A stretch of DNA of 64,000 nucleotides from Metabacillus flavus (GTDB lineage: Bacteria > Bacillota > Bacilli > Bacillales > Bacillaceae): assembly GCF_018283675.1 (NCBI RefSeq), contig NZ_JAGVRK010000001.1, positions 2,108,001 through 2,172,000 of the forward strand, written 5' to 3'. Both the position numbers and the translations under genes were made by a program. The notes below the pieces were generated by a model. The model saw only the letters and a list, made by a program, of their open reading frames with translations. It was not told the DNA's origin and searched no databases. Positions 1-64,000 of this stretch are shown here, piece by piece. Numbering within the stretch: position 1 is the stretch's first letter; the number at the start of each line of letters is the position of its first letter.

Positions 1-1166
1 TTATGGCTATCACGCCGATGGCCGGGCAGCTTGCAGGGGCTAAAAAGACAAAAGACATTCCCTTTACCGTCATTCAGGGGCTTTACCTGTCCATTTTCAT
101 GACAGCTCTTATTATTACGGCAGGATTTTTCATTCTTAATCCTTTGCTATCTTTCCTCCCTTTGGAAGAAAAGGTGGAAGTCATCGCAAAAAATTATTTA
201 ATTGCCCTTTCCTTCGGGATTCTGCCTCTTTTTCTTTACGGAGTTCTAAGGAGCTTTATTGACTCACTCGGCATGACACGGATTACCATGTGGATCACGC
301 TGACAGCACTCCCGGTAAACTTTGTCTTGAATTATTTGTTTATTTTTGGAAATCTTGGCTTCCCCGAGCTTGGAGGAGCTGGAGCCGGAGTTGCCACTGG
401 TATTACCTATTGGATAACAGCCATCATAACAATCGCTATTTTAACTCAACACCCTTCTTTGGCTTCTTTTTCCCTCTTTTCGCATTTTTATAAAGTGTCT
501 TTGCAAAAATGGAGAGAAATTTTAGCGATTGGAATGCCGATCGGATTTGCTATTTTTTTTGAAACAAGTATTTTTGCAGCGGTAACACTGTTTATGAGCG
601 AATACAATACAGTCACAATTGCTTCCCATCAGGCAGCAATGAATTTCGCCTCATTCCTATACATGATTCCGCTCTCCATTTCAATGGCGTTAACTATTGT
701 CATAGGGTATGAAGCCGGGGCAAAAAGATGGAAGGATGCAAAGGAGTACAGTTATCTCGGAATCTTAATGGGAATTTGCCTGTCTCTTTTGACCGCAGCC
801 GTCATTTTCTTTTTCAGAGGGTTTATCGCTTCGATTTATACCGAAAATGCTGATGTTCTCCAGTTAACGAAAACATTTCTGATCTATGCGATTTTCTTTC
901 AAATGTCGGATGCGATTGCTGCACCGATTCAAGGAGCCCTTCGAGGTTATAAAGATGTCCAATTTACCTTTTATACTGCCCTGATTTCTTATTGGGCAAT
1001 CGGACTTCCACTTGGATATGTGCTTGCCCAATATACCAGCCTTCAGGCGTTTGGGTATTGGATCGGTCTGATCGCGGGGCTTGCTTCAGGGGCAATCGGG
1101 CTTTCACTTAGACTTGGAAGAACCCAAAAGCTTGTTCAGGACACCCCTTCGAAAAATTTGCAATAA
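1..1166 (+). CDS. MATE family multidrug efflux transporter (5' end outside window)
   Basis: Membrane antiporter of the MATE (NorM/YojI) family, expected to export drugs or cationic toxins using a Na+ or H+ gradient. The visible 387 residues hold about ten hydrophobic helices. The first in-frame ATG at base 3 opens with MAITPMAGQLAGAKK, which in this family is an internal loop after helix 2, and the family is about 450 residues long, so the true start lies upstream of the window. In B. subtilis yojI also neighbours bshB2 and yojF. The substrate cannot be read from the sequence. Confidence 0.9.
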   Translation, partial: MAITPMAGQLAGAKKTKDIPFTVIQGLYLSIFMTALIITAGFFILNPLLSFLPLEEKVEVIAKNYLIALSFGILPLFLYGVLRSFIDSLGMTRITMWITLTALPVNFVLNYLFIFGNLGFPELGGAGAGVATGITYWITAIITIAILTQHPSLASFSLFSHFYKVSLQKWREILAIGMPIGFAIFFETSIFAAVTLFMSEYNTVTIASHQAAMNFASFLYMIPLSISMALTIVIGYEAGAKRWKDAKEYSYLGILMGICLSLLTAAVIFFFRGFIASIYTENADVLQLTKTFLIYAIFFQMSDAIAAPIQGALRGYKDVQFTFYTALISYWAIGLPLGYVLAQYTSLQAFGYWIGLIAGLASGAIGLSLRLGRTQKLVQDTPSKNLQ

Positions 1167-1167
1167 C

Positions 1168-1203
1168 AAAAACCAGTCCGGTATGTCCGGACTGGTTTTT
1201 TCA
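1168..1203. terminator. Intrinsic terminator between convergent genes
   Basis: Stem AAAACCAGTCCGG / CCGGACTGGTTTT with a short loop, A-run before and T-run after, so it can serve both the MATE gene and bshB2 on the other strand. Confidence 0.85.
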
Positions 1204-1207
1204 TTTC

Positions 1208-1867
1208 TTACCATTGATAATGCCAGTAGGTTTCTGTCTCAAACCAGTTCATGACTTGAGGCACGCCTTTTTTAAAGTTTTCTTCCATTTGCCTGATTAA
1301 GCCTTCTGTCTGAGAACGATGGGCTTTTAATGCTTCCATTTTTGTTTCAGCCACTTCCCTGATATCCAGTATTATATCAGGAGCACCGAGAACGTTTTCT
1401 CTATTTTTCGTAATAGCCAGGCAGTATGTTTCCGGGCGCTCTTCAGCAGGCATTCTTTTTAGTGCATGGATAACCGCTCTGCCTGTAGCATCATGGTCTG
1501 GATGAACGCCATGATCCGGATAAAACGTGACAATCAATGTCGGTTTTACCTCTTGGATGATACTTTCAATGCGGTCTGCGAAAAGATCGATATCTTCGAA
1601 CTCAAGTGTTTTATCCCTCATGCCAAGCATTCTTAAATCCGTAACATCCATTGCCTTGCATGCATCCTGCAGCTCCCTTTTTCTAATAAGCGGAAGTGTC
1701 TCGCGGTTAGCGAATAATGGGCTTCCCATATTTCTTCCCATTTCTCCCAGTGTTCCGCAGGCATATGTAACTGGTACCCCTGCTTTTCGCTTTAACGCAA
1801 TTAAACCGGCAACCCCAAATGATTCATCATCCGGATGCGGCAAAACAACCAATACATGTTCATTCAT
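1208..1867 (-). CDS. bshB2: Bacillithiol biosynthesis deacetylase BshB2
   Basis: LmbE/PIG-L type zinc deacetylase that removes acetate from N-acetylglucosaminyl-malate, the second step of bacillithiol synthesis, in the cytosol. The metal motif PHPDDE is at residues 11-16 and a second metal-binding stretch HPDHDATGRAV lies near residue 120; 219 residues is normal for YojG/BshB2. The start has a good RBS (AAAGGAG). yojF follows immediately upstream on the same strand, the arrangement known from B. subtilis. Bacillithiol production is also consistent with the bacilliredoxin gene brxA at 60475-60909. Confidence 0.93.
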   Translation of the reverse strand: MNEHVLVVLPHPDDESFGVAGLIALKRKAGVPVTYACGTLGEMGRNMGSPLFANRETLPLIRKRELQDACKAMDVTDLRMLGMRDKTLEFEDIDLFADRIESIIQEVKPTLIVTFYPDHGVHPDHDATGRAVIHALKRMPAEERPETYCLAITKNRENVLGAPDIILDIREVAETKMEALKAHRSQTEGLIRQMEENFKKGVPQVMNWFETETYWHYQW

Positions 1868-1886
1868 ATTAAAAAACTCCTTTTAT

Positions 1887-2237
1887 TCAAGATGGAAATG
1901 GCACTGTACTGATTTGCAGCGCAATGGCAAGTTTTCCGTCAGGGTGATGTCCAGCAAGAATCAAACGGTTTTGCTCATCGATGGTAAAATCCGTTAATCC
2001 TTCTGCATAAGTCCAGCCTTCCTCCATTTTCAATCCTACTCTGAAAGGTCCAAAACCGGTGATTTTCGCAAGTGAGTAACGGAACTTGACGTTTCTTATG
2101 AACGCCACAACTGTCATGCTGTTTTCATTTTGGTGAGCATTGTATGCGCCGGTTGTCGTTTCAAGATGAATGTATACGTCTTTATTTGCATGCTGATCCA
2201 GGTACGTCTGGACCTCACTAGGTATAATAGGTTTCAT
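1887..2237 (-). CDS. yojF: YojF family protein (DUF1806)
   Basis: 116-residue soluble protein of the YojF/DUF1806 family, whose gene travels with bshB2; a direct activity is not established. It is rich in beta-strand-type alternation, with no signal peptide or membrane helix. It is 19 bp upstream of bshB2 on the same strand, so the two are very likely co-transcribed. Start chosen at the ATG preceded by AAAGGAG. Confidence 0.85.
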   Translation of the reverse strand: MKPIIPSEVQTYLDQHANKDVYIHLETTTGAYNAHQNENSMTVVAFIRNVKFRYSLAKITGFGPFRVGLKMEEGWTYAEGLTDFTIDEQNRLILAGHHPDGKLAIALQISTVPFPS

Positions 2238-2268
2238 ACTGAAGCTCCTTTAGTTAATCATTTCTTTA

Positions 2269-2424
2269 GGCTGTTTTCGCAAACATTGCCGCTGTACAAT
2301 TTCAGAATGGCTGGGTTTGCTCCAGGATGCGCTTTTCCCCTCTGCTCCCGCTGGAGTTGGAGTCTCACGCCCTCCGCTTCAATCAATAGGTGTTAAAAAT
2401 CAGCGTTATACTTTTAACACAGCC
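2269..2424 (-). mobile_element. MITE copy, ends GGCTGTTTTCGC / CACAGCC
   Basis: Reverse-oriented member of the short repeat family best seen at 15045-15229. It shares the block reading TCTGCTCCCGC, GGAGTCTC, GCCCTCC, GTGTTAAAAATCA. One end is GGCTGTTTTCGCAAAC, the other is the complement of GGCTGTGTTAAAAG. Flanks TTTCTTTA and TTTTTTTT match at 6 of 8 positions, an eroded target duplication. Its right end supplies the last codons and stop of the gene at 2414-2686. Confidence 0.65.
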
Positions 2425-2686
2425 TTTTTTTTAATATGGCCAGCACCGCAGCGTAGGCTGCAGCAAGCTCCATTTTCTCCTCATCTTTTAGTGAGGATTC
2501 TGTAACCCTGCTGACCGAAATGTCATATTTTTGATCCAGACTTTTTCTGACCCTTGGATGGGTTCCTTCATCAAGCAGATCTCTTCTCATGGCATCTTCG
2601 AGTGCTGCTCTTGCAGGAAGATCAGAACCCAGCTTTCGATTGTGCCAAATCTTTCGATAGCATTCAAGCAGGTGCTTATCCTCCAT
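2414..2686 (-). CDS. Hypothetical protein, 90 aa, C-terminus supplied by a MITE end
   Basis: Small acidic-basic helical protein, family not recognised; no membrane segment. RBS GGGAGTGG precedes the ATG. The final codons AGG-CTG-TGT-TAA (Arg-Leu-Cys-stop) lie inside the terminal repeat of the adjacent mobile repeat, so the original C-terminus has probably been replaced or shortened slightly. It sits between yojF and rarD on the same strand. Confidence 0.6.
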   Translation of the reverse strand: MEDKHLLECYRKIWHNRKLGSDLPARAALEDAMRRDLLDEGTHPRVRKSLDQKYDISVSRVTESSLKDEEKMELAAAYAAVLAILKKRLC

Positions 2687-2704
2687 TTTACCACTCCCAT
2701 TATG

Positions 2705-3643
2705 TTAAATATCCGCTGAATTATTTTTCATCCTTTTAAGCTGGACGCTTCTGGCTCCTTTACTGTTAGAGAAAGTAAAAACGGCGAGGGCAGACCAGAT
2801 AAATGTAAATGTAATTAGATCTACACTGGTAAAGGATTCATTAAAGATGGCGAGCCCGGCGATGAGTGTCAAGGTAGGAGCAATGTATTGAAGAATCCCC
2901 GTCATGTAAAGAGGTATTCTCTGTGCCCCGCTTGCAAAAAGAAGAAGCGGAATAGCGGTTACGACTCCAGCTCCGATCAGCAGGAGATCCACGGAAAGGC
3001 TTCCTGCTAAAAATGATGCTTCGCCTTTTTGTGAAAGGTGCAGCAGATAAATCACTGATACTGGCATAACGGCTAGGGTTTCAAAGGTCAATCCAATGGA
3101 GGCATTCAGCTTCGTAACCTTCTTAGTAAGACCGTATAACCCGAAGCTTAAAGCGAGAATGATGGAAATCCAAGGGAAGCTTCCAAAGTGAAAACTTGAA
3201 ATCAGAACACCGGTTAACGCCAGCACGAAGGAGAGTTTTTGCCAACCATTCAGCTTCTCTTTCAAAAACACCATTCCAAGGAGGACACTGATTAACGGAT
3301 TAATATAATATCCAAGACTGGCTTCTAAAATATGATGGTTGTTCACGGCCCATATGTATACAAACCAGTTGGTGCTGATAAGCAAGGAAGATAAGATAAG
3401 GGATCCGATTAATAGCGGACGTTTCTTCATTTCACGCAATGTCTGGATCATTACCGGCCAGTTCTTGCCGGCTGTAATCACCAGCAGCATAAAAATAAAA
3501 GACCAAAAAATCCGATGTGCCAGGATTTCTTCTGAACTTACTGAATCAGCTGCTTTCCAGTATAGTGGAAGAATACCCCATAAAAAATAAGAACCGGCTG
3601 TCAGCAGAATTCCGGTTTTGTCATGTTTTACATGTTCGTGCAA
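2705..3643 (-). CDS. rarD: RarD/EamA family transporter (YojE-like)
   Basis: Ten-helix drug/metabolite transporter of the RarD subgroup of EamA proteins; 312 residues, about the family length. Typical marks are SYFLWGILPLYWK near the N-terminus and SLGYYINPLISVLLG at the end of the first five-helix half. The substrate is unknown. The start is a TTG at 3643 with GGGAG about 12 bases upstream, so it is slightly uncertain. It is divergent from the GerT-like gene. Confidence 0.85.
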   Translation of the reverse strand: MHEHVKHDKTGILLTAGSYFLWGILPLYWKAADSVSSEEILAHRIFWSFIFMLLVITAGKNWPVMIQTLREMKKRPLLIGSLILSSLLISTNWFVYIWAVNNHHILEASLGYYINPLISVLLGMVFLKEKLNGWQKLSFVLALTGVLISSFHFGSFPWISIILALSFGLYGLTKKVTKLNASIGLTFETLAVMPVSVIYLLHLSQKGEASFLAGSLSVDLLLIGAGVVTAIPLLLFASGAQRIPLYMTGILQYIAPTLTLIAGLAIFNESFTSVDLITFTFIWSALAVFTFSNSKGARSVQLKRMKNNSADI

Positions 3644-3724
3644 GTTACATTCACGCTCCCTGTTACTCCAAGCACATTATACTCTTCCCCCCTAAAGCTT
3701 CACAAGCAAAAGGTTTTGACTCCG

Positions 3725-3732
3725 CATATACT
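3725..3732 (+). promoter_or_regulatory. Possible sigma-E type -10 element
   Basis: CATATACT fits the sigma-E -10 consensus CATAYAMT exactly and lies 35 bases before the GerT-like start, but no convincing -35 is visible at the right distance, so this is weak support for mother-cell expression. Confidence 0.3.
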
Positions 3733-3766
3733 GCATTATCGCCCGCCTAAACGAAAGGATGATCAT

Positions 3767-4231
3767 ATGTTTCCATGGAATAAGCAATATCCATTTAATC
3801 AGCAGAAAATGCCTGATTTTTTTAAGACAATGAATCCCAATCAAGTTGAAAACTACGTTCAGGAGGTAATGGGCCAGGTATTCGGCCAGGATCAATCCGC
3901 CGGATTCCCCTACCAATTTTCCAAAAATAAAGAAGAAAAACAAGCTCCTCCTTCCGAAAATTGGTATGAAGCAACAGACCGGATTTACTTTAAAATAAAT
4001 ATTCCTTCAAAGATAGCGAGAGATGTCAAAATCCAGCACAACAGTCATCAGCTGACGCTTTTAAATTTCCCTGAAAAAGGAGAAAGAAAAACCTTTCAAA
4101 TTCCCTTTCTCGTAAGGAGAAAAGGAACGAAAGCGACCTATCAGGATGAAGAACTGGAGCTGTCCTTTTTAAAGAATGAGGATTTAAATGTTACGGAAAT
4201 TCATATTCCGGAAGAAGACATTAGGAGCTGA
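3767..4231 (+). CDS. Hsp20/alpha-crystallin domain protein, GerT-like spore protein
   Basis: 154-residue small heat-shock-type protein. The alpha-crystallin-like part runs from about residue 65 (WYEATDRIYFKINIP) to the C-terminus. Length and pattern resemble B. subtilis GerT (YdfT), a spore-coat-associated germination protein, from memory. Start taken at ATG 3767 behind AAAGGATGATC; the upstream in-frame extension would run into the promoter region shared with rarD. The IXI motif usual in chaperone sHsps is not obvious, which favours a spore-coat role over a chaperone role. Confidence 0.7.
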   Translation: MFPWNKQYPFNQQKMPDFFKTMNPNQVENYVQEVMGQVFGQDQSAGFPYQFSKNKEEKQAPPSENWYEATDRIYFKINIPSKIARDVKIQHNSHQLTLLNFPEKGERKTFQIPFLVRRKGTKATYQDEELELSFLKNEDLNVTEIHIPEEDIRS

Positions 4232-4385
4232 AACCCTATCAGCTTCTTTTCTTTAGGAATATTTTGTTAAACCTGTCCGATGAATGATGCTTGAGGCGTC
4301 CAAAAGAGCTGGCTGGGCAGCCCCATTATGAGTCTCATCCGCTCCAATTAAAAAAGGTTCTTCAGCGTATCATTCGAATAAGACA

Positions 4386-4415
4386 GAAAAAAACCGCCTT
4401 CCTGCTTGAAAGCGG
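4386..4415 (-). terminator. Terminator of the Gly/Tyr-rich gene
   Basis: On the minus strand CCGCTTTC / GAAGGCGG (one G-U pair) is followed by a run of T. It lies 31 bases after the stop at 4447. Confidence 0.65.
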
Positions 4416-4446
4416 CATACCTTTTGTCTTAAAGTGGACGTCCAAT

Positions 4447-4722
4447 TCAATAAGTTCCTGGATAGCCTGGGTAACCGCCGCCGGCAAATCCTCCGGGATA
4501 GCCTCCGGGATAGCCTCCTGCATATCCCCCTCCGAACCCCACGCCGGGATAGCCTCCATAAAATCCGCCGCCGTAATACGGATAATAAGGCGGTTGAGCC
4601 AAGCCTCCGACAATCGCGCCTCCAAGCAGTCCGCCCAGCAGCCCTCCGACAAATGGAAATCCGAATGGGATAAACCTCGGGTATGGTCCGCCGGGATTTC
4701 CGCGCATCATATAAGGGTACAT
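4447..4722 (-). CDS. Gly/Tyr/Pro-rich small protein, probable spore surface protein
   Basis: 91-residue protein made of G, Y, P and F: an N-terminal MYPYMMRGNPGGPYPRF, a hydrophobic middle with GGLLGGLLGGAIVGG, then degenerate GGYPGG repeats to the C-terminus. No catalytic motif. Such low-complexity Gly/Tyr proteins are typical of Bacillus coat or crust proteins; this is inference from composition. Strong RBS GAGGAGG and its own terminator show it is a real, monocistronic gene. The repeat core could also be read as an aggregation-prone surface protein unrelated to spores. Confidence 0.7.
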   Translation of the reverse strand: MYPYMMRGNPGGPYPRFIPFGFPFVGGLLGGLLGGAIVGGLAQPPYYPYYGGGFYGGYPGVGFGGGYAGGYPGGYPGGFAGGGYPGYPGTY

Positions 4723-4806
4723 GTTTAATCCTCCTCTTCGTTAGCCTGCACTCATAGGTTATTCACCTAGCATGGACAACGAATGGGCCACTACCCATCA
4801 AGGAGA

Positions 4807-5169
4807 TTAATTAATTGTTTGATCCCGGGATCCATCCTCTTTGTATACTGTAATGGAAGCATGTTGATTTTGAACCAGCTCTCTTGCTTTTTTTATGGCA
4901 TCTGCTTTTGTATCAAAAGTGAAGCTTGCCCTTTTGCTATCTTCCTTCTCAAGAACCCATTTTTCTTCTCTTTTGTGGAGTTTATATGTTTGGCCAGGCT
5001 CTTCTCTGCCGTCTGCCCATTTTTCCGCCTGAGAAGTTGCAATAGCGATCGCTCTGCCTTCTTCGTAATCCTCCTCCAGCAGGGCGTTGGCAATTCCGAT
5101 GGCCTTTTCCCTGGTTTTGTCAGGAAGGTTTTTCATCGAATCCGGATAGTCCTGTTTGCTCCACGGCAT
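4807..5169 (-). CDS. ydaT: DUF2188 domain stress protein (YdaT-like)
   Basis: 120 residues. The N-terminal half (MPWSKQDYPDSMKNLP...AIGIANALLEE) resembles a ChaB-like segment. The C-terminal half (WVLEKEDSKRASFTFDTKADAIKKA) is a DUF2188 domain. This two-part build is that of B. subtilis YdaT, a sigma-B general stress protein of unknown biochemical function. No sigma-B promoter was identified here. RBS AAGGAGGCAAAATAATC precedes the ATG. Confidence 0.75.
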   Translation of the reverse strand: MPWSKQDYPDSMKNLPDKTREKAIGIANALLEEDYEEGRAIAIATSQAEKWADGREEPGQTYKLHKREEKWVLEKEDSKRASFTFDTKADAIKKARELVQNQHASITVYKEDGSRDQTIN

Positions 5170-5184
5170 GATTATTTTGCCTCC

Positions 5185-5925
5185 TTAATGTTCGTAAATC
5201 ATCTTGCGTGTCATTCCGCCATCTATGACAAGGTTCACACCATTTACAAAGCTGTTTGAAGCTTGAGTGAGGTAAAGACAGGCACCTGCTATGTCAGAAG
5301 GTTCACCCACTCTTCCTGAGAGATGCTGGGAATGATCAACTTCTCTAAGATCTTCTAAATTACCTGTGTGAATCCAGCCTGGTGATATAGCATTTACTGT
5401 GATGGAATAGTCCGCAAACGAAGCAGCCAGGGCATGGGTCAAAGCAACGATTCCACCTTTGGATGCTGCATATGCCTCTGAATGAGGCTCTGACATTTGT
5501 GATCTTGTTGAAGCTATATTGACTATGGAACCCCCGGTTCGGTCCTTCATATGCTTAGCTGCCTCTCTTGAAAATAAAAATACGCTTCGCAGGTTTGTGG
5601 AAAGAATGTTATCCCACTCATCCACGGAAAGTTCAAGGGGATTCTCGAACGCGACTGCGCCTGCATTATTAATCAAAACATCAATTTTGCCGAATGTTCG
5701 CACCGTCTCTTCCACACAGCCAATGATATCCTCAGGATTCCTGACATCTGTTTTTAAAAATAATACGTTGTCGTTTTGCTTTAGTAAATCCGCTTCCAGC
5801 TTTTTCCCCTTTTCGGAATCATAATCAGCTAATACAACATTAAATCCCTCTTTGCAGTATGCTCGTGCAACCCCTTCTCCAATCCCGTTTGATGCTCCGG
5901 TTACAATAACTGTTTTTGCATCCAT
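5185..5925 (-). CDS. SDR family oxidoreductase
   Basis: Classical short-chain dehydrogenase, about 246 residues, cytosolic, NAD(P)-dependent. The cofactor motif TGASNGIG is near the N-terminus, NNAG follows the central strand, and the catalytic SerX12-TyrXXXLys is present as S...YAASK. The substrate cannot be inferred. Start chosen at ATG 5925 (MDAKTVIVTG) because AGGAGG lies 8 bases before it; the longer in-frame start at 5961 has no RBS and would overlap yodB. The gap to yodB is only 14 bases, so it is probably co-transcribed with that redox-sensing regulator. Confidence 0.87.
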   Translation of the reverse strand: MDAKTVIVTGASNGIGEGVARAYCKEGFNVVLADYDSEKGKKLEADLLKQNDNVLFLKTDVRNPEDIIGCVEETVRTFGKIDVLINNAGAVAFENPLELSVDEWDNILSTNLRSVFLFSREAAKHMKDRTGGSIVNIASTRSQMSEPHSEAYAASKGGIVALTHALAASFADYSITVNAISPGWIHTGNLEDLREVDHSQHLSGRVGEPSDIAGACLYLTQASNSFVNGVNLVIDGGMTRKMIYEH

Positions 5926-5939
5926 AGTTGAGTGACCTC

Positions 5940-6245
5940 CTAGCAATAACGATTGCCCCATATTTGAACTTCCTTCATTACGTTCTCTAATGCCATACCC
6001 TTTTCGGTCAACTTATAAATCACTTTTACAGGAGTTTCAGGATATACAATCCGCTCAATCATATCAGCGGCTTCCAATTCTTTTAATCGTTCAGCAAGCA
6101 TCTTTTGGCTAATACTAGGAATGATTTCAGAGAGATCTTTAAAACGCTTCGGCCCGTCTATTAAAACGTGGACAATCATTCCGTTCCATCGTTTCCCAAG
6201 CAGCTTAAAAGCAAATTCAACATGCGGACAATTTGGAAATTTCAT
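5940..6245 (-). CDS. yodB: HxlR family redox/quinone-sensing repressor YodB
   Basis: 101-residue winged-helix regulator very similar in pattern to B. subtilis YodB (FxLLGKRWNG near the start, LAERLKELE, PETPVKVIYKLTEKG), which represses the nitroreductase gene yodC and azoreductase genes and is inactivated by thiol modification by quinones or diamide. The sensor Cys6 is present (NCPH) and a second Cys is the last residue, 101. The third Cys of B. subtilis YodB (Cys108 in its longer tail) is absent because this protein ends at 101. It is divergent from yodC, as expected for direct control. Confidence 0.88.
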   Translation of the reverse strand: MKFPNCPHVEFAFKLLGKRWNGMIVHVLIDGPKRFKDLSEIIPSISQKMLAERLKELEAADMIERIVYPETPVKVIYKLTEKGMALENVMKEVQIWGNRYC

Positions 6246-6273
6246 AACATCGCCACCTTTTCAAGCCTCATTC

Positions 6274-6327
6274 TTGACAATTGTTTGAACATCGTTTTAT
6301 GATAGACAACGTTCGACAAACTTACAA
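6274..6327. promoter_or_regulatory. Overlapping divergent promoters of yodB and yodC
   Basis: Plus strand: TTGACA (6274-6279), 18-base spacer, TATGAT (6298-6303). Minus strand: TTGTAA (6322-6327), 17-base spacer, TATCAT (6299-6304). The two -10 boxes occupy the same bases. A partly palindromic GACAACGTTCGAC lies just beside them and could be a YodB operator. Confidence 0.55.
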
Positions 6328-6395
6328 TAAGTGAGTGTGTTACTTTTTGTCCATTATAAACGACAATCCATCATTTTACAAAAGGAGGCTACACC

Positions 6396-7019
6396 ATGGC
6401 AACAACCATTGCAGATGATTTGCTGACACTTATGGGTGAACGCACATCCGTCCGTCATTATGACAAATCTGAATCCATATCAAAAGAAGATTTAACTGAC
6501 ATCCTGGAATCTGCTGTTAAAGCTCCATCAGCGTGGAACCTGCAGCACTGGAACTTTTTAGTATTCCATAGCGCAGAATCAAAAGAACGCCTTCTGCCAA
6601 TCGCATACAGCCAAAATCAAATTGTTGAATCTTCAGCAGTTGTCGCGATTTTAGGCGACTTGGAAGCAAACAAAAACACAGACCAGGTATACAATCCGCT
6701 TGTAGATGCCGGTTATATGTCCAAAGAAATTAAGGAAACGCTTGCAGGCCAAATCAATGGTGCTTATACTAACCCTGTATATGCCCGTGATGCCGCTTAC
6801 AGCAACGCTTCTCTAGCAGCTATGCAGCTTATGCTTGCTGCAAAAGCTAAGGGTTTCGACACATGTGCCATCGGCGGTTTCAACGGAGAAGAACTAATCA
6901 AAGAATTCAAAGTATCAGAAAGATATGTACCGGTTATGCTGATTTCCATCGGAAAAGCGGCAAAACCTGCTCATAAAAGTGACAGAATCAACCTTGATCA
7001 ATTATCCGTCTGGCTCTAA
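6396..7019 (+). CDS. yodC: Nitroreductase family protein YodC
   Basis: FMN-dependent NAD(P)H nitroreductase-type flavoprotein, 207 residues. It carries RTSVRHYD with the FMN phosphate-binding Arg near residue 16, the AVKAPSAWNLQHWNFLV stretch, and a glycine-rich GGFNGEEL near the C-terminus. It probably reduces quinones and nitro compounds. The divergent yodB gene and the overlapping promoters imply induction by electrophiles. AAAAGGAGG lies 8 bases before the ATG. Confidence 0.88.
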   Translation: MATTIADDLLTLMGERTSVRHYDKSESISKEDLTDILESAVKAPSAWNLQHWNFLVFHSAESKERLLPIAYSQNQIVESSAVVAILGDLEANKNTDQVYNPLVDAGYMSKEIKETLAGQINGAYTNPVYARDAAYSNASLAAMQLMLAAKAKGFDTCAIGGFNGEELIKEFKVSERYVPVMLISIGKAAKPAHKSDRINLDQLSVWL

Positions 7020-7022
7020 CCT

Positions 7023-7059
7023 GAAAAGCGGGCATCCCCCCGCTTTTCGTTTTGTTTTT
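7023..7059 (+). terminator. Terminator of yodC
   Basis: GAAAAGCGGG / CCCGCTTTTC stem with a 6-base loop, then a T-rich tract. Confidence 0.85.
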
Positions 7060-7138
7060 GTTCTTTTTTTCGTTTTTTCAATACTTTTGACGGATTTGAG
7101 GAACAGTATACTTATATTGGAACAAGGAGATAGTGCTT

Positions 7139-8425
7139 ATGTTTAGTATCATACTCGGTTTAATTCTGCTGATGGTGCTTGCCTACTTTGGCTGGTCCAT
7201 CATTTGGATAGCACCGCTCATATCTTTGCTTGTCGCAGGGATTGAAGGGCTGGATTTATTGCCTGCCTATACCGAAACCTATATGGAGGGCTTTGTAGGC
7301 TTTACAAAGAAATGGTTCCCTGTCTTCCTGCTTGGTGCAATATTCGGTAAATTAATGGAAGAAACAGGTATGGCTCAGGCTGTAGCTTATAAAATCACCG
7401 ATTTTATCGGCAAAAAAAGAGCCATACTCGGAGTACTGATCGGTGCAGCTGTCTTAACGTATGGAGGAGTTAGTCTTTTTGTTGTGGTGTTTGCACTCTA
7501 CCCGTTAACGGTTGCATTATTTAAAGCGGCAGACCTTCCTAGGAAGCTGATCCCTGCTACACTCGTTTTGGGTGCATTTACTTTTACGATGACAGCTATC
7601 CCGGGAACACCGCAAATTCAGAATATCATTCCTACCGAATACTTTAAGACGACCCCTTTAGCCGGACCGGTTACAGGGATTGCCGCAGGACTCATTATGG
7701 CAGTCGGAGGATATTTCTATCTCGCCTGGCGCGGTAAAAAGCTGCAGGCAAGAGGAGAAGGATACACGGAGCCTAAAGGCGGCAGTGAGGTGAAGGAAGT
7801 AGACCCTTCCAATCTGCCTAATCCATACATGTCCATCATTCCGCTCGTTGCGGTCGTTCTTTCATTAAATGTCATAAAACTTGATATATTACCTTCTCTT
7901 TTAATTGGTATCATCATCATTATGCTATTGAGCCTGAAAAAGGTTAAGTTGTTTATTAGTGCTATTAACGGCGGAGCATCCGGTTCTGTCATGGCCATAA
8001 TTAATACAAGTGCTGCTGTTGGATTTGGAGCAGTTGTGACAGCAGTCCCTAGTTTTTCACATATCACAGATATGATTATGGGGTTTGGAGGAAACCCGCT
8101 CATCTCAGAAGCAATTGCTGTGGAGCTGCTGGCCAGCATTACGGGTTCCGCTTCCGGAGGAATGGGAATTGCCCTCCAGGCACTAGGTGATCAATATTAC
8201 CAGCTTTCACAATCAACAGGCATTGCACCTGAGGCATTTCACCGCATTGCAGCCGTCGCTTCCGGGGCTTCCATTCTGCCCCACAACGGAGCACTGTTGA
8301 CACTGCTTACGGTTACTGGACTTAAGCATAAAGAATCCTATATGGATGTTGCCGTTGTGGGACTGATCATCCCTATTATCGCTTTGATTGTTTCCATTCT
8401 GCTTGCATCTGCAGGCATTTACTAA
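7139..8425 (+). CDS. GntP family permease (YxjC-like)
   Basis: About 428 residues with 12-14 hydrophobic helices, GntP/gluconate:H+ symporter family. The downstream gene is a 3-hydroxybutyrate dehydrogenase, the same pairing as yxjC-yxjF in B. subtilis, so the cargo is more likely a short hydroxy or keto acid such as 3-hydroxybutyrate than gluconate; this is inference from context. Start set at ATG 7139, 8 bases after AAGGAGA; the upstream GTG at 7133 is too close to the RBS. Confidence 0.83.
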   Translation: MFSIILGLILLMVLAYFGWSIIWIAPLISLLVAGIEGLDLLPAYTETYMEGFVGFTKKWFPVFLLGAIFGKLMEETGMAQAVAYKITDFIGKKRAILGVLIGAAVLTYGGVSLFVVVFALYPLTVALFKAADLPRKLIPATLVLGAFTFTMTAIPGTPQIQNIIPTEYFKTTPLAGPVTGIAAGLIMAVGGYFYLAWRGKKLQARGEGYTEPKGGSEVKEVDPSNLPNPYMSIIPLVAVVLSLNVIKLDILPSLLIGIIIIMLLSLKKVKLFISAINGGASGSVMAIINTSAAVGFGAVVTAVPSFSHITDMIMGFGGNPLISEAIAVELLASITGSASGGMGIALQALGDQYYQLSQSTGIAPEAFHRIAAVASGASILPHNGALLTLLTVTGLKHKESYMDVAVVGLIIPIIALIVSILLASAGIY

Positions 8426-8503
8426 TCGTCTGAAATTAGGAGCTTTCAAACAAAACTCTCTAATTTTAAATAAATTTTTAAGTAACGGAAGGAGAAATAA
8501 AAC

Positions 8504-9280
8504 ATGGTTGAAAATAAAGTTGTTTTTATTACTGGAGCCGCACAAGGAATTGGGTATGAAATCGGGGAAAAATTTGCTGCAGAAGGCGCTAAAGTCGTTT
8601 TGACGGACCTTAATGAAGAAGGCGTTAAAAAAGCAGCAGAAACCCTCGCACAAAATGGACAGCAAACGCTTGGCCTTAAATGTGATGTAACGAACGAAGA
8701 GGAATTGAAAAATGCAATTGACGAGACCATTTCCCACTTCGGCAGACTGGATATCCTAATTAATAATGCAGGAATGCAGCACGTATCACCAATCGAAGAA
8801 TTCTCAACCCAGCGTTACGAGCTTCTTGTTAAAATCATGCTGACCGCTCCATTCATGGCCATTAAACATGTATTCCCTCACATGAAAAAACAAGGCTTCG
8901 GACGCATCATAAATATGTCTTCCATCAATGGGCTCATTGGATTCGCAGGTAAAGCCGCTTACAATAGTGCAAAACACGGCGTAATCGGTTTAACCAAGGT
9001 TGCAGCTCTTGAAGGTGCAGAACAAGGCATCACGGTTAATGCTCTTTGCCCGGGGTATGTTGACACTCCGCTTGTGCGCGGTCAAATGCAGGACTTGGCT
9101 AAAACACGGAATGTTCCTCTTGAAAAAGTTCTGGAAGAAGTTATCTACCCTCTAGTACCGCAAAAACGTTTGCTCAGTGTTGAAGAAATTGCTGATTATG
9201 CAATCTTCCTTTCCAGCGACAAAGCTCGCGGAGTAACAGGACAAGCTGTTGTACTGGATGGCGGCTACACAGCTCAATAA
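8504..9280 (+). CDS. 3-hydroxybutyrate dehydrogenase (SDR)
   Basis: 258-residue classical SDR. It has GAAQGIG (cofactor), NNAG, SSIN with the catalytic Ser, YNSAK with the catalytic Tyr/Lys, and the PGYVDTPLV stretch typical of D-3-hydroxybutyrate dehydrogenases, as is the GMQHVSPIE segment after NNAG. It interconverts 3-hydroxybutyrate and acetoacetate with NAD. RBS GGAAGGAG. It probably forms an operon with the GntP permease 78 bases upstream. Acetoacetate would then need CoA activation; a 3-oxoacid CoA-transferase-type pair (yodS/yodR) is at 31.8-33.2 kb but in another operon. Confidence 0.87.
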   Translation: MVENKVVFITGAAQGIGYEIGEKFAAEGAKVVLTDLNEEGVKKAAETLAQNGQQTLGLKCDVTNEEELKNAIDETISHFGRLDILINNAGMQHVSPIEEFSTQRYELLVKIMLTAPFMAIKHVFPHMKKQGFGRIINMSSINGLIGFAGKAAYNSAKHGVIGLTKVAALEGAEQGITVNALCPGYVDTPLVRGQMQDLAKTRNVPLEKVLEEVIYPLVPQKRLLSVEEIADYAIFLSSDKARGVTGQAVVLDGGYTAQ

Positions 9281-9290
9281 AAACGTTTAA

Positions 9291-9334
9291 AAAAGAAGAC
9301 CTTTGCGAAATCATGCAAAGGTCTTCTTTTATTT
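9291..9334 (+). terminator. Terminator of the permease-dehydrogenase operon
   Basis: AAAGAAGACCTTTGC / GCAAAGGTCTTCTTT, 15-bp perfect stem ending in a T-rich tract. Confidence 0.9.
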
Positions 9335-9384
9335 TCACTGCCGCGGCTGCGGCCTGAGAGAGAAGATTTACTTTCGGATCTATC

Positions 9385-10632
9385 TCATTCCTCAAAAGGA
9401 TGAGCCTCAATAAACTCCAGACTTTCTTTTCGGTCTTCCCCTATTTCTTTCAGCATGGTGACGGCATTTTCGATATAAAGGCCTTTATTCAGCATCGTAC
9501 ACGCAGCTTTATAGGACCGATGGGCATCAACGATTTCAGGGCGGCTTGCCATTCCGTTTTTTGCAAGCGACGCCAATACTTCTGTTGCATAAATGAGCGG
9601 TGTCTGTGAATGAAAGCAAACACTCATCACATCATCCTGCAGCCGTCCAAGCTTTTCAAACCCTGCTTCCACAGCAAGATCCCCTCTTGCAGCCATCACC
9701 CCGAAACCTTCGTGCTTAAGCCCCTCTGAAATAATGGAAGGAAGATTTTTAACTGCATATTCCGTTTCGATTTTCGCTGTAATCGGCAGGATTTTACCTG
9801 CTTTTTCAAGCATTAAATTTTTTAAAAACTGCAGATCCTCTTTCGTATGTACAAAGGAAAGACCTACAATATCCGCGTGGCGAAAAATGAACGCACTCTC
9901 GTTTATATCCTTTTCAGACATGGCGGGAAGGAGGAGAAAGGATAATGAATCCGGGAGATTGATTCCATCATTCATCTTAATGGAAACACTTTTTTTCAAG
10001 TAATGATGGACGTTTGCAACGATGATCTCCTCCGTCTTGTAAACAATGATGCCTTGTATCTTCCCATCATTTATTAAGAGACGATCCCCTTTTCTTGCAT
10101 TGCGGAAGGCTTTTGGCATATTGGTAGAGAACATTCCACTCATCTTCTCTGATTCAGTTAAAGAGATACGAATCGCCTCGCCGGACTGCATTTTGACGGT
10201 CGATAGGTTATTTGGGAGTTTGGTTATCCGTATTTTAGGTCCGCTTAAATCCATATAGATTCTGCAGGGAAGATGAGTCATTTCGGTGGCTCTCTTTACT
10301 CTTTCAATAATTTCCTTCCATTCCTTTACACCGTCATGACCGCAATTAACCCGTGCAATGTCCATTCCGCTTTCCAGAAGACCTGCGATTTCTGCTTCCT
10401 GCAGGCTTTTATCCATGGTTACCATAATCGAATGGCCGCTCTTGTTTAAAAGGGATAGAATCCTCTTTTCGGTTAATTTCTTACTCATCTTCTCATCTTC
10501 TAAGGAAGCACCGCTCTGTGTGTGTGCAGGGATCGTCAATTCGCCCCGTCTGGAAGATCTGTTTTTTAAGTAGGCTTGCATGGACTTTAAACTATATAGG
10601 CGATCTTTTTCGACCTGATTATTTTCCACCAT
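9385..10632 (-). CDS. Atypical pyruvate-kinase-like protein lacking the C domain
   Basis: About 415 residues. Residues from about 60 onward match the pyruvate kinase A and B domains: GMDIARVNCGHD (for ARLNFSHG), MDLSGPKIRI, LPAMSEKD, AKIE with catalytic Lys and metal Glu, ARGDLAVE with metal Asp, and YATEVL. After YATEVLASLAKNG it reads SRPEIVDAHRS and TMLNKG where classical enzymes have TRAEASDVANA and MLSGETA, and it stops about 40 residues later, so the allosteric C domain is missing. A 60-residue charged N-terminal extension precedes the barrel. Start at 10632 (GGAG 5 bases before); ATG 10659 is the longer alternative. It is not the housekeeping Pyk; the true reaction is unknown. Confidence 0.75.
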   Translation of the reverse strand: MVENNQVEKDRLYSLKSMQAYLKNRSSRRGELTIPAHTQSGASLEDEKMSKKLTEKRILSLLNKSGHSIMVTMDKSLQEAEIAGLLESGMDIARVNCGHDGVKEWKEIIERVKRATEMTHLPCRIYMDLSGPKIRITKLPNNLSTVKMQSGEAIRISLTESEKMSGMFSTNMPKAFRNARKGDRLLINDGKIQGIIVYKTEEIIVANVHHYLKKSVSIKMNDGINLPDSLSFLLLPAMSEKDINESAFIFRHADIVGLSFVHTKEDLQFLKNLMLEKAGKILPITAKIETEYAVKNLPSIISEGLKHEGFGVMAARGDLAVEAGFEKLGRLQDDVMSVCFHSQTPLIYATEVLASLAKNGMASRPEIVDAHRSYKAACTMLNKGLYIENAVTMLKEIGEDRKESLEFIEAHPFEE

Positions 10633-10727
10633 CTTCACTCCATCTGCCCTCATTTTCATAATTCCATTGTATGCTGGAGGGTGATGGAAATGAATAGGGG
10701 TCTATGAAAGACCCCCCGCATCTTATA

Positions 10728-11336
10728 TCATATTCCGTTTTTGACCGCTGCTGCGATCATTGCCGTACGTCTGGCCTGATGTTTGACAGCTTCCTGAACA
10801 TCTTCCTGTATGCTGCCGTCCTGTCCGACTGTCACACTGTTTCCGTATGGATTTCCTCCGGATGTGAATGCAGATTGGTCGGTATAGCCTGGTGCTGCTA
10901 CGATTGCTCCCCAGTGATACATAGTTGCATACAAGCTTAAAATGGTTTGCTCCTGGCCTCCATGAGGGTTGCTTGCTGAAGACATGGCGCTGACTACTTT
11001 ATTGGCAAGCTTCCCCTGGAACCATAATCCGCCTGTAGTGTCCAAATACTGCTTCATCTGAGACGGAACGTTTCCAAAGCGTGTCGGTACACTGAAAATG
11101 ATGGCATCTGCCCACTCCAGGTCTGCAAGTGAAGCTTCAGGTACATTTGCTGTTTCTTCAAGGTGTGCTTTCCATGCCGGATTTGATTCAATTGCTTCCT
11201 TAGGCGCAAGTTCTTTCACTTTCAGTACCTTTACTTCTGCACCGAACGATTTAGCTCCCTCTTCTGCCCATTTAGCCAGCTGATAATTTGTACCAGTGGA
11301 ACTGTAATAAATAACCGCAACGTTTACATTGGACAT
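10728..11336 (-). CDS. wrbA: NAD(P)H:quinone oxidoreductase, WrbA type
   Basis: 202-residue flavodoxin-fold protein. The FMN phosphate loop YYSSTGTNYQLA is at the N-terminus, PTRFGNVPSQMKQYLD is in the middle, and GGQEQTILSLYATMYHWG is diagnostic of the WrbA family. It reduces quinones by two electrons as a soluble tetramer. Together with yodC and the YodB regulator nearby it suggests an electrophile-defence neighbourhood, although it lacks an evident YodB site. RBS AAAAGGAGAG. Confidence 0.9.
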   Translation of the reverse strand: MSNVNVAVIYYSSTGTNYQLAKWAEEGAKSFGAEVKVLKVKELAPKEAIESNPAWKAHLEETANVPEASLADLEWADAIIFSVPTRFGNVPSQMKQYLDTTGGLWFQGKLANKVVSAMSSASNPHGGQEQTILSLYATMYHWGAIVAAPGYTDQSAFTSGGNPYGNSVTVGQDGSIQEDVQEAVKHQARRTAMIAAAVKNGI

Positions 11337-11457
11337 TTGAATCTCTCCTTTTAATGGTAGTAAGCAACTGCTTCAGCGTCAAACATCTCAGTTTCAAATA
11401 AATTATACGGCTGAAGCGCTCTATGCGTCAAATGATAACTTGAAAATATGTAAAAAA

Positions 11458-11640
11458 GGCGGGTCCGGAAACTAGGATTGGTTTGGGCAGATTGCTCAAG
11501 CTGCAGTGGGGCGGACAGGTGAGCCTCCTAGGCGCAAGTGCCTGAGGGGTCTCACCTATCCTTCTGCTCCCACAGGAGTCGCGCATCTTTCGCTCTAATC
11601 ATACTTGCCAATTATGGATAAAGCACAATGTTAAAAAATA
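11458..11640 (-). repeat. Degenerate MITE copy
   Basis: This 389-base gap between wrbA and ctpA holds a diverged, reverse-oriented copy of the 15045-15229 repeat: GGTGAGCCTCCTAGGCGCAAG, GGGGTCTCACCTATCC, CTGCTCCCACAGGAGTCGCGC. The left end may be GGCGGGTCCGGAAAC; the right end is not recognisable. No gene was seen in the gap. Confidence 0.6.
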
Positions 11641-11646
11641 GAAAAC

Positions 11647-11681
11647 AAAAACCCGAAAACGCTCATGCGTTTCCGGGTTTT
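11647..11681 (-). terminator. Terminator of ctpA
   Basis: AAAACCCGGAAACGC / GCGTTTTCGGGTTTT with a TGAG-type loop and a following T-rich tract on the minus strand. Confidence 0.85.
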
Positions 11682-11725
11682 CATATTATTGCATTATGGA
11701 AGGCTTTATAAACAGGCTCATTCCT

Positions 11726-13117
11726 TTATTTCTTTAAAGCCTCGATTGCTTTGTTCATTTGCGTATCATTTTTCTTAACCAGCTCCTGCAAAGAAGTCAG
11801 CATGGATATGGCCGTATCCTTTTCAATGATTCCGGTTTGTTTAAGATCATGATCTTTTTGATAGTTCATAACGGCTTCTTTCATCTTAGGATCAAACAAT
11901 CCGTTTTCTTCTGTTCTATATCCAAGAGCGTTTAAGAAGGCTTGTGCGGTTTTCACTTCTTTGGATGCATCGCCTGGTTTCAACGGCTTGGAAGGGTCTA
12001 AATAAGGCAGTTTTGCATAAGAGGGAAGAGAAACCTTTTCTCCTGGTTCAATTCCTTTTTTATGAACCCATGTCCCTCCCGGTGTGAGCCATTTTGCAAT
12101 GGTAAATTTAATGGATGACCCATCCTTGTATTGTTCTGCCGTCTGTATCGTCCCTTTTCCAAATGTTTTTTCACCGAAAAGCGGTATATCGGCTGATTCA
12201 TTAAGGGCAGCTGCCATAATTTCACCGGCGCTTGCCGTTCCTTCATCCACTACTACGGCAGAAGGAATGGTAACGGGATCTTTATTTTCTGAGCGGTAAG
12301 CTTCTCTGGAGCCGTCTTTATTTTCAACCTGCAGAATGTTTTTTCCTTCCGGGATAAACATCTCGCTCATCTTGATAGCCTCGTCCATCAAACCGCCTGG
12401 GTTTTGACGGAGGTCGATTACAATCCCTTTTACTTCTTTTTCTTCAAGATTCTTTACAGCTTTGCTGAAGTCAGCAGCTGTTTTTTCTGAAAAAGTGGTC
12501 ACTTGTATGCGGCCTATATTGTCATCGGTAACATTTGTATAAACAGTTTCAATCGGGATCTCATCTCTTGTAATGGAAAACTCAAGCTGCTGTGAGCCGC
12601 CGCGTTCGATTCCGAGTTTAACGGGCGTTCCCTTTTCTCCTCTGATTAAGGCGACCGTATCATTTACGGTCTTTCCCTTTACACTTTTTCCGTTAACTTT
12701 GATAATCTTATCTTTCGGCTTTAATCCTGCTTTTTCAGCAGGAGACCCTTTGATTGGGGAAACAATCATGACTTGTCCATCAATTTCCTGAAGTTCTGCT
12801 CCGATTCCTTCAAAGGAAGATGAAATAGTTTCATTAAAACTCTTCGAATCTTCCGCATTCATATAAGCGCTGTAAGGATCACCGAGAGATTCCACCATTC
12901 CGTTGATTGCTCCGTCAACCATTTTTTCCTTATCTGTTTTCTGATAATATTTTTGTTCCAATTTTTCATATGTATCCACTAATTTTGCAAAATCCGGATT
13001 TTGCTGCACTTCTTTTTCTTGAACGATTGTCTCTGGTTTGGCAAGAGTCAGAGTCAACCCTGAGCTTATAACGGCTGTTAAAATAATAATTAATAACAGC
13101 TTTACATTTTTGTTCAA
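11726..13117 (-). CDS. ctpA: Carboxyl-terminal processing protease CtpA (S41)
   Basis: 463-residue membrane-anchored serine protease. One N-terminal helix (residues 7-26), a PDZ domain around 100-185, an S41 catalytic core with Ser296 in TASAGE and Lys321 in KTFGKG, and a C-terminal peptidoglycan-binding domain around 380-445. It acts outside the membrane on cell-envelope or sporulation substrates. Length and the neighbouring yodH match B. subtilis ctpA rather than ctpB. The start is TTG 13117 after GAGGTGAT. Well transcribed alone, with its own terminator. Confidence 0.88.
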   Translation of the reverse strand: MNKNVKLLLIIILTAVISSGLTLTLAKPETIVQEKEVQQNPDFAKLVDTYEKLEQKYYQKTDKEKMVDGAINGMVESLGDPYSAYMNAEDSKSFNETISSSFEGIGAELQEIDGQVMIVSPIKGSPAEKAGLKPKDKIIKVNGKSVKGKTVNDTVALIRGEKGTPVKLGIERGGSQQLEFSITRDEIPIETVYTNVTDDNIGRIQVTTFSEKTAADFSKAVKNLEEKEVKGIVIDLRQNPGGLMDEAIKMSEMFIPEGKNILQVENKDGSREAYRSENKDPVTIPSAVVVDEGTASAGEIMAAALNESADIPLFGEKTFGKGTIQTAEQYKDGSSIKFTIAKWLTPGGTWVHKKGIEPGEKVSLPSYAKLPYLDPSKPLKPGDASKEVKTAQAFLNALGYRTEENGLFDPKMKEAVMNYQKDHDLKQTGIIEKDTAISMLTSLQELVKKNDTQMNKAIEALKK

Positions 13118-13277
13118 TTCATCATCACCTCATTATGAATTTTATTATGTCCGAGTCCCGTAAAAACGTCAACTAAACAGCAAATAGAAATGGTTTATGT
13201 TCATAAAAAAAATTTTTAAAATGTTTCGACACTATTTTCATGACTTCTTTGTAAATTTTGTGTAAATTTTATTACAA

Positions 13278-13443
13278 AGCTTAATTATAAAAGATTGTTG
13301 CTTTCCAGACTGATTAATAACGGTGCAGATAAGGCTGGCTGATAGAGGCTCATCGCCAGCCCCGGGCAAAGCGAGCAGCCTGGAGCCGTAATTAGCTGCT
13401 TCAAGCTGTTTGTCAAAAATAAATAATGTTATAGAAAACAGCC
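13278..13443 (+). mobile_element. MITE copy with intact 8-bp target duplication
   Basis: 166-bp element in the 356-base gap upstream of ctpA. It ends in GAAAACAGCC (complement of GGCTGTTTTC) and contains GAGGCTCATCGCC, CCCCGGGCAAAGCGAGC as in the other copies. It is flanked on both sides by TATTACAA (13270-13277 and 13444-13451), a perfect direct repeat. The left end AGCTTAATTATAA is diverged. Confidence 0.65.
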
Positions 13444-13473
13444 TATTACAAAGATAAAAAGGAGGCGCTCATC

Positions 13474-13746
13474 ATGCTTCTAAATGACTTCATGATGGAT
13501 ACGGACAGAAAAATGATCAGCTTCTCATTTTCATTATTAAATGAAGTGAATGAGAAAATACAACGGAAAATCCTCTTTTACGAAAATCAGGTTTTAAGCT
13601 ATGTCCAGAATCAAATCGATTATTTTATTAAATCACTGAATATAAGCAAAACCCTTCAGACGATATGCCGGTCTGAGCTGTCAGCTCTGATTAAATCAAA
13701 ACTTAACATGATGCTCGCCCAATATTCCTTATTCAGGAGCTGCTAA
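13474..13746 (+). CDS. Hypothetical protein, 90 aa
   Basis: Family not recognised. Predicted all-helical and amphipathic, with possible coiled-coil character between residues 15 and 60 (EVNEKIQRKILFYENQVLSYVQNQ); no signal peptide or membrane helix. AAAGGAGG 8 bases before the ATG makes it a convincing gene. It lies just downstream of a MITE and 71 bases before yodH. Confidence 0.7.
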   Translation: MLLNDFMMDTDRKMISFSFSLLNEVNEKIQRKILFYENQVLSYVQNQIDYFIKSLNISKTLQTICRSELSALIKSKLNMMLAQYSLFRSC

Positions 13747-13817
13747 GGCATCTGTCTCCCCCATTGCATATGGTAAGAATATAGAAATTGATTCTTACAT
13801 GCAAAGGAGATCTCAAA

Positions 13818-14516
13818 TTGCCGGACTATTTAAATATGATTTCGTCACTGGGCATCGCCGGAGCTCATCCAGGCGGCCTGCAGCTTACCAAACAGTTTCT
13901 TACTGAAATAAACCTTCCCTTTCCCTGCCGTATTTTGGACGCCGGGTGCGGAACGGGGCAGACTCTCTCCTACCTAGCCGGATTAGGATATGAGGCTGCA
14001 GGGATGGATGCTGATCAGCGAATGGTCCGAAAAGCCAAAAACAGACTGTCAGACGATTCCGTTTCTATCGTTCATGGCAGTCTTGAACTGATGCCCTTTG
14101 AGAGCGGCACGTTCGATGCAGTGTTTTGCGAATCCGTTTTATCCTTTACAAATTTGAAGTCTTCATTAAATGAATGCCATCGTATCTTAACAGACGGAGG
14201 CGTTCTGGCTGCCGTGGAAGTCACGCTTGAACAGCCCGCCGATCCAGTCTCTTTTAAAGAAATAACCGGCTTTTATGGATTTCAAGCTCTTCAAACGGAG
14301 GATGAGTGGATAAAGCAGTTTGAAATTAGCGGATTTAAAAACATCCGGAGCATGACAGGAAAAGATTTCTCATTTGATGAAGAAGATCCTGATCATGATG
14401 TGGATATGGATGATAAAATAGAACCTGCCACATTTGAGGTACTCAGCAGACATCAGGAGATGCTGCAAAAATACGTTCACTGCCTGGGTTACCGGGTGTT
14501 TTTAGCAAATAAATAA
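13818..14516 (+). CDS. yodH: Class I SAM-dependent methyltransferase YodH
   Basis: About 232 residues. SAM-binding motif LDAGCGTGQTLSYLAGLG near residue 38, then motif II-like GMDADQRMV and FDAVFCESVLSF. Equivalent in order to B. subtilis yodH next to ctpA. The methyl acceptor is unknown. The start is TTG 13818, 8 bases after AAAGGAG; the in-frame TTG at 13788 would add ten residues without an RBS. Confidence 0.82.
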   Translation: MPDYLNMISSLGIAGAHPGGLQLTKQFLTEINLPFPCRILDAGCGTGQTLSYLAGLGYEAAGMDADQRMVRKAKNRLSDDSVSIVHGSLELMPFESGTFDAVFCESVLSFTNLKSSLNECHRILTDGGVLAAVEVTLEQPADPVSFKEITGFYGFQALQTEDEWIKQFEISGFKNIRSMTGKDFSFDEEDPDHDVDMDDKIEPATFEVLSRHQEMLQKYVHCLGYRVFLANK

Positions 14517-14557
14517 TACAACCGTGATATTCGTACAAACTATTGCCCCCCTCCATT

Positions 14558-14566
14558 CATACGGTA
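14558..14566 (+). promoter_or_regulatory. Possible sigma-K promoter of the YodI-like gene
   Basis: CATACGGTA matches the sigma-K -10 consensus CATAnnnTA; AACT lies 16 bases upstream where mACm is expected. It is 32 bases before the ATG at 14598. Confidence 0.45.
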
Positions 14567-14597
14567 CAAGGTAAGGACTAATAATGGAGGGATCCCA

Positions 14598-14864
14598 ATG
14601 AGTCAAAACTATTATAATATGTGCTGTCAGCACCACGGCAAGAATGTTCGAATCACCGACCGTTTCGGAAATGTCCACACAGGAAGAATCGTCAATGTGA
14701 CACGCAGCAGAGTATTCATTCAGCCAAATGGGCCGCGTCCTCGCGGAGCATTCGGAATGGGCTACTATGGCAGAGGCTATGGATATAATTCATATTTCCC
14801 TGCTTACGGCATCGGATTAGGATTTATTACTGGTTTTGCAGTCGGCAGTCTGCTGTTCTTTTAA
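14598..14864 (+). CDS. yodI: YodI-like probable spore coat protein
   Basis: 88 residues. An N-terminal Cys/His-rich stretch (MCCQHHGKNVRITDRFG) leads into an Sm/KOW-like strand segment (GRIVNVTRSRVFIQP), then a Gly/Tyr-rich linker (GMGYYGRGYGYNSYF) and a hydrophobic C-terminal helix. Position between yodH and ldcB and the composition fit YodI, a spore-coat-associated protein in B. subtilis (from memory). The likely sigma-K -10 upstream supports late mother-cell expression. Confidence 0.65.
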   Translation: MSQNYYNMCCQHHGKNVRITDRFGNVHTGRIVNVTRSRVFIQPNGPRPRGAFGMGYYGRGYGYNSYFPAYGIGLGFITGFAVGSLLFF

Positions 14865-14954
14865 TTGAATAGTTTCATTGAAAGGACCTGCTTTTTTTGT
14901 ATTATAACCATTGAAAAAACTGCATTTTAGATCAATAAGCTGCCATTAAATAAA

Positions 14955-15035
14955 GGCTATGTTAAAGCAGAATAATGTTGTTTTTAACACACTTGTTGAT
15001 TGGAGCGGAAGTCAACAGCCAAATTTAATAGAGCT
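14955..15035 (+). mobile_element. Internally deleted 81-bp MITE
   Basis: It has GGCTATGTTAAAG at the left and TTTAATAGAGCT at the right, like the full copy next to it, but everything between GGAGCGGAA and GTCAACAGCC is missing. Flanks TAAATAAA and TTAATAAA differ at one base of eight, an almost intact target duplication. Confidence 0.7.
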
Positions 15036-15044
15036 TTAATAAAA

Positions 15045-15229
15045 GGCTCTGTTAAAGTCTAATGTTGATTTTTAACACCTGTTGATTGGAGTGGAAGGCG
15101 CGAGACTCCTGCGGGAGCAGCGGGACAGGTGAGACCCCGCAGGCGCAAAGCGGCGAGGAGGCTCAAGCAGCCCGCCCCGAGCAAAGCGATCGCCTGCAAC
15201 GGAAATCAACAACTAAGTTTAATAGAGCC
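15045..15229 (+). mobile_element. Full-length 185-bp MITE, reference copy
   Basis: Terminal inverted repeats GGCTCTGTTAAA and TTTAATAGAGCC, with an identical 8-bp duplication TAATAAAA on both sides (15037-15044, 15230-15237). The GC-rich interior can fold into several hairpins (CTCCTGCGGGAG, GGGACAGG...CCCGC) and has no coding potential. Similar GC-rich intergenic repeats are widespread in Bacillaceae, so the family itself may already be catalogued. Confidence 0.8.
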
Positions 15230-15235
15230 TAATAA

Positions 15236-15266
15236 AAAAAGAGACTGAATTCAGTCCCTTTTTTTA
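15236..15266 (-). terminator. Terminator of mug
   Basis: GGGACTGAATTCAGTCTC palindrome followed by a T-run on the minus strand, starting at the mug stop codon. Confidence 0.7.
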
Positions 15267-15763
15267 ATATACTCGTTCATCACTTTGTAAATGGATACAA
15301 TTTCTTCGGTCTTCATCCGTACAAGTCCACTTGAAGAAGGTGCAGCAAATTCCTTTACTCCGCTGATTAGCGGATCTTTTTGGAATCCCCATGGAGCTTT
15401 TTTCGCTCTTCTGTACTGAAGATAAACACCTTTTCCCACAAAACATACAATGCCAGGCTGATAGGTTTTTATTTTCTCCATCAATTCCAGCCTGCCTTCT
15501 GCATATTCCTGCTTCGTAATCTCCATCGCATTTTTTGTGGGCCTGTGTACAATGTTGGTAAACCCGAATCCTTTTTTTAAAAGAGTATGATCCTCTTCCG
15601 GCTGATAGATCCTGTCAGTAAGGCCTGCTTCAAAAAGAATTTTCCAGAAGCGGTTTGTCCGATTGGCATAATGATGTCCGGTCAAACCCGATTGAATACT
15701 GGGGTTAAATCCTGTAAAAAGAATCGTCAAGCCGCAGTCCAGCAAATCCATCGGTCTATCCAT
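15251..15763 (-). CDS. mug: G:T/U mismatch-specific DNA glycosylase (Mug family)
   Basis: 170-residue uracil-DNA-glycosylase-superfamily protein. GFNPS at residues 19-23 and GHHYANRTNRFW shortly after are the Mug signature (catalytic Asn in GFNPS); the closing motif is PSSSGLVRM. It removes uracil or thymine mispaired with G, and ethenocytosine, to start base excision repair. It lies 11 bases after ldcB on the same strand and probably shares its transcript. RBS AGGTGAAAAG. Confidence 0.88.
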   Translation of the reverse strand: MDRPMDLLDCGLTILFTGFNPSIQSGLTGHHYANRTNRFWKILFEAGLTDRIYQPEEDHTLLKKGFGFTNIVHRPTKNAMEITKQEYAEGRLELMEKIKTYQPGIVCFVGKGVYLQYRRAKKAPWGFQKDPLISGVKEFAAPSSSGLVRMKTEEIVSIYKVMNEYIKKRD

Positions 15764-15774
15764 CTTTTCACCTG

Positions 15775-16557
15775 CTATATTTTTTTAACTTGTTCAAAGT
15801 ATTCCTCAAGCGTCAGGTTTTTGTCATGAAGGGTTTTTGCCGTTTTCTTCCCAACGTATCGCAAATGCCACGGTTCGAATTTATATTCAGTAACGGCAAC
15901 TTTATCATTCAAGTATCGAACGACAAACCCGTACTTATAAGCATTCTCCTTGACCCATTTTCCTTCAGGGGTATCTCCAAATTCCTTCACGAGCTCCATA
16001 TTTACACTTTTGCTGGATATATCCATTGCAAGACCTGTTTGATGCTCGCTTTGACCAGGGAAAGCAACAGCTTCTTCCGCTTTCTCTTCTCCTTTAGCTG
16101 CAATTTCCTGGTTTAAAATATTCTCCTGTCTTTCATAGGAGCGGTATCCGGAAACCGCAAATAATTCCAAATTACTGTCCTTTGCGCCCTTGAACAGCGA
16201 TTCAAGAGCCCTGGCAGCGGGTTCTCTCACATATTTCTGGGGAATGTCAGCATCACCGAACGAAAACGGCACATTAGGGACAGTCAAATCCTTAGGTTCA
16301 TAATGTCCGGGAAGAGTGTTGTGCTTATTTACTAAAACGAGAAGATTGTCAGGATTAGAAATCACTTTTTTCCCATTCACTGCTTCAATCGCATTAAAAT
16401 ATTTTCCTTCGAGTACCATTTCATCAGAGGTCTGGCTTTTGGTATTTGAAGAAGGTTGTTCCACTTTTTCAGCCTGTTTGTTATCTGCCATCGGAAATGT
16501 GCATGCACCTGAGAAAATAACCAGCGGTACAATTGCATAGGCGAGCCTTTTTTTCAT
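15775..16557 (-). CDS. ldcB: LdcB/YodJ family D,D- or L,D-carboxypeptidase (M15B)
   Basis: 260 residues. A signal peptide ends at FSGAC, a loosely conserved lipobox, so it is probably a lipoprotein. A low-complexity linker (about 25-45) precedes the VanY-type peptidase with the zinc motifs SEHQTGLAMDIS and EPWHLRYVG. It trims stem peptides of peptidoglycan outside the membrane. In B. subtilis yodJ also precedes deoD. RBS GGTGG before ATG 16557. Confidence 0.88.
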   Translation of the reverse strand: MKKRLAYAIVPLVIFSGACTFPMADNKQAEKVEQPSSNTKSQTSDEMVLEGKYFNAIEAVNGKKVISNPDNLLVLVNKHNTLPGHYEPKDLTVPNVPFSFGDADIPQKYVREPAARALESLFKGAKDSNLELFAVSGYRSYERQENILNQEIAAKGEEKAEEAVAFPGQSEHQTGLAMDISSKSVNMELVKEFGDTPEGKWVKENAYKYGFVVRYLNDKVAVTEYKFEPWHLRYVGKKTAKTLHDKNLTLEEYFEQVKKI

Positions 16558-16652
16558 GTCTTACTACCACCCTAGATTCGTAAAGTTTCTGTTTTCAGCA
16601 AAGTCCATTGTATCATTATTGCCAAAAAAGAAAAAAACTATATTTGCCAAAT

Positions 16653-16679
16653 AAAAAGATGCCCCTTGTGAGGGCACCT
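16653..16679 (-). terminator. Probable terminator of deoD
   Basis: GGTGCCC / GGGCATC stem (one mismatch) followed on the minus strand by TTTTTAT. Confidence 0.6.
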
Positions 16680-16689
16680 TCACTCGTTT

Positions 16690-17394
16690 CTATTTTTGAA
16701 TAGCAGCCTCCAAGGCTACTTCAATCATTTCATTGAACGTAGTTTGACGCTCTTCAGATGTCGTTTCCTCACCTGTTATAATATGGTCGCTTACGGTTAG
16801 AACAGATAGAGCTTTCCGTCCGAATTTAGCAGCAATCGTATAAAGTGCTGAGGATTCCATCTCCACTGCCAGTATTCCGTATCTCGCCCATTTTTCCAAT
16901 TCGGCATTTTCATTGTAGAACATATCTGCTGTAAATACATTTCCAGCGCGAAGCTTAAGTCCTTTGGCCATTCCTGCATCATATGCTCTCTTCAGCAGCT
17001 CAAAGTCTGCAGTTGGCGCATAATCCACTCCGCCAAACGTGATCCGGTTCATTTGTGAATCAGTAGATGCACTCATTGCGAGGATTACATCTCTCACTTT
17101 TACGTCCTTTTGAATGGCGCCGCATGTACCCACACGAATGAGCTGCTGCACGTTATAGCTTGAAATCAATTCATTGACATAAATCGATATCGAAGGGACT
17201 CCCATTCCTGTTCCCTGAACTGAAATCCGTTCTCCTTTATAAGTACCCGTGAACCCAAGCATGCCGCGGACTTCATTGTAGCATTCCGGATTCTCAAGGA
17301 ATGTTTCTGCAATGTATTTAGCCCGAAGCGGATCGCCCGGTAGCAGGATCGTTTCTGCAATTTGTCCTTCTTTTGCTCCTATATGTACGCTCAT
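16690..17394 (-). CDS. deoD: Purine nucleoside phosphorylase DeoD
   Basis: 234-residue bacterial hexameric-type PNP that splits purine (deoxy)nucleosides with phosphate. Marks are [10 protein letters not shown] at the N-terminus (phosphate loop), RVGTCGA, the nucleoside-binding EMESSALY, and SDHIITGE with the catalytic Asp. It is the expected length for the DeoD family. RBS GAGGAGG. It sits between ldcB and yodL as in B. subtilis. Confidence 0.95.
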
Positions 17395-17462
17395 GTAAAA
17401 TCCTCCTCTATTCCAACTGTAGCATATTCTGCTATATCCACATTGTACTTTGATTAAGCGAA

Positions 17463-17828
17463 CTATGGAAGCTGTTTTCGCGAAAGGTATTTAGGCTTTA
17501 TGACAAGGACATTTCCTCTTACAATGTACTTTTTCATGCTTTTTATATATTTCTCGAAGATCCAGACAGAGAGAAAATAAAATGGAAGGTAAATCATTGA
17601 AATCTTAATTATCTCAAAGAAATACATGGAGAATCCGTTAAAATCATGAAACTTCCGAAAGAAGACAATTTCGGAGAAGCTAATGAGCATACTAACGAAG
17701 TAAAGGTTCAGCAGATGGAAAAAGAACTGGCTACTGCCTTTATAGAACAGTTTTTCGAGTTCCTTTTTCACTAAAAGGGCTGAAAGCGTTGAAATGGCGC
17801 CAAGTATGCATATAATCGCGAGAAGCAT
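17463..17828 (-). CDS. Hypothetical four-helix membrane protein
   Basis: About 121 residues with hydrophobic helices near residues 1-17, 35-60 and 70-95 and a positively charged C-terminal tail ([11 protein letters not shown] type). Family not recognised. Start taken at ATG 17828, 8 bases after AAAGGGG; longer in-frame starts would run across the start of the divergent gene at 17860. Confidence 0.6.
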
Positions 17829-17859
17829 TACCATATCCCCTTTATTTGGAGGTAGACTA

Positions 17860-18003
17860 ATGGGTAAAAAACACAGAAACCGCGTAAACGCACCGAAGAA
17901 AAACAATCATATTCCGGAATCCGCTATCGAAGCGGAAGAATCAGCACACGGAAAAGAACAGTCGGCACAAAACAGGGAAAACGGCCCTGGCCATCATCTA
18001 TAA
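17860..18003 (+). CDS. Small hydrophilic protein, 47 aa, possible spore protein
   Basis: Very polar Lys/Asn/Glu-rich peptide beginning MGKKHRNRVNAPKKNN and ending GPGHHL; no Cys, Trp or Tyr. Composition resembles minor small acid-soluble spore proteins, but no family was recognised. GGAGGT 6 bases before the ATG and a strong terminator straight after the stop support it. Confidence 0.65.
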   Translation: MGKKHRNRVNAPKKNNHIPESAIEAEESAHGKEQSAQNRENGPGHHL

Positions 18004-18009
18004 TGTGCA

Positions 18010-18046
18010 CAAGCAGCGAATGAAACATGCGCTGCTTGTCTTTTTT
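18010..18046. terminator. Bidirectional terminator
   Basis: CAAGCAGCG / CGCTGCTTG stem with an 11-base loop and T-run on the plus strand, between the 47-aa gene and yodL, which converge here. Confidence 0.85.
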
Positions 18047-18359
18047 ATCTAACATGGATCCGGTTGATCCTTTTCCATCCTCCGGAATGAAGCCTATAAT
18101 ATTCCTGTCCCTTTCTGCCTTCATCTATAAACAGAATATCTCCTGTTTGAATAAACCTGGCGTTATAATCAGCAGGGACCGTATCCTGGACATTAAACAT
18201 CTTAAAGGTTTTCTCCAAAGCATCCATATGATCCTTCGCCTCAGCTCGATAGCTGTAAACCCTCCTATATCCTTTTACATCACCTGCCGCCTGAGTCTGA
18301 AAAATAGATATGTCCATCATGCGCAGTTTTCTCTTTATCATAAGCAGCTGATCTTTCAT
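18045..18359 (-). CDS. yodL: YodL-like protein
   Basis: 104 residues. IFQTQAAGDVKGYRRVYSY, ALEKTFKMFNVQDTVPADY, TGDILFIDEGRKGQEYYRL and the closing GGWKRINRIHVR match the YodL family. In B. subtilis YodL is a sporulation-expressed protein that antagonises MreB-dependent cell shape control when overproduced. Soluble. RBS GGAGGG. It precedes yodM on the map as in B. subtilis. Confidence 0.8.
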   Translation of the reverse strand: MKDQLLMIKRKLRMMDISIFQTQAAGDVKGYRRVYSYRAEAKDHMDALEKTFKMFNVQDTVPADYNARFIQTGDILFIDEGRKGQEYYRLHSGGWKRINRIHVR

Positions 18360-18429
18360 CTGAATCCCTCCGCATCATTTTCACTACTAATTAGCGATTA
18401 GATGTCGAAAGTCCTTCATCAAAAACAAA

Positions 18430-19044
18430 CTATTTTTGTCGAAAATTAAGGATTGCGCGTTCATATAATCTTTTCACTACTAAAAACCAAATCAGTCCTG
18501 CACAAATACCTGCTGAGATATCTGATACATAATGAACTCCGATGTACACCCTGCTTATCGAAATACTTACGACAAAGAAAATCATCGCTGTGACAATTAG
18601 GAAGCGGTACCTCGGAAAGAACCGAATAAGGAGATAACCTGAAAATGCAAAGATGGCCGCTGAATTCATAGCGTGGCCGCTTGGGAAGCTGTAAGTATTT
18701 TCTTCCATTAAAGGATTGAAGGATGGTCTTTCCCTGTCAAATCCGTTTTTAAGAAGCCAGTTAAACAATCTTGAACCGATAAAGCACAAAAATAAAAACA
18801 TCGCTTCTAAAGCCCGCTTTTTATAGGCGAGGACGATAGAAAGGACGATCAATAATGGAAATATGGTTTTCCCTGAACCAAATTCGGTAAAGAAAATAAA
18901 ATAATCCGTGTATAATGATGCACGGTTTAGTTCAAAAAATTTGACCATCCATTGATCGGCAGGTGTATACCAGCTCGAGTCATAAATAACGGCGAGCAGA
19001 ATAAAGATAATGAGCAAAATTGCAGTATTCCTGATGTCTTTCAT
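18430..19044 (-). CDS. yodM: PAP2 superfamily phosphatase YodM
   Basis: About 204 residues, five to six membrane helices. The three phosphatase motifs are visible: KNGFDRERP, PSGHAMNS and SRVYIGVHYVSD, with the catalytic His in each of the last two. It probably dephosphorylates a lipid phosphate such as phosphatidylglycerophosphate or undecaprenyl pyrophosphate on the outer face. Start at ATG 19044, 9 bases after AAAGGT; ATG 19062 is possible. The 306-base gap upstream holds the spo0M terminator and no gene. Confidence 0.85.
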   Translation of the reverse strand: MKDIRNTAILLIIFILLAVIYDSSWYTPADQWMVKFFELNRASLYTDYFIFFTEFGSGKTIFPLLIVLSIVLAYKKRALEAMFLFLCFIGSRLFNWLLKNGFDRERPSFNPLMEENTYSFPSGHAMNSAAIFAFSGYLLIRFFPRYRFLIVTAMIFFVVSISISRVYIGVHYVSDISAGICAGLIWFLVVKRLYERAILNFRQK

Positions 19045-19277
19045 GAGCAAGCGACCTTTCATATGTCATTATTCCATTACGATACCCACATTTTTGCATC
19101 GGTAAAACAAAAAAGCCAGCTTTGCCGTATGAGCGGCAAAACAGACATATAGGCATTAGACAATGTATTAGGGGCTGTCCAAAAAGCAGTTTTCCGCTGA
19201 ATGCTCGCTTCATTCTGTGCAACCCAATATTGTCAGAGCGAATAGTGAAAAACCAATCATTATCAAGCAGCGGAAAA

Positions 19278-19327
19278 CAAAAACCCGGAAATGCCCTGCC
19301 AATTCTGACAGCGATTCCGGGTTTTTA
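19278..19327 (-). terminator. Terminator of the kinase-spo0M operon
   Basis: AAAACCCGGAA...TTCCGGGTTTT, with additional pairing inside (GC..TGTCAG / TGGCAGG). T-rich tract on the minus strand. Confidence 0.75.
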
Positions 19328-19368
19328 TAATACTCTAAGCAGGTATTTTAGACAGTCTTGACTCTCAT

Positions 19369-20139
19369 TTAGCTGAAACGCTGGATCGTTTGTGTCAGAA
19401 TATTAGCCAGCTGAGGAAGATCATGTTTTGTTACCGTCACTCTCACAGCTGTTTCATCCGTCTCAAGCATTTCGGAAAACAGTCCGGACAGCCCTCTTGC
19501 TCTCCTGTCAATTTCAAGTACCATTTCAACCCGTTCTTCCGTCACATCGGAAAAAACGACTTCCAGCTCATCCAATTTGCCTCTGAATGAACCTTGAGTC
19601 GGGTAAAATTCGAATTCCTGAACGAATGGAAGCCTTCTTCTCATTCTTGCTGAAGCCGCTTCGTTTTCTGCATTTCTTAACTGGAAGCCAAGCTCTCCAA
19701 AGGCATCAAATATTTTCTGCTGCAGGGGACCCGGGTGTACATGGATGGCATCCTGGTCACTCGGATCGACCGCATTTTTTATTTCCAGGCCTGTGTGAAT
19801 CCAAATTTTCGACTGGCCGTATGTAACAGGAGTATCTGATGGCAGTACAAAGCGGAATGGAATTTCTTTATGTTCATCCGGCATGATGACGAACGGTTCA
19901 TTGATTTTCACCTTTGAAATGACTGCTGTCTGAGTGTATTTTTTGTCATCTGATTCCTTTACGTAATTTGTCATGACGGAAAGGTAGATTTCCGCAATCT
20001 CTTGTTCTGTTTTGCCTCCTTTAATCGCCACAATTCCCTGAACCTCTTCCCCTGCTCTGACGTTTACATCATGCAGACGGGTATCAACTTTTGCAGCTCC
20101 AATTCCGACGCTTGCAAATACTTTATTAAAAAAAGACAT
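19369..20139 (-). CDS. spo0M: Sporulation-control protein Spo0M
   Basis: 256-residue arrestin-like beta-sandwich protein that in B. subtilis affects early sporulation and cell division. MSFFNKVFASVGIGAAKVDTRL at the start and the central PHAEIPFRF-type strand (HKEIPFRFVLPSDTPV) are characteristic. Start at ATG 20139, 8 bases after GGAGGAG; a longer in-frame start would overlap the kinase gene. It follows the kinase by 13 bases and is probably co-expressed. Confidence 0.9.
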   Translation of the reverse strand: MSFFNKVFASVGIGAAKVDTRLHDVNVRAGEEVQGIVAIKGGKTEQEIAEIYLSVMTNYVKESDDKKYTQTAVISKVKINEPFVIMPDEHKEIPFRFVLPSDTPVTYGQSKIWIHTGLEIKNAVDPSDQDAIHVHPGPLQQKIFDAFGELGFQLRNAENEAASARMRRRLPFVQEFEFYPTQGSFRGKLDELEVVFSDVTEERVEMVLEIDRRARGLSGLFSEMLETDETAVRVTVTKHDLPQLANILTQTIQRFS

Positions 20140-20152
20140 CCTGACTCCTCCA

Positions 20153-20905
20153 TTACTTCTTATTTTGTAAATCGTTTTGAAGCTCATCTATCCTTTCATA
20201 CGGAAAATCAAGCTGGAGCATTCTCCGCAGGATATGCCGGGTTTCAGGAGTGATATCCAATTCCTCTTCCCAAGGTTTTTCTTTCTCCTCTTTAGCAGAA
20301 AAGCCGGAATAAAGCAGGAAAAGAAGAAAGTGCCCTAAGCAATAGAAATCACTTTTGAAAGAGATCTCTCTAAATCTTTTTTTCTTTCTTGATAAACACA
20401 ATTTCCGTTTATCTCCAATGTTTCTCGCCAGCCCAAAATCGATTATATGAATATCGCGGCCGTCGAGTAAAATATTCGGAATCCGTAAATCCCTGTGAAC
20501 AATTCCGCGCTCGTGAATGGGGGCTAAAACCGCCGTGATTTTTTTTAACACTGCTATCGACTCGGCCTCCGAATATACAGCGTCCTCATCAAAAATCAAT
20601 TCTTCGAAGGTCCGCCCATTTTTATATTCCATTGCAAGATAAATATGCCGGTCCACAATAAATTGCTCATACAGCTGAGGGGTCTGGAAATTTCCCATCG
20701 AGCTTAGAATAGAAGATTCCATTTCAAAGGAATGATTCGTTTTGCGCCTTCTGTTTCTAGCCTGCTTAATGAGCACAGTCCCGCCATCCTTTATTTGCTG
20801 CGCTTTATAGGCGATTCCGTAGCCGCCCTCCCCGGCTTTTGAAATAATTTCATATTTACCATTCAGCACAAACCCTTTACTGAGCTCATTTCCCTTTCCG
20901 GTCAT
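20153..20905 (-). CDS. Small cytosolic Ser/Thr protein kinase (YbdM-like)
   Basis: 250-residue Hanks-type kinase with no PASTA or membrane segment. Gly-rich loop GEGGYG (25-30), Lys47 in VLIK, Glu62 as likely alpha-C partner, catalytic HRDLRIPN (137-144), metal DFG at 156-158, and the SDFYCLG stretch for subdomain IX. All key residues are present, so it should be active. A short Lys/Arg-rich run (174-179) replaces the usual activation segment. The start codon lies 2 bases after the upstream stop (translational coupling), with spo0M downstream. The target is unknown; Spo0M is the obvious candidate. Confidence 0.85.
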   Translation of the reverse strand: MTGKGNELSKGFVLNGKYEIISKAGEGGYGIAYKAQQIKDGGTVLIKQARNRRRKTNHSFEMESSILSSMGNFQTPQLYEQFIVDRHIYLAMEYKNGRTFEELIFDEDAVYSEAESIAVLKKITAVLAPIHERGIVHRDLRIPNILLDGRDIHIIDFGLARNIGDKRKLCLSRKKKRFREISFKSDFYCLGHFLLFLLYSGFSAKEEKEKPWEEELDITPETRHILRRMLQLDFPYERIDELQNDLQNKK

Positions 20906-20907
20906 CG

Positions 20908-21075
20908 TCAGCTGCTGTATGAACGGGAGCCGCTTGAGCGGTGCTTTTTCTTATAGTAGTGGTGGCCTTGCTTGGACGGATGCTGGCCGAATTTGCCTCG
21001 TTTGTATCCGCTGCTTGAACCGTGCTTATGTTTGTTATTTTTGGATAAAAGAGAATCTAATATTTTTTTTAACAT
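20908..21075 (-). CDS. Small His/Lys/Ser-rich basic protein, 55 aa
   Basis: A short hydrophobic-amphipathic N-terminus (MLKKILDSLLSK) followed by a repetitive basic tail rich in His, Lys, Gly, Ser and Tyr. Family not recognised; coat-protein-like composition. Start at ATG 21075 with AAAGGAGA upstream. It is the first gene of a coupled set with the Ser/Thr kinase and spo0M; the Ser/Tyr-rich tail would make a plausible kinase substrate (inference). Confidence 0.65.
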   Translation of the reverse strand: MLKKILDSLLSKNNKHKHGSSSGYKRGKFGQHPSKQGHHYYKKKHRSSGSRSYSS

Positions 21076-21181
21076 GATCATTCTCCTTTCTATATCCTTA
21101 ATACGGAGCAGAGTGAACCTAAGTTTCAATTTTATCATACATTATTTCAGGGCGGCGAAGCAGGGCAAGGAGGGAAAAGAC

Positions 21182-22261
21182 ATGAATAGATTTGAGAAGC
21201 GCTATAAGTTTGATGATGAAGATAAGGAAAACCTGTACAGCATTCTCCATAATCAGCTTAACGCAGATCAAATGCCTCTCATTACCGATGGTGACGAGAG
21301 AAAGCTGATCCAGAGAATCAAAAGTGAAACGGCTCTAAACAACAAGTCTAATTTGACACGCACACAAAGTTACCTCGCATTTCATTGCCAATATCCTGAG
21401 GTCCATTGGGCGCTGCTTGCCCATCTTGTATCAAGAAACGGCGGATACAGTATGACAGACCTTAAATCTTCCTACATAGGGCCTTTACTTCACCCAAACG
21501 AAAAAAACGAATTGTTTCACCTGCTTGAGCTCATTAACGCCGCAATTTTTTTGGATGCTTATCCTCAGCTTCTTTTATATGAAGAAAGCAAAAAGAAGAA
21601 CAGGAACTTTTTTCATCTCCTGCCCGCTTTTCGCGTCTCTGCTTTTATGAAACCGATCTGGTCCTGGTTTTTGCAAACCGGAAATTCTGCTGTGCTGACT
21701 ATGGCCCTAATTACAAATGAGCAGTCCATGATTGAGGAAAACATCCTATCAGACCAGACCGCATCCATCTTTACTAATCTAAAATTTTCATTTCAGGAGA
21801 AATGGGGATTGACGAATATTCTTTTTCCATATAAAAAACACCATAAGCAAAAGCAAAATTCCGTTGCCGGACTAACAGTTACTGGCTTTCAATCCCTCCC
21901 GGAGCGAATCAAAACAGGAAAAAAACTGTATTACCTGCTTTTCCATCACCGGAAAATTCATGAGTCTATTTTAGCTTTCTGCAAATCCTCCGCTCACACA
22001 GCTTCGAGGAGCGACTATTGGCCGCATCTGTTTTCAGCTTCACCGGATCCCTTCAAACTGACAAGTCCATATCTCGCCGATGCATGGCCTATCATCCCTG
22101 CTCCGGAATGCATAAAGAAAGATTGGTTTGTTAAGCTTGGGAATCCCGACGGATTTGAGCTTCCGGAAACAGAAAAATTACAGGATCTAACGAATAAAGT
22201 AATGGCCGATCTTCTTAAACTTGCCCCTATTTCAGCCATAAGCAAAAAACTGTTCCGCTAA
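21182..22261 (+). CDS. DUF2515 family protein (YppC-like)
   Basis: 359-residue soluble protein of the DUF2515/YppC family: an N-terminal LTRTQSYLAFHCQYPEVHWALLAHLVSRNGGY motif region, then an alpha-helical body with EKWGLTNILFPY near the middle. The function is unknown. Start at ATG 21182 behind AAGGAGGG; the open frame upstream is the antisense of the 55-aa gene. It converges with yozD and the stop codons overlap. Confidence 0.75.
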   Translation: MNRFEKRYKFDDEDKENLYSILHNQLNADQMPLITDGDERKLIQRIKSETALNNKSNLTRTQSYLAFHCQYPEVHWALLAHLVSRNGGYSMTDLKSSYIGPLLHPNEKNELFHLLELINAAIFLDAYPQLLLYEESKKKNRNFFHLLPAFRVSAFMKPIWSWFLQTGNSAVLTMALITNEQSMIEENILSDQTASIFTNLKFSFQEKWGLTNILFPYKKHHKQKQNSVAGLTVTGFQSLPERIKTGKKLYYLLFHHRKIHESILAFCKSSAHTASRSDYWPHLFSASPDPFKLTSPYLADAWPIIPAPECIKKDWFVKLGNPDGFELPETEKLQDLTNKVMADLLKLAPISAISKKLFR

Positions 22262-22449
22262 TCCAACGGGGGCTGCTGCTCATCTTCAAAATTTTCATCA
22301 ATGATGCATTTGACGAGAAGGTAATCAAACATGATATCAGCTAGGACTTCCAGCTCTTCTGCTCCCGGTATGTAGCCTCTTTTAGTTAATTCCGAATAGA
22401 AGAACTCTGCAATTTCCTCCGTATCAATCACTACTTCAATTTCTTTCAT
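22258..22449 (-). CDS. yozD: YozD family protein
   Basis: 63-residue acidic protein, MKEIEVVIDTEEIAEFFYSEL and YIPGAEELEVLADIMFDYL; matches the YozD family, function unknown. RBS AAAGGGGGCG. It is in the yod gene order between yodM and yodN as in B. subtilis. Confidence 0.8.
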   Translation of the reverse strand: MKEIEVVIDTEEIAEFFYSELTKRGYIPGAEELEVLADIMFDYLLVKCIIDENFEDEQQPPLD

Positions 22450-22581
22450 TGTCTCGCCCCCTTTCTATTTCATATGAAAAGAAGAGCAAGCTTATGTCAG
22501 AATTAGAACAAGATTTTTGGAATAGAGCAGCTTTCCCCTGCATATCTTTTTGACAGGACAAGCCTATGAGGGGGAAAATGG

Positions 22582-22728
22582 ATGAACAGAATATTAGATT
22601 GGGCCGATGGTGAACATTTTGATAGAATTCTGATTGCGGGGGTACGCATTTTATTTACAATTGCTGTTGTTGGCTGCCTGCCCTTTATTGGATGGAAAAT
22701 TGCAGTTTTGCTGCTGAATTCATTATGA
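22582..22728 (+). CDS. Small membrane protein, 48 aa
   Basis: MNRILDWADGEHFDRILIAG followed by one or two hydrophobic helices (FTIAVVGCLPFIGW, IAVLLLNSL). GAGGGGGAAAATGG precedes the ATG. It converges with yodN, sharing 6 bases at the ends. Family not recognised; the strong RBS and good helix support it. Confidence 0.55.
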   Translation: MNRILDWADGEHFDRILIAGVRILFTIAVVGCLPFIGWKIAVLLLNSL

Positions 22729-23412
22729 GTTAGGCCGGAATCGTTTGAGACTGTCCATTACCATTTGCATCATTTCCTTATACTCTGAATCTCCAAACTG
22801 CATATGCAGAAGTTTGTAGTCATTGTATATATCAAGCAGGTCATTAATCAGCTGGCCTGGTTCTCTCTTTTTTTCGGGCTTTTCTAAAGAATATGAAAGC
22901 CCGCCGGACTTCGAACCCATGGCCTCTTCCTGCACCTCGCCTTCTGCACCCTCTTTATTGAGCATAAGCATAATTTGATGAAGAGATTTTTCTGCCTCAT
23001 TGTTGCTCATCACAAGCACCAATTCTTCCTCCGCAGCCTCCAGCCATTCCCCATCAGCCACCCTCATCAATTCATACACCATATCCTCCCAGCCGTCCTC
23101 CAGGTATCTCCATATCTCTGTTCTTAATCCCACAATTTTAAATAAATCATTTCCGTACCCGCTTACATGGACGAGGTCCCCGATTGCAAATTGATATTCC
23201 ACTTCAATCCGTTCAATTTCAAAGATTTTCCCCTCGTATTCTGTATAAAAAGAAAGGGCACTCTCAAAGAAAAGAACATCCCCATGGTTGACCTCATAAA
23301 GAAATGACTGGTTCAGCTTATAAACATTTGTAACGGTGCCGACTGTTCCGTATAGAACGATTACAACGACTTCTCCCATTTTATACTTAGGATATTTTGA
23401 GGTCATGCCCAT
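22723..23412 (-). CDS. yodN: YodN-like protein
   Basis: 229 residues. The N-terminal half is rich in beta strands with repeated short SH3/KOW-like units (KMGEVVVIVLYGTVGTVTNVY, FAIGDLVHVSGYGNDLFKIVG), then an acidic linker and a helical C-terminus. Named from position and length relative to B. subtilis yodN; function unknown. Start at ATG 23412, 5 bases after GGGAG; the longer frame would overlap the ABC permease gene. Confidence 0.65.
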   Translation of the reverse strand: MGMTSKYPKYKMGEVVVIVLYGTVGTVTNVYKLNQSFLYEVNHGDVLFFESALSFYTEYEGKIFEIERIEVEYQFAIGDLVHVSGYGNDLFKIVGLRTEIWRYLEDGWEDMVYELMRVADGEWLEAAEEELVLVMSNNEAEKSLHQIMLMLNKEGAEGEVQEEAMGSKSGGLSYSLEKPEKKREPGQLINDLLDIYNDYKLLHMQFGDSEYKEMMQMVMDSLKRFRPNS

Positions 23413-23504
23413 TCTCACTCCCGCACTCTGAAAAGTTATGATAGTATATGCGGGTGTTTCGTATTCGCATGGGCAGTTCACACAGGGTCCAACGGTTTCA
23501 TTTT

Positions 23505-24296
23505 TTAACTTCCTGTACTTGTATAATTTTTCAAACCGAGCAGCCAAAACAGATAGGCTGCAATCATCGCAGCCGCTGCTGTAACGGGTGCTGCGATGGC
23601 TACCGAATCATAGCCTTCTCTATCCAGAAACCATGCGGCCGGCAAAAAGGCAGTGAATCCGTATGGAATGATCCAAGTCAGGAAAAACTGCAGTCCTTTA
23701 TGATAAATGGTCAACGGGTATTTGGCGAATTCGCTTAGGTTAAAAACCGCCCATAATACCGGCATACTGTCTGTCATCCAAAAAGAAAGGGCAGCAAAAA
23801 ATAGATTGATGGCTACGAAGATGACACCGCTTGAAACAACCATCACCAGAAGCATGATAATTTCAAGAAAACCCCAGGAAAGGTTTAAATGCGGAATCGC
23901 CGTCCCGAGAATAATCCATCCTATAAGCAACTGCCCAAAACCGTCCTGCTGCAGTCTGTCTGCACATACGTGGAAAAAAGGATTAATCGGACGAATCAGC
24001 AGTCTGTCCAGCTGACCGGGCTTGATATACTGCCAGCCGAGCGTCCACAAATTATCAAAAAAGATATGATGGATCGCCCTCCCGCTTGCCGCAATACCAT
24101 ATATAAAAAGCAATTCATGAAACGACCATCCGTTTAATTGTTGAATATGTCCAAAAACCACTGCCAGAAAAAATACGCCTGCAAATTGCTGAAGTGCGAC
24201 AGAAACCATTCCGATCAGAAAATCAATTCTATACTCAAGCATCACTTTTATATGACTTTTAGCAAACAAATAATATAGCTTTGCGTACCTTTTCAT
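23505..24296 (-). CDS. ABC-2 type permease (second subunit)
   Basis: 263-residue, six-helix permease of the COG3694 type. It is the last gene of a three-gene exporter (ATPase 25110, permease 24306, permease 23505) transcribed on the minus strand with gaps of 9-15 bases. DNLWTLGWQYIKPGQLDRLLIRPINP is the family's cytoplasmic loop. RBS ATAGGAGG. Confidence 0.85.
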   Translation of the reverse strand: MKRYAKLYYLFAKSHIKVMLEYRIDFLIGMVSVALQQFAGVFFLAVVFGHIQQLNGWSFHELLFIYGIAASGRAIHHIFFDNLWTLGWQYIKPGQLDRLLIRPINPFFHVCADRLQQDGFGQLLIGWIILGTAIPHLNLSWGFLEIIMLLVMVVSSGVIFVAINLFFAALSFWMTDSMPVLWAVFNLSEFAKYPLTIYHKGLQFFLTWIIPYGFTAFLPAAWFLDREGYDSVAIAAPVTAAAAMIAAYLFWLLGLKNYTSTGS

Positions 24297-24305
24297 TGAA
24301 GCCTC

Positions 24306-25094
24306 CTATCCGCCGAAAATGGTCACTTTTTTAATCGCCTGGTTCCATAAAACTTTAAGCAGAATATACAATGCTGCAGCCCAGGCCGCCTGAACTGCAA
24401 TCGTCCAGTATACGTCCGTTCCGGTAATCTGTCCTGTGTAAATGGCAACCGGTGAAAACACCATTGCCTGAAACGGCAGAGCAAACGAAATAGATTGAAG
24501 CCATGCAGGAAACAGCGTGATAGGAATAAGAGCACCTGAAAAAAACGTGATCACACCTTCCTTTAACACTTGTACCCCCCATATATTCACTGTCCAAAAT
24601 GCCAGGATTCCGATCAGCATGTCAAAAAAAGTACCAATCCATAATCCAAAAGCGGCACTGGCGAGAAACAGGAGAAATTGTACCAGGCTGCCTGGCGGGT
24701 TTATTTGAATGACGAGAAATGCAATAAGTCCCATTGGAATCGTTTCCCTGATAAAAAAAGACGCTTTTTGACCAAAATCCATAAAAATCATTTTAAAAAG
24801 ATAATCGTAAGGCCTCATTAATTCAACAGCGATTTGCCCCTGCTTAATTTCTCTGGCGAGTTCATTTCCTGCCCCTGAAACAAATCCCTGCACAAACATC
24901 GCAACAATGATATATGTAAGCATATCCTTCAAGTTCAGCTGCCCAATCGATGATTGATTTTGATAGACGGCATGCCAGAAATAAAACATAATCAGCAGCT
25001 TCAAAATAACTGTGGCCATGCTCGCCCAATACCAAGCGCTGTATGCAGCACTTATTTGCATAGAGGATTTAGCAAACATCCAATACTTTCTCAT
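24306..25094 (-). CDS. ABC-2 type permease (first subunit)
   Basis: 262-residue, six-helix permease of the COG4587 type. GAGNELAREIKQGQIAVELMRPYDYL is the conserved loop that marks this pair of permeases. The two unlike permeases form a heterodimer with two copies of the ATPase; cargo unknown. RBS AAAGGAGGTG. Confidence 0.85.
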   Translation of the reverse strand: MRKYWMFAKSSMQISAAYSAWYWASMATVILKLLIMFYFWHAVYQNQSSIGQLNLKDMLTYIIVAMFVQGFVSGAGNELAREIKQGQIAVELMRPYDYLFKMIFMDFGQKASFFIRETIPMGLIAFLVIQINPPGSLVQFLLFLASAAFGLWIGTFFDMLIGILAFWTVNIWGVQVLKEGVITFFSGALIPITLFPAWLQSISFALPFQAMVFSPVAIYTGQITGTDVYWTIAVQAAWAAALYILLKVLWNQAIKKVTIFGG

Positions 25095-25109
25095 TTGGGT
25101 GCACCTCCT

Positions 25110-26105
25110 TTAAAGCCCACGGTTATAAATTTCTTCAATAATGGTTTCAATTTTAGGATCCTGAATCGATAAATCGGTAATTTTATTATCTTTTAATACT
25201 TCTGCAATGACATCCGATCCTTTTATTTCGTTATTTGAGAAGGATACAATGGCTTTCTTCATTGATTCGTCCTCCTCAAGCCTGCAATCAGCAAGAATAC
25301 GCAGTGATTCCGGAAGTGCAAACGATTGCAATTGATCCAGCTCAAAATGAATCTCTCTTTTTGCTGAAAAACGCTCTTTGATTTCGTTCAGACCCCCATC
25401 ATATAAAATCGTTCCTTGATCGATAATGATAATCCGGCTGCAAATCTCCTCAATATCCTGCATATCATGGGTCGTGAGCAGGACGGTCGTCCCCCATTTT
25501 TCATTCATATCCCGAATGAATTTCCGGATTTTTACTTTAACGGCTACATCCAATCCGATTGTCGGCTCATCTAGATACACAACTTCAGGACGGTGAATGA
25601 AGGCAGCTGCCAGTTCACAGCGCATTTTCTGCCCAAGAGAAAGCTGCCTGACCGGAATTCCAAGCAGGGAATCAAGCTGCAGAACATCTGTAAAAAGCTC
25701 CATCGTTTCATTGAATTGCTCTTGCGGAACCTCATAAATCTCTTTTAGCAGTTCGAAAGATTCACGGACCGGAATATCCCAAAAAAGCTGTGTTCGCTGC
25801 CCAAATACAGCTCCAATCTGCTTTGCATTTTCTTTTCGTTTAATGTATGGAATAATCCCATTGACCTTTACTTCTCCAGATGATGGAGTCAGTATCCCGG
25901 TCAGCATTTTAATGGTTGTGGATTTCCCGGCACCGTTCGCGCCGATATACCCTACCATTTCTCCTTTTTGGATAGAAAAGCTGACACCCTTCACCGCTGT
26001 CTTCTTCTCATACTTTCGGTTGAAGAGTGATTTAAAAGCACCTCTTAAGCCTGGATCCCTTTTTACCAATAAATATTCTTTTTCTAAATTTGTTACATGT
26101 ATCAT
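25110..26105 (-). CDS. ABC transporter ATP-binding protein (COG4586)
   Basis: 331 residues. Walker A GANGAGKST, Q-loop FGQRTQLFWD, signature LSLGQKMR, Walker B VVYLDEPTIGLD, H-loop TTHD. The N-terminal RGAFKSLFNRKYEKKTAVKGVSF is typical of this exporter subfamily and a 90-residue C-terminal extension follows. First gene of the operon; RBS GGAGGG. Confidence 0.9.
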   Translation of the reverse strand: MIHVTNLEKEYLLVKRDPGLRGAFKSLFNRKYEKKTAVKGVSFSIQKGEMVGYIGANGAGKSTTIKMLTGILTPSSGEVKVNGIIPYIKRKENAKQIGAVFGQRTQLFWDIPVRESFELLKEIYEVPQEQFNETMELFTDVLQLDSLLGIPVRQLSLGQKMRCELAAAFIHRPEVVYLDEPTIGLDVAVKVKIRKFIRDMNEKWGTTVLLTTHDMQDIEEICSRIIIIDQGTILYDGGLNEIKERFSAKREIHFELDQLQSFALPESLRILADCRLEEDESMKKAIVSFSNNEIKGSDVIAEVLKDNKITDLSIQDPKIETIIEEIYNRGL

Positions 26106-26171
26106 CTAATCCCTCCGAACACACCTTCTGCTAACGCTTACAAATTATAAGATTAGTTCCTTTTTTTGTAA

Positions 26172-26199
26172 ACGAAAAAAGACCGCAAATTTGCGGTCT
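26172..26199 (-). terminator. Terminator of yozE
   Basis: Perfect palindrome AGACCGCAAATTTGCGGTCT followed by TTTTTTCGTTT on the minus strand. Confidence 0.85.
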
Positions 26200-26208
26200 A
26201 ACAACGGA

Positions 26209-26430
26209 TTATTTGGCTGTTTCCAATCTATAAAGGTCCCATGCTTCATCAAAAACCGACATATTCTCCATATATTCTGCACTGAGTTCCAGATAGTCGG
26301 AAATCTCATGATAGACATCGGATGATTTTGGAAAACTATGATCCATATAGGCATGGTTTGCAAAGCGGCTGATTTCATCCTTTGGTTTAGGATGCCTGAA
26401 CTTCATCAGGTAGTGGTAAAAAGACTTCAT
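26209..26430 (-). CDS. yozE: YozE family protein (UPF0346)
   Basis: 73 residues, nearly the same pattern as B. subtilis YozE: MKSFYHYLMKFRHPKPKD, FANHAYMDHSFPK, YLELSAEYMENMSVFDEAWD. Helical SAM-like fold; function unknown, cytosolic. RBS GGGGGAG. Monocistronic with its own terminator. Confidence 0.92.
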   Translation of the reverse strand: MKSFYHYLMKFRHPKPKDEISRFANHAYMDHSFPKSSDVYHEISDYLELSAEYMENMSVFDEAWDLYRLETAK

Positions 26431-26509
26431 ACATTCTCCCCCGCAAAATTGGCTGATTGGATTTTATTATATCCTGTTCAGAGAGGGAGTCAATCTTTCT
26501 GATTTGATG

Positions 26510-26785
26510 CTAACTGAAGTCAAAGTAGTTTTTCTTTAAAATTTTAGGCTCTGCCATAAGCTGCTTATAGTCAATTGAATCACCCAAATTTGATGTCCGG
26601 ATGAGAAACAGCTGATTTTCAATTTCCTTCACGACTTTCTCTTCCTGATAGACCATATGGCAGGCGAGGCAATTAACCGATGGAGCATTTGTAATCTCTA
26701 TTGATCTCGTTCCATCAGGCAATTCCCAGTAAACGGGGAGTTCAGCTGTTTTCGTTTTGTCAGAACCGCACCATTCACACGTCAT
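26510..26785 (-). CDS. yokU: YokU family zinc-finger protein
   Basis: 91 residues. Two CXXC pairs (CEWC near the start and CLAC near residue 42) form an YgiT/MqsA-like zinc-binding head; no helix-turn-helix DNA-binding tail is evident. Annotated in relatives as YokU, often described as putative antitoxin, but there is no toxin partner here. It overlaps the end of kamA by 11 bases and follows it in the operon. Start at ATG 26785 behind AAGGTG. Confidence 0.78.
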   Translation of the reverse strand: MTCEWCGSDKTKTAELPVYWELPDGTRSIEITNAPSVNCLACHMVYQEEKVVKEIENQLFLIRTSNLGDSIDYKQLMAEPKILKKNYFDFS

Positions 26786-28187
26786 CGCGTTCACCTTGTA
26801 ATATAATTTTTTGCTGTTGTGACTGGAATTTTCTCTCCCTTAGTTCATTCCGTTTTTCCCGCTTGTCTTTTAAGGTCTGGTGGGCTGGATTGCTGCTGTA
26901 TTGGTTCCTTCTTTTTAGTCTGGATAAATCAGCAGGGGTAAGAGTCAGATACGCTTCCTCATGAATTCCCGCTATGCCTGCTATCGATTTTTTCTTATCC
27001 ATGCTTCCGTAAATAGACTCGAAGTACTCATCTGCCGTTCCTTGTACATAGTTCTCAGGCTCGGGATAAGACGTAATGACCCCTTCAAAATTGCGAAGAA
27101 CCGTTTTGGAAGGACTTTGAGAAATCAGGTAGTTTGGCTGAAGTGTTATTTTCCCTCCGCCACCCGGGGCATCAACTACAAAGCTTGGCACGGCATATCC
27201 GCTCGTATGCCCTCTCAGTCCTTCTATAATTTCAAGACCTTTGGATACAGGTGCTCTAAAGTGCCCGATCCCTTCAGAAAGGTCGCACTGATAAATATAA
27301 TAGGGCCTTACCCGGATCATCACGAGATCATGCATAAGTTTTTTCATGATTGAAACGCTGTCATTGATACCTTTGAGGATGACTGCCTGATTGCCAACAG
27401 GCACCCCTGCATCCACGAGCATTTCACAAGCCTTTTTGGATTCCTCCGTGATTTCGATGCTCGTATTAAAATGTGTATTCAGCCAAACAGGATGATATTT
27501 TTTTAAGATTCGGCAAAGATTTTCTGTAATCCGCTGGGGGAAAACAACCGGGGCTCTCGTTCCGATCCGGATGATTTCCACATGCGGAATATCTCTTAAA
27601 TTTTTTAGAATGTATTCAAGAATGCTATCGTTAATTAATAAGCCATCACCGCCGGAAATCAATACATCCCTTACTTCCTGGGCAGAGGCGATATAAGCAA
27701 TCGCGTTATCCAGCTGCTTTTTCGGAACGCCCATTCCGATCTGGCCGGAAAATCTCCTTCTTGTACAATACCTGCAATACATAGAGCATTGATTGGTTAC
27801 AAGAAAGAGAACGCGGTCAGGATACCGGTGAGTAAGGCCTGGTACAGGTGAATCTTCATCTTCATGAAGAGGATCTTCCAGGTCATATTTCGTTTTATTC
27901 AGCTCGATTCCGATTGGTACGGACTGCATCCGAATCGGGCATTTAGGGTTATCACGATTCATGAGCCAAGCATAATAAGGCGTAATATTTAAAGGAATGG
28001 TTTTTGCTGAAATCCTGACGCCTTCTTCTTCTTCTGGAGTCAGGTTTATAACTTGTTTTAAATCATCTGCCGTACGGATCGTATGGGTGAGCTGCCATAG
28101 CCAGTCATTCCACTTTTCTTCCGGGACGTCTTTCCACAGGCTGATATCCTTCCAGTGCCTGTTTGGCACATAGAGCTGCTGAGCCAT
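26775..28187 (-). CDS. kamA: L-lysine 2,3-aminomutase KamA
   Basis: About 470-residue radical-SAM, PLP-dependent enzyme converting L-lysine to L-beta-lysine. The Fe-S motif CSMYCRYC is present, followed by RRRFSGQIG; SGGDGLLINDSILEYIL and VDAPGGGGKI are family marks, the last contributing the PLP lysine. Start at ATG 28187, 7 bases after GGGGGG; the GTG at 28202 is upstream of the RBS. Followed by yokU, preceded by ablB. Confidence 0.94.
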   Translation of the reverse strand: MAQQLYVPNRHWKDISLWKDVPEEKWNDWLWQLTHTIRTADDLKQVINLTPEEEEGVRISAKTIPLNITPYYAWLMNRDNPKCPIRMQSVPIGIELNKTKYDLEDPLHEDEDSPVPGLTHRYPDRVLFLVTNQCSMYCRYCTRRRFSGQIGMGVPKKQLDNAIAYIASAQEVRDVLISGGDGLLINDSILEYILKNLRDIPHVEIIRIGTRAPVVFPQRITENLCRILKKYHPVWLNTHFNTSIEITEESKKACEMLVDAGVPVGNQAVILKGINDSVSIMKKLMHDLVMIRVRPYYIYQCDLSEGIGHFRAPVSKGLEIIEGLRGHTSGYAVPSFVVDAPGGGGKITLQPNYLISQSPSKTVLRNFEGVITSYPEPENYVQGTADEYFESIYGSMDKKKSIAGIAGIHEEAYLTLTPADLSRLKRRNQYSSNPAHQTLKDKREKRNELRERKFQSQQQKIILQGERDDV

Positions 28188-28259
28188 TGTTTTCCCCCCC
28201 ACTTGCTTTTATCTGCAATAAATGCAGGATCATGCATAAAGCAGCTTAATCTCTGAGAA

Positions 28260-29108
28260 CTACCTTGATAGATCCTTCCACCATATGTTCATATTTTCAA
28301 TCGACGAATAGATATAGCAATTATTTGCAAGGCGTCCGCCATATGTGTAGCCGCATTGATATAAGGAGCGGTTCATTCCAAAGGAACTTGCCCGGGAAAG
28401 AGAGTATGCTGAATAAATTCCGTTTTTCAAAAGCTTTTCCTCGAGCGCACAAATCAAATGCTGAAGGTGTCCCTGTTTACGATAGGGAGGCAGTGTTCCG
28501 CAATCGGTTATTTCCGCATTTAAATGGTTTTCATCCATTTCAGCGGAAGCAGCACTCACGATAACGCCTGCATCTTCAACGAGCATATATACAGAAGACG
28601 ACCTCATGGATTTTTTTATATAATCAGGGTCTGCAATCGGGACAGGGTAAACGGGGAAAAGCCCTCCGTAAAAAGAAGCAAGCTCTTCTGCATCCACTAA
28701 GGCAGCTTCCCTTAAGCCATCCGGCGGCAAGGGGATGCCCCGATTATGCGCCTTATGGAAAACCTCCTCAAGCATCCTGTCTTCATTTATCCATTCATCC
28801 GTTTTTCTTCTTGTTTCCGAGAAAAATTTTGAAAAAAACCAGCATGGCTCTCCCCTGAAATAAGAACCTGCGGCACCTTCAGCCTCCATTCCCAGTCCAA
28901 GCGCCTGGAAGCAATCCGAAGCCTTTACCTTCCAGATCAGTTTTTTAACAGATTTTTTTCTGCATTCATCAACCAGCTTGTTATATAAAAAGGGAAAATT
29001 TCCTGCGTAATCGTCGACTCTGCACCTTTCATTAAATACATCAAATACTGCCGTTGCGTTTCCCTTCAGTCCTGCCTCAATCACTTCTTTCAAAAGAATA
29101 TCCCCCAT
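28260..29108 (-). CDS. ablB: Beta-lysine N6-acetyltransferase AblB/YodP
   Basis: 282 residues with a GNAT acetyltransferase domain in the C-terminal half (TLPPYRKQGHLQHLICALEEKLLKNG is the acetyl-CoA loop and helix). It acetylates the epsilon-amino group of beta-lysine made by KamA. Translation may begin at the in-frame TTG 29093, which has GGGGGA 7 bases upstream; ATG 29108 lacks a clear RBS. A terminator-like hairpin separates it from the upstream aminotransferase, so ablB-kamA-yokU may also have a promoter of its own. Confidence 0.88.
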   Translation of the reverse strand: MGDILLKEVIEAGLKGNATAVFDVFNERCRVDDYAGNFPFLYNKLVDECRKKSVKKLIWKVKASDCFQALGLGMEAEGAAGSYFRGEPCWFFSKFFSETRRKTDEWINEDRMLEEVFHKAHNRGIPLPPDGLREAALVDAEELASFYGGLFPVYPVPIADPDYIKKSMRSSSVYMLVEDAGVIVSAASAEMDENHLNAEITDCGTLPPYRKQGHLQHLICALEEKLLKNGIYSAYSLSRASSFGMNRSLYQCGYTYGGRLANNCYIYSSIENMNIWWKDLSR

Positions 29109-29185
29109 TTACCCGGCTTTGGCATTCCATCCCTGCTTCCTCCTAAGGAGAAAAATGAAGGTGCTTCAATTCCCGAAGCCCTTTA

Positions 29186-29212
29186 CAAAAGAACCACCCT
29201 TTAAGGCGGCTC
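29186..29212 (-). terminator. Hairpin between the aminotransferase gene and ablB
   Basis: GAGCCGCC / GGTGGTTC stem (two G-U pairs) followed by CTTTTG on the minus strand. Weak or partial terminator inside the beta-lysine operon. Confidence 0.45.
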
Positions 29213-30533
29213 AGTTTTCGTACAGAACAGCGTTTATGACTTCAAGACCCTCGATTAATTCTTCATCAGAAATCACAAGCGGACAAAGGAAACGAATGAC
29301 ATTGCCCCATAGTCCGGCGCTCATTAGGATGACACCGCGCTCGTGAATTTTATTAAGGAGATTGACAGTTAGGGGTTTATCAGGTTTCGCGCTCCCTGGT
29401 GCCGTTATTTCTATGGCAGCCATTGCTCCAAGTCGTCTTCCTTCTCCTATAAATGGCAATTCTTTAGTCCATTTCAGGTAGTACGATTCAATGATTTCGC
29501 CGATCTTTTCCGATCGTTCAAGAAGCTTTTGATCTTTTATCATTTTAATAACCTCTAATGCCGCCCTGCATCCAAGAGGACTGCCTCCATACGTACCTCC
29601 GATTTCTCCGACTTCCGCAGCGTCCATCACCTCCGCTCTTCCTGTAACAGCACTAATCGGAAAGCCGGCTGCAATAGATTTGGACATCGTCACAATATCC
29701 GGGATGACGCCAAAGTGCTCCATCCCAAACCATTTGCCCGTCCTTCCGAATCCTGTTTGAACCTCATCGGCAATAAAAAGAATTCCGTTCTTTTCACAAA
29801 TATTATTAACCTGCTGAACAAAATAAGCAGATGGAATGACAAAACCCCCTTCTCCCTGAACAGGCTCCATAATAAAAGCTGCTATATCCTCCGGGGGAAC
29901 CACCGTCATAAAAAACGTCTCAATCTGCTCGATTGCCTTGGCATCAACTTCTTTTTGGGATTGGCCATCTGAATGAAAGTAATAGGGAAACGGAAGTTTA
30001 TAAACATCGGGAGGGAAAGGGCCAAAACCATTTTTGTATGGCTTCACCTTGCTCGTAAGACCCATGGCCATGTAGGTTCTTCCATGGAACCCTCTTTCAA
30101 AGGAAACCACAGCCCTGCGTCCGGTAGCCCTTCTCGCAATCTTTACCGCGTTTTCGACTGCTTCCGCTCCGCTGTTGAGAAAGAACGTTTTTTTATGGTG
30201 GTCTCCCGGTGCAAGACGGTTCAGCTCTTCCGCCAATTCTATATAGGATTCATAAAGCATGACGTGAAAGCTTGGATGAATGAACAAATCAAGCTGCTCC
30301 TTTAGCGCGTTTACGACCCCATCCGGGCAATGCCCGGCATTTAATGTCCCAATACCTCCTGCAAAATCCAAATACTTATTCCCTTCCGCATCTGTAACCT
30401 GCGCCCCCTTAGCATGAGTGATGAACTTGTTCATCACATGAAAAGGACCTCTTGGCACATGCTGATTTCTTCGTTCCATAAGCTTTGCAGTTGCTGCGCC
30501 GGAAGCAGCTTTAAGCGAAATAAATTTTGTCAC
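29211..30533 (-). CDS. GABA-type class III aminotransferase
   Basis: About 440 residues, GabT-like (4-aminobutyrate/5-aminovalerate aminotransferase). NSGAEAVENAVKIARRATGR, SFERGFHGRTYMAMGLTSK, PVQGEGGF, DEVQTGFGRTGK, then SKSIAAGFPISAVTGR with the PLP lysine. The GTG start at 30533 overlaps the yodQ stop by 4 bases (GTGA), so it is translationally coupled. From memory, the B. subtilis yodT-kamA operon lacks this gene. With a deacetylase just upstream that could release GABA from 4-acetamidobutyrate, it is likely to convert GABA to succinate semialdehyde. Confidence 0.87.
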   Translation of the reverse strand: MTKFISLKAASGAATAKLMERRNQHVPRGPFHVMNKFITHAKGAQVTDAEGNKYLDFAGGIGTLNAGHCPDGVVNALKEQLDLFIHPSFHVMLYESYIELAEELNRLAPGDHHKKTFFLNSGAEAVENAVKIARRATGRRAVVSFERGFHGRTYMAMGLTSKVKPYKNGFGPFPPDVYKLPFPYYFHSDGQSQKEVDAKAIEQIETFFMTVVPPEDIAAFIMEPVQGEGGFVIPSAYFVQQVNNICEKNGILFIADEVQTGFGRTGKWFGMEHFGVIPDIVTMSKSIAAGFPISAVTGRAEVMDAAEVGEIGGTYGGSPLGCRAALEVIKMIKDQKLLERSEKIGEIIESYYLKWTKELPFIGEGRRLGAMAAIEITAPGSAKPDKPLTVNLLNKIHERGVILMSAGLWGNVIRFLCPLVISDEELIEGLEVINAVLYEN

Positions 30534-31810
30534 ATTGACTCCCCCTTCGCCGTTCTGCACCATTTTAATGCAAAGAGAGCCATTATCTTCGCAGCCTCCA
30601 TGACATTTTTGACTGGAATGTACTCATTGGGGTGATGGGCTGTTTCCGTGATGCCGGGTCCAAACACGATCGAGGGGATGCTGCCTGACGCCGAAATCAT
30701 TCCTGCATCGGTTCCCCACGGTGAAGCCTCCATGACTGGTTCCTCCGCTGTTACTTCCTTATAGCTTTGAATGAGGCAGTCAATGAGCGGGTGATCCGGT
30801 TCCAGCTCATTTGGAAGCCATCGCGCCCCATACCATTGCAGCTCTGCAGGATGATTCGCGAACCATGGATCAAACTCAGCGAGCCGCTCTAAATAATCCC
30901 GCATCTCATTTTGAACCTCTTCCATTTGTTCATGCGGTGCAACCCCGCACCTTCCTATAAGAATGACACGGTCCGGAACGGAGGATGGCCAGTTGCCTCC
31001 GGTTATTTTTCCGATATTGATTGGAATCGGTATCGGGGTGGAAGCATAAAGGGAATCTGTAATCCGGTCATTCCTGACTTTTTCAAGTTCACGAATATGG
31101 TTCATGACAATCATCGCCTTCTCGATTGCAGAAACGCCTTTATACCTGGTACCCCCGTGGGCAGATTTACCGTGCACAATCACTTTAAACCACATCGAAC
31201 CCTGCTGCTTCGGGAAGATTTTCATGTTTGTAGGCTCAGGGATGATGGCTGCATCCCCTCCCCAGCCCCTTAAGATAGCATCCAATGTACCCGCTCCGCC
31301 GCTCTCTTCTTCAATCACACTTTGAAAAATAATGTCTCCTTTAAGAGAAGCCTGACAGCTTGCAATGGCTTCCAAGGCCATGAGCATCGAGACATTTCCG
31401 CCTTTCATGTCTGATGTCCCTCTTCCATAGACGTTCCCATTCTCAAGCTTCGGAAAGTAAGGTTCCCGATCCCACTGCTCCAGATCCCCTTCAGGCACAA
31501 CATCTATGTGGCCGTTGAAAATTAGGGATTTTCCGCCTCCGCTGCCTTTCAGGACGGCCGCAATATTGGGGCTTCCTTTAAAATTTGACCTTGTTGAATA
31601 AAAGTGCCGGTGCGATTTCAGCTTTTTCCCGCCAGGCTCCCATATATCAATGTCAAGTCCGATCTGCCTGCATTTTTCCAAAACAATTGCCTGGGCAGAG
31701 GCTTCGTTTCCCTGGGTGCTTGGCTGTTCCACTAACTTTTGCAGCAATTTAACCGCACGATGCTGATTTCGATCCAGCCACTGGCAAATAGCCAATTGCT
31801 CCTGATCCAT
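30530..31810 (-). CDS. yodQ: YodQ, M20 family deacetylase
   Basis: 426-residue M20 metallopeptidase-fold amidohydrolase of the ArgE/DapE group. Metal motifs FNGHIDVVPEGD and GRGTSDMKGG, the catalytic Glu pair in IEEESGGAG, and the closing TAHHPNEYIPV. It likely removes the acetyl group from an acetylated intermediate of the beta-lysine pathway. RBS AGGAAGG. It sits between yodR and the aminotransferase. Confidence 0.86.
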   Translation of the reverse strand: MDQEQLAICQWLDRNQHRAVKLLQKLVEQPSTQGNEASAQAIVLEKCRQIGLDIDIWEPGGKKLKSHRHFYSTRSNFKGSPNIAAVLKGSGGGKSLIFNGHIDVVPEGDLEQWDREPYFPKLENGNVYGRGTSDMKGGNVSMLMALEAIASCQASLKGDIIFQSVIEEESGGAGTLDAILRGWGGDAAIIPEPTNMKIFPKQQGSMWFKVIVHGKSAHGGTRYKGVSAIEKAMIVMNHIRELEKVRNDRITDSLYASTPIPIPINIGKITGGNWPSSVPDRVILIGRCGVAPHEQMEEVQNEMRDYLERLAEFDPWFANHPAELQWYGARWLPNELEPDHPLIDCLIQSYKEVTAEEPVMEASPWGTDAGMISASGSIPSIVFGPGITETAHHPNEYIPVKNVMEAAKIMALFALKWCRTAKGESM

Positions 31811-31823
31811 GCAATCATCCTTC

Positions 31824-32480
31824 CTACGCTTTTAATTTTGGTGAAATAAGTAAAGAAGCTCCTGTGCTGCAGATGACCTCCTCTACTGAAAATGATCCCA
31901 TTACTTCCTTTAGCATAAGCCCTGAATCTGTTACATCCAGCACAGCCATTTCCGTAATGATCCGGCTGACGCATTTTTTTGCTGTGATCGGCAAGGAGCA
32001 TTTCTTCACGATCTTTGGCCGGCCGTACTTGTCTGTATGGCTCATCACAACGAGAACCTTTCTCGCCTTTTGAGCAAGCTCCATCGCCCCGCCCATTCCG
32101 GGTACCGTTTTTCCAGGTACGATCCAATTGGAAAGGTCACCGCTTGAGCTTACCTCGAGAGACCCCAGTATGGTCATATCAATGCAGCCGCTGCGGATCA
32201 TTCCAAATGCCTCTGCAGAATCAAAGTAGGAGATTCCTTTTCCTTCCGTAACCGGAAACCCCGCGGCATTGCAGAGCTCCCACTCCTCTTGCCCGGGCGG
32301 AGGCTCAGGACCCATCCCCAAAATTCCGTTTTCCGCCTGAATCATGACCGGAAAGTTTTCAGGCAAAAAATTCGGCACGAGTGAAGGAATGCCAATACCC
32401 AAATTGACCACCATTCCTTTTTCCACCTCTTGTGCGGCTCTCCTGGCAATGCTCAGCTTTGTTTCTCTTCCCATACCCAT
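31824..32480 (-). CDS. yodR: YodR, CoA-transferase subunit B
   Basis: 218 residues, beta subunit of a family I 3-oxoacid CoA-transferase. VNLGIGIPSLVPNFL near the N-terminus and the catalytic Glu in QAENGILGMGP. Pairs with YodS. Start at ATG 32480; TTG 32486 is an alternative. It overlaps the end of yodS. In the proposed pathway it activates the keto acid left after transamination of acetyl-beta-lysine. Confidence 0.87.
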   Translation of the reverse strand: MGMGRETKLSIARRAAQEVEKGMVVNLGIGIPSLVPNFLPENFPVMIQAENGILGMGPEPPPGQEEWELCNAAGFPVTEGKGISYFDSAEAFGMIRSGCIDMTILGSLEVSSSGDLSNWIVPGKTVPGMGGAMELAQKARKVLVVMSHTDKYGRPKIVKKCSLPITAKKCVSRIITEMAVLDVTDSGLMLKEVMGSFSVEEVICSTGASLLISPKLKA

Positions 32481-33154
32481 TTCCAATTCACTCCCTTGCT
32501 TTGCACAACCGTCTGTATAAACACACCAGGCGTTATGACCTCATCCCCATTCATATCCCCGGCCTTTACCAGTTCCTCCGCTTCAGCAGCCGTAAAGTCA
32601 GCCGCCATCGCCATAAGCGGATTCATATTCCGTGCGCTTTTGCAGTAGCTGAGATTACCCCAAGTATCCGCTTTGCCGCAATGCAGGATGGCTGTATCGG
32701 CTCGAATGGCCGTTTCCAGGAGATACGATTTCCCTCCTGACTCAATCAGCTGCTTTCCATTTCGCACGTAATCATTCTCTAAACCAATATCCGTTAAGAT
32801 GCCTCCAAGGCCTGTACCCCCTGCGCGGATTCTTTCGGCAAGTGTTCCCTGCGGCGAAAATTCAACCTCCAGCTTCCCCTCGGTCATAAGCTTTCCGGCA
32901 ATGGGGTTCGATCCAATATGGGAGGCTGTAAGCTTCCTTGCTCTGCCTGCGGTAATCAACCTGCCTGCACCGATATCGGGAAATCCGGCATCATTGCAAA
33001 TAATATGGAGATCCCGGACCCCTTTTTCTAAAATGGCTTCAATAAGGAGGGGAGGCGAACCTACTCCTCCAAACCCGCCAATCATGAGAGAGGTTCCGTC
33101 TTTCACTGTTTTTATCGCTTCCTCTGCCTGGCTGATCTTACTGTATTCCTCCAT
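32453..33154 (-). CDS. yodS: YodS, CoA-transferase subunit A
   Basis: 233 residues, alpha subunit of the same family I CoA-transferase: MIGGFGGVGSPPLLIEAI near residue 21 and GTLAERIRAGGTGLGGILT. Its 3' end overlaps yodR by 28 bases, as usual for such heterodimer pairs. RBS AAAAGGAGG 8 bases before ATG. Confidence 0.88.
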   Translation of the reverse strand: MEEYSKISQAEEAIKTVKDGTSLMIGGFGGVGSPPLLIEAILEKGVRDLHIICNDAGFPDIGAGRLITAGRARKLTASHIGSNPIAGKLMTEGKLEVEFSPQGTLAERIRAGGTGLGGILTDIGLENDYVRNGKQLIESGGKSYLLETAIRADTAILHCGKADTWGNLSYCKSARNMNPLMAMAADFTAAEAEELVKAGDMNGDEVITPGVFIQTVVQSKGVNWKWVWEEKQS

Positions 33155-33157
33155 CCC

Positions 33158-34498
33158 TTACGCCTCCTTTTGCCATTGAACAAAATGATTGCACGCTCTT
33201 CTGAAGCGCTTAAGCAAATCTGCCGTTTCCTGACTTGTAATGGTGAGCGGCGGAGCAATAATTACAGCATCTCCGTCCCCGCCCTCTTCTCCTGCACTCG
33301 CTGGATACAGAATCAGGCGATTCCTGAATGCAAGCTCAACCAATTTGGCCCCCGCTTTCAGCTGCTTAGGAAAAGGAGCCATGTCATCATGATTGTTCAA
33401 TAATTCAATCCCGATCAAAAGCCCGATTCCCCTCACCTCTCCTATAAAAGGGAAGGATTGCTGCATGCCATTCAGCTGCTCCCGCAGCTGCTGGCCCTGC
33501 CTTGCTGCCTGTTCAGCAAGGCTATGCTTATCCATATATTTCAGAACGGCTAAGGCGGCTGCCGCTGACTGAGGATTTCCGCTATACGTATGGCCGCTCA
33601 TGATTACACGGCTCCCTTCCTGAATAGGCTTCATGACTTTATCGGAGGCAACCGCCGCCGCAATCGGACTGTAGCCGGCACCCAGCCCTTTGCCAAGCAC
33701 TACGATATCCGGCAGACAATCCCAGTGCTCAATAGCCAGGACCTTCCCGGTTCTTCCCATCCCCGTCATAACTTCATCTGCAATAAACAGGACATCATAC
33801 CGGTCGCAAATGTCCCGGATCCGTTCATAATAGCCAGGAGGCGGAGTTAAGCAGGCTCCAGCCGCACCAACGATTGGTTCTGCGATAAACGCGGCAATAT
33901 TTTCCTCTCCCATTCTCTTAATTGAACGCTCCAGATCGTCCGCACACATGAGATTGCAAGAAGGATAGGATTGCTGAAATGGACAGCGGAAACAGTAGGG
34001 TGCAGAAACATCCGGATTTGAAGCAAGATGGTCCGTAAATCTCACCCGGCGTTCAGGGTATCCGGAAAGTGACAGGGCTCCCATCGTAATGCCGTGATAG
34101 CTCCGCCAGCGTGATAAAACAGCCGTTTTAGACGGCCTCCCCTTTTCCTGCCAATACTGTATCGCCATCTTCATTGCCGTTTCCGCTGCCTCAGACCCGC
34201 TGTTTACGAAAAAACTCCAATTTAAATCCCCCGGCAGCAGCTCTGCAAGCTTATCCGCCAGTCCCTCGGCGGCCTTGCTTGTAAAATGGGAACGGTATAC
34301 AAACGAAACCTTCTTCGCCTGTTCATTCATTGCATCTGTAATCTCTTTTATCCCATGACCAATGCTGCACGTAATCGCACCTGAAGATCCATCCAGATAG
34401 TCCTTGCCATCCGCACCATATAAAAAAATGCCCCTCCCAAATGCAATTTCCGGCAGCTGTTCATCTAAAAGAGGCTTAATCAGGTAGCTTCTCTTCAC
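33158..34498 (-). CDS. yodT: YodT, class III aminotransferase
   Basis: 446 residues. NSGSEAAETAMKMAIQYW, SRWRSYHGITMGALSLSG, DEVMTGMGRTGK and LGKGLGAGYSPIAAAVAS with the PLP lysine. First gene of the beta-lysine operon; probably removes the beta-amino group of N6-acetyl-beta-lysine. A distinct sequence from the second aminotransferase at 29211-30533. GTG start behind GGGAGGG. A sigma-E-like promoter lies upstream, in line with the mother-cell expression known for B. subtilis yodT. Confidence 0.88.
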   Translation of the reverse strand: MKRSYLIKPLLDEQLPEIAFGRGIFLYGADGKDYLDGSSGAITCSIGHGIKEITDAMNEQAKKVSFVYRSHFTSKAAEGLADKLAELLPGDLNWSFFVNSGSEAAETAMKMAIQYWQEKGRPSKTAVLSRWRSYHGITMGALSLSGYPERRVRFTDHLASNPDVSAPYCFRCPFQQSYPSCNLMCADDLERSIKRMGEENIAAFIAEPIVGAAGACLTPPPGYYERIRDICDRYDVLFIADEVMTGMGRTGKVLAIEHWDCLPDIVVLGKGLGAGYSPIAAAVASDKVMKPIQEGSRVIMSGHTYSGNPQSAAAALAVLKYMDKHSLAEQAARQGQQLREQLNGMQQSFPFIGEVRGIGLLIGIELLNNHDDMAPFPKQLKAGAKLVELAFRNRLILYPASAGEEGGDGDAVIIAPPLTITSQETADLLKRFRRACNHFVQWQKEA

Positions 34499-34536
34499 CC
34501 TTCATCCCTCCCGATCGCCAAACCTTCTATTTATAC

Positions 34537-34567
34537 ATTGTATGTGTGAATTCAGCCGTTTATATCA
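34537..34567 (-). promoter_or_regulatory. Sigma-E-like promoter of the yodT operon
   Basis: Minus strand -10 CATACAAT (34537-34544) fits CATAYAMT; TGATATA (34561-34567) lies 16 bases upstream as a -35 candidate, slightly far. It is 39 bases before the yodT start. Confidence 0.5.
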
Positions 34568-34704
34568 GAATGCTAGGCGGATTTTATCAAGGAATTTGAT
34601 GCTGGAAATTAGAGTTTTGCCCGGTTTAGACAAGAAAACGTTATTTTTCACACGGCTTCTCATTCAAATGCTCTGGATTACAATCAGGACTCAATCATTT
34701 ACCA

Positions 34705-34740
34705 CAAAAAAGACCCGCTGGATGAGGATCCGGCGAGTCT
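34705..34740 (-). terminator. Terminator of the 39-aa gene
   Basis: AGACTCGC / GCGGGTCT (one G-U pair) plus inner GGATCC pairing, then TTTTTT on the minus strand, starting inside the stop codon. Confidence 0.75.
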
Positions 34741-34858
34741 AAGTCCTATTCAGTATTTTCGGATGCGAAAGACTCCTTGCAGCAGTTCCCGAATGATCAT
34801 TATCCAACTGAAATAGCTGAATAGCTTCTTCTTTGGTCAATTCTTCATTCGTGTACAA
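34739..34858 (-). CDS. Small protein, 39 aa, TTG start
   Basis: Reads MYTNEELTKEEAIQLFQLDN and ends SHPKILNRT; acidic amphipathic helix followed by a polar tail. Family not recognised. GGAGGAG lies 9 bases before the TTG and a clean terminator follows the stop, which together are the support for a real gene. It is too short for ordinary gene callers. Confidence 0.55.
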   Translation of the reverse strand: MYTNEELTKEEAIQLFQLDNDHSGTAARSLSHPKILNRT

Positions 34859-34983
34859 TTTTTTGCTCCTCCAATCCAATTCAATGAAATCCCCAACTCA
34901 TCTTCCTTCCATCGTAAAAATGGAAACTTCTATATGTAAACATAATTTTATTAAACTTTAAGCAGCTTTAACATATAAACGAT

Positions 34984-35049
34984 GGCTGTATTCGCTAACT
35001 TTGCAATGTTTTCCGCTACACTATGCTCGGCTTCCGCCCCGAATCAGCC
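34984..35049 (-). mobile_element. 66-bp MITE remnant
   Basis: Ends GGCTGTATTCG and CGAATCAGCC are inverted repeats with one base inserted; flanks TAAACGAT and TAAACTAG match at 6 of 8. The inside (TTTTCCGCT, TGCTCGGCTTCCGCCCC) resembles the right part of the full-length copy. The rest of 34860-35057 holds nothing recognised. Confidence 0.5.
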
Positions 35050-35057
35050 TAAACTAG

Positions 35058-35083
35058 AAAAAGAAGCGGGTTTTTCCCGCTTC
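35058..35083 (-). terminator. Terminator of the flavoprotein gene
   Basis: GAAGCGGG / CCCGCTTC hairpin and T-run on the minus strand directly after the stop at 35087. Confidence 0.85.
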
Positions 35084-35086
35084 CGA

Positions 35087-36550
35087 TTAAGCAAATATTT
35101 CTTCTTTTTTAATTGTTTCTTTTTTATTCGCTATATCCCGGGCAATCCATACCCCGCAAGCCCCTGCCTGTGCAAGTCCTCTTGTAATCCCCGCTCCGTC
35201 GCCGCCTACATAAAGACCGCCGATTTCAGTTTCAAATCTGTCATTCAGTTTTGGCCTGGCAGAGTAAAATTTGGCTTCTATTCCATAGAAAAGGGTGTGT
35301 TCAGAAGCAAGACCAGGTGTTACTTTATCAAGAGCTTCTGTCATTTCAATCAGACTCTTCATTGTGTTATAAGGCAAAGCGAGACCTAGATCGCCAGGTA
35401 CTGCTTCTTTTAGGGTTGGTTCTAAAAATCCTTCTTTAATCCGGTTTGCCGTTGACCGCCGCCCTTTTAAAATATCTCCATATTTCTGTACAATCAACCC
35501 GCCGCTTGACAGGCTGTTCGCAAGTCTTGAAACTTCATGGGCATATTCATTCGGCTGATCAAACGGCTCAGAAAATTTATGGGATACGAGCAGGGCAAAA
35601 TTTGTATTGCCGCTTCCAAGCTTCGGGTCTTTGTAGGCGTGTCCATTTGCAAGCATCGTACCGGAGTGATTTTCAACGACCACGTGACCGGAAGGATTAC
35701 TGCAAAACGTTCGGACTCTCGTTCCTACAGAGGTGTTGAAGATGAATTTTCCTTCATACAAATGCTCATTAATTTCCTGCATGACCACATTGGACGTTTC
35801 AACACGTACCCCTATATCTACTTGATTGCTGATCATAGATAGACGACGCTTTTTCATGATGCTTCCAAGCCATGTTGACCCATCTCTTCCAGGGGTCACT
35901 ATTACTTTATCTGCCAAAACTTTTTCACCATTTTTCAGTATAATCCCTTTTACCTGATGGCTTCCGTCAGCCTTGACCGTAATCAGATCTTCTACTTCTG
36001 CTTTGAACTGCATCTCAATTTTCGTGGAAAGATGTTCATAAATACTTTTCAATATTTCCAGGTTTTGTTCTGTTCCAAGATGGCGGACTTGAGCTCTAAG
36101 CAGTTTTAACCCTGCTGCATACCCTCTTCGCTCGATATCTTTCACTTTATCTGTCAGAGGATCAGTTATCGTATCAGTCGCACCGTGGTTTAAATTAATT
36201 TGGTCAACGTATTTAATCAGATCAATAACTGTACTTTCAGGAAGGTAATCCGTCATCCAGCCCCCGAATTCACTTGTTATGTTAAATTTCCCATCTGAAT
36301 AAGCTCCCGCTCCTCCAAAACCATTTGTAATTGAACAAGCTGGGAGACATCCAGAGAAGTCCTTTTTCCCCGCAGGCGGAGGACATTTCTCAATTTTTTT
36401 CTGAAGAATCGGACAATTTCTCCGATAAATATCGTGTCCTTTATCAATCAGCAGGATTTTGAAGTCCGGCATCAGGCTGGAAAGTTCATAAGAAGCAAAG
36501 ATGCCGGCCGGCCCGGCTCCTACGATAATTACGTCATACATACGGTTCAA
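35087..36550 (-). CDS. FAD-dependent oxidoreductase (COG2509 family)
   Basis: 487 residues. Rossmann motif VGAGPAGIFASYEL at the N-terminus, a Cys-rich segment (CPILQKKIEKCPPP, GCLPACS) that may bind a metal or disulfide, and C-terminal FAD motif GGLYVGGDGAGITRGLAQAGA. Belongs to the uncharacterised FAD-dependent dehydrogenase family COG2509; substrate unknown. TTG start at 36550, 8 bases after GGAGGG. Confidence 0.82.
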   Translation of the reverse strand: MNRMYDVIIVGAGPAGIFASYELSSLMPDFKILLIDKGHDIYRRNCPILQKKIEKCPPPAGKKDFSGCLPACSITNGFGGAGAYSDGKFNITSEFGGWMTDYLPESTVIDLIKYVDQINLNHGATDTITDPLTDKVKDIERRGYAAGLKLLRAQVRHLGTEQNLEILKSIYEHLSTKIEMQFKAEVEDLITVKADGSHQVKGIILKNGEKVLADKVIVTPGRDGSTWLGSIMKKRRLSMISNQVDIGVRVETSNVVMQEINEHLYEGKFIFNTSVGTRVRTFCSNPSGHVVVENHSGTMLANGHAYKDPKLGSGNTNFALLVSHKFSEPFDQPNEYAHEVSRLANSLSSGGLIVQKYGDILKGRRSTANRIKEGFLEPTLKEAVPGDLGLALPYNTMKSLIEMTEALDKVTPGLASEHTLFYGIEAKFYSARPKLNDRFETEIGGLYVGGDGAGITRGLAQAGACGVWIARDIANKKETIKKEEIFA

Positions 36551-36679
36551 GGAAAATCCCTCCGTTTTTGTTTTTCAAACATCCTTGGTAAATATACCAA
36601 AGCAAACCGCTTCCGTCAACAAATAAAACGAACTATAGGGTGTATTTTTTATAAAACGTTCGTGTTTTGCTTATGTAAT

Positions 36680-36706
36680 AAAAAAAGAGGCGTTAGGCCC
36701 CTTTTT
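36680..36706 (-). terminator. Weak terminator after the YjcZ-type gene
   Basis: AAGGGGCC / GCCTCTT stem with one mismatch and a T-run on the minus strand. Confidence 0.4.
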
Positions 36707-36711
36707 ACAAA

Positions 36712-36828
36712 TCAATAGCCGATATAGGCAGCTCCTACGATAATCAGCAAGATAAACAATACAACGATGAGTACGAAGCTGCTTCCATAACCGCCGTGTC
36801 CATGACCATATCCTGGGTAGCAATACAT
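36712..36828 (-). CDS. YjcZ family sporulation peptide, 38 aa
   Basis: [18 protein letters not shown] followed by one hydrophobic helix [18 protein letters not shown]. This Gly/Tyr/His head plus single helix is the YjcZ/YrlD family, a mother-cell sporulation peptide family. RBS GGAGGG; start at 36828 rather than the longer open frame. A perfect sigma-K -10 is 34 bases upstream. Confidence 0.88.
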
Positions 36829-36861
36829 AATGCAATCCCTCCATTTGTTGTGAGTCAATGA

Positions 36862-36870
36862 TAGCCTATG
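36862..36870 (-). promoter_or_regulatory. Sigma-K -10 element of the YjcZ-type gene
   Basis: CATAGGCTA on the minus strand matches CATAnnnTA; AACG is found 17 bases upstream where mACm is expected. Confidence 0.5.
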
Positions 36871-37193
36871 CAGAACCCAGGTTGTTTCGTTTGTGCGAAT
36901 GCCTATTTTTTTTTTCGTTTCCGAATCCGTTTCTGTATTAGCATCACTTTTTAGGCTTAGCGCAACATCATTTAACAAATTTTCACTATACACTTCCTCG
37001 ATGGCATCCCCATTATCTGGAAGAATTCATCAAAAGTATCTTTACTATCCTTCGTCTAAGGTACGGCTGTTTGATTATTATTTAACCTCTAAAGAAATCC
37101 GCTATGTTCTGACTAATAGCAGTCTTTCTCCAGAATCCATTTGTACTTAATTACAAAAAAGACAATTCACCATATAATTCAAAATTATGACCC
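36871..37193. other. Intergenic stretch with no recognised gene
   Basis: 365 bases lie between the YjcZ-type start and the epimerase-like stop. Apart from the promoter of the YjcZ gene nothing is supported. An 85-codon open frame on the plus strand (36893-37150) has a poly-Phe start, no RBS and no family likeness. Confidence 0.5.
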
Positions 37194-38087
37194 CTAAGTT
37201 TGCAAGTAAAAGTCCAATGTATCTGACAAAGAATCCTCAAATGAATAGCGGGGTTTCCACCCAATATCTAATAAACGTGCGGGATTGCCCATTGAATTTG
37301 CTTCTGCCGGCAGGCCTTCCTTTGCTTCAATTTCAAAAGGAAAAGGGGTAATCATTTTATATCCCTCTGCCACGTCCTGGATTGATCGGTTTTTACCGGA
37401 ACAAACGTCGTATGTTTCTCCGGACAAACTGAAGTTCAGCAGAATTTCATAGCCCGCCATTGCATCCCTTACATCTAAGAAATCTTTTTCAGCAATAGGA
37501 TTGTCAATTGTAAGCTTCCTATCGGTTCCGTTTTTTTGCATGTTCATAATCGCTTTTGCAAATGCAGCACATTCTCCTTCTGAATATCCGGGTCCTATTA
37601 AATTAGAGGGTTTAGCAATTACCGCATCAAGCCCATATAACTTGCCCCATGCTAGTGAGCAGAGCGTTTGAAGTGGTTTACTTAGGTGATGGGGAATCAA
37701 CTCCAAATGCAGCCGTTCTGCTTGCAAAGCAGACACGGTAATGAGGGTCTTTGAGTCCGGATTTTTTCTTGAAAGAGCATCAAGTAAAAGAATGGTGGAA
37801 AGCATATTTGCTTTTAAATTACTAATGGTATATGTCCCTTTTTCTCCTGCATACCCTATCCCTTCTAAATGAAGAAGGCAGTCTGGTTTAGTTTGGTTTA
37901 TTAATTCTGTCACGGCATTCTCATCTGTTAAATCACAAAGCCTCATGTTGAAATCTTTAAAATCTCTGTTATTTTCAGATGGCCAACTTGCTGTTCCGAT
38001 TACTTCGTATCCTTTTTCAATAAAGTGCTGGCAAGCATGCCTTCCTGTAAAATCATTTGCTCTTGTAATCAATATTCTTTTACTCAT
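37194..38087 (-). CDS. NAD-dependent epimerase/dehydratase-like protein with altered active site
   Basis: 297 residues with the overall pattern of extended SDR sugar-nucleotide epimerases or reductases (SNLKANMLSTILLLDAL, AKPSNLIGPGYSEGE, KDFLDVRDAMAGYEILL). The cofactor motif is damaged: TRANDFTG at 8-15 where TGAxGFxG is expected, losing two of three glycines, and the catalytic Tyr of YxxxK is His133 (HHLSK). It may be a pseudoenzyme or a decaying gene; the frame is intact. Its ATG overlaps the stop of the upstream broken gene (ATGAGTAA). A spore-polysaccharide role is a guess from position next to yodT. Confidence 0.7.
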   Translation of the reverse strand: MSKRILITRANDFTGRHACQHFIEKGYEVIGTASWPSENNRDFKDFNMRLCDLTDENAVTELINQTKPDCLLHLEGIGYAGEKGTYTISNLKANMLSTILLLDALSRKNPDSKTLITVSALQAERLHLELIPHHLSKPLQTLCSLAWGKLYGLDAVIAKPSNLIGPGYSEGECAAFAKAIMNMQKNGTDRKLTIDNPIAEKDFLDVRDAMAGYEILLNFSLSGETYDVCSGKNRSIQDVAEGYKMITPFPFEIEAKEGLPAEANSMGNPARLLDIGWKPRYSFEDSLSDTLDFYLQT

Positions 38088-38425
38088 TATCTTCAGTCCA
38101 TTTTAGTGGCTGCACTTCACAAACCGGAACGTACTTGAGGGCAGCATCTCCCTTTCTTTGTTCCATAAATATAACATCAAAATACAATTCCTAATTCCCT
38201 CCAAACTTGATTTTAAGCCGATTGTTTGCCCTTGTCCTCATGCATTCCCCCTAAGATATGCTCTTTCCAGCTGATCTGCATAGGCAGTTCTAATAAATCA
38301 GGAATCATTTTCAGATAAAAGTGTTTACACCGGCTTTTAATCTTTGTAAAAAAACTCCAATTTATTGAAGGTGGTTTTTCTATTTTCTCCTTAAGAGTAA
38401 TAAAGCTGGTAATATTCGTCCGCAG
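38080..38425 (-). pseudogene. 3' remnant of a gene upstream of the epimerase-like gene
   Basis: A 71-codon open stretch without a start (38213-38425), containing FFTKIKSRCKHFYLKMIP and LLELPMQISWKEHILGGM, ends in TAA. A second open piece in another frame (38080-38166; LKYVPVCEVQPLKWTEDN) ends exactly where the epimerase-like gene begins. Together they look like the C-terminal third of a protein broken by a deletion and frameshift. The parent family was not recognised; position suggests a cge-type spore-surface glycosylation gene. Confidence 0.5.
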
Positions 38426-38433
38426 TCAATAAA

Positions 38434-38472
38434 TAAAAAAACAAGGCTGCCTGTAAATCAGGCAGCCTTGTT
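38434..38472 (-). terminator. Terminator of msrAB
   Basis: ACAAGGCTGCCTG / CAGGCAGCCTTGT perfect 13-bp stem with 5-base loop, T-run on the minus strand, 4 bases after the stop. Confidence 0.93.
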
Positions 38473-38475
38473 TCA

Positions 38476-39426
38476 TTAGTCAAATAAAACGCTGTAACGC
38501 TCGTACCCTTTTTCAGCTAATTCACTCTTTGGTATGAACTTCAATGCTGCAGAATTAATGCAGTACCTGAGTCCATTTGGTCCCGGTCCATCATTAAATA
38601 CATGGCCCAAATGAGAATCTGCGGATTTGCTGCGCACCTCTGTCCGCACCATACCGTGAGTAAAATCCATTTTTTCATCGACCTCTTCTTCATCAATCGG
38701 CTTCGTAAAGCTCGGCCAGCCGCACCCGGCATCGTATTGCTCTGTCGAACTGAAAAGAGGTTTTCCGGAAACGATATCCACATATATACCCTCTTCTTTA
38801 TTGTCCCAGAACTCATTGCGGAAAGGGGGCTCTGTTCCGTTATTTTGCGTGACTTCGTATTGCATTGGAGTCAGCGTCTTAATAATTTCTGCTTTTTCAT
38901 CATTTTTCCAATGATCTTCAATAAACTTTGCACGGCCAGATCCTGTTTTGTACCGGTTGTAGTGCGCTGAATTTTTTTTATAGTAATCCTGATGGTATTC
39001 TTCAGCAGGGTAAAATGGGGAAGCCGGTTTTATTTCCGTTGCAATCGGCCTGCTGAATTTTCCGCTGGCTGCGAGTTTTGATTTCGACTCTTCTGCAAGC
39101 CGTTCCTGCTGCTCGCTGTGATAAAATATAGCGGTTTTATAAGACTCTCCGCGGTCAAAAAACTGTCCGCCTGCATCTGTAGGATCGATTTGCTGCCAAA
39201 AAAGTTCAAGGAGTTTCTCGTAAGGGAAAACGTCCGGCTGAAATGTTATTTGAACCGCCTCATAATGACCGGTCTGATTGGAGCATACTTGTTCATAGGT
39301 AGGATTCTCCATCGTGCCACCCGTATAGCCTGAGACTACCCTTTCAATTCCAGGCATCTCATCAAAAGGCTGGACCATGCACCAGAAGCACCCTCCGGCA
39401 AATGTTGCCAATTCTGTTTGTTTCAT
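38476..39426 (-). CDS. msrAB: Methionine sulfoxide reductase, fused MsrA-MsrB
   Basis: 316 residues. MsrA domain at 1-165 with GGCFWC catalytic motif; MsrB domain at about 180-316 with CGWPSF and the catalytic RYCIN. Reduces both S and R sulfoxides of methionine. In B. subtilis the two activities are separate genes (msrA, msrB); here they are one polypeptide. The two CXXC zinc pairs seen in many MsrB proteins are absent. RBS GAGGTG. Confidence 0.94.
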
Positions 39427-39538
39427 TATCAGACACCTCGCTTTAGATTCATATTTCTATTATACCACCTGCTATCCGCAGGAAAAGAAACTTGCTTTAC
39501 ACAAGGACTGTCTTCTAAAAAATCCCAGATTGTTATTC

Positions 39539-39592
39539 TTGACAAAAAGAAGGAAAGTACTTAATCTAATTAATAGTTCAGTTACTTAAGTA
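39539..39592 (+). promoter_or_regulatory. Promoter and likely MarR operator
   Basis: TTGACA (39539-39544), 17-base spacer, TAATCT (39562-39567). A perfect palindrome TACTTAAGTA at 39583-39592 and a related AGTACTTAA across the spacer/-10 suggest an autoregulatory MarR site. Confidence 0.6.
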
Positions 39593-39616
39593 TTTTTCAG
39601 AAAGCAGGGAAAGGGT

Positions 39617-40045
39617 TTGAACCATAAGGAAGAGCTTCTATATGAAATGGAAGGCCTGCTGCGGAGCGTATTCCGCCAGCTCCGCCAGGGTGTTAACAGC
39701 ATATTGGAAAAGGAAATATCAAGGAATGAATTCTTTATTCTAAAAGCACTTCACTGCGAAGGAACGTTAAAAGCATCCGATTTATCCAAAAAGCTGGATG
39801 TATCAGCAAGCCATATTACATCTATGGCGGATTCACTCGTCGGCAAAGGATTAATCGAACGGTCCCGAGCGGAATCCGACCGCAGAATCATCAACATTGG
39901 CATAACTGATGCAGGTACAAAGAAATTAATGGAGCTGGAAAAAAAGAAAACTGAATATCTTTTTGAACGGTTCGAAAGCCTAAATCAGGAAGAGCTTCAA
40001 ACGCTTGTGCATTTATTTAAAAAATTAGATACAGATTTGGATTAA
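39617..40045 (+). CDS. MarR family transcriptional regulator
   Basis: 142-residue winged-helix regulator: LKASDLSKKLDVSASHITSMADSLVGKGLIERSRAESDRRIINIGIT is the DNA-binding wing with the conserved DRR. Positioned after msrAB as B. subtilis ypoP, but here followed by a multidrug exporter 41 bases downstream, which it probably represses. The start is TTG 39617 with AGGG upstream; the next Met (MEGLLRS) has no RBS. Confidence 0.87.
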   Translation: MNHKEELLYEMEGLLRSVFRQLRQGVNSILEKEISRNEFFILKALHCEGTLKASDLSKKLDVSASHITSMADSLVGKGLIERSRAESDRRIINIGITDAGTKKLMELEKKKTEYLFERFESLNQEELQTLVHLFKKLDTDLD

Positions 40046-40086
40046 AACTTGATAGCTAAGCTCTAATACAGGAGGAACAAAACAGA

Positions 40087-41682
40087 ATGGAACATTTAGA
40101 TCACCGCAAAAAAGTGACGATTATGATTGCGATCATGGCCGCTATGCTTTTTGCCGCATTAAACCAGACGATTGTCGGTACAGCACTGCCTAAAATTGTG
40201 GCGGAACTGGGAGGCTTTGAATATTACAGCTGGGTCTTCACAATTTTCATGCTGACTTCCAGTATAACGTCTGTCCTAGTTGGAAAACTGTCTGATATTT
40301 ATGGACGGAAACCTTTTATCTTAATTGGAATTGGCGTATTTATGGCCGGCTCATTAATGGCAGGATTTTCTCAATCAATGATTCAGCTTATCATCTTCAG
40401 GGGAATCCAGGGCTTCGGGGGAGGCATGATTATGTCTACTTCCTTTACAGCCGTCGGTGACCTTTTTTCACCAAGAGAACGGGGACGCTGGCAGGGAATC
40501 CTGAGCTCTGTTTTTGGATTGGCAAGTGTGTTCGGTCCAACCTTTGGAGGCTGGATCGTTGATAATGCCAATTGGCAGTGGGTTTTCTGGGTATTTCTCC
40601 CTTTTGGAATTCTCGCATTTATTTGCATCATGGCCCTATTCCCAAGTACACCTAGAAAGCAGGCAGAATCCATTGATTACTTAGGATCAATTTTGGTCAC
40701 TTCGGTTATCGTTCCGCTGCTTCTGGCCTTCACATGGGCAGGAACTACGTACGATTGGACTTCCCTGCAAATCATTGGTCTTTTTGCTTTAACCGTCTTA
40801 TCTCTTATTCTTTTCGTTTATGCTGAAAAGCGTGCGAAAAGCCCGGTTCTCCCATTAGAACTTTTCCGCAATAGAATCTTCACATTATCTAACATTGCCG
40901 GCTTCATTTTAGGTGTCGGAATGTTCGGAGCCGTCATGTATGTTCCTTTCTTCATTCAGGGAGTTATGGGCGTATCGGCTGCTGTTTCAGGTCTCATCAT
41001 GATGCCAATGACGTTATCTATGGTCGCTGCAAGCAGCATCACCGGTTCTCTTATTACGAAAACAGGAAAATATAAAATATATGCTTTAATTGGACTGGCA
41101 ATTATGGCAGCTGGAATGTTTTCATTGTCATTGATGGATGAAAACACATGGATTGCCGTAGCGGTCATCAATAATATGATTGTTGGGGCAGGCCTGGGGA
41201 TGAGCTTCCCGATCTTCACTTTGACTGTTCAAAATGCAGTTGGACACCAATATCTCGGGGTGGCTACTGCCTCCTCCCAGCTGTTCCGCCAAACGGGAGG
41301 GACTGTGGGAGTTGCGATTATGGGCCTTGTCCTGAACAATAGTATGCATCACGCTGCAAAGCCTGATGTGCCGACAGACCTTCCTTCGGGCAAACTGGAG
41401 GGTCTCATGAATCCGCAAGCACTCATGGATCATGCAAAATTAGAGAAAATTCAAGAATCTGTCCCTCCGCAATATCAAGATGCCATCAGCAAAATAATTG
41501 ACGGAGTTAGAAATACTCTGGAAGCAGGACTTAGCAATGTATTTCTCATTTGTTCAGGTGTCATTTTGATTGGTTTTGCATTAACCTTCTTCCTTAAACA
41601 AATTCCGCTTAGAACAAGCAACAAGGATGAGAGCACCGAAAAAGACAAGGAAGATCAGAATCTTGCTGTAAAAGAATCGTAA
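40087..41682 (+). CDS. MFS multidrug efflux transporter, DHA2 (EmrB/QacA) type
   Basis: 531 residues, 14 predicted helices. Motif A GKLSDIYGRKP after helix 2, motif D-like ALNQTIVGTALPKIV in helix 1, and motif C GGxxGPTFGGW in helix 5. Drug:H+ antiporter of the EmrB/QacA subfamily, probably exporting lipophilic compounds. Same transcription unit as the MarR gene. RBS AGGAGGA. Confidence 0.92.
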   Translation: MEHLDHRKKVTIMIAIMAAMLFAALNQTIVGTALPKIVAELGGFEYYSWVFTIFMLTSSITSVLVGKLSDIYGRKPFILIGIGVFMAGSLMAGFSQSMIQLIIFRGIQGFGGGMIMSTSFTAVGDLFSPRERGRWQGILSSVFGLASVFGPTFGGWIVDNANWQWVFWVFLPFGILAFICIMALFPSTPRKQAESIDYLGSILVTSVIVPLLLAFTWAGTTYDWTSLQIIGLFALTVLSLILFVYAEKRAKSPVLPLELFRNRIFTLSNIAGFILGVGMFGAVMYVPFFIQGVMGVSAAVSGLIMMPMTLSMVAASSITGSLITKTGKYKIYALIGLAIMAAGMFSLSLMDENTWIAVAVINNMIVGAGLGMSFPIFTLTVQNAVGHQYLGVATASSQLFRQTGGTVGVAIMGLVLNNSMHHAAKPDVPTDLPSGKLEGLMNPQALMDHAKLEKIQESVPPQYQDAISKIIDGVRNTLEAGLSNVFLICSGVILIGFALTFFLKQIPLRTSNKDESTEKDKEDQNLAVKES

Positions 41683-41774
41683 AACGACATTTGCACAAGT
41701 GAGCTGCAGGGTTTTTTCGAATAATATTCTCTACTTGAGATATGCTAATGGTATTCAAGCATGGAGGTGTTTTC

Positions 41775-42032
41775 ATGATTGCTCCGTATCTTTGTCCAAA
41801 TTGCAAAACAAATCGCTCAAGGTATCACCTTTTAGAACAGAGTCCTCAAGCTGTTAAATTGAATCCTCAATCAGGTGAAATTATGGAACAATATGATTCG
41901 TCCTCTCTGGATCCCTTTCATCTTCCCTATAAAGGAACGTCCAAGCGGGTCCAGTGCGGATCATGCGGATTGATTGAGGATGAACAATCCTTTGTCAAAT
42001 TTGCAGAAAGCCATCCTGCAAAACTGCAATGA
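41775..42032 (+). CDS. Zinc-ribbon small protein, 85 aa
   Basis: Two CXXC pairs (CPNC at residues 7-10 and CGSC near 60) with about 50 residues between; no enzyme motif. Family not recognised. Start at ATG 41775 with GGAGGTG upstream; the longer frame has no RBS. Ends just before a bidirectional terminator. Confidence 0.7.
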   Translation: MIAPYLCPNCKTNRSRYHLLEQSPQAVKLNPQSGEIMEQYDSSSLDPFHLPYKGTSKRVQCGSCGLIEDEQSFVKFAESHPAKLQ

Positions 42033-42060
42033 AAAAGACTGCCATTCGGCAGTCTTTTTC
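42031..42060. terminator. Bidirectional terminator
   Basis: GAAAAAGACTGCC / GGCAGTCTTTTTC, perfect 13-bp stem between converging genes. Confidence 0.92.
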
Positions 42061-42062
42061 AT

Positions 42063-42869
42063 TTATTCCTTCGGTTTTGGATGAACAAAATTCTCAAGAA
42101 AATCTTTTAATACATTGTTAAAAGCATCAGACTCCTCAAGCATCCCCATATGGCCGGCTCCGTTCAGGACAGACTGGTAAATATGAGGCCCTTTAGCTGT
42201 AAAGGTTTTTTCCGGTGCTACGACCTCATCCTTTTCTCCTGCAAGCAGAAGTACAGGAACATCCGACGTTTCAAGAATGCTTCTTCTGTCCGGTCTGTTC
42301 TTCATGGCTTCAAGGGCAGCAATCGCACCTGTAGTAGGCGTATGATAACCGATTTGTTTGGCGAAATCCGCTTCGTCCCCACTCCTGTTTTGTTCTGCAA
42401 ACAATTTTGGAACCAAATTATCGATAAAAGATTTTATTCCCTCTTTCTCGATTTTTTCCATACCCGCTTCCCTGCCTAGTTTTGCGTCTTCGCTGTCCGG
42501 GAATCCCGTGGAATGAACCAGACCAAAAGAGTTAAGACTGTCCGGGTACTTTTCAGCAAAAGCCAGGGCGACATATCCTCCGAGTGAATGTCCGAAAATC
42601 GAAGCACTTTGAATCTTCAAATCATCCATAACAAGCTTGATATCTTCCGCCATTTCCTCTACTCCATAGCTTTCTTTCACTGTGCTCGATCCGCCGTGCC
42701 CTCTTAAATTCACCGCGAGCACCCTATGCTTTTCAGCCATTTCAGGAATCACGTATTTCCAATATTCCGCACTCCCGCAAAATCCGTGAATGAGAATAAC
42801 AGGATCCCCTACTCCTTCGTCAATATATGTAATTGTCCGATCATTTTTCGTTAATTCATACTGGTTCAT
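42063..42869 (-). CDS. Alpha/beta hydrolase
   Basis: 268 residues. LIHGFCGSAEYW oxyanion stretch, nucleophile elbow GHSLGG, acid AGEKDEVV and catalytic His in NGAGHMGMLEE. Lipase/esterase-like cytosolic hydrolase, substrate unknown. Start at ATG 42869 after GAGGAGG; the longer open frame reads into the intergenic region. Confidence 0.87.
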   Translation of the reverse strand: MNQYELTKNDRTITYIDEGVGDPVILIHGFCGSAEYWKYVIPEMAEKHRVLAVNLRGHGGSSTVKESYGVEEMAEDIKLVMDDLKIQSASIFGHSLGGYVALAFAEKYPDSLNSFGLVHSTGFPDSEDAKLGREAGMEKIEKEGIKSFIDNLVPKLFAEQNRSGDEADFAKQIGYHTPTTGAIAALEAMKNRPDRRSILETSDVPVLLLAGEKDEVVAPEKTFTAKGPHIYQSVLNGAGHMGMLEESDAFNNVLKDFLENFVHPKPKE

Positions 42870-43045
42870 AATCATCCTCCTCTTCGTACCTATTTTTTTC
42901 CTTAATACTATCCGTTCAAACATCATATAGGTGAATAGAGAACAATTACACCCTTCAGTTAACATAATAATATTACGTATAGTACAATCTATCCTGATTC
43001 CCGCTAAACCGGCTGATGAAAACTTACAGAATGGAGTGTTTCAAA

Positions 43046-43807
43046 ATGGCGAATGATCAGAACAGCCTCTGGCAGGCAATGGTCTATGACTTGTATGCCT
43101 CCTACTATAAATACCGGAATCCTCAAGCACATATTATGTATTATCAAAAGCACATCCAGGCTCTGCAGGCTGCCATGCAAACCCGAACAGGCTCTGGCCA
43201 GCCTCAGGGAACTGCTGCTATCGCTCCTGGCATGACCATGATCAGAGTTCTTCACGCCTCACCTGATGCTCCAGCTGTTGATGTTTATGTGAACAGACGG
43301 TTAGTGCTCTCAAATGTATCCTTTAAACAGATTAGCGATTATATGCAAATTCCGGGGGGACAGTACAGGTTTGATATATTTCCGGCAGGCAATCAAACGA
43401 CACCTGTGCTATCTGAAAATTTCCTTCTGATGCCGGGAATTACGTATACGCTGGCAGCAAGCGGCATGCTTTCAAAACTAAAACTGATTCCCATTGTAGA
43501 CCGCCCTTTCGTTTCGGCAGGTGAAACGAAGGTAAAATTCGTTCACTTATCTCCCGATGCCCCGTCAGTGGACGCGGCGGTTAAAAACGGAGAGGTGCTT
43601 TTTGCGAATGTCTCTTTTACTAAAGCTACCCCATACAAATCAGTGCCTGCCGGCAAGATTGACCTTGAAGTAAGAATAGCAGGAACGGATACCGTTGCCC
43701 TTAACGTTCCTAAAGTTCAATTTAAATCCGATACCGCCTACACCATTTTTGCTCTTGGGCTTGCGAACGGAAATCCTCCGCTGGAGGCAATGATGGTGAT
43801 CGGCTAA
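43046..43807 (+). CDS. DUF4397 domain protein, two repeats
   Basis: 253 residues. After a helical N-terminus (about 55 residues) come two DUF4397 beta-sandwich repeats, each opening with VLHASPDAPAVDVYV or VHLSPDAPSVDAAV. Such domains are usually extracellular, yet no signal peptide is visible, so export would need another route; coat association is possible. Start at ATG 43046, 9 bases after GGAG; the ATG at 43016 has no RBS. Confidence 0.8.
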   Translation: MANDQNSLWQAMVYDLYASYYKYRNPQAHIMYYQKHIQALQAAMQTRTGSGQPQGTAAIAPGMTMIRVLHASPDAPAVDVYVNRRLVLSNVSFKQISDYMQIPGGQYRFDIFPAGNQTTPVLSENFLLMPGITYTLAASGMLSKLKLIPIVDRPFVSAGETKVKFVHLSPDAPSVDAAVKNGEVLFANVSFTKATPYKSVPAGKIDLEVRIAGTDTVALNVPKVQFKSDTAYTIFALGLANGNPPLEAMMVIG

Positions 43808-43899
43808 CAGGATCGGATTGTAAATAGATTATGAATTTTGTAAAGTTTATTTTATAAAACGGTTAAAACATCCAATTCCTCTCTGAATTTTACTATTAT

Positions 43900-43933
43900 G
43901 ATTGTAAGAGAAATCATTTCATATTTTACAATC
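43900..43933 (+). promoter_or_regulatory. Inverted repeat in the leader of the 19-aa gene
   Basis: GATTGTAA (43900-43907) and TTACAATC (43926-43933) are perfect inverted arms separated by 18 bases, ending 2 bases before the RBS AAAGGGGGAG; either an operator or an mRNA hairpin. Confidence 0.45.
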
Positions 43934-43948
43934 AAAGGGGGAGCTGAC

Positions 43949-44008
43949 ATGCGTTTTACAAAGAAATTGAGTATATCTCTTATTATCCTTTTCTTGCTTG
44001 CCGCATAA
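43949..44008 (+). CDS. Tiny hydrophobic peptide, 19 aa
   Basis: MRFTKKLSISLIILFLLAA: positively charged start plus one hydrophobic helix, like an isolated signal peptide. AAAGGGGGAG 6 bases before the ATG is among the strongest ribosome sites in the window, and a terminator follows 19 bases after the stop. Either a membrane micropeptide, a leader, or what is left of a lost secreted protein. Confidence 0.5.
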   Translation: MRFTKKLSISLIILFLLAA

Positions 44009-44026
44009 TGCTTCTTATCTGAATAT

Positions 44027-44061
44027 AAAAAAATGAGAAGGCAGTCCGCCTTCTCATTTTT
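44027..44061. terminator. Bidirectional terminator
   Basis: AAAATGAGAAGGC / GCCTTCTCATTTT with a 5-base loop, shared by the 19-aa gene and ypmT. Confidence 0.9.
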
Positions 44062-44269
44062 CGTCTGTACGTTTTAATTTTTCGTCTTTTAAATGAAGCA
44101 TATAAACAGTAATGCAGAAAAACAATGCACTGTATGCAATATTCGTAAACACGATGTCCATGTTCTCTTCTACTTTTTCATCCATAAATTGAATTCCCGC
44201 AATTCCTGCAAAGTATAGGCCGACCAAAAGGAAAATAACGCTGCCTAATATGTATTTTCTCTGATCCAT
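44054..44269 (-). CDS. ypmT: YpmT-like membrane protein
   Basis: 71 residues with two helices (ILGSVIFLLVGLYFAGIAGI and IAYSALFFCITVYMLHL) separated by an acidic loop. Position before ypmS and the pattern NMDIVFTNIAYSALFFC fit YpmT. Function unknown. RBS GGAGGAT. Confidence 0.75.
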   Translation of the reverse strand: MDQRKYILGSVIFLLVGLYFAGIAGIQFMDEKVEENMDIVFTNIAYSALFFCITVYMLHLKDEKLKRTDEK

Positions 44270-44431
44270 GCATATCCTCCATCCTTTTATGACTGCAGAG
44301 GGAGCCAGTCCCTGCTTTTTATCTCTCTATTGTTAAGTTCTCGTAAATGCTGTCATAAAATATTTACATTCTTAGGTTCATATTATCAGGCAAATGGCCT
44401 ATTTCGTCAACCCTTTGCGCACTCTGAAGTT

Positions 44432-45007
44432 TTAATCCAGCGGGACAAACAAATCAAAACGGATTTCATCATTTTTCAAATCAAATTTTTCCGCCTTTGC
44501 ACGGTAATTGTTGCTCAGCTCAATCTCCGTAAGATCCACATCTATGGAATGATTTCTTTCATCAATATGGACAAATTCGGGAAGGGTATAGGATGTACTG
44601 ATATAATTCAATACAAATGATACCGGAATATCCAGTTGTCCGATTGAAAGGTCCTCTACAATTAATCTCATATTTCCATCCTTCTTAACGACGGGAGCAA
44701 ATGTAATTTTCGCATCAATGTCCTTGCCGAACGCCTTAATTGCCCCTGTAAAATAGACCTTGTCATCTAAATATACTTTGTAATTATACTGATCGGCATT
44801 TGCCTCTTCCTTCAAATAATGATCGATGAGCTGGTTAAGCGCATCTTTTTTGGCACCAACATTCAGTGCCACAGCTTTTCCCTCTTTAATATCATTTTGA
44901 GTTGGAGCATTATTATCAGCCGGTGCAAAAAGCAAGAAAGCGGCAATAGCGACCGCCGCTGCATTAATTGCAAGCAAAATAATAAACGCCCATTTCCATT
45001 TCTTCAT
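44432..45007 (-). CDS. ypmS: YpmS family protein (DUF2140)
   Basis: 191 residues: N-terminal membrane anchor (WAFIILLAINAAAVAIAAFLL) and an extracellular beta-rich DUF2140 domain. Its start (AGGAGGA before ATG 45007) lies inside the end of ypmR, so the pair is coupled. Function not established. Confidence 0.85.
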   Translation of the reverse strand: MKKWKWAFIILLAINAAAVAIAAFLLFAPADNNAPTQNDIKEGKAVALNVGAKKDALNQLIDHYLKEEANADQYNYKVYLDDKVYFTGAIKAFGKDIDAKITFAPVVKKDGNMRLIVEDLSIGQLDIPVSFVLNYISTSYTLPEFVHIDERNHSIDVDLTEIELSNNYRAKAEKFDLKNDEIRFDLFVPLD

Positions 45008-45017
45008 CTGCGTCCTC

Positions 45018-45806
45018 CTATCTCGATCCATCTTTCCTCATAATCGCTTCAAAAACTCTTTCTCCGATTAATGAATACCCTTGAGTGTTTGGATGAAACG
45101 CATCTTTATAAAGAAGTCCGTCATCTTTTTCTTGATAAAGGTCTGCCACTGGAACAAATTCTGCATTTCCGTCAGCCTCGATCAATTTTTTGGCTGCCTC
45201 ATTCCATTTAGCGACTACAAGGTCAATTTCAGATAGCTGCGGCAGTACAAACTTAAAGGGATTATATAACCCTGAGTAGACGATTTTTGCATCGGGATTA
45301 TATTGCCTTATCGTTAGCAAAATGGCTGCTAAACGCTGTTCATATCCAGTCTGCTCTCTTTCAAAGGGCTGAAGAGTCAAGTTAAAAACATTCTCCTTTA
45401 CGACCTTCATGATGTCATTTCCGCCAATGGTCAATAATATGATATCCGACTGTTTCAGCGCATTCTGCACTTCTTTTTTATCCAATTTTTTTATTAAGTC
45501 CGTTGTCTGGTTACCATGCACCGCATAATTGTTAACCGCTATGCTGTTTGTCGATTCCAGGCCGGATAACTTATTTTTAACGATTCCCACGTATCCGCCA
45601 TTTTTCGTATCATCACCAACACCTGCGGTCAACGAATCACCAATTCCTGTTATCGTTAAATCCGCTTTTTTCACTTCATCTAAAGGCTTTTCCGTTTTCT
45701 TTACCTCTGCTTTTTTGGGAGCAGGTTCTTGTGATTTAAAGGTGAACTGATCGCATCCAGCCAGAAGGACCAGAGCCGACGTCAGCAAAATCATTATTTT
45801 TTTCAT
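45018..45806 (-). CDS. ypmR: YpmR, SGNH/GDSL hydrolase lipoprotein
   Basis: 262 residues. Signal peptide with lipobox LLAGC near residue 18, a Lys/Glu linker, then an SGNH hydrolase: GDSLTAGVGD (Ser), NNYAVHGNQT (Gly/Asn block), LTIGGNDIMK (Asn) and DAFHPNTQGY (Asp/His). Surface-anchored esterase, possibly acting on wall polymers or lipids. Start at ATG 45806 with AAAGGAGG. Confidence 0.88.
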   Translation of the reverse strand: MKKIMILLTSALVLLAGCDQFTFKSQEPAPKKAEVKKTEKPLDEVKKADLTITGIGDSLTAGVGDDTKNGGYVGIVKNKLSGLESTNSIAVNNYAVHGNQTTDLIKKLDKKEVQNALKQSDIILLTIGGNDIMKVVKENVFNLTLQPFEREQTGYEQRLAAILLTIRQYNPDAKIVYSGLYNPFKFVLPQLSEIDLVVAKWNEAAKKLIEADGNAEFVPVADLYQEKDDGLLYKDAFHPNTQGYSLIGERVFEAIMRKDGSR

Positions 45807-45943
45807 CTTTTTTTGGTCCCTCCTTTGCAATAATTTAGTCATTTCCATCATCTCTATGCTATTAGCATACCGATTTATCCGCTTCCTGTTCAATGGTTTT
45901 GCCTATATCTTTGAAACTTTGATGAAAAAAAAGGATTGTGCAT

Positions 45944-46060
45944 GGCTGATTTTTGCTTCATGATGCTCGCTTTCCACACGGCGGTCGCTTTCTGTCCAGT
46001 CTGTCTGTTCCGATTGCTACTGGCACCTTCCGCTGGAATCAGACTTCTGACAGTTTTTAA
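45944..46060 (-). repeat. Degenerate MITE copy
   Basis: GGCTGATTTTTGC at one end, then ATGCTCGCTTTCC, CGGCGGTCGCTTTC, and CACCTTCCGCTGGAATCA, in the order of the reverse-complemented full copy. Ends and target duplication are not clear. Confidence 0.4.
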
Positions 46061-46072
46061 TCAATAACCGTA

Positions 46073-46112
46073 TAAAAAAAGAGACATGCAGGATTATTGC
46101 TGCTGCAGCCTC
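46073..46112 (-). terminator. Terminator of ypmQ
   Basis: AAAGAGGCTGCAG...CTGCATGTCTCTTT, imperfect stem overlapping the stop, then a T-run on the minus strand. Confidence 0.6.
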
Positions 46113-46672
46113 TTTATATCTTGCATGATCTCATCGTATGGAGGATTTTCTACCCCGCTGTATGATTTAACGACGTCTCCCTCTTTATTTATTAAATAAA
46201 AGGAAGTTCCGTGGATAACCTGATCCTCATTTTCCGGTTTTTTCACTAAAGACTTGAAGCTGTTAAGGGAAAATTCCTCAATTTGCTTCTGTGAGTACCC
46301 CGTTAGAAAATGCCAATTTTCAAATGAGCTGCCAAATTGGCTGCCAAACGTTTTTAATTTTTCAGGTGTATCAACCTTTGGATCTACACTGAATGAAACG
46401 ATCTCAAATGGGAGGTTCTGCTCGGCTCCCATACTTTGCAGCTTCTTCATATGCGCCGTCATTGGAGGACAAACCGTTGTACAGCTAGTAAAAATAAAGC
46501 TCGCAATCCAAACCTTGCCCTTAAGCTCGGCAAGGCCGAACCTCTCTCCTTCTTGATTCTTATACTGAAAATTTTCTACAGATGAAATGGTTTTAAAACC
46601 GGATGCGGCAGAGACGCATCCAGATAGCAAAATAAAAGCCGCAGCGAGCCATATTAAACCTGTCTTTTTCAA
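46094..46672 (-). CDS. ypmQ: SCO1/SenC family protein YpmQ
   Basis: 192 residues. Lipoprotein signal (LLSGC) and thioredoxin-fold SCO domain with the copper motif CTTVCP and the conserved His in VIHGTSFYLI. Probable copper delivery or thiol reduction for cytochrome oxidase assembly. TTG start at 46672 behind AGGAAGTGG; the open frame beyond would overlap the DegV gene. Confidence 0.86.
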   Translation of the reverse strand: MKKTGLIWLAAAFILLSGCVSAASGFKTISSVENFQYKNQEGERFGLAELKGKVWIASFIFTSCTTVCPPMTAHMKKLQSMGAEQNLPFEIVSFSVDPKVDTPEKLKTFGSQFGSSFENWHFLTGYSQKQIEEFSLNSFKSLVKKPENEDQVIHGTSFYLINKEGDVVKSYSGVENPPYDEIMQDIKRLQQQ

Positions 46673-46712
46673 AGAAACCACTTCCTGTATTTTCTTTTGG
46701 GATCGCCGGTTC

Positions 46713-47555
46713 CTACTCCGTAAAGTACATAAATCCGATAGCACCCGGTCCGGTATGAGTAGACACGACAGGAGTCGTAAACGAAATATCAATTGGCAGA
46801 TCCGGACGGATTTGAAGCAGTGCTTCCTTCAGGTTATGAGCGAGCTCAAAGGCGTCTGCGTGCGCGATTCCGATTGCCTTTGCCGTTTTCCCCTTCAAAT
46901 CTTCCCCAAATTGCTTAGCAAGGTATTTGACGATCTGAGAATGGCTTCTTACTTTTGCAACCGGTGTATAAACACCGTCCTGCAGACTGGCGATTGGCTT
47001 GATATTCAGCAGGGAACCGATCATGGCCTTTCCCCTTCCGATTCTGCCGCCCTTTACCAGATTATCAAGAGTATCAACCGTAACAAATAGTTTCGTAGCC
47101 TCCTTAATAGAGGAAATCCGTTCTATTATTTCTTCTTTAGAGGACCCGCTTTCAGCCATTTTAGCCGCTTCTAATACCTGGAATCCAAGCGCTTTTGATA
47201 TAAACTGAGAATCGATAACCGTAATATCACCGCCAGCCATCGCAGCAGCGCTTTCTGCAGTCTGGAATGTTCCGCTCATCCCTGAAGTCAAGTGAATCGA
47301 GATAATTTGATCAGCCGTTTTATGAAGCTCGGTGTAAGTTTCAACAAACTTCCCGATGGCAGGCTGGGAACTTTTCGGCAATTCGTTTGCACCCGCCATT
47401 TTTTTCATAAAATCTTCAGGTGTAATATCTACTCGATCGGTGTACGTCTCTCCATCTATATGTATCGTTAACGGAATTACTTCAATTTTGTATTTTTCAA
47501 TCATACTTTGATCAAGATCTGTTGTTGAATCGGTTACAATCACAATTTTTTTCAT
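46713..47555 (-). CDS. DegV family fatty-acid-binding protein
   Basis: 280 residues: VTDSTTDL at the N-terminus, LPKSSQPAIGKF, SGMSGTFQTA (lipid head-group Ser/Thr), GRIGRGKAMIG and GPGAIGFMY at the end. FakB-type carrier that presents fatty acids to a kinase. RBS GGGAAGTG. 40 bases ahead of ypmQ. Confidence 0.9.
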   Translation of the reverse strand: MKKIVIVTDSTTDLDQSMIEKYKIEVIPLTIHIDGETYTDRVDITPEDFMKKMAGANELPKSSQPAIGKFVETYTELHKTADQIISIHLTSGMSGTFQTAESAAAMAGGDITVIDSQFISKALGFQVLEAAKMAESGSSKEEIIERISSIKEATKLFVTVDTLDNLVKGGRIGRGKAMIGSLLNIKPIASLQDGVYTPVAKVRSHSQIVKYLAKQFGEDLKGKTAKAIGIAHADAFELAHNLKEALLQIRPDLPIDISFTTPVVSTHTGPGAIGFMYFTE

Positions 47556-47872
47556 CTTGTCACTTCCCTATCTCTCTCATTAAGAAGTATTATACAGATT
47601 GTGCAAATGGTTTCAATAAAAAAGAGTAAAAATTAAGGGTTTATTGATTATTATAGTCATAAAAATTCCTTAACTAAAAGATTTATCTTTTTCAGAAAAC
47701 TGTTTTCACAAACTATGATTCCATAATTTGGATCACCTGGATGCTGCTCGCGTTTCCGGTGCGTGCACAGAATTTTCCCGGCGCACAGTTGCCGGGGGCA
47801 TCATCTGCCCCGCTGCTGCTGCGTTCTCGGTCCAGCCAGCCTGCATCGTTTTTAGTCAATGAGTATTCATAA
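47556..47872. other. Intergenic stretch with possible MITE debris
   Basis: No gene seen. CTGTTTTCACAAAC at 47700 and CTGCTCGCGTTTCC near 47750 resemble parts of the repeat family, followed by GC-rich inverted segments (TTTTCCCGGCGCAC, GCCGGGGG), but no complete copy or duplication is visible. Confidence 0.3.
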
Positions 47873-47951
47873 GGCTCTTTTCGTAAATATTTTGGATATC
47901 TTCCAGTTCCCTTATAATAGCTGTAAGAACAAGTGTACGGGAGGGTTTCAA

Positions 47952-48505
47952 ATGTGGGAAGATGTGTATCAAACTTACTTTGTTTTACCTGATGATGAAA
48001 AGGAAAAGTTTATACGAGGAATAGAGCGAGATAAAACTGCCACAGTTCTGATATTGCTAAACTAATTTCCAGCATTCGAGAAACCCGTTTCAGTGAAGGA
48101 GTGGGGTGCGTTCACTGCGGTTCAATTGCGGTAGTCCGACACGGAAAGTACCGTGGTCGCCAACGTTTTCAATGAAAGGATTGCAGCAAAACATTCAACG
48201 ATATGACAAATACTCCAATCGGCGGCACACATAAACCTCATCTGTGGCTCAATTTTATGGAATTGATGGTGGAAGGATATACCCTTCCCAAAATCGTAAA
48301 ACACCCTGATATTCATATTTCTACTGCTTTCTACTGGAGGCATAAAGTGTTAAACGTTGTTCGCTCAATCGGGGAGAGTGTTCTTCAAGGTGTCATTGAA
48401 AGTGATGATACTTATCTTCTAGAAAGTATGAAAAGAAGTAAGCATATCACTCACCGGGAGCCTCGTAAGCGTGGTGGAGTTGCTCCTGAAAGAGGGATTA
48501 GCAAG
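47952..48505 (+). pseudogene. Broken IS1595 family transposase
   Basis: Fragments in order: MWEDVYQTYFVLPDDEKEKF (frame 1, stops at 48065); then in another frame GVGCVHCGSIAVVRHGKYRG, a TGA where the third zinc Cys should be, KDCSKTFND, and finally DDTYLLESMKRSKHI with REPRKRGGVAPERGIS. The zinc-ribbon plus DDTYLLES pattern is that of IS1595 (ISXO2-like) transposases. Damage: one frameshift, one nonsense change, loss of the C-terminal part. Confidence 0.75.
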
Positions 48506-48667
48506 AGTCTTAACACCTGTTGATTGGAGTGGAAGGCGCGAGACTCCGAGCTGAGAGCAGCGGGACAGGTGAGACCCCGCAGGCGCAAAGCGGCGAGGAG
48601 GCTCACCGCCCGCCCCGCGGAAAGCGAGCGCCTGCAACGGAAATCAACAGCCAAGTTTAACAGAGCC
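48505..48667 (+). repeat. 5'-truncated MITE copy
   Basis: Begins TTAACACCTGTTGATTGG, which is base 33 or so of the reference copy, and is otherwise nearly identical to 15045-15229, ending TTTAACAGAGCC. The likeness suggests recent copying. Confidence 0.7.
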
Positions 48668-48711
48668 ATTATTTAAAAACCACAATATTTTAGAAAACAG
48701 GCATTCATAAA

Positions 48712-48738
48712 GAAAAGAGAGATCTGTTAAGATCTCCC
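48712..48738 (-). terminator. Terminator of ypmP
   Basis: GGGAGATCT / AGATCTCTC stem, 4-base loop, T-rich tract on the minus strand. Confidence 0.75.
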
Positions 48739-48989
48739 TAGGCATTATTCTGTAATACTTCAGATTGAAAGATTGCTTCATAATCCGGCCATTTTAAAAT
48801 CTTCTTGAGATAGTCGCGGAAAGAATAGACGCTTTTCGGTTCAGGCTCTGCATTAATCCTTGTTAAATAAGCCTGCAGTCTTGCCTGAATCAAAAAAGCA
48901 TAACTGTGGTCTTTTCCCATTACCGGTATCTCAATAACCTTTACCTTCTGTCCATCCAACCGTTTGAACTCTAGGCTTTTGAATAGCAA
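48738..48989 (-). CDS. ypmP: YpmP family protein (DUF2535)
   Basis: 83 residues, soluble, MLFKSLEFKRLDGQKVKVIEIPV; matches the YpmP/DUF2535 family, function unknown. TTG start at 48989, 10 bases after AGAGG. It stands alone, between the IS remnant and the SRAP gene; in B. subtilis ypmP is next to ilvA. Confidence 0.75.
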   Translation of the reverse strand: MLFKSLEFKRLDGQKVKVIEIPVMGKDHSYAFLIQARLQAYLTRINAEPEPKSVYSFRDYLKKILKWPDYEAIFQSEVLQNNA

Positions 48990-49080
48990 AAATATCAATC
49001 CTCTTTTTCACCCGTTTGCTTTATTATACTCCATAATCCTATCGAAGTCTGTCAAATTATGCTCACAGCTTTAAAAATTT

Positions 49081-49731
49081 TCACACCGGAAAAGTACAGG
49101 ACGCTTCGTTTATAGCAGGTGAGTTAATTTTCGATGAAACCTGATAAGCTTTCATTTCTTTTTCAGGAATAGGAAGCAGTTTTTCAACCGCCTTCTCCTT
49201 ATTCATATCCAGCCAAGCGGAAGCTGTGCAGTGCTTAAAAATAACCGGCATTCGATCATGCACCTCATGAACAAGTCCATTGGCTTTCGTTGTAATGATG
49301 GTGCATGTAACAAGGTCCTTCCCATCTTTACGCCACCTGTCCCATAAGCCTGCGAAAGCAAACGGTTCCTCGGAACGAAGCAAAAAACGGTACGGGATTT
49401 TTCCAGTCTCAGAGTTTTGCCATTCATAAAAACTGTCTGCCAGAATCAAACATCGTTTTCTGTCAATTAGGTGCTTAAAACTGGGCTTTTCAGTAACGGT
49501 TTCCGCTCTCGCATTAATAATTCCTGACCCTTTAAGCGCTGACGTCCAGGAGGGTACAAGACCCCACTTCAAATAACCAGCTTTATACTTCCCATCTGAT
49601 CCGGCAATAGCTAAAAGCTTTTGAGTGGGAGCTGCATTGAACGTTTTTTCAACGGTTAGATCTCCACTGTTAAAGACAGGAAAATAATCAAAGACATTCT
49701 CATCGAACGTTTGTGTAAATCTTCCGCACAT
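49081..49731 (-). CDS. SRAP domain protein (YedK/HMCES family)
   Basis: 216 residues. Catalytic Cys2 directly after Met (MCGRFT), NARAET with the active-site Asn, FYEW with the Glu, and HDRMPVI with the His. Forms a stable thiazolidine link to abasic sites in single-stranded DNA. B. subtilis homologues include YoqW. RBS CGGAGG. It starts 15 bases after ilvA, so the two are probably co-transcribed. Confidence 0.9.
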   Translation of the reverse strand: MCGRFTQTFDENVFDYFPVFNSGDLTVEKTFNAAPTQKLLAIAGSDGKYKAGYLKWGLVPSWTSALKGSGIINARAETVTEKPSFKHLIDRKRCLILADSFYEWQNSETGKIPYRFLLRSEEPFAFAGLWDRWRKDGKDLVTCTIITTKANGLVHEVHDRMPVIFKHCTASAWLDMNKEKAVEKLLPIPEKEMKAYQVSSKINSPAINEASCTFPV

Positions 49732-49746
49732 ATCCGGTGCCTCCGG

Positions 49747-51021
49747 CTAAATTAGTAAGTTAAAGAGCTGTTCATCCTTATTCACTTCTGTGTAATGAAA
49801 TCCCTTTGAATCCATTCTGGCAATCAGCGTTGCGTAGTCCTTTTTATCCTTTAATTCAATTCCCACAAGCGCAGGACCGTTTTCTTTATTGTTTTTCTTT
49901 GTATATTCAAACCGGTTAATATCATCTGCCGGACCGAGTACATCGTGCAAAAACTCTCTCAGAGCCCCTGCCCGCTGAGGAAAATTAACGATGAAATAGT
50001 GCTGCAGTCCTTCATAAATCATGGATCTTTCTTTGATTTCCTGCATCCTTCCAATATCATTGTTCCCGCCGCTTACAATACATACCACATTTTTCCCTTT
50101 AATTTCATCACGGCAAAAATCAAGCGCGGCAATCGGCAATGCACCTGCAGGCTCTGCTACAATCGCATTATCATTATACAATTCCAGAATGGACGTGCAC
50201 ACCTTGCCATCAGGCACGAGCACGGTTTCGTGACAGAAGCCATTGGCGATGGCAAATGTCTTCTCTCCCATGCGCTGAACGGCAGCTCCATCCACAAATT
50301 TGCTGATTTTAGGCAGCGTGACCACCTCCCCGGAAGACTTCGCTGAAGTAAACGATGCAGCAGCTTCCGGTTCGACCGCCATAATCTTCGTATTCGGGGA
50401 AACCGCCTGAAAATATGTACCTAAACCTGAAATCAGCCCGCCTCCCCCGACACTTGCAAAAACAAAATCAATAGGCACATCCGTATCATTCAAAATTTCA
50501 ACTGCCACTGTACCCTGACCTGCAATTACTTCTTCATCATCAAACGGATGTATGAATGCCCTGCCCTCTTCCTCACAGCATTTAACTGCTTCATGATAGG
50601 AATCATCAAATGTATCTCCGCACAAAATAATCTCAGCATTACCATTTGCGAATTTCTCCACCTGGTTCACTTTTTGCCTCGGGGTGGTGCTTGGCATGAA
50701 AATTTTCCCTTGAACCCCAAGCGCCTTGCAGGAATAAGCTACACCCTGCGCATGATTTCCGGCACTGGCACATACAATTCCATTTTCAAGTTCTTTGCTG
50801 CTCAGTGATTTCATTTTGTTAAAAGCCCCTCTTATTTTGAACGACCGGACAAGCTGCAAATCTTCCCTCTTAAGGTAAACATTGCACTGATATTGCTCAG
50901 AAAGCTGACGATTCAGCTGCAGCGGGGTATGAATTACCACTTCTTTAAGAAGATGATGAGCTTTTAGAATCGATTCCACATGGACAATTGACGATTGATT
51001 TCTGAGAGCTAACGGATTCAT
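49747..51021 (-). CDS. ilvA: Threonine ammonia-lyase IlvA
   Basis: 424 residues. PLP lysine in SFKIRGAFNKM, catalytic domain with VCASAGNHAQGVAY and VSGGNND, and one ACT-like regulatory domain at the C-terminus (HYFIVNFPQRAGALREFL). Converts threonine to 2-oxobutanoate for isoleucine synthesis; short single-ACT form as in B. subtilis. ilvD is 10 kb away. No T-box leader was found upstream. Confidence 0.94.
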   Translation of the reverse strand: MNPLALRNQSSIVHVESILKAHHLLKEVVIHTPLQLNRQLSEQYQCNVYLKREDLQLVRSFKIRGAFNKMKSLSSKELENGIVCASAGNHAQGVAYSCKALGVQGKIFMPSTTPRQKVNQVEKFANGNAEIILCGDTFDDSYHEAVKCCEEEGRAFIHPFDDEEVIAGQGTVAVEILNDTDVPIDFVFASVGGGGLISGLGTYFQAVSPNTKIMAVEPEAAASFTSAKSSGEVVTLPKISKFVDGAAVQRMGEKTFAIANGFCHETVLVPDGKVCTSILELYNDNAIVAEPAGALPIAALDFCRDEIKGKNVVCIVSGGNNDIGRMQEIKERSMIYEGLQHYFIVNFPQRAGALREFLHDVLGPADDINRFEYTKKNNKENGPALVGIELKDKKDYATLIARMDSKGFHYTEVNKDEQLFNLLI

Positions 51022-51155
51022 GGCAAAATTCCTTTCTATACCTCTATTTAATTTGCCATTATATCACGAATATTCAAAATATAAAGTCGTTTTCAGCAAT
51101 TCAGGATTGAATTCCTTAAAAACGGGAAAAATTTGAAAATAGAGGAGGAATAACT

Positions 51156-51374
51156 ATGGAGTATTTGCTAAAAAGCAAATCAAGCGCTATCCCTTGTCTT
51201 ATTGAAGCAGACCCTGACAGCAACCTGTATATAATTCGCAGCGCTGACACCAGCGGCCAAAGTTTCAACACGAAAGAAGAGCTTATCCGCTGGGTGGAAG
51301 AAAACTGGAATGCGGACGATTTTGAAGACCCCGAGAAGCTGAGACAGGCGATCAAAAGCATTTCAGCGTACTGA
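51156..51374 (+). CDS. Small acidic protein, 72 aa
   Basis: MEYLLKSKSSAIPCLIEADP, YIIRSADTSGQSFNTKEELIRWVEENW: alpha/beta, acidic, soluble. Family not recognised. GAGGAGG before the ATG and a terminator after the stop support it. Confidence 0.75.
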   Translation: MEYLLKSKSSAIPCLIEADPDSNLYIIRSADTSGQSFNTKEELIRWVEENWNADDFEDPEKLRQAIKSISAY

Positions 51375-51386
51375 ATGAGCTTTAGA

Positions 51387-51413
51387 CTCCTAATCCAGAT
51401 TAGGGGTTTTTTT
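51387..51413 (+). terminator. Terminator
   Basis: CCTAATC / GATTAGG hairpin followed by seven T. Confidence 0.8.
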
Positions 51414-51514
51414 ATTATGGGCTGTCAGTTGAACAGGATAATACCACTGTCCCCTTTTACAGCCCCATAATATGAAGCATTATAGACTTTCTCAAAAACT
51501 AAAAGCAGCAATGC

Positions 51515-52687
51515 TTATTCAAATGTCCCCTTCACTATGACTTGCCCTTCCTTCATCATAACCTGTCCTTTGGCTATAACCGTTCTGATTTGCAAGGTTT
51601 CTTTATCAGCAAGAACGAGGTCCGCATCCTTACCTTCTGCAATTATGCCCTTTTGGGTTAGCTTGAGAATGGCGGCCGGATTCGAAGTAATCACTTTAAT
51701 TGCTTCTTCGGCCGGGATGTTCTCTATCAGTATTGCGTCTCTTACTTCATTAAAAAGTGAAGTAATATTTCCGATCTGCAAACCCGTCAGCTCCCCGGCT
51801 GAATTAAACTCAGGCAGACTTGCCTGCGCGTCGGATGTGAAGGTGATGTTCTCCGCAGGTACCCCCTCCTCAAGCATCCGTTTTAATCCCGTGCTGCATT
51901 TTACTTCTCCCTGGTCCAGAAATCGCTGTACAGTGCTAGTGGTAAAGTCAACAAGGCCGCCGTTTTTGGCAAACTCAATGCCCGCCGCAAACAAGTGGGG
52001 ATTGCGGTTGATATGGGTGGGATGAAAAATTTTGATCGGGATGTCCGTTTCTTCGCAAACCTTCTGAATTAAATCCAGCTTTCCCTTGCCATCGCCTAAA
52101 TGAATATTGACGATCCCTGCTTTACCTGACAGCATTCCGCCGATTCTCGCAGCAGAAGCAATTTTAGCCAGCTCTTGCCATGCAGGCTGGGACGAGCGGT
52201 GATCACTGATTGCGATTTCACCGCAGCCGATTATTTTATCGATGAGAATTAAGTCATCTTCAATTTTGCCTGTGAGGGTCCGGACAGGAATCTGGTAGCT
52301 GCCGGTGTGAACATAACAAGTTATCCCTTCCTCTTCCAAAGCCCTTGCTTTCGCAAGCAAGCTTGGCATAGTTCTTGTTGTTCCGTCCGTCCCTATGACC
52401 CCGACAATTGACGTCACGCCGCCTTTGATTGCTGAGCTTAATTTCAGTTCGGGAGTCCTCGTTCTATAGCCGCCTTCTCCTCCGCCCCCCATAATATGTA
52501 CATGTGAATCAATAAACCCCGGAAAAACCGCCTGGCCATCTGCATCAATGGTTTCTGACAGGTATTCACTTGGAAAAGAACATCCAGGTTCCTTTATAAA
52601 AGCTATTTTTCCGCCGGCAGTGATCACATCTTTTTTCCCTAAATATTCAGGAGCGTATAGTTCTCCATTTTTTATTAATTTAAGCAA
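51515..52687 (-). CDS. iadA: Isoaspartyl dipeptidase IadA
   Basis: 390 residues, the length of E. coli IadA. Amidohydrolase (M38) with PGFIDSHVHIMGGGGEGG (first metal His pair), YQIPVRTLTG, ISDHRS, NIHLGDGKGK, HPTHINRNP and TSDAQASLPEF (last metal Asp). Hydrolyses beta-aspartyl dipeptides arising from damaged protein. The TTG start at 52687 is 6 bases after AAGGAGGA; the longer frame start at 52723 would lie inside the sigma-54 promoter, so it is excluded. Confidence 0.9.
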   Translation of the reverse strand: MLKLIKNGELYAPEYLGKKDVITAGGKIAFIKEPGCSFPSEYLSETIDADGQAVFPGFIDSHVHIMGGGGEGGYRTRTPELKLSSAIKGGVTSIVGVIGTDGTTRTMPSLLAKARALEEEGITCYVHTGSYQIPVRTLTGKIEDDLILIDKIIGCGEIAISDHRSSQPAWQELAKIASAARIGGMLSGKAGIVNIHLGDGKGKLDLIQKVCEETDIPIKIFHPTHINRNPHLFAAGIEFAKNGGLVDFTTSTVQRFLDQGEVKCSTGLKRMLEEGVPAENITFTSDAQASLPEFNSAGELTGLQIGNITSLFNEVRDAILIENIPAEEAIKVITSNPAAILKLTQKGIIAEGKDADLVLADKETLQIRTVIAKGQVMMKEGQVIVKGTFE

Positions 52688-52722
52688 ATCTGTTCCTCCT
52701 TCATATCGTTTCACTATTTTCA

Positions 52723-52738
52723 AGCAAGAATCATGCCA
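52723..52738 (-). promoter_or_regulatory. Sigma-54 promoter of iadA
   Basis: Minus strand TGGCATGATTCTTGCT: the -24 GG and -12 GC are exactly 12 bases apart, against consensus TGGCAC-N5-TTGC. About 35 bases before the iadA start, with the sigma-54 activator gene yplP divergent next to it. Confidence 0.75.
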
Positions 52739-52792
52739 TGTTGTAATCCCCTAGGAGAATTAATTTCATTCTGCTCATTTTATTTTATTGGG

Positions 52793-52821
52793 TTCAATTA
52801 GTTCCATTTGGGTGTTATAAT
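52793..52821 (+). promoter_or_regulatory. Sigma-A promoter of yplP
   Basis: TTCAAT (52793-52798), 17-base spacer, TATAAT (52816-52821), 33 bases before the start codon. Confidence 0.5.
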
Positions 52822-52854
52822 GCAATTATAGTTACGAGACAGGAGCGAATGCTA

Positions 52855-54882
52855 TTGAGTCCAGGAAAATTAATTTTACTAACCGGAACTGAACAAACGA
52901 GAAAAGCTCTTCACGGGCAGCTCCTTGAACTGTTTAATGAACTGATTTCGATTGAATCCTTTTCTATGGATGAAGGTTTGCCTGACACTTTTGCTCCCGG
53001 TCCGATATTGATTTCTTCTCGAGATTTAAAAAATGAAATCGAACCATACCTTTCCCCTGACGCCGAAATCATAGAAGCAATTCGAACAATTAATGTTGAG
53101 AAACTGGAAAAGCTGCTGCTTATGCCAAAAGGCTCCAAGGTTCTTGTTGTCAGCGATACACATGAAACAGCAGCTGAGCTGATTCATCAGCTTATAGAAC
53201 TTGGAATACAGCACGTCCGATTTGAGCCTTATAAAAAAGAAAACACTGCTTTTGATGCAGACCTGATCCTTTCTCCCGGGGAAATGATTCTTGCACCTAG
53301 CCATTCAGCAGTCAAATTGGATATAGGAGTTCGCCTCATCGGCTCCCCTACCATTCAGGAATTGGCAAATCGGTTTGAGCTTTTCTCCCTGAACTATATA
53401 TTAACAGAACGGCAAATGAAGCACGCCGTCAGCCAGCAGCGGCTGCTGACTGAAGCGAAAACTTCAGCTATGCTAGCAGAAAAAAATCTTCGGCTTGTCG
53501 TTGATCAGGTGAGCGAGGGTGTGATTGGTGTCAGTGCTTCTGGAATCATTACGGCCTTCAATTCCGTGTGCGAGCTGATTTTCCAGCTTGACAGGGAGGA
53601 CGTTGCCGGAAAATCCATTCACCTTTCAGGACTTGATGAAGACGTGATTTCCTATATAGCGGCAGGAACGGAACCCTTTCAGCTTTTCAGCATTAATGGA
53701 ATGGAAGCGGCCATTTACCGGAATGAAACGAACGGAATCATTACAGCTACCATCAGCAGGGTCAGCAAAGCTTCAGAGATCAATGCTGCGGCAGCAGAAT
53801 GGGCAAAAAAAGGATTCACGGCCAAATATACGTTTGATCAAATAATCGGCAGCCATTTAAGCATGCTGGATACAATTGGCACCGCAAAAAAACTGGCACT
53901 TTCCGAATTGCCGGTTTTGATTGAAGGAGAAACCGGAACGGGTAAAGAGTTGTTTGCGCAAGCGATACATAACGGCTCCGGCAGACGCTCAGGACCCTTT
54001 GTTGCCGTTAACTGCAGCGCCCTCTCGGCTTCCCTTTTTGAAAGCGAGCTATTCGGCTACGAAGCAGGAGCCTTTACAGGAGCACAAAAAGGCGGAAAAA
54101 AAGGGCTGTTTGAACAAGCAAACGGAGGCACCCTGTTTCTGGATGAAATCGGAGACATTTCCGGAGACCTACAGGCAAGCCTGCTTCGTGTTCTTCAGGA
54201 AAAAGAGATCCGCAGAGTAAGCGGAACCCAAAATATCGCGGTGGATGTAAGGATCGTTGCCGCCACTAATATGAATCTGAGAGAAAAAATGGCGGACGGG
54301 GATTTCCGTGCCGATTTATTCTACCGCTTAAATGTTTTTTCCATTCAAATCCCGCCTTTAAGAGAACGGAAGTCAGACATTCCTATTCTTGCAGAAGAAT
54401 TTCTGAAAAGAAGCGGAGCTGTCACCCGGATGGATTCAAAGGTAATGGATACGTTAATGAGAGAAGAATGGGAAGGAAATGTAAGGGAATTAAAGAATTC
54501 GATTGACTATATGCTTGCCGTATCCGATGGAAAAACGATTCAGCTTCATGATTTTCCCGGAAAAACGGTCAAAAAACAAAAGAAAAAAGAAAAAGAAGCA
54601 GCCCCGCTGCAGCTTACCCTCATGGATAAACAGGAATTTGTGTTTATCCTTGAGACGATCCGGATCTCCAATGAAAGCGGAGAGCCGGCAAGCAGGAGAA
54701 TTATTTCGGAAATCAGCAAAACGGGTACCCATCCTCTTACGGCACAGCAGGTCCGCCATAGGCTGGACTTTCTCGAAAAGCATAGCTATGTAACGAAAGG
54801 ACGCGGACGGGCAGGAACTAAAATTACTCTAGAGGGAATGGATTTCCTCCACTCGCTTAAATCTCATCTCGGAAACCATTAA
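52855..54882 (+). CDS. yplP: Sigma-54-dependent transcriptional activator YplP
   Basis: About 675 residues. N-terminal ligand-sensing region (about 1-190) with PrpR-like layout, PAS domain (about 215-300), AAA+ domain with Walker A GETGTGKE at 360-367, GAFTGA sigma-54 contact loop at 407-412, Walker B GGTLFLDE and the arginine finger region RADLFYRL. The C-terminus is not a Fis-type helix-turn-helix; instead [20 protein letters not shown] looks like a winged helix. TTG 52855 fits the AGGAG better (9 bases) than ATG 52849 (3 bases). Divergent from iadA. Confidence 0.87.
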
Positions 54883-54897
54883 AAGGAGCTGGAACGA

Positions 54898-55539
54898 ATG
54901 GAATTTACAATAAAAGAAGAGATTGCCAACGCAATTACCCATGGCATCGGTGTGCTGCTTAGCATTCCCGCTTTGGTGTACTTGATTTTGTTTGCTGTAT
55001 GGTACGGGGATACAATCAGTGTGGTCAGCTTTTCAATTTTCGGAGCATCGATGATTTTACTTTATTTATTCTCGACGCTGCTTCATGCAATCCAGCATAA
55101 AAAAGCGAAGCACATCTTTGCTATTCTCGATCACTCTGCCATTTATATACTGATTGCGGGAACTTACACCCCGCTCCTGCTTGGGCCTCTCAGAGGAACC
55201 TTCGGATGGACCCTGCTCATCATCATCTGGAGTCTGGCGGTTGCCGGAGTGGTGTTTAAAATCTTTTTTGTAGACAGGTTTGTAGTATTATCCACACTCT
55301 TTTACATTCTTATGGGCTGGCTCGTTATTATTGCAGCGAAGCCGCTCTATGAGTACTTGTCTATGGAAGGATTCATGCTTCTTCTCATTGGCGGGATTCT
55401 CTATACGGTCGGCTCTATTTTCTACGTATGGAGGAAGATCCCTTATCATCACGCCATCTGGCATTTGTTTGTTCTAGGCGGCAGTGCTTCCATGTTTTTC
55501 TGTGTGCTGTTTTACATCGTGGATGTACCCTACATTTAA
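54898..55539 (+). CDS. yplQ: Hemolysin III family membrane protein YplQ
   Basis: 213 residues, seven helices. PAQR/hemolysin III family marks: NAITHGIGVLLS near the start with the first His, HAIQHKKAKHIFAILDHSAIYILIAGTYTP, and HHAIWHLFVLGGS near the end with metal His residues. Biological role uncertain. RBS AAAAGGAG, 15 bases after yplP, same transcript. Confidence 0.88.
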   Translation: MEFTIKEEIANAITHGIGVLLSIPALVYLILFAVWYGDTISVVSFSIFGASMILLYLFSTLLHAIQHKKAKHIFAILDHSAIYILIAGTYTPLLLGPLRGTFGWTLLIIIWSLAVAGVVFKIFFVDRFVVLSTLFYILMGWLVIIAAKPLYEYLSMEGFMLLLIGGILYTVGSIFYVWRKIPYHHAIWHLFVLGGSASMFFCVLFYIVDVPYI

Positions 55540-55543
55540 ACAC

Positions 55544-55652
55544 GGCTGTTCGAATTCCCATGCTAAAGGTTGAGTTTTACTCGCTTTTTGCAGAGCGGAA
55601 GCTTGAGCTTTACGTTTAAGAATCTCGCATTCTCGCCTTTCACAAGAGAGCC
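55544..55652 (+). repeat. Possible degenerate MITE
   Basis: Starts GGCTGTTCG and ends AGAGAGCC, with flanks TTAAACAC and TGAAACAA matching at 6 of 8. Interior not alignable by eye with the other copies. Confidence 0.35.
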
Positions 55653-55663
55653 TGAAACAAAGA

Positions 55664-55699
55664 AAACCCGCATCGAAAGTCCTCGATGCGGGTTTTTTT
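55664..55699. terminator. Bidirectional terminator between yplQ and dfrA
   Basis: CCCGCATCGA / TCGATGCGGG, 10-bp stem, 6-base loop, T-run. Confidence 0.92.
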
Positions 55700-56183
55700 A
55701 GTTTCTTTCCAGTGTAAGAAATTCATAATTATACGGATTTTTTTCATCCTTTATTCCCTGTTCTTTTAAAGTCGTGCGCCATTCACTCTCGTCAAATTCC
55801 GGAAAGAACGTATCTCCGTCAAAGGTATGATGGATGATGGTCACATACATTTTCGTGCAGTGCGGAAGCATTTCTTCAAATATTTTGGCTCCCCCAATAA
55901 CAAACAGCTCTTCCCCCTCTTCCTCAAGAAGAGAAATCTCCTTTACAGATTGGAGAATTTCGCACCCTTCGGCTTCAAATTCAGGATTTGCAGAAACCAC
56001 AATATTTCTTCTGCCGGGAAGAGGCTTGCTTCCCATCGATTCAAACGTTTTTCTGCCCATAACGACAGCAGATCCAAATGTAATTTTCTTGAAATGGGCC
56101 AGATCAGCCGGAAGTTTCCATGGAAGATCATTGTTCTTGCCAATCGCCCGCTGTTCATCCATTGCATAAACAAAAGAAATCAT
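55698..56183 (-). CDS. dfrA: Dihydrofolate reductase
   Basis: 161 residues. [16 protein letters not shown] at the N-terminus (substrate loop), [11 protein letters not shown], and [14 protein letters not shown]; catalytic acid Asp28-type is present in PADL. Regenerates tetrahydrofolate. Overlaps the thyA stop by 4 bases (ATGA), translationally coupled. Confidence 0.95.
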
Positions 56184-56974
56184 ACGCTGACAGCTCCTTT
56201 TATATGAGGATGGGCTTCATAGTTTTCGAGCGTGAAGTCCTCGTATGTAAAATCAAAAATGGATGTCACGTCAGGATTCAGCTTCATTTGCGGCAGCGGT
56301 TTAGGATCTCGTCCGAGCTGAAGGTTTACTTGTTCCAGGTGATTTTGATAAATATGTACGTCTCCAAAGCTGTGAATGAATTCTCCGTATTCAAGACCCG
56401 ATGTATGTGCCATCATCATGGTGAGAAGAGCATAGGAAGCGATATTAAAAGGAACGCCAAGGAAAACATCTGCCGAACGCTGATAAAGCTGGCAGGAAAG
56501 CTTCCCGTCTGCCACGTAAAATTGAAACAGGCAGTGGCATGGCGGCAATGCCATGTTCGGAATGTCTGACGGATTCCAGGCGCTGACGATTAACCGTCTA
56601 GAATCAGGGTTATTCTTCAGATCATGAACTACGTTTGCAATTTGATCGATCGTTTCTCCCCCTGCGCCTGCCCAAGAACGCCATTGCGCCCCATACACAG
56701 GACCCAGTTCCCCGTTTTCATCGGCCCATTCATTCCATATCCTTACTCCATTTTCCTGAAGGTAGGCAACATTTGTGTCCCCTTTTAAAAACCACAGCAG
56801 TTCATGAATAATTGATTTCAAATGCAGCTTTTTTGTCGTAACCATCGGAAACCCTTCGCTGAGGTCAAATCTCATCTGATAGCCGAACGTGCTGATTGTT
56901 CCCGTCCCGGTTCTATCGCCTTTCGCTTTACCGTTTTCCAGCACATGCCTGCATAGATCTAAATATTGTTTCAT
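56180..56974 (-). CDS. thyA: Thymidylate synthase
   Basis: 264 residues, E. coli ThyA length (the ThyB form of B. subtilis). Catalytic Cys in [29 protein letters not shown], and the phosphate-binding RR(L) in [11 protein letters not shown]. Makes dTMP from dUMP. RBS AAGGAAGTG. First gene of the thyA-dfrA operon. Confidence 0.96.
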
Positions 56975-57092
56975 CCTGTCACTTCCTTTTTCTTAACATT
57001 CGATTCTTCATTTTAACATATTATGAAGTATGGAAGGGGTCAAATTCGTGCAGGATGAATAGTATTCATCAAACCGCTAAGGATGTGACATC

Positions 57093-57221
57093 ATGCGAAA
57101 AAGACCTGCAAAGGAAGAAGTCGAAAAAGTAATTGAGTATATGGGGAGCACTCGTTTTCTGGTAGCTGATGGCTTGGTCAGCGGTGGCTTGATTATTCTC
57201 TTTCTATATTTTTTCCATTAA
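57093..57221 (+). CDS. Small membrane protein, 42 aa
   Basis: MRKRPAKEEVEKVIEYMGST followed by one helix LVSGGLIILFLYFF. AAGGA 9 bases before ATG; terminator directly after the stop. Family not recognised. Confidence 0.55.
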   Translation: MRKRPAKEEVEKVIEYMGSTRFLVADGLVSGGLIILFLYFFH

Positions 57222-57253
57222 AAAAAACGCCGGAAGCGATTCCGGCGTTTTTT
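57222..57253. terminator. Bidirectional terminator
   Basis: AACGCCGGAA / TTCCGGCGTT, 3-base loop, A- and T-runs; between the 42-aa gene and the TerC gene. Confidence 0.92.
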
Positions 57254-57254
57254 A

Positions 57255-58028
57255 TTAATTCGTTTTTTCCTGACGGTTGTTTTTCATTTTATGAATGATA
57301 AACGTCCCAATGAACATAACGAGTATTAAGACGAAAAATACCCAGTGCTCCATGTGTACTCCCGCAACACTTAAAGCCATTTTCGCTGCAATAAGTAAAA
57401 TCAGCACATATGCTGTTGTTTCAAGTTCAGGAATTCTCTCAATCAGTTTAACAAATACTCCTGCAATTCCACGCATCATAAGTACTCCGAGCATCCCTCC
57501 GAGAAGAAGAACCCATACTTGTTCACTAACTCCAAATGCTGCAAGAACACTGTCAACGGAAAATGCAATATCCATTAATTCAACAGCTGCAACTGTACCC
57601 CAGAACTGTCCGAAGAGGCGGGTAAAAATGCTGCCTTTTGTAAGCTTCGCTGCGTCTTCCGCATCATCTCCGCCAGACTCATTCCGTTTATCAATGAAGT
57701 ATTTAATAGCCAGCCATGCTAGGTATGCTGCTCCAAGGAGCTTAACCCACCAAAGCTTTATAAGGAATACTCCGACTCCAATTGCAATAAACCTGAAAAC
57801 ATACGCCCCTATTAAACCATAGAAAAGTGCTTTCTTTCTTTGCTCCTCAGGAAGCGGGCGGACCATAACTGCAAGAACAAGCGCATTGTCAGCAGATAAT
57901 AGCCCTTCTAAAATCACCAGGGTAAGAATTAATCCCCAGCTTGTAGGGCTTGTCAGTACTTCGCCCCACATCTGCCAGTCAAAAAACTGGGCATACGTGT
58001 CTACAAAAGCATTTAATATTTCATTCAT
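57255..58028 (-). CDS. TerC family membrane protein (manganese exporter type)
   Basis: 257 residues, about seven helices. ILEGLLSADNALVLAVMV and ELMDIAFSVDSVLAAFGV are the paired acidic metal-site motifs of TerC. Like B. subtilis YceF/YkoY, which help export or insert manganese for secreted metalloproteins. Only 84 bases separate it from ypjQ, with no room for a yybP-ykoY riboswitch. RBS AGGAGG. Confidence 0.88.
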   Translation of the reverse strand: MNEILNAFVDTYAQFFDWQMWGEVLTSPTSWGLILTLVILEGLLSADNALVLAVMVRPLPEEQRKKALFYGLIGAYVFRFIAIGVGVFLIKLWWVKLLGAAYLAWLAIKYFIDKRNESGGDDAEDAAKLTKGSIFTRLFGQFWGTVAAVELMDIAFSVDSVLAAFGVSEQVWVLLLGGMLGVLMMRGIAGVFVKLIERIPELETTAYVLILLIAAKMALSVAGVHMEHWVFFVLILVMFIGTFIIHKMKNNRQEKTN

Positions 58029-58112
58029 TGTGACGACATAACCTCCTAAGATTCGAGCAATACTTTAACTAGTATACAAGATTTGGGCTCTCTTGTTAAG
58101 CAAAAAGGCAAT

Positions 58113-58643
58113 CTAGCTTCCTATCATCTGCTCTGACTGATCTTCCTCTTCTTTATCACGGCTTCGATGGGCCATTCTGCTCGCTGCCGCTGCAGCCAAT
58201 GCAGCCACAATATCATCAAGGAATGTATTGACCCGATCATCTTTATGCTCATCCAGTTCTTTAATAATCCCGAATTTCTCTTTATCAAGAAATCCGAAGT
58301 TGGTCAGTCCGATCGAACCATATACATTGACGATTGAAAGGGGAATGATTTCATCAATTCCATATAAAGGCTCGTCCGTTTCTACGAGATGCTGCAGCGG
58401 CTGGGGCAGCAATTTCTTTTCAGCTAGTTCATCCAAAGCAAGTCCGGTTAAAACGGCGTGGACGATTTCCCTTTTGCTTAGCACCCGTTCTACATTATAG
58501 ACACAGTCTTCATGGGTAAGCGCCGGTATGTAGCGTTCCTGAAGCCGGAAGACGATATCGGCAATATCAGCTATCGTTACTCCCCTGTCTTTCAGCATAT
58601 CAATGGTAATTGCGGTCATTTCTTTCATCGTGTATTTAGCCAT
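58113..58643 (-). CDS. ypjQ: YpjQ, PgpA-like phosphatidylglycerophosphatase
   Basis: 176 residues. DDRVNTFLDDIVAALAAAAA and LTNFGFLDKEK are PgpA-type marks with acidic metal ligands; no clear membrane helix, so probably peripheral. May dephosphorylate phosphatidylglycerophosphate. RBS AAAAGGGG. Confidence 0.82.
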   Translation of the reverse strand: MAKYTMKEMTAITIDMLKDRGVTIADIADIVFRLQERYIPALTHEDCVYNVERVLSKREIVHAVLTGLALDELAEKKLLPQPLQHLVETDEPLYGIDEIIPLSIVNVYGSIGLTNFGFLDKEKFGIIKELDEHKDDRVNTFLDDIVAALAAAAASRMAHRSRDKEEEDQSEQMIGS

Positions 58644-58661
58644 TAGACTGATCGCCCCTTT

Positions 58662-59216
58662 TTAATGAGTCATCCAAGCGGGTGGAGTATTCCGGTCCCA
58701 ATAAATGCTGCCCAGTTCATGATGCTGTTCAAATGAATCTCTGCTTAAATGGTAATGAAAATTGAACCAGTAGCCCTCTCCGGGAGGATGATCCACACGG
58801 ACGTGGAAACGAATTACATCTTTACCGGAATTCCGGTCGTAAATATGAAAGATTTTTTCGCTTCTCCCTGAACCGGGTTTCTCACTGATTACAAGATTTG
58901 AGGATTCTTCTAATGTCAGCTCTCTTTCCATTACTTCTTCGATTTTTGGCAGGATCATCATATCGAATTTCGATTCAATTACCGGGCCAATTCTGTCCCC
59001 GAATTTTTGATGCGTTTGCTCTTTGGCCATCTGTTTAAAATATTGGATATCCGGTTCAATAATTTGCGATTTGTGGGAATCTGATTGCTCGGGAATGATG
59101 GTTTTAGAAAAGTCTTGAGAATTCTCTTCTGCGAGCAGCACAGCGGGAGGCGAAACCATTCCCAGTGTGACAATTGAGAACAAGGCTACGAGCGATTTTT
59201 TAAGCCATTTATTCAT
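58662..59216 (-). CDS. ypjP: YpjP family exported protein
   Basis: 184 residues. Signal peptide (KKSLVALFSIVTLGMVSPPAVLLA), then an extracytoplasmic domain ending HVRVDHPPGEGYWFNFHYH...WDRNTPPAW, with several His residues that may bind metal. Family of unknown function located between ypjQ and ypiP as in B. subtilis. RBS GAGAGG. Confidence 0.82.
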   Translation of the reverse strand: MNKWLKKSLVALFSIVTLGMVSPPAVLLAEENSQDFSKTIIPEQSDSHKSQIIEPDIQYFKQMAKEQTHQKFGDRIGPVIESKFDMMILPKIEEVMERELTLEESSNLVISEKPGSGRSEKIFHIYDRNSGKDVIRFHVRVDHPPGEGYWFNFHYHLSRDSFEQHHELGSIYWDRNTPPAWMTH

Positions 59217-59352
59217 GGTTTTCCTCTCTTAAATGTATTCTCTATTATTCTATCATAGCCCTTGACAATTCTCCTTATTAAGTTAAAGAAAACGCTTTTA
59301 TTGCCAGCGCATTTCCTTTACAATAAATGTATTAAGATACGGGAGGCTTGTT

Positions 59353-59427
59353 ATGTACGAAGCACTGCTTATCACTGCAAGTTTCATTACCCTCATTTAT
59401 ATGATTTTCATGGAAATAACAGATTAA
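59353..59427 (+). CDS. Micropeptide, 24 aa, single membrane helix
   Basis: MYEALLITASFITLIYMIFM then EITD. GGGAGG 6 bases before the ATG and a terminator formed right at the stop. Family not recognised. Confidence 0.5.
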   Translation: MYEALLITASFITLIYMIFMEITD

Positions 59428-59454
59428 AAGCCCGGAAATTAATCCGGGCTTTCT
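59427..59454 (+). terminator. Terminator of the 24-aa gene
   Basis: AAAGCCCGGA / TCCGGGCTTT, 6-base loop. Confidence 0.8.
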
Positions 59455-59477
59455 CTGCGTATAAATGGGCAAGCTTC

Positions 59478-59606
59478 TCACATTTTTTTCGCTTTGGATG
59501 ATGCAGAGCTTTTTTGTTTTCCTGCTTCTTGATTTGTCGTTCCCTGTCCTTCTGTCTCAGGCGAACCAAGCTGTGATTTCGACGGATCTGCTTTTTTGCG
59601 TGACAT
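59478..59606 (-). CDS. Small hydrophilic Ser/Lys-rich protein, 42 aa
   Basis: MSRKKADPSKSQLGSPETEG and a tail KQKSSASSKAKKM; no aromatic residue, no Cys. Composition like minor small acid-soluble spore proteins but not matched to a named one. GGAGGTGAAGG precedes the ATG, an ideal RBS. Confidence 0.65.
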   Translation of the reverse strand: MSRKKADPSKSQLGSPETEGQGTTNQEAGKQKSSASSKAKKM

Positions 59607-59634
59607 TCCCTTCACCTCCGAGTCCTAGTTTTGC

Positions 59635-60408
59635 CTAATCCCCTTTTTCTATAACCCCGAAGTGAAAGGAAGCTGAACGGCGTTTAATTTGGCTGAAGCC
59701 CCATTTTTCAAACCTTCCGCTCGTCCAATGATCTTTTAAGACCACCCGTTCCTTTGCTACCCTTTTTGCCTGGGCGATTACTTCTCCCCTCAAATCATCA
59801 TAATTGGCAATTTGCTTTAAGGGCACCATTCCCTCAGAGGATAGCGCTTCTTCAAACATGGGATCGAAATAAACAATGTCAAAGGAACGGTCCCCGCACG
59901 TTTGGAGGAATTCCAGGTGATCGGCATAAACCACCTCCACTCTTTTCATCGCTTTTGAAATTTCATCATTCCCAGCATCCCACTTCTTCAGTCCCTCGCC
60001 TACAATCAGCGCCATTTCTTTGTTGCCTTCAATCCCGCAGACCTTTCCTTCTTCTCCAGCCGCATAGGCGGCGACAATGCTGTCTGATGCCAATCCCAGC
60101 GTACAATCTAATATGGTTTTTCCTTTTTCGATCCCGGCTGCGTCTACAAATGGATCATGCTCTCCGTCAAGCAGTCTTTTAATCCGGAACATAGCGGAAT
60201 TCGGATGGAAAAAGAACGGCTTTTCGTCCGGTGCACTGTAAAGTTCCATTCTCTCGGTGCCTATTACAAGTACCGCTTCACCTTTTTGCAGCAGGGAAGT
60301 AATCGACTTCTTGTTTCTTGGAACATACTGGCTGTTCATAGAATGTGCAAGTGCTTTTGCAGCCGTTTCTGCTTCTTTAAAATTTTTCATAACAGTAGTA
60401 ATAATCAC
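59635..60408 (-). CDS. ypiP: YpiP, class I SAM-dependent methyltransferase
   Basis: 257 residues. A short N-terminal helical part, then the Rossmann core: ILDCTLGLASDSIVAAYAAG (motif I), CGIEGNKEMA (acidic motif II), and FDIVYFDPMFEEALSSEG, whose DPMF motif recalls rRNA N2-guanine (RsmJ-like) methyltransferases. Start set at GTG 60408, about 10 bases after AAAGGA; the longer open frame begins inside the brxA terminator hairpin. Confidence 0.8.
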   Translation of the reverse strand: MIITTVMKNFKEAETAAKALAHSMNSQYVPRNKKSITSLLQKGEAVLVIGTERMELYSAPDEKPFFFHPNSAMFRIKRLLDGEHDPFVDAAGIEKGKTILDCTLGLASDSIVAAYAAGEEGKVCGIEGNKEMALIVGEGLKKWDAGNDEISKAMKRVEVVYADHLEFLQTCGDRSFDIVYFDPMFEEALSSEGMVPLKQIANYDDLRGEVIAQAKRVAKERVVLKDHWTSGRFEKWGFSQIKRRSASFHFGVIEKGD

Positions 60409-60426
60409 GTCTTCAACGTCCTTTAA

Positions 60427-60462
60427 CAAAAAATCGGGATGGCTGCATCTATCAGCCATCCC
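60427..60462 (-). terminator. Terminator of brxA
   Basis: GGGATGGCT / AGCCATCCC, 9-base loop, then ATTTTTTG on the minus strand; 13 bases after the brxA stop. Confidence 0.9.
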
Positions 60463-60474
60463 GTTCGACCTTAT

Positions 60475-60909
60475 TCAGCAGTGCTTTTCAAAAGACTGCT
60501 CCAGATTCGTCATGATCTCTTCGATTGTAAAGCCTTCGATTTCGTGCCTTGGGATGAAATGAACCACTTCTTTCCCTTTCAAAAGTGCTATAGAAGGAGA
60601 AGAAGGCTCAAATCCTTCAAAGTACTCTCTCATTTTAGCTGTTGCCTCTTTATCCTGCCCTGCAAAAACGGTAACAAGATGGTCAGGTTTTTTGTCAGCA
60701 TTCAATGCAGATTGAGTTGCAGCGGGTCTTGCCAGTCCAGCAGCACATCCGCAGACAGAGTTTACAACGACAAGTGTTGTTCCCTCAGCTGATGCCATAT
60801 AATCTGCAACCTCTTCTTCTGTAAGAAGCTCTTGAAATCCAGCTCTTGTCAGCTCTGCCCTCATCGGCTTAACCATTTGACGCATGTATTCTTCATATGC
60901 CATAGACAT
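60475..60909 (-). CDS. brxA: Bacilliredoxin BrxA (YphP)
   Basis: 144-residue thioredoxin-fold protein with the CGC active site in NSVCGCAAGLARP (Cys53, Cys55). Removes bacillithiol from S-bacillithiolated proteins. Works with the bacillithiol made through bshB2 at the start of the window. RBS GGAGGG. In B. subtilis it is also between ypiP and ilvD. Confidence 0.95.
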   Translation of the reverse strand: MSMAYEEYMRQMVKPMRAELTRAGFQELLTEEEVADYMASAEGTTLVVVNSVCGCAAGLARPAATQSALNADKKPDHLVTVFAGQDKEATAKMREYFEGFEPSSPSIALLKGKEVVHFIPRHEIEGFTIEEIMTNLEQSFEKHC

Positions 60910-61014
60910 GTTTTAATACCCTCCTGAAACAGTCACTTAGGGAGGCCGGTGAACATGGCCATCATTCCCTTTCTGAGTTCAAGAATACTATAGAAAAATG
61001 ACGGTGGCAAACGT

Positions 61015-62730
61015 TTAGAGCTTTACATGTTCCTTCGATGGTTCGAACAGATCGGTTACAGCTCCTTTAGAGGAACAGGAAACCGTCCTTGCGTATTTCC
61101 CAAGGACTCCTCTTAACGTTTGAACAGGTGCTTTCCAGCTTGATTTCCTTTCCTGAAGCTCTTCCTCGGAAACATGCATGGTCAGCTCTCTTTTCCCGCT
61201 GTCAACTGTTACAAGATCACCTGTTTTTAAGAGAGCAATCGGACCTCCATTCTGGGCTTCCGGGGCAATGTGGCCGACGACAAGACCATGAGTCCCGCCA
61301 GAGAATCTACCGTCTGTAAGCAGGGCAACCGATTCACCGAGCCCTTTTCCTACTAATATCGCTGATAATGAAAGCATTTCAGGCATACCCGGTCCTCCTT
61401 TCGGACCTTCATAGCGGATGACAATGACATCCCCATGAGATACCCTTCCTTCAAGTACAGCGTCTGTTGCCTCCTCCTCACTGTCAAATACTTTAGCAGG
61501 ACCAGTAAGACTTGTTACTTTCAGGCCGGAGACCTTTGCTACAGCTCCATCCGGTGCCAGGTTCCCTTTCAAAACAACAAGCGGGCCTTCTGCGCGCAGG
61601 GGCTTTTCAATAGGAACAATGACCTTTTGATTTTCATAAAGATCATCCATCTCTTTTAGATTTTCAGCAATTGTTTTTCCTGTTACAGTCAAACAGTCTC
61701 CGTTCAAGTATCCATTTTCAAGAAGCAGCTTCATGACACCCGGCACTCCGCCTGCTTCATGGAGATCCTGCATGACATATTTGCCGCTTGGCTTTAAATC
61801 TGCAATATGCGGAACTTTTTTCTGAATGCGCTCAAAATCATCCAAAGTCAGGTCCACTTCAACTGCATTGGCAATCGCCAATAAATGAAGCACGGCATTT
61901 GTGGATCCGCCAAGAGCCATTACGAGGGTAATCGCATTCTCAAAAGCTTCCTTCGTCATAATATCTTTCGGGTAAATGTCCGCTTCCAGAAGACGGAGTA
62001 CAGCTTCTCCCGCTTCATAGCAGTCCTTAAGCTTCAATTCTGATTCCGCCGGGTTTGATGAGCTTCCAGGAAGACTCATTCCAAGCGCTTCAATAGCGGA
62101 AGCCATTGTATTCGCTGTATACATGCCGCCGCATGATCCTGCACCTGGACATGCATTGCATTCAATCTTATGAAGCTCTTCCCTGTCAATATCGCCTTTA
62201 TTATACTGGCCGACTCCTTCAAATGCCGAAACGATATCAATGTCTTTACCGTTCAGTTTCCCCGGTTTAATTGTGCCTCCATATACAAACACAGAAGGAA
62301 CTTCTGATCTTGCCATCGCGATGAGGCAGCCCGGCATATTTTTATCACATCCGCCGATTGCGACATAGGCATCCAAATTTTCTGCACCTACAACCGTTTC
62401 AATGGAATCAGCGATAACATCCCTGCTGGGAAGAGAATAGCGCATTCCTCCCGTACCCATCGAAATTCCATCTGATACGGTAATGGTATTAAAGATAAGA
62501 CCTGCTCCGCCTGAATCTTTAATCCCTTCTTTTGCCCGGATAGCGAGCTTATCAATATGTATGTTGCATGGTGTCACTTCACTCCACGTACTTGCTACGC
62601 CGATCATTGGTTTTTTAAAGTCCTCGTCCTGGAAACCGACGGCGCGAAGCATGGCGCGATTAGGCGCTCTTTTGGGGTCCTCACTCAGCTGTTTGCTCTT
62701 AATTCTCAAATCTTTGCTCTCTTTGCTCAT
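61015..62730 (-). CDS. ilvD: Dihydroxy-acid dehydratase IlvD
   Basis: 571 residues. Fe-S cysteines in [10 protein letters not shown] and [34 protein letters not shown], and [10 protein letters not shown] near the C-terminus. Dehydrates dihydroxy acids in isoleucine and valine synthesis. About 13 residues longer at the N-terminus than usual. RBS GGAGGG. No T-box is visible in the 157 bases upstream. Confidence 0.96.
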
Positions 62731-62837
62731 ATTAGATTCCCTCCTGCAATAATTGATTGTGTATTACTATAGAACTTTGATCGTCATATTGCAATAATAT
62801 TCTTAAAATTTTTAATTAAATGTTAGTTTACCCGGAT

Positions 62838-62879
62838 AAAAAAAGCACACCTCCAATTCTTGCAAGGTGCGCTTTTTTT
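62838..62879 (-). terminator. Terminator of ypgR
   Basis: AAAGCGCACCTTGC...AGGTGTGCTTT stem with T-run on the minus strand, immediately after the stop. Confidence 0.8.
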
Positions 62880-62887
62880 AGTAAGAA

Positions 62888-64000
62888 TTATTTGCTTGAT
62901 TTACGGCTCTCAGTCATCTGTTTCCACACTGAACCCATTGCTTCTTCTCCGCCTTCAATTCTTCCTATGGCGAGCCTGATTTGCATACTGACCTCGAATT
63001 CAGGATCATCCTGAGCTTCCTGTAAGGCCTGGAGCGCCTGCTCATCTCCGACTTCATATAAAAACATGGCTGCACGCCACCGGACGAGCTTATTTTTATC
63101 CCCCAGTGATGCAATCATGGCTGGAATTGCTTTAGGGTCTCCAATATCCGATATACAGTCCCCTGCCGTCCTTCTGACTGTGACGGATTTGTCTTCAAGC
63201 GCTTTATAGAGAAGCGGCAGCACAGCAGGATCTTCAATCATTCCAAGATATACGACTGCAAGCCTTCTGATCGACGCTTTTTCATCATTTAGTGCTTTAT
63301 CCAGTACATCCAAATCTTCTAATGAAGGGTTCATTTGATCCAGGTGGGCATACCTGGCTGTCCATTCCGGCTCATCCATCATTTCTGCTGTCACTTTATA
63401 GGAGGACCGGCTGATTTGCTGAACGCCTTCGTCCTTATTGATCAGCTGCTGGGCCATCCTCTTCAGCCGATCATTGTGATAGGATGCAGACAGCTCATCT
63501 ACGATATCCTTTCCAATGTCCTCCATTTCCCCGTAACGGACACCATGATCCTTCCATTCACGGTCAAGCACTACGTTCGATGCATGCTGCTGAACACTGA
63601 AAATAGAATCCTGGAATCTTTGAGGAAGTGCAAACCGCTTTTCTTCCAAACCATCTGTCAGCTTCACCTGCATCGGGATGCCGTTAAACATTTGCACAGA
63701 CGCTTTTATTTCTCCGAATGCTTCATCCGCAGGTCCGCCGCCGGCTCTCTCTGAAGGGGTTTCTCCGAAGCACTCCCGGACGCTTGTTAAAATATCTTTC
63801 CAATCATACTTGGAGTTTCGCTCAACCGCTAAAAAGTCGGCTACATGGTAAACTCCCTTAACCCCTTCTATTTGGAGGATATCCTGGATAACCTGCGGGG
63901 CATGCCCGGCTTGATCAATTTTATAATTATTGCTTGTCCCTTTTGGAAGTTCCTCCGTCAAGATAATTTTCATTGTATTGGGACTTGGTGTAGGTTCAAT
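62888..64000 (-). CDS. ypgR: YpgR family: Nfu-type N-terminal domain plus HEAT repeats (5' end outside window)
   Basis: At least 370 residues. The frame stays open upstream of the Met at 63973 with IEPTPSPNTMKI, the typical start of an Nfu/NifU N-terminal scaffold domain, so the gene begins beyond base 64000. Residues about 1-90 form that domain, a middle region contains HASNVVLDREWKDHGVRYGE, and the C-terminal third is three to four HEAT repeats (SIRRLAVVYLGMIEDPAVLPLLYKAL, SVTVRRTAGDCISDIGDPKAI, KLVRWRAAMFLYEVGDEQAL). Called conserved virulence factor C in staphylococci. Possibly involved in Fe-S or redox homeostasis. Confidence 0.85.
   Translation of the reverse strand: MEPTPSPNTMKIILTEELPKGTSNNYKIDQAGHAPQVIQDILQIEGVKGVYHVADFLAVERNSKYDWKDILTSVRECFGETPSERAGGGPADEAFGEIKASVQMFNGIPMQVKLTDGLEEKRFALPQRFQDSIFSVQQHASNVVLDREWKDHGVRYGEMEDIGKDIVDELSASYHNDRLKRMAQQLINKDEGVQQISRSSYKVTAEMMDEPEWTARYAHLDQMNPSLEDLDVLDKALNDEKASIRRLAVVYLGMIEDPAVLPLLYKALEDKSVTVRRTAGDCISDIGDPKAIPAMIASLGDKNKLVRWRAAMFLYEVGDEQALQALQEAQDDPEFEVSMQIRLAIGRIEGGEEAMGSVWKQMTESRKSSK

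Follow-up and report, generated by a model that had tools for sequence, protein, structure and literature searches.

The iadA-yplP locus

The window analyzed here is a stretch of 64,000 nt from the 4.03 Mb genome of Metabacillus flavus (GCF_018283675.1, NZ_JAGVRK010000001.1, positions 2108001-2172000). Within it, the gene of an isoaspartyl dipeptidase lies next to that of a full-length YplP, and the region contains the following features:

49747..51021, minus strand: ilvA, flanking marker of the yplP locus (NF006390, E 1.3e-194)
51515..52687, minus strand: iadA, isoaspartyl dipeptidase (beta-aspartyl-peptidase), 390 aa, TTG start (TIGR01975)
52723..52738, minus strand: predicted -24/-12 (sigma-54) promoter TGGCATGATTCTTGCT of iadA (exact consensus match)
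52784..52817, no strand assigned: candidate YplP binding site, direct repeats TTGGGTTCAA / TTAGTTCCAT / TTGGGTGTTA (matrix from other families)
52813..52821, plus strand: extended -10 TGTTATAAT, probable sigma-A promoter of yplP (reading of the sequence)
52849..54882, plus strand: full-length yplP, 677 aa (Pfam domains)
54898..55539, plus strand: yplQ, HlyIII/TrhA family, downstream neighbor of yplP (NF011669, E 1.6e-78)

IadA matches beta-aspartyl-peptidase at the equivalog level (TIGR01975, E 5.3e-168, 559 bits against a cut-off of 331). The solved structure closest to it by sequence is the isoaspartyl dipeptidase 7cdh (E 2.7e-111), and its TTG start at 52687 is preceded by a GGAGG ribosome site. 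The neighboring regulator is made of an N-terminal region (residues 1-205), a PAS domain (214-258; PF00989, E 5.3e-5), an AAA+ domain (332-500; PF00158, E 2e-67), a lid (505-584) and a C-terminal winged helix (604-667), the latter matched marginally by PF08461 HTH_12 (E 2.2e-4, 21.6 bits against a cut-off of 21.4); PF25601 was also matched (E 2.6e-19), and HTH_8 was absent from the Pfam listing. The intact GAFTGA loop of the AAA+ domain identifies the protein as an enhancer-binding protein and, as the initial annotation had claimed, it is the only one in the window, a single PF00158 match falling inside its coordinates. Nothing convincing was found for the N-terminal region in Pfam (best E 0.07) or among PDB sequences (best E 0.11). 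We call the gene yplP on the basis of its context (ilvA-yplP-yplQ) and of its common ancestry with the short YplPs described below; yplQ adjoins yplP in yplP-locus relatives too and marks the locus.

The canonical -24/-12 consensus is close to TGGCAC-N5-TTGC, with 10 bases between GG and GC. The GG and GC elements before iadA have this spacing, and TGGCATGATTCTTGCT (52738-52723, minus strand) is the sole match without mismatches to TGGCAN6TTGCT in the window. The motif reported earlier at 35 bases before iadA was therefore confirmed, that distance separating the site from the TTG start, and the transcript would be expected to begin around 52712. Only the exact match is informative, because the pattern with up to two mismatches is no commoner in the window than in shuffled sequence (82 matches against a shuffle mean of 79.06). 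In the whole genome, TGGCAYN5TTGCW was found 14 times, including the iadA site, against 4 for a reversed control pattern. In the same genus, the site is identical in two genomes (G075 and G076) and differs by 1 base in a third (G077). Chance as the origin of the site was rejected on the genome-wide counts together with the order-level conservation given below. The genome carries one sigma-54 gene. The regulator gene is indeed divergent, but the 117 bases first reported between the two did not hold: the upstream edge of the site (52738) is 110 bases from the ATG at 52849, and 117 fits a TTG at 52855. The extended -10 TGTTATAAT of yplP was missed by a simple promoter scan.

Conservation of the regulator, the site and iadA

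Sites were scored with ad hoc weights from the -24/-12 consensus (maximum 17.8), with a cut of 16.5 for the order-level iadA counts. From 80 genomes of the family, 30 regulator loci were taken, 14 of them full-length and 16 short, the latter a subset of the short-form matches. All 14 genomes with a full-length regulator have a site on the iadA operon. In thirteen, the regulator carries GAFTGA or GTFTGA and the site is divergent, scoring 17.2-17.8 (L022 is split into two frames). The fourteenth regulator (L013) has AAFTGA and is encoded apart from its presumed targets, with sites in that genome at a remote yfcC-iadA operon (17.6) and at the cyanophycinase gene (17.7). The divergent operon of nine loci (L038-L046) consists of a YfcC-type (DcuC family) transporter gene followed by iadA, to which an 841-residue cyanophycinase-type gene is added in L039-L042, as typed on one or two representatives of each gene kind.

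Overall, iadA occurs in 23 of the 80 family genomes, 14 with the full-length regulator and 9 without. None of the 10 iadA loci in these nine genomes has a site of at least 16.5 within 1.5 kb upstream; the best score, 16.4, was reached at two loci of one genome, inside the upstream gene. Where the upstream gene is co-directional, a promoter may lie farther upstream.

A profile of the N-terminal region was then run on 397 genomes of the order. The 91 loci retained are the listed matches with E of at most 1e-70 outside the family of the window, and since they are related by descent, the counts below are of non-independent events. The regulator has iadA within 8 kb upstream in 85 of the 91 loci, and a -24/-12 site stands at the head of the iadA operon in every one of these 85 (68 divergent and 17 co-directional). 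The initial annotation had asked whether the motif persists with the gene pair, taking its loss as a refutation, and the outcome was strongly favorable to it: all 68 divergent loci carry the site (scores 16.6-17.8), for an expectation of 0.0054 per locus, a plus-strand control of 1/68 and a background of 9 sites per 1,333,722 strand-positions. All 68 also carry a YfcC-type transporter, and their loops read GAFTGA (34), GTFTGA (22) or GSFTGA (12).

Among the 17 co-directional loci, the site lies ahead of yfcC in 4 and ahead of an Opp-type operon in 1. In the other 12, nine of which have GAFSGA, it was located only in the DNA farther upstream, where it immediately precedes the leading gene of an Opp-type operon or coincides with the predicted start of that gene (these operons were named by eye, and the one locus checked gave SBP_bac_5, OppC_N and oligo_HPY matches). 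Six order loci are without iadA: in four (L204, L238, L239 and L241), a site heads a transporter operon or lies close to its head, and in two of the 91 (L237 and L242) the stretch examined contains no site either. Five loci (L198, L203, L205, L212 and L013) keep their sites although the first GAFTGA position is Ala in their regulators.

A scan of 31 loci in named genomes found the regulator, iadA and the site together in 9, which include Metabacillus, Rossellomorea and Pontibacillus. In a Calditrichales genome the regulator goes with the site and YfcC, and in a Mesoaciditoga MAG with the site and iadA. In 20 of the 31 loci, mostly weaker relatives, iadA, cyanophycinase and a close YfcC were all missing. 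Seven loci (L098, L103, L106, L107, L108, L117 and L118) have none of the targets and no site of at least 16.5. Thirteen more distant ones (L109-L116 and L119-L123) have sites somewhere and no targets, except for a distant YfcC-like match in L114, and these may represent other regulons.

A candidate operator and the predicted regulon

The pattern AACC-N5-7-AACC was picked post hoc from 8 of 12 promoters (shuffle mean 0.13) and then tested on unseen loci, where it was found between the -24 site and the regulator in 34 of the 68 divergent order loci (mean 2.1 and maximum 8 in 200 shuffles). A 20-base matrix was trained on 51 of these 68 loci, all outside the family of the window, after 17 near-duplicates had been dropped. 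With it, 62 of the 68 have a site of at least 13 bits, most of them being training data, and the background is 13 sites of at least 16 bits per 868,818 bp. In the window, the repeats TTGGGTTCAA / TTAGTTCCAT / TTGGGTGTTA at 52788-52817 follow a 10-base period and score 16.7 bits at 52794-52813 and 15.8 at 52784-52803, the sole sites of at least 13 bits in the 64 kb; 16.7 was reached by 0/400 window stretches and 0/500 shuffles. Scores were low at some of the linked promoters (L292, 1.4; L296, 7.8; cph_G075, 9.1; yfcC_G078, 9.2 bits). The last repeat is overlapped by the extended -10 TGTTATAAT of the probable yplP promoter, so YplP probably limits its own expression.

Three clear sigma-54 activators are encoded in the genome, namely YplP, a BkdR-like protein and a PAS-type protein near a gntP-like operon (four further weak PF00158 matches, of at most 42 bits, were left out of this count), and one of the other two could drive a genuine iadA site. 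Both, however, end in a Fis-type HTH_8 instead of the HTH_12 winged helix of YplP, and each is near a -24/-12 site of its own (at ~6 kb for one) that is without YplP-type repeats. In addition, within the 1.5 kb examined, no site accompanies iadA next to short YplPs or in genomes that have no full-length regulator. Among the 14 -24/-12-like sites of the genome, the repeat element was found only at iadA (16.7 bits) and at cyanophycinase (17.0 bits, equalled by 1/300 shuffles), the others scoring at most 2.4 bits, which disfavors these activators as drivers of iadA to the point that we consider the idea very improbable.

The second promoter with the element belongs to a cyanophycinase gene. Cyanophycinase (TIGR02069, E 4.8e-97) is present in 12 of the 80 family genomes, 11 of which have the full-length regulator; in the remaining one (G074), the regulator is degenerate and the cyanophycinase has no site. 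The gene stands apart from iadA in 8 family genomes and has a site in 7 of them. It is intact in G075, G076 and G077 and split in G054 and G068. In M. flavus, the predicted site and repeats lie upstream of it and the gene itself is interrupted. No YfcC homologue was found elsewhere in the M. flavus genome, in a search run without a positive control.

At the order level, 24 regulator-bearing and 24 regulator-lacking genomes were chosen by hand, and cyanophycinase scored above the family cut-off in 8 and 2 of them, respectively. Long forms (443-874 aa), with signal-like leaders as judged by eye, were found in 7/24 against 0/24. A site lies just upstream of six of the seven at a cut of 16.0 and of five at 16.5 (L293 scores 16.4), and the seventh (G083) lies past the far end of an Opp operon with a site at its head. 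The matrix gave 24.7, 24.4, 17.0, 13.6, 7.8 and 1.4 bits at the six site-bearing long forms. None of the four short intracellular-type cyanophycinases has a site upstream.

These comparisons lead us to propose, with good confidence, that full-length YplP is a sigma-54 activator dedicated to the scavenging of beta-aspartyl dipeptides, chiefly from extracellular cyanophycin. The initial annotation had put forward isoaspartyl dipeptide hydrolysis as the YplP regulon; co-conservation favors the place of iadA in it, but the proposal appears too narrow, since the predicted regulon comprises iadA, a YfcC or Opp transporter and cyanophycinase, the last of which frequently has an operon and a site to itself. 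With the transporter and cyanophycinase included, dipeptides derived from cyanophycin become the likely signal or substrate. The N-terminal region and PAS domain would sense a dipeptide-derived signal, and the winged helix would bind the conserved direct repeats (AACC-N6-AACC) located between yplP and the promoter of its target. As expected from its family, the GAFTGA loop would open sigma-54 polymerase at the -24/-12 sites of iadA and of the separate cyanophycinase operon. Judging from the enzyme families, a secreted cyanophycinase would cut cyanophycin, a YfcC-type or Opp-type transporter would import beta-Asp-Arg, and IadA would split it into Asp and Arg. Only the last step is visible in M. 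flavus, where the cyanophycinase gene is interrupted and the search for a YfcC homologue gave none.

Alternatively, the role of cyanophycin might be incidental and the regulon might recycle isoaspartyl dipeptides that stem from protein damage or from imported digests of protein. The broken M. flavus gene and the detection of cyanophycinase above the cut-off in only 8 of the 24 regulator-bearing genomes fit this alternative. The restriction of long-form cyanophycinases to regulator-bearing genomes in the sample speaks against it, as does the fact that these mostly have a -24/-12 site when the four short ones have none. We consider it possible but doubtful. In the reading that we prefer, too, the polymer cannot be the only source of substrate, because cyanophycinase is interrupted or split in several genomes and passes the cut-off in just those eight.

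The scavenging of cyanophycin dipeptides would be shared with the CphZ cyanophycin dipeptide hydrolase clusters reportedly described by Sharon et al. (PNAS 2023), although the YplP regulon uses IadA and not CphZ. The same three functions, cyanophycinase, iadA and a transporter, make up the cyanophycin utilization locus of Ben Hania et al. as cited in PMC10206079. Unlike that locus as outlined there, the YplP regulon would use a YfcC or an Opp transporter and its operons are sometimes separate. In the accessible text of PMC10206079, which deals with cyanophycin gene clusters, the word sigma is absent and no sigma-54 control is described; the accessible parts of PMC10136082 and PMC9723704, retrieved with cyanophycin and sigma54, do not treat the regulation of cyanophycin degradation. 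The open PMC literature gave nothing linking cyanophycin with YfcC or isoaspartyl dipeptidase with sigma54. An adjacent AAA+ activator, a -24/-12 promoter and a role in nitrogen or carbon use are features common to the RocR, BkdR, AcoR, GabR, PrdR and SoxR operons (PMC4428206), whereas the unnamed N-terminal region and the direct-repeat site set YplP apart from such catabolic activators. If our reading is correct, a dedicated activator is added to the scavenging of cyanophycin, a nitrogen-rich polymer of other microbes, through a regulator-target pairing that recurs across many Bacillus relatives. An activator for which we know of no reported targets would thereby be given a regulon, a DNA element to bind and a first small molecule to try.

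Short YplPs and the ancestry of the regulator

The sensor has been lost from every one of the 16 short YplPs examined in the family, and their GAFTGA loop is deleted or degenerate. One locus with 61 upstream bases (L031) was left out of the operator and site counts for these proteins. The repeat element is kept upstream of short yplP in 14 of the remaining 15 loci, at 16.3 bits or more (L028 has only 2.2). None of the 15 has a site of at least 16.5 in 1.5 kb upstream, even L024 and L028 where iadA adjoins. In a tree of 56 AAA+ and winged-helix regions, full-length and short yplP-locus proteins form one clade (99/93). This clade branches among regulators linked to iadA, beside a full-length one (95/86); part of the inner branching is uncertain, and the tree is compatible with a single truncation as well as with several. 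Short YplPs are therefore best read, from these sequences, as derived forms that lost the sensor and GAFTGA and mostly kept the operator.

We know of no report on the targets of B. subtilis YplP, which has reportedly been linked to cold shock in work by Wiegeshoff. B. subtilis presumably shares the ilvA-yplP-yplQ order, so the M. flavus gene resembles its namesake in setting, as well as through the clade that it forms with the short YplPs, to which we infer that the subtilis-type protein belongs. It differs from the short YplPs in keeping the sensor, PAS and GAFTGA, as compared here with the 16 short forms of the family. According to Francke et al. (PMC3162934), B. subtilis YplP is without GAFTGA and was mis-ranked as a sigma-54 activator for that reason. 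The same could be argued for the M. flavus protein, which would then act at sigma-A promoters, and its repeats do overlap the yplP promoter. This appears most unlikely, as the window YplP has the GAFTGA that is deleted or degenerate in all 16 short YplPs, and no site of at least 16.5 accompanies the short forms at any of the 15 loci. Because short YplPs have lost GAFTGA and the sensor, and B. subtilis YplP is without GAFTGA according to PMC3162934, the sigma-54 activator role proposed here is not transferable to B. subtilis YplP.

A broader scenario, to which we give an even chance, is that YplP started out as a sensor dedicated to cyanophycin dipeptides and as a sigma-54 activator, that short YplP is its decapitated descendant and that the N-terminal region is a new beta-aspartyl-dipeptide-binding domain. 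The ancestral form would be the one widespread in the order of the window, with counterparts in distant phyla. Deletion of the sensor and of the sigma-54 contact loop in the subtilis-type short YplP, with the operator kept, would have left, in place of an activator, a regulator that works without sigma-54 on its own promoter region and perhaps on that of ilvA. A B. subtilis protein that resembles a sigma-54 activator without a GAFTGA loop would thereby be explained. Among the regulator genes of B. subtilis, yplP alone was changed threefold at 5 min by valine, glutamate and glutamine alike, according to PMC2743287.

Regulator variants and the candidate operator

Replacement of the first Gly of the GAFTGA loop by Ala (ASFTGA or AAFTGA) was found in the regulators of five loci (L198, L203, L205, L212 and L013), and strong predicted -24/-12 sites are still present on the target operons in the genomes that carry them. 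The full-length regulator of another genome of the family, G054 (L022/L046), is split into two open frames, and despite this split the target operon and its -24/-12 site are intact. Among the short YplP loci lacking GAFTGA, the AACC-type putative operator is kept 5' of the regulator's own gene in 14 of 15, the count covering the region upstream of yplP in L021, L023-L030 and L032-L037, with L031 left out.

Operons without a nearby iadA

No iadA was found near L204 or L241, and the operons of both lie behind a -24/-12 site. The first is an Opp-type operon followed by an L-asparaginase II gene (PF06089, E 4.7e-116). In the second, YfcC is accompanied by a gene of the Peptidase_C26/class-I amidotransferase type (PF07722, E 4.7e-64).

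Other loci in the Metabacillus flavus genome

Within the window, a short ORF (48203-48523) flanked by a DegV-like gene and ilvA resembles a transposase fragment by eye; a Pfam search of this ORF at E 0.001 gave no match. Outside the window, the cyanophycinase operon (L066, main contig, about 1999215-2002556) is interrupted, the cyanophycinase being in pieces of 173 aa and 657 aa with internal stops, whereas the gene is intact in the same-genus genomes G075, G076 and G077. This interruption reflects either decay or a sequence error.

A further -24/-12 site at position 1609236 of the main contig (L067) precedes a permease gene with weak similarity to GntP/CitMHS (E 6.5e-5, slightly under the cut-off). 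Genes judged by eye to be CoA-transferase-like and dehydrogenase-like also lie behind this site, and a PAS-type activator is encoded ~6 kb downstream of it. The locus may represent a regulon for hydroxybutyrate.
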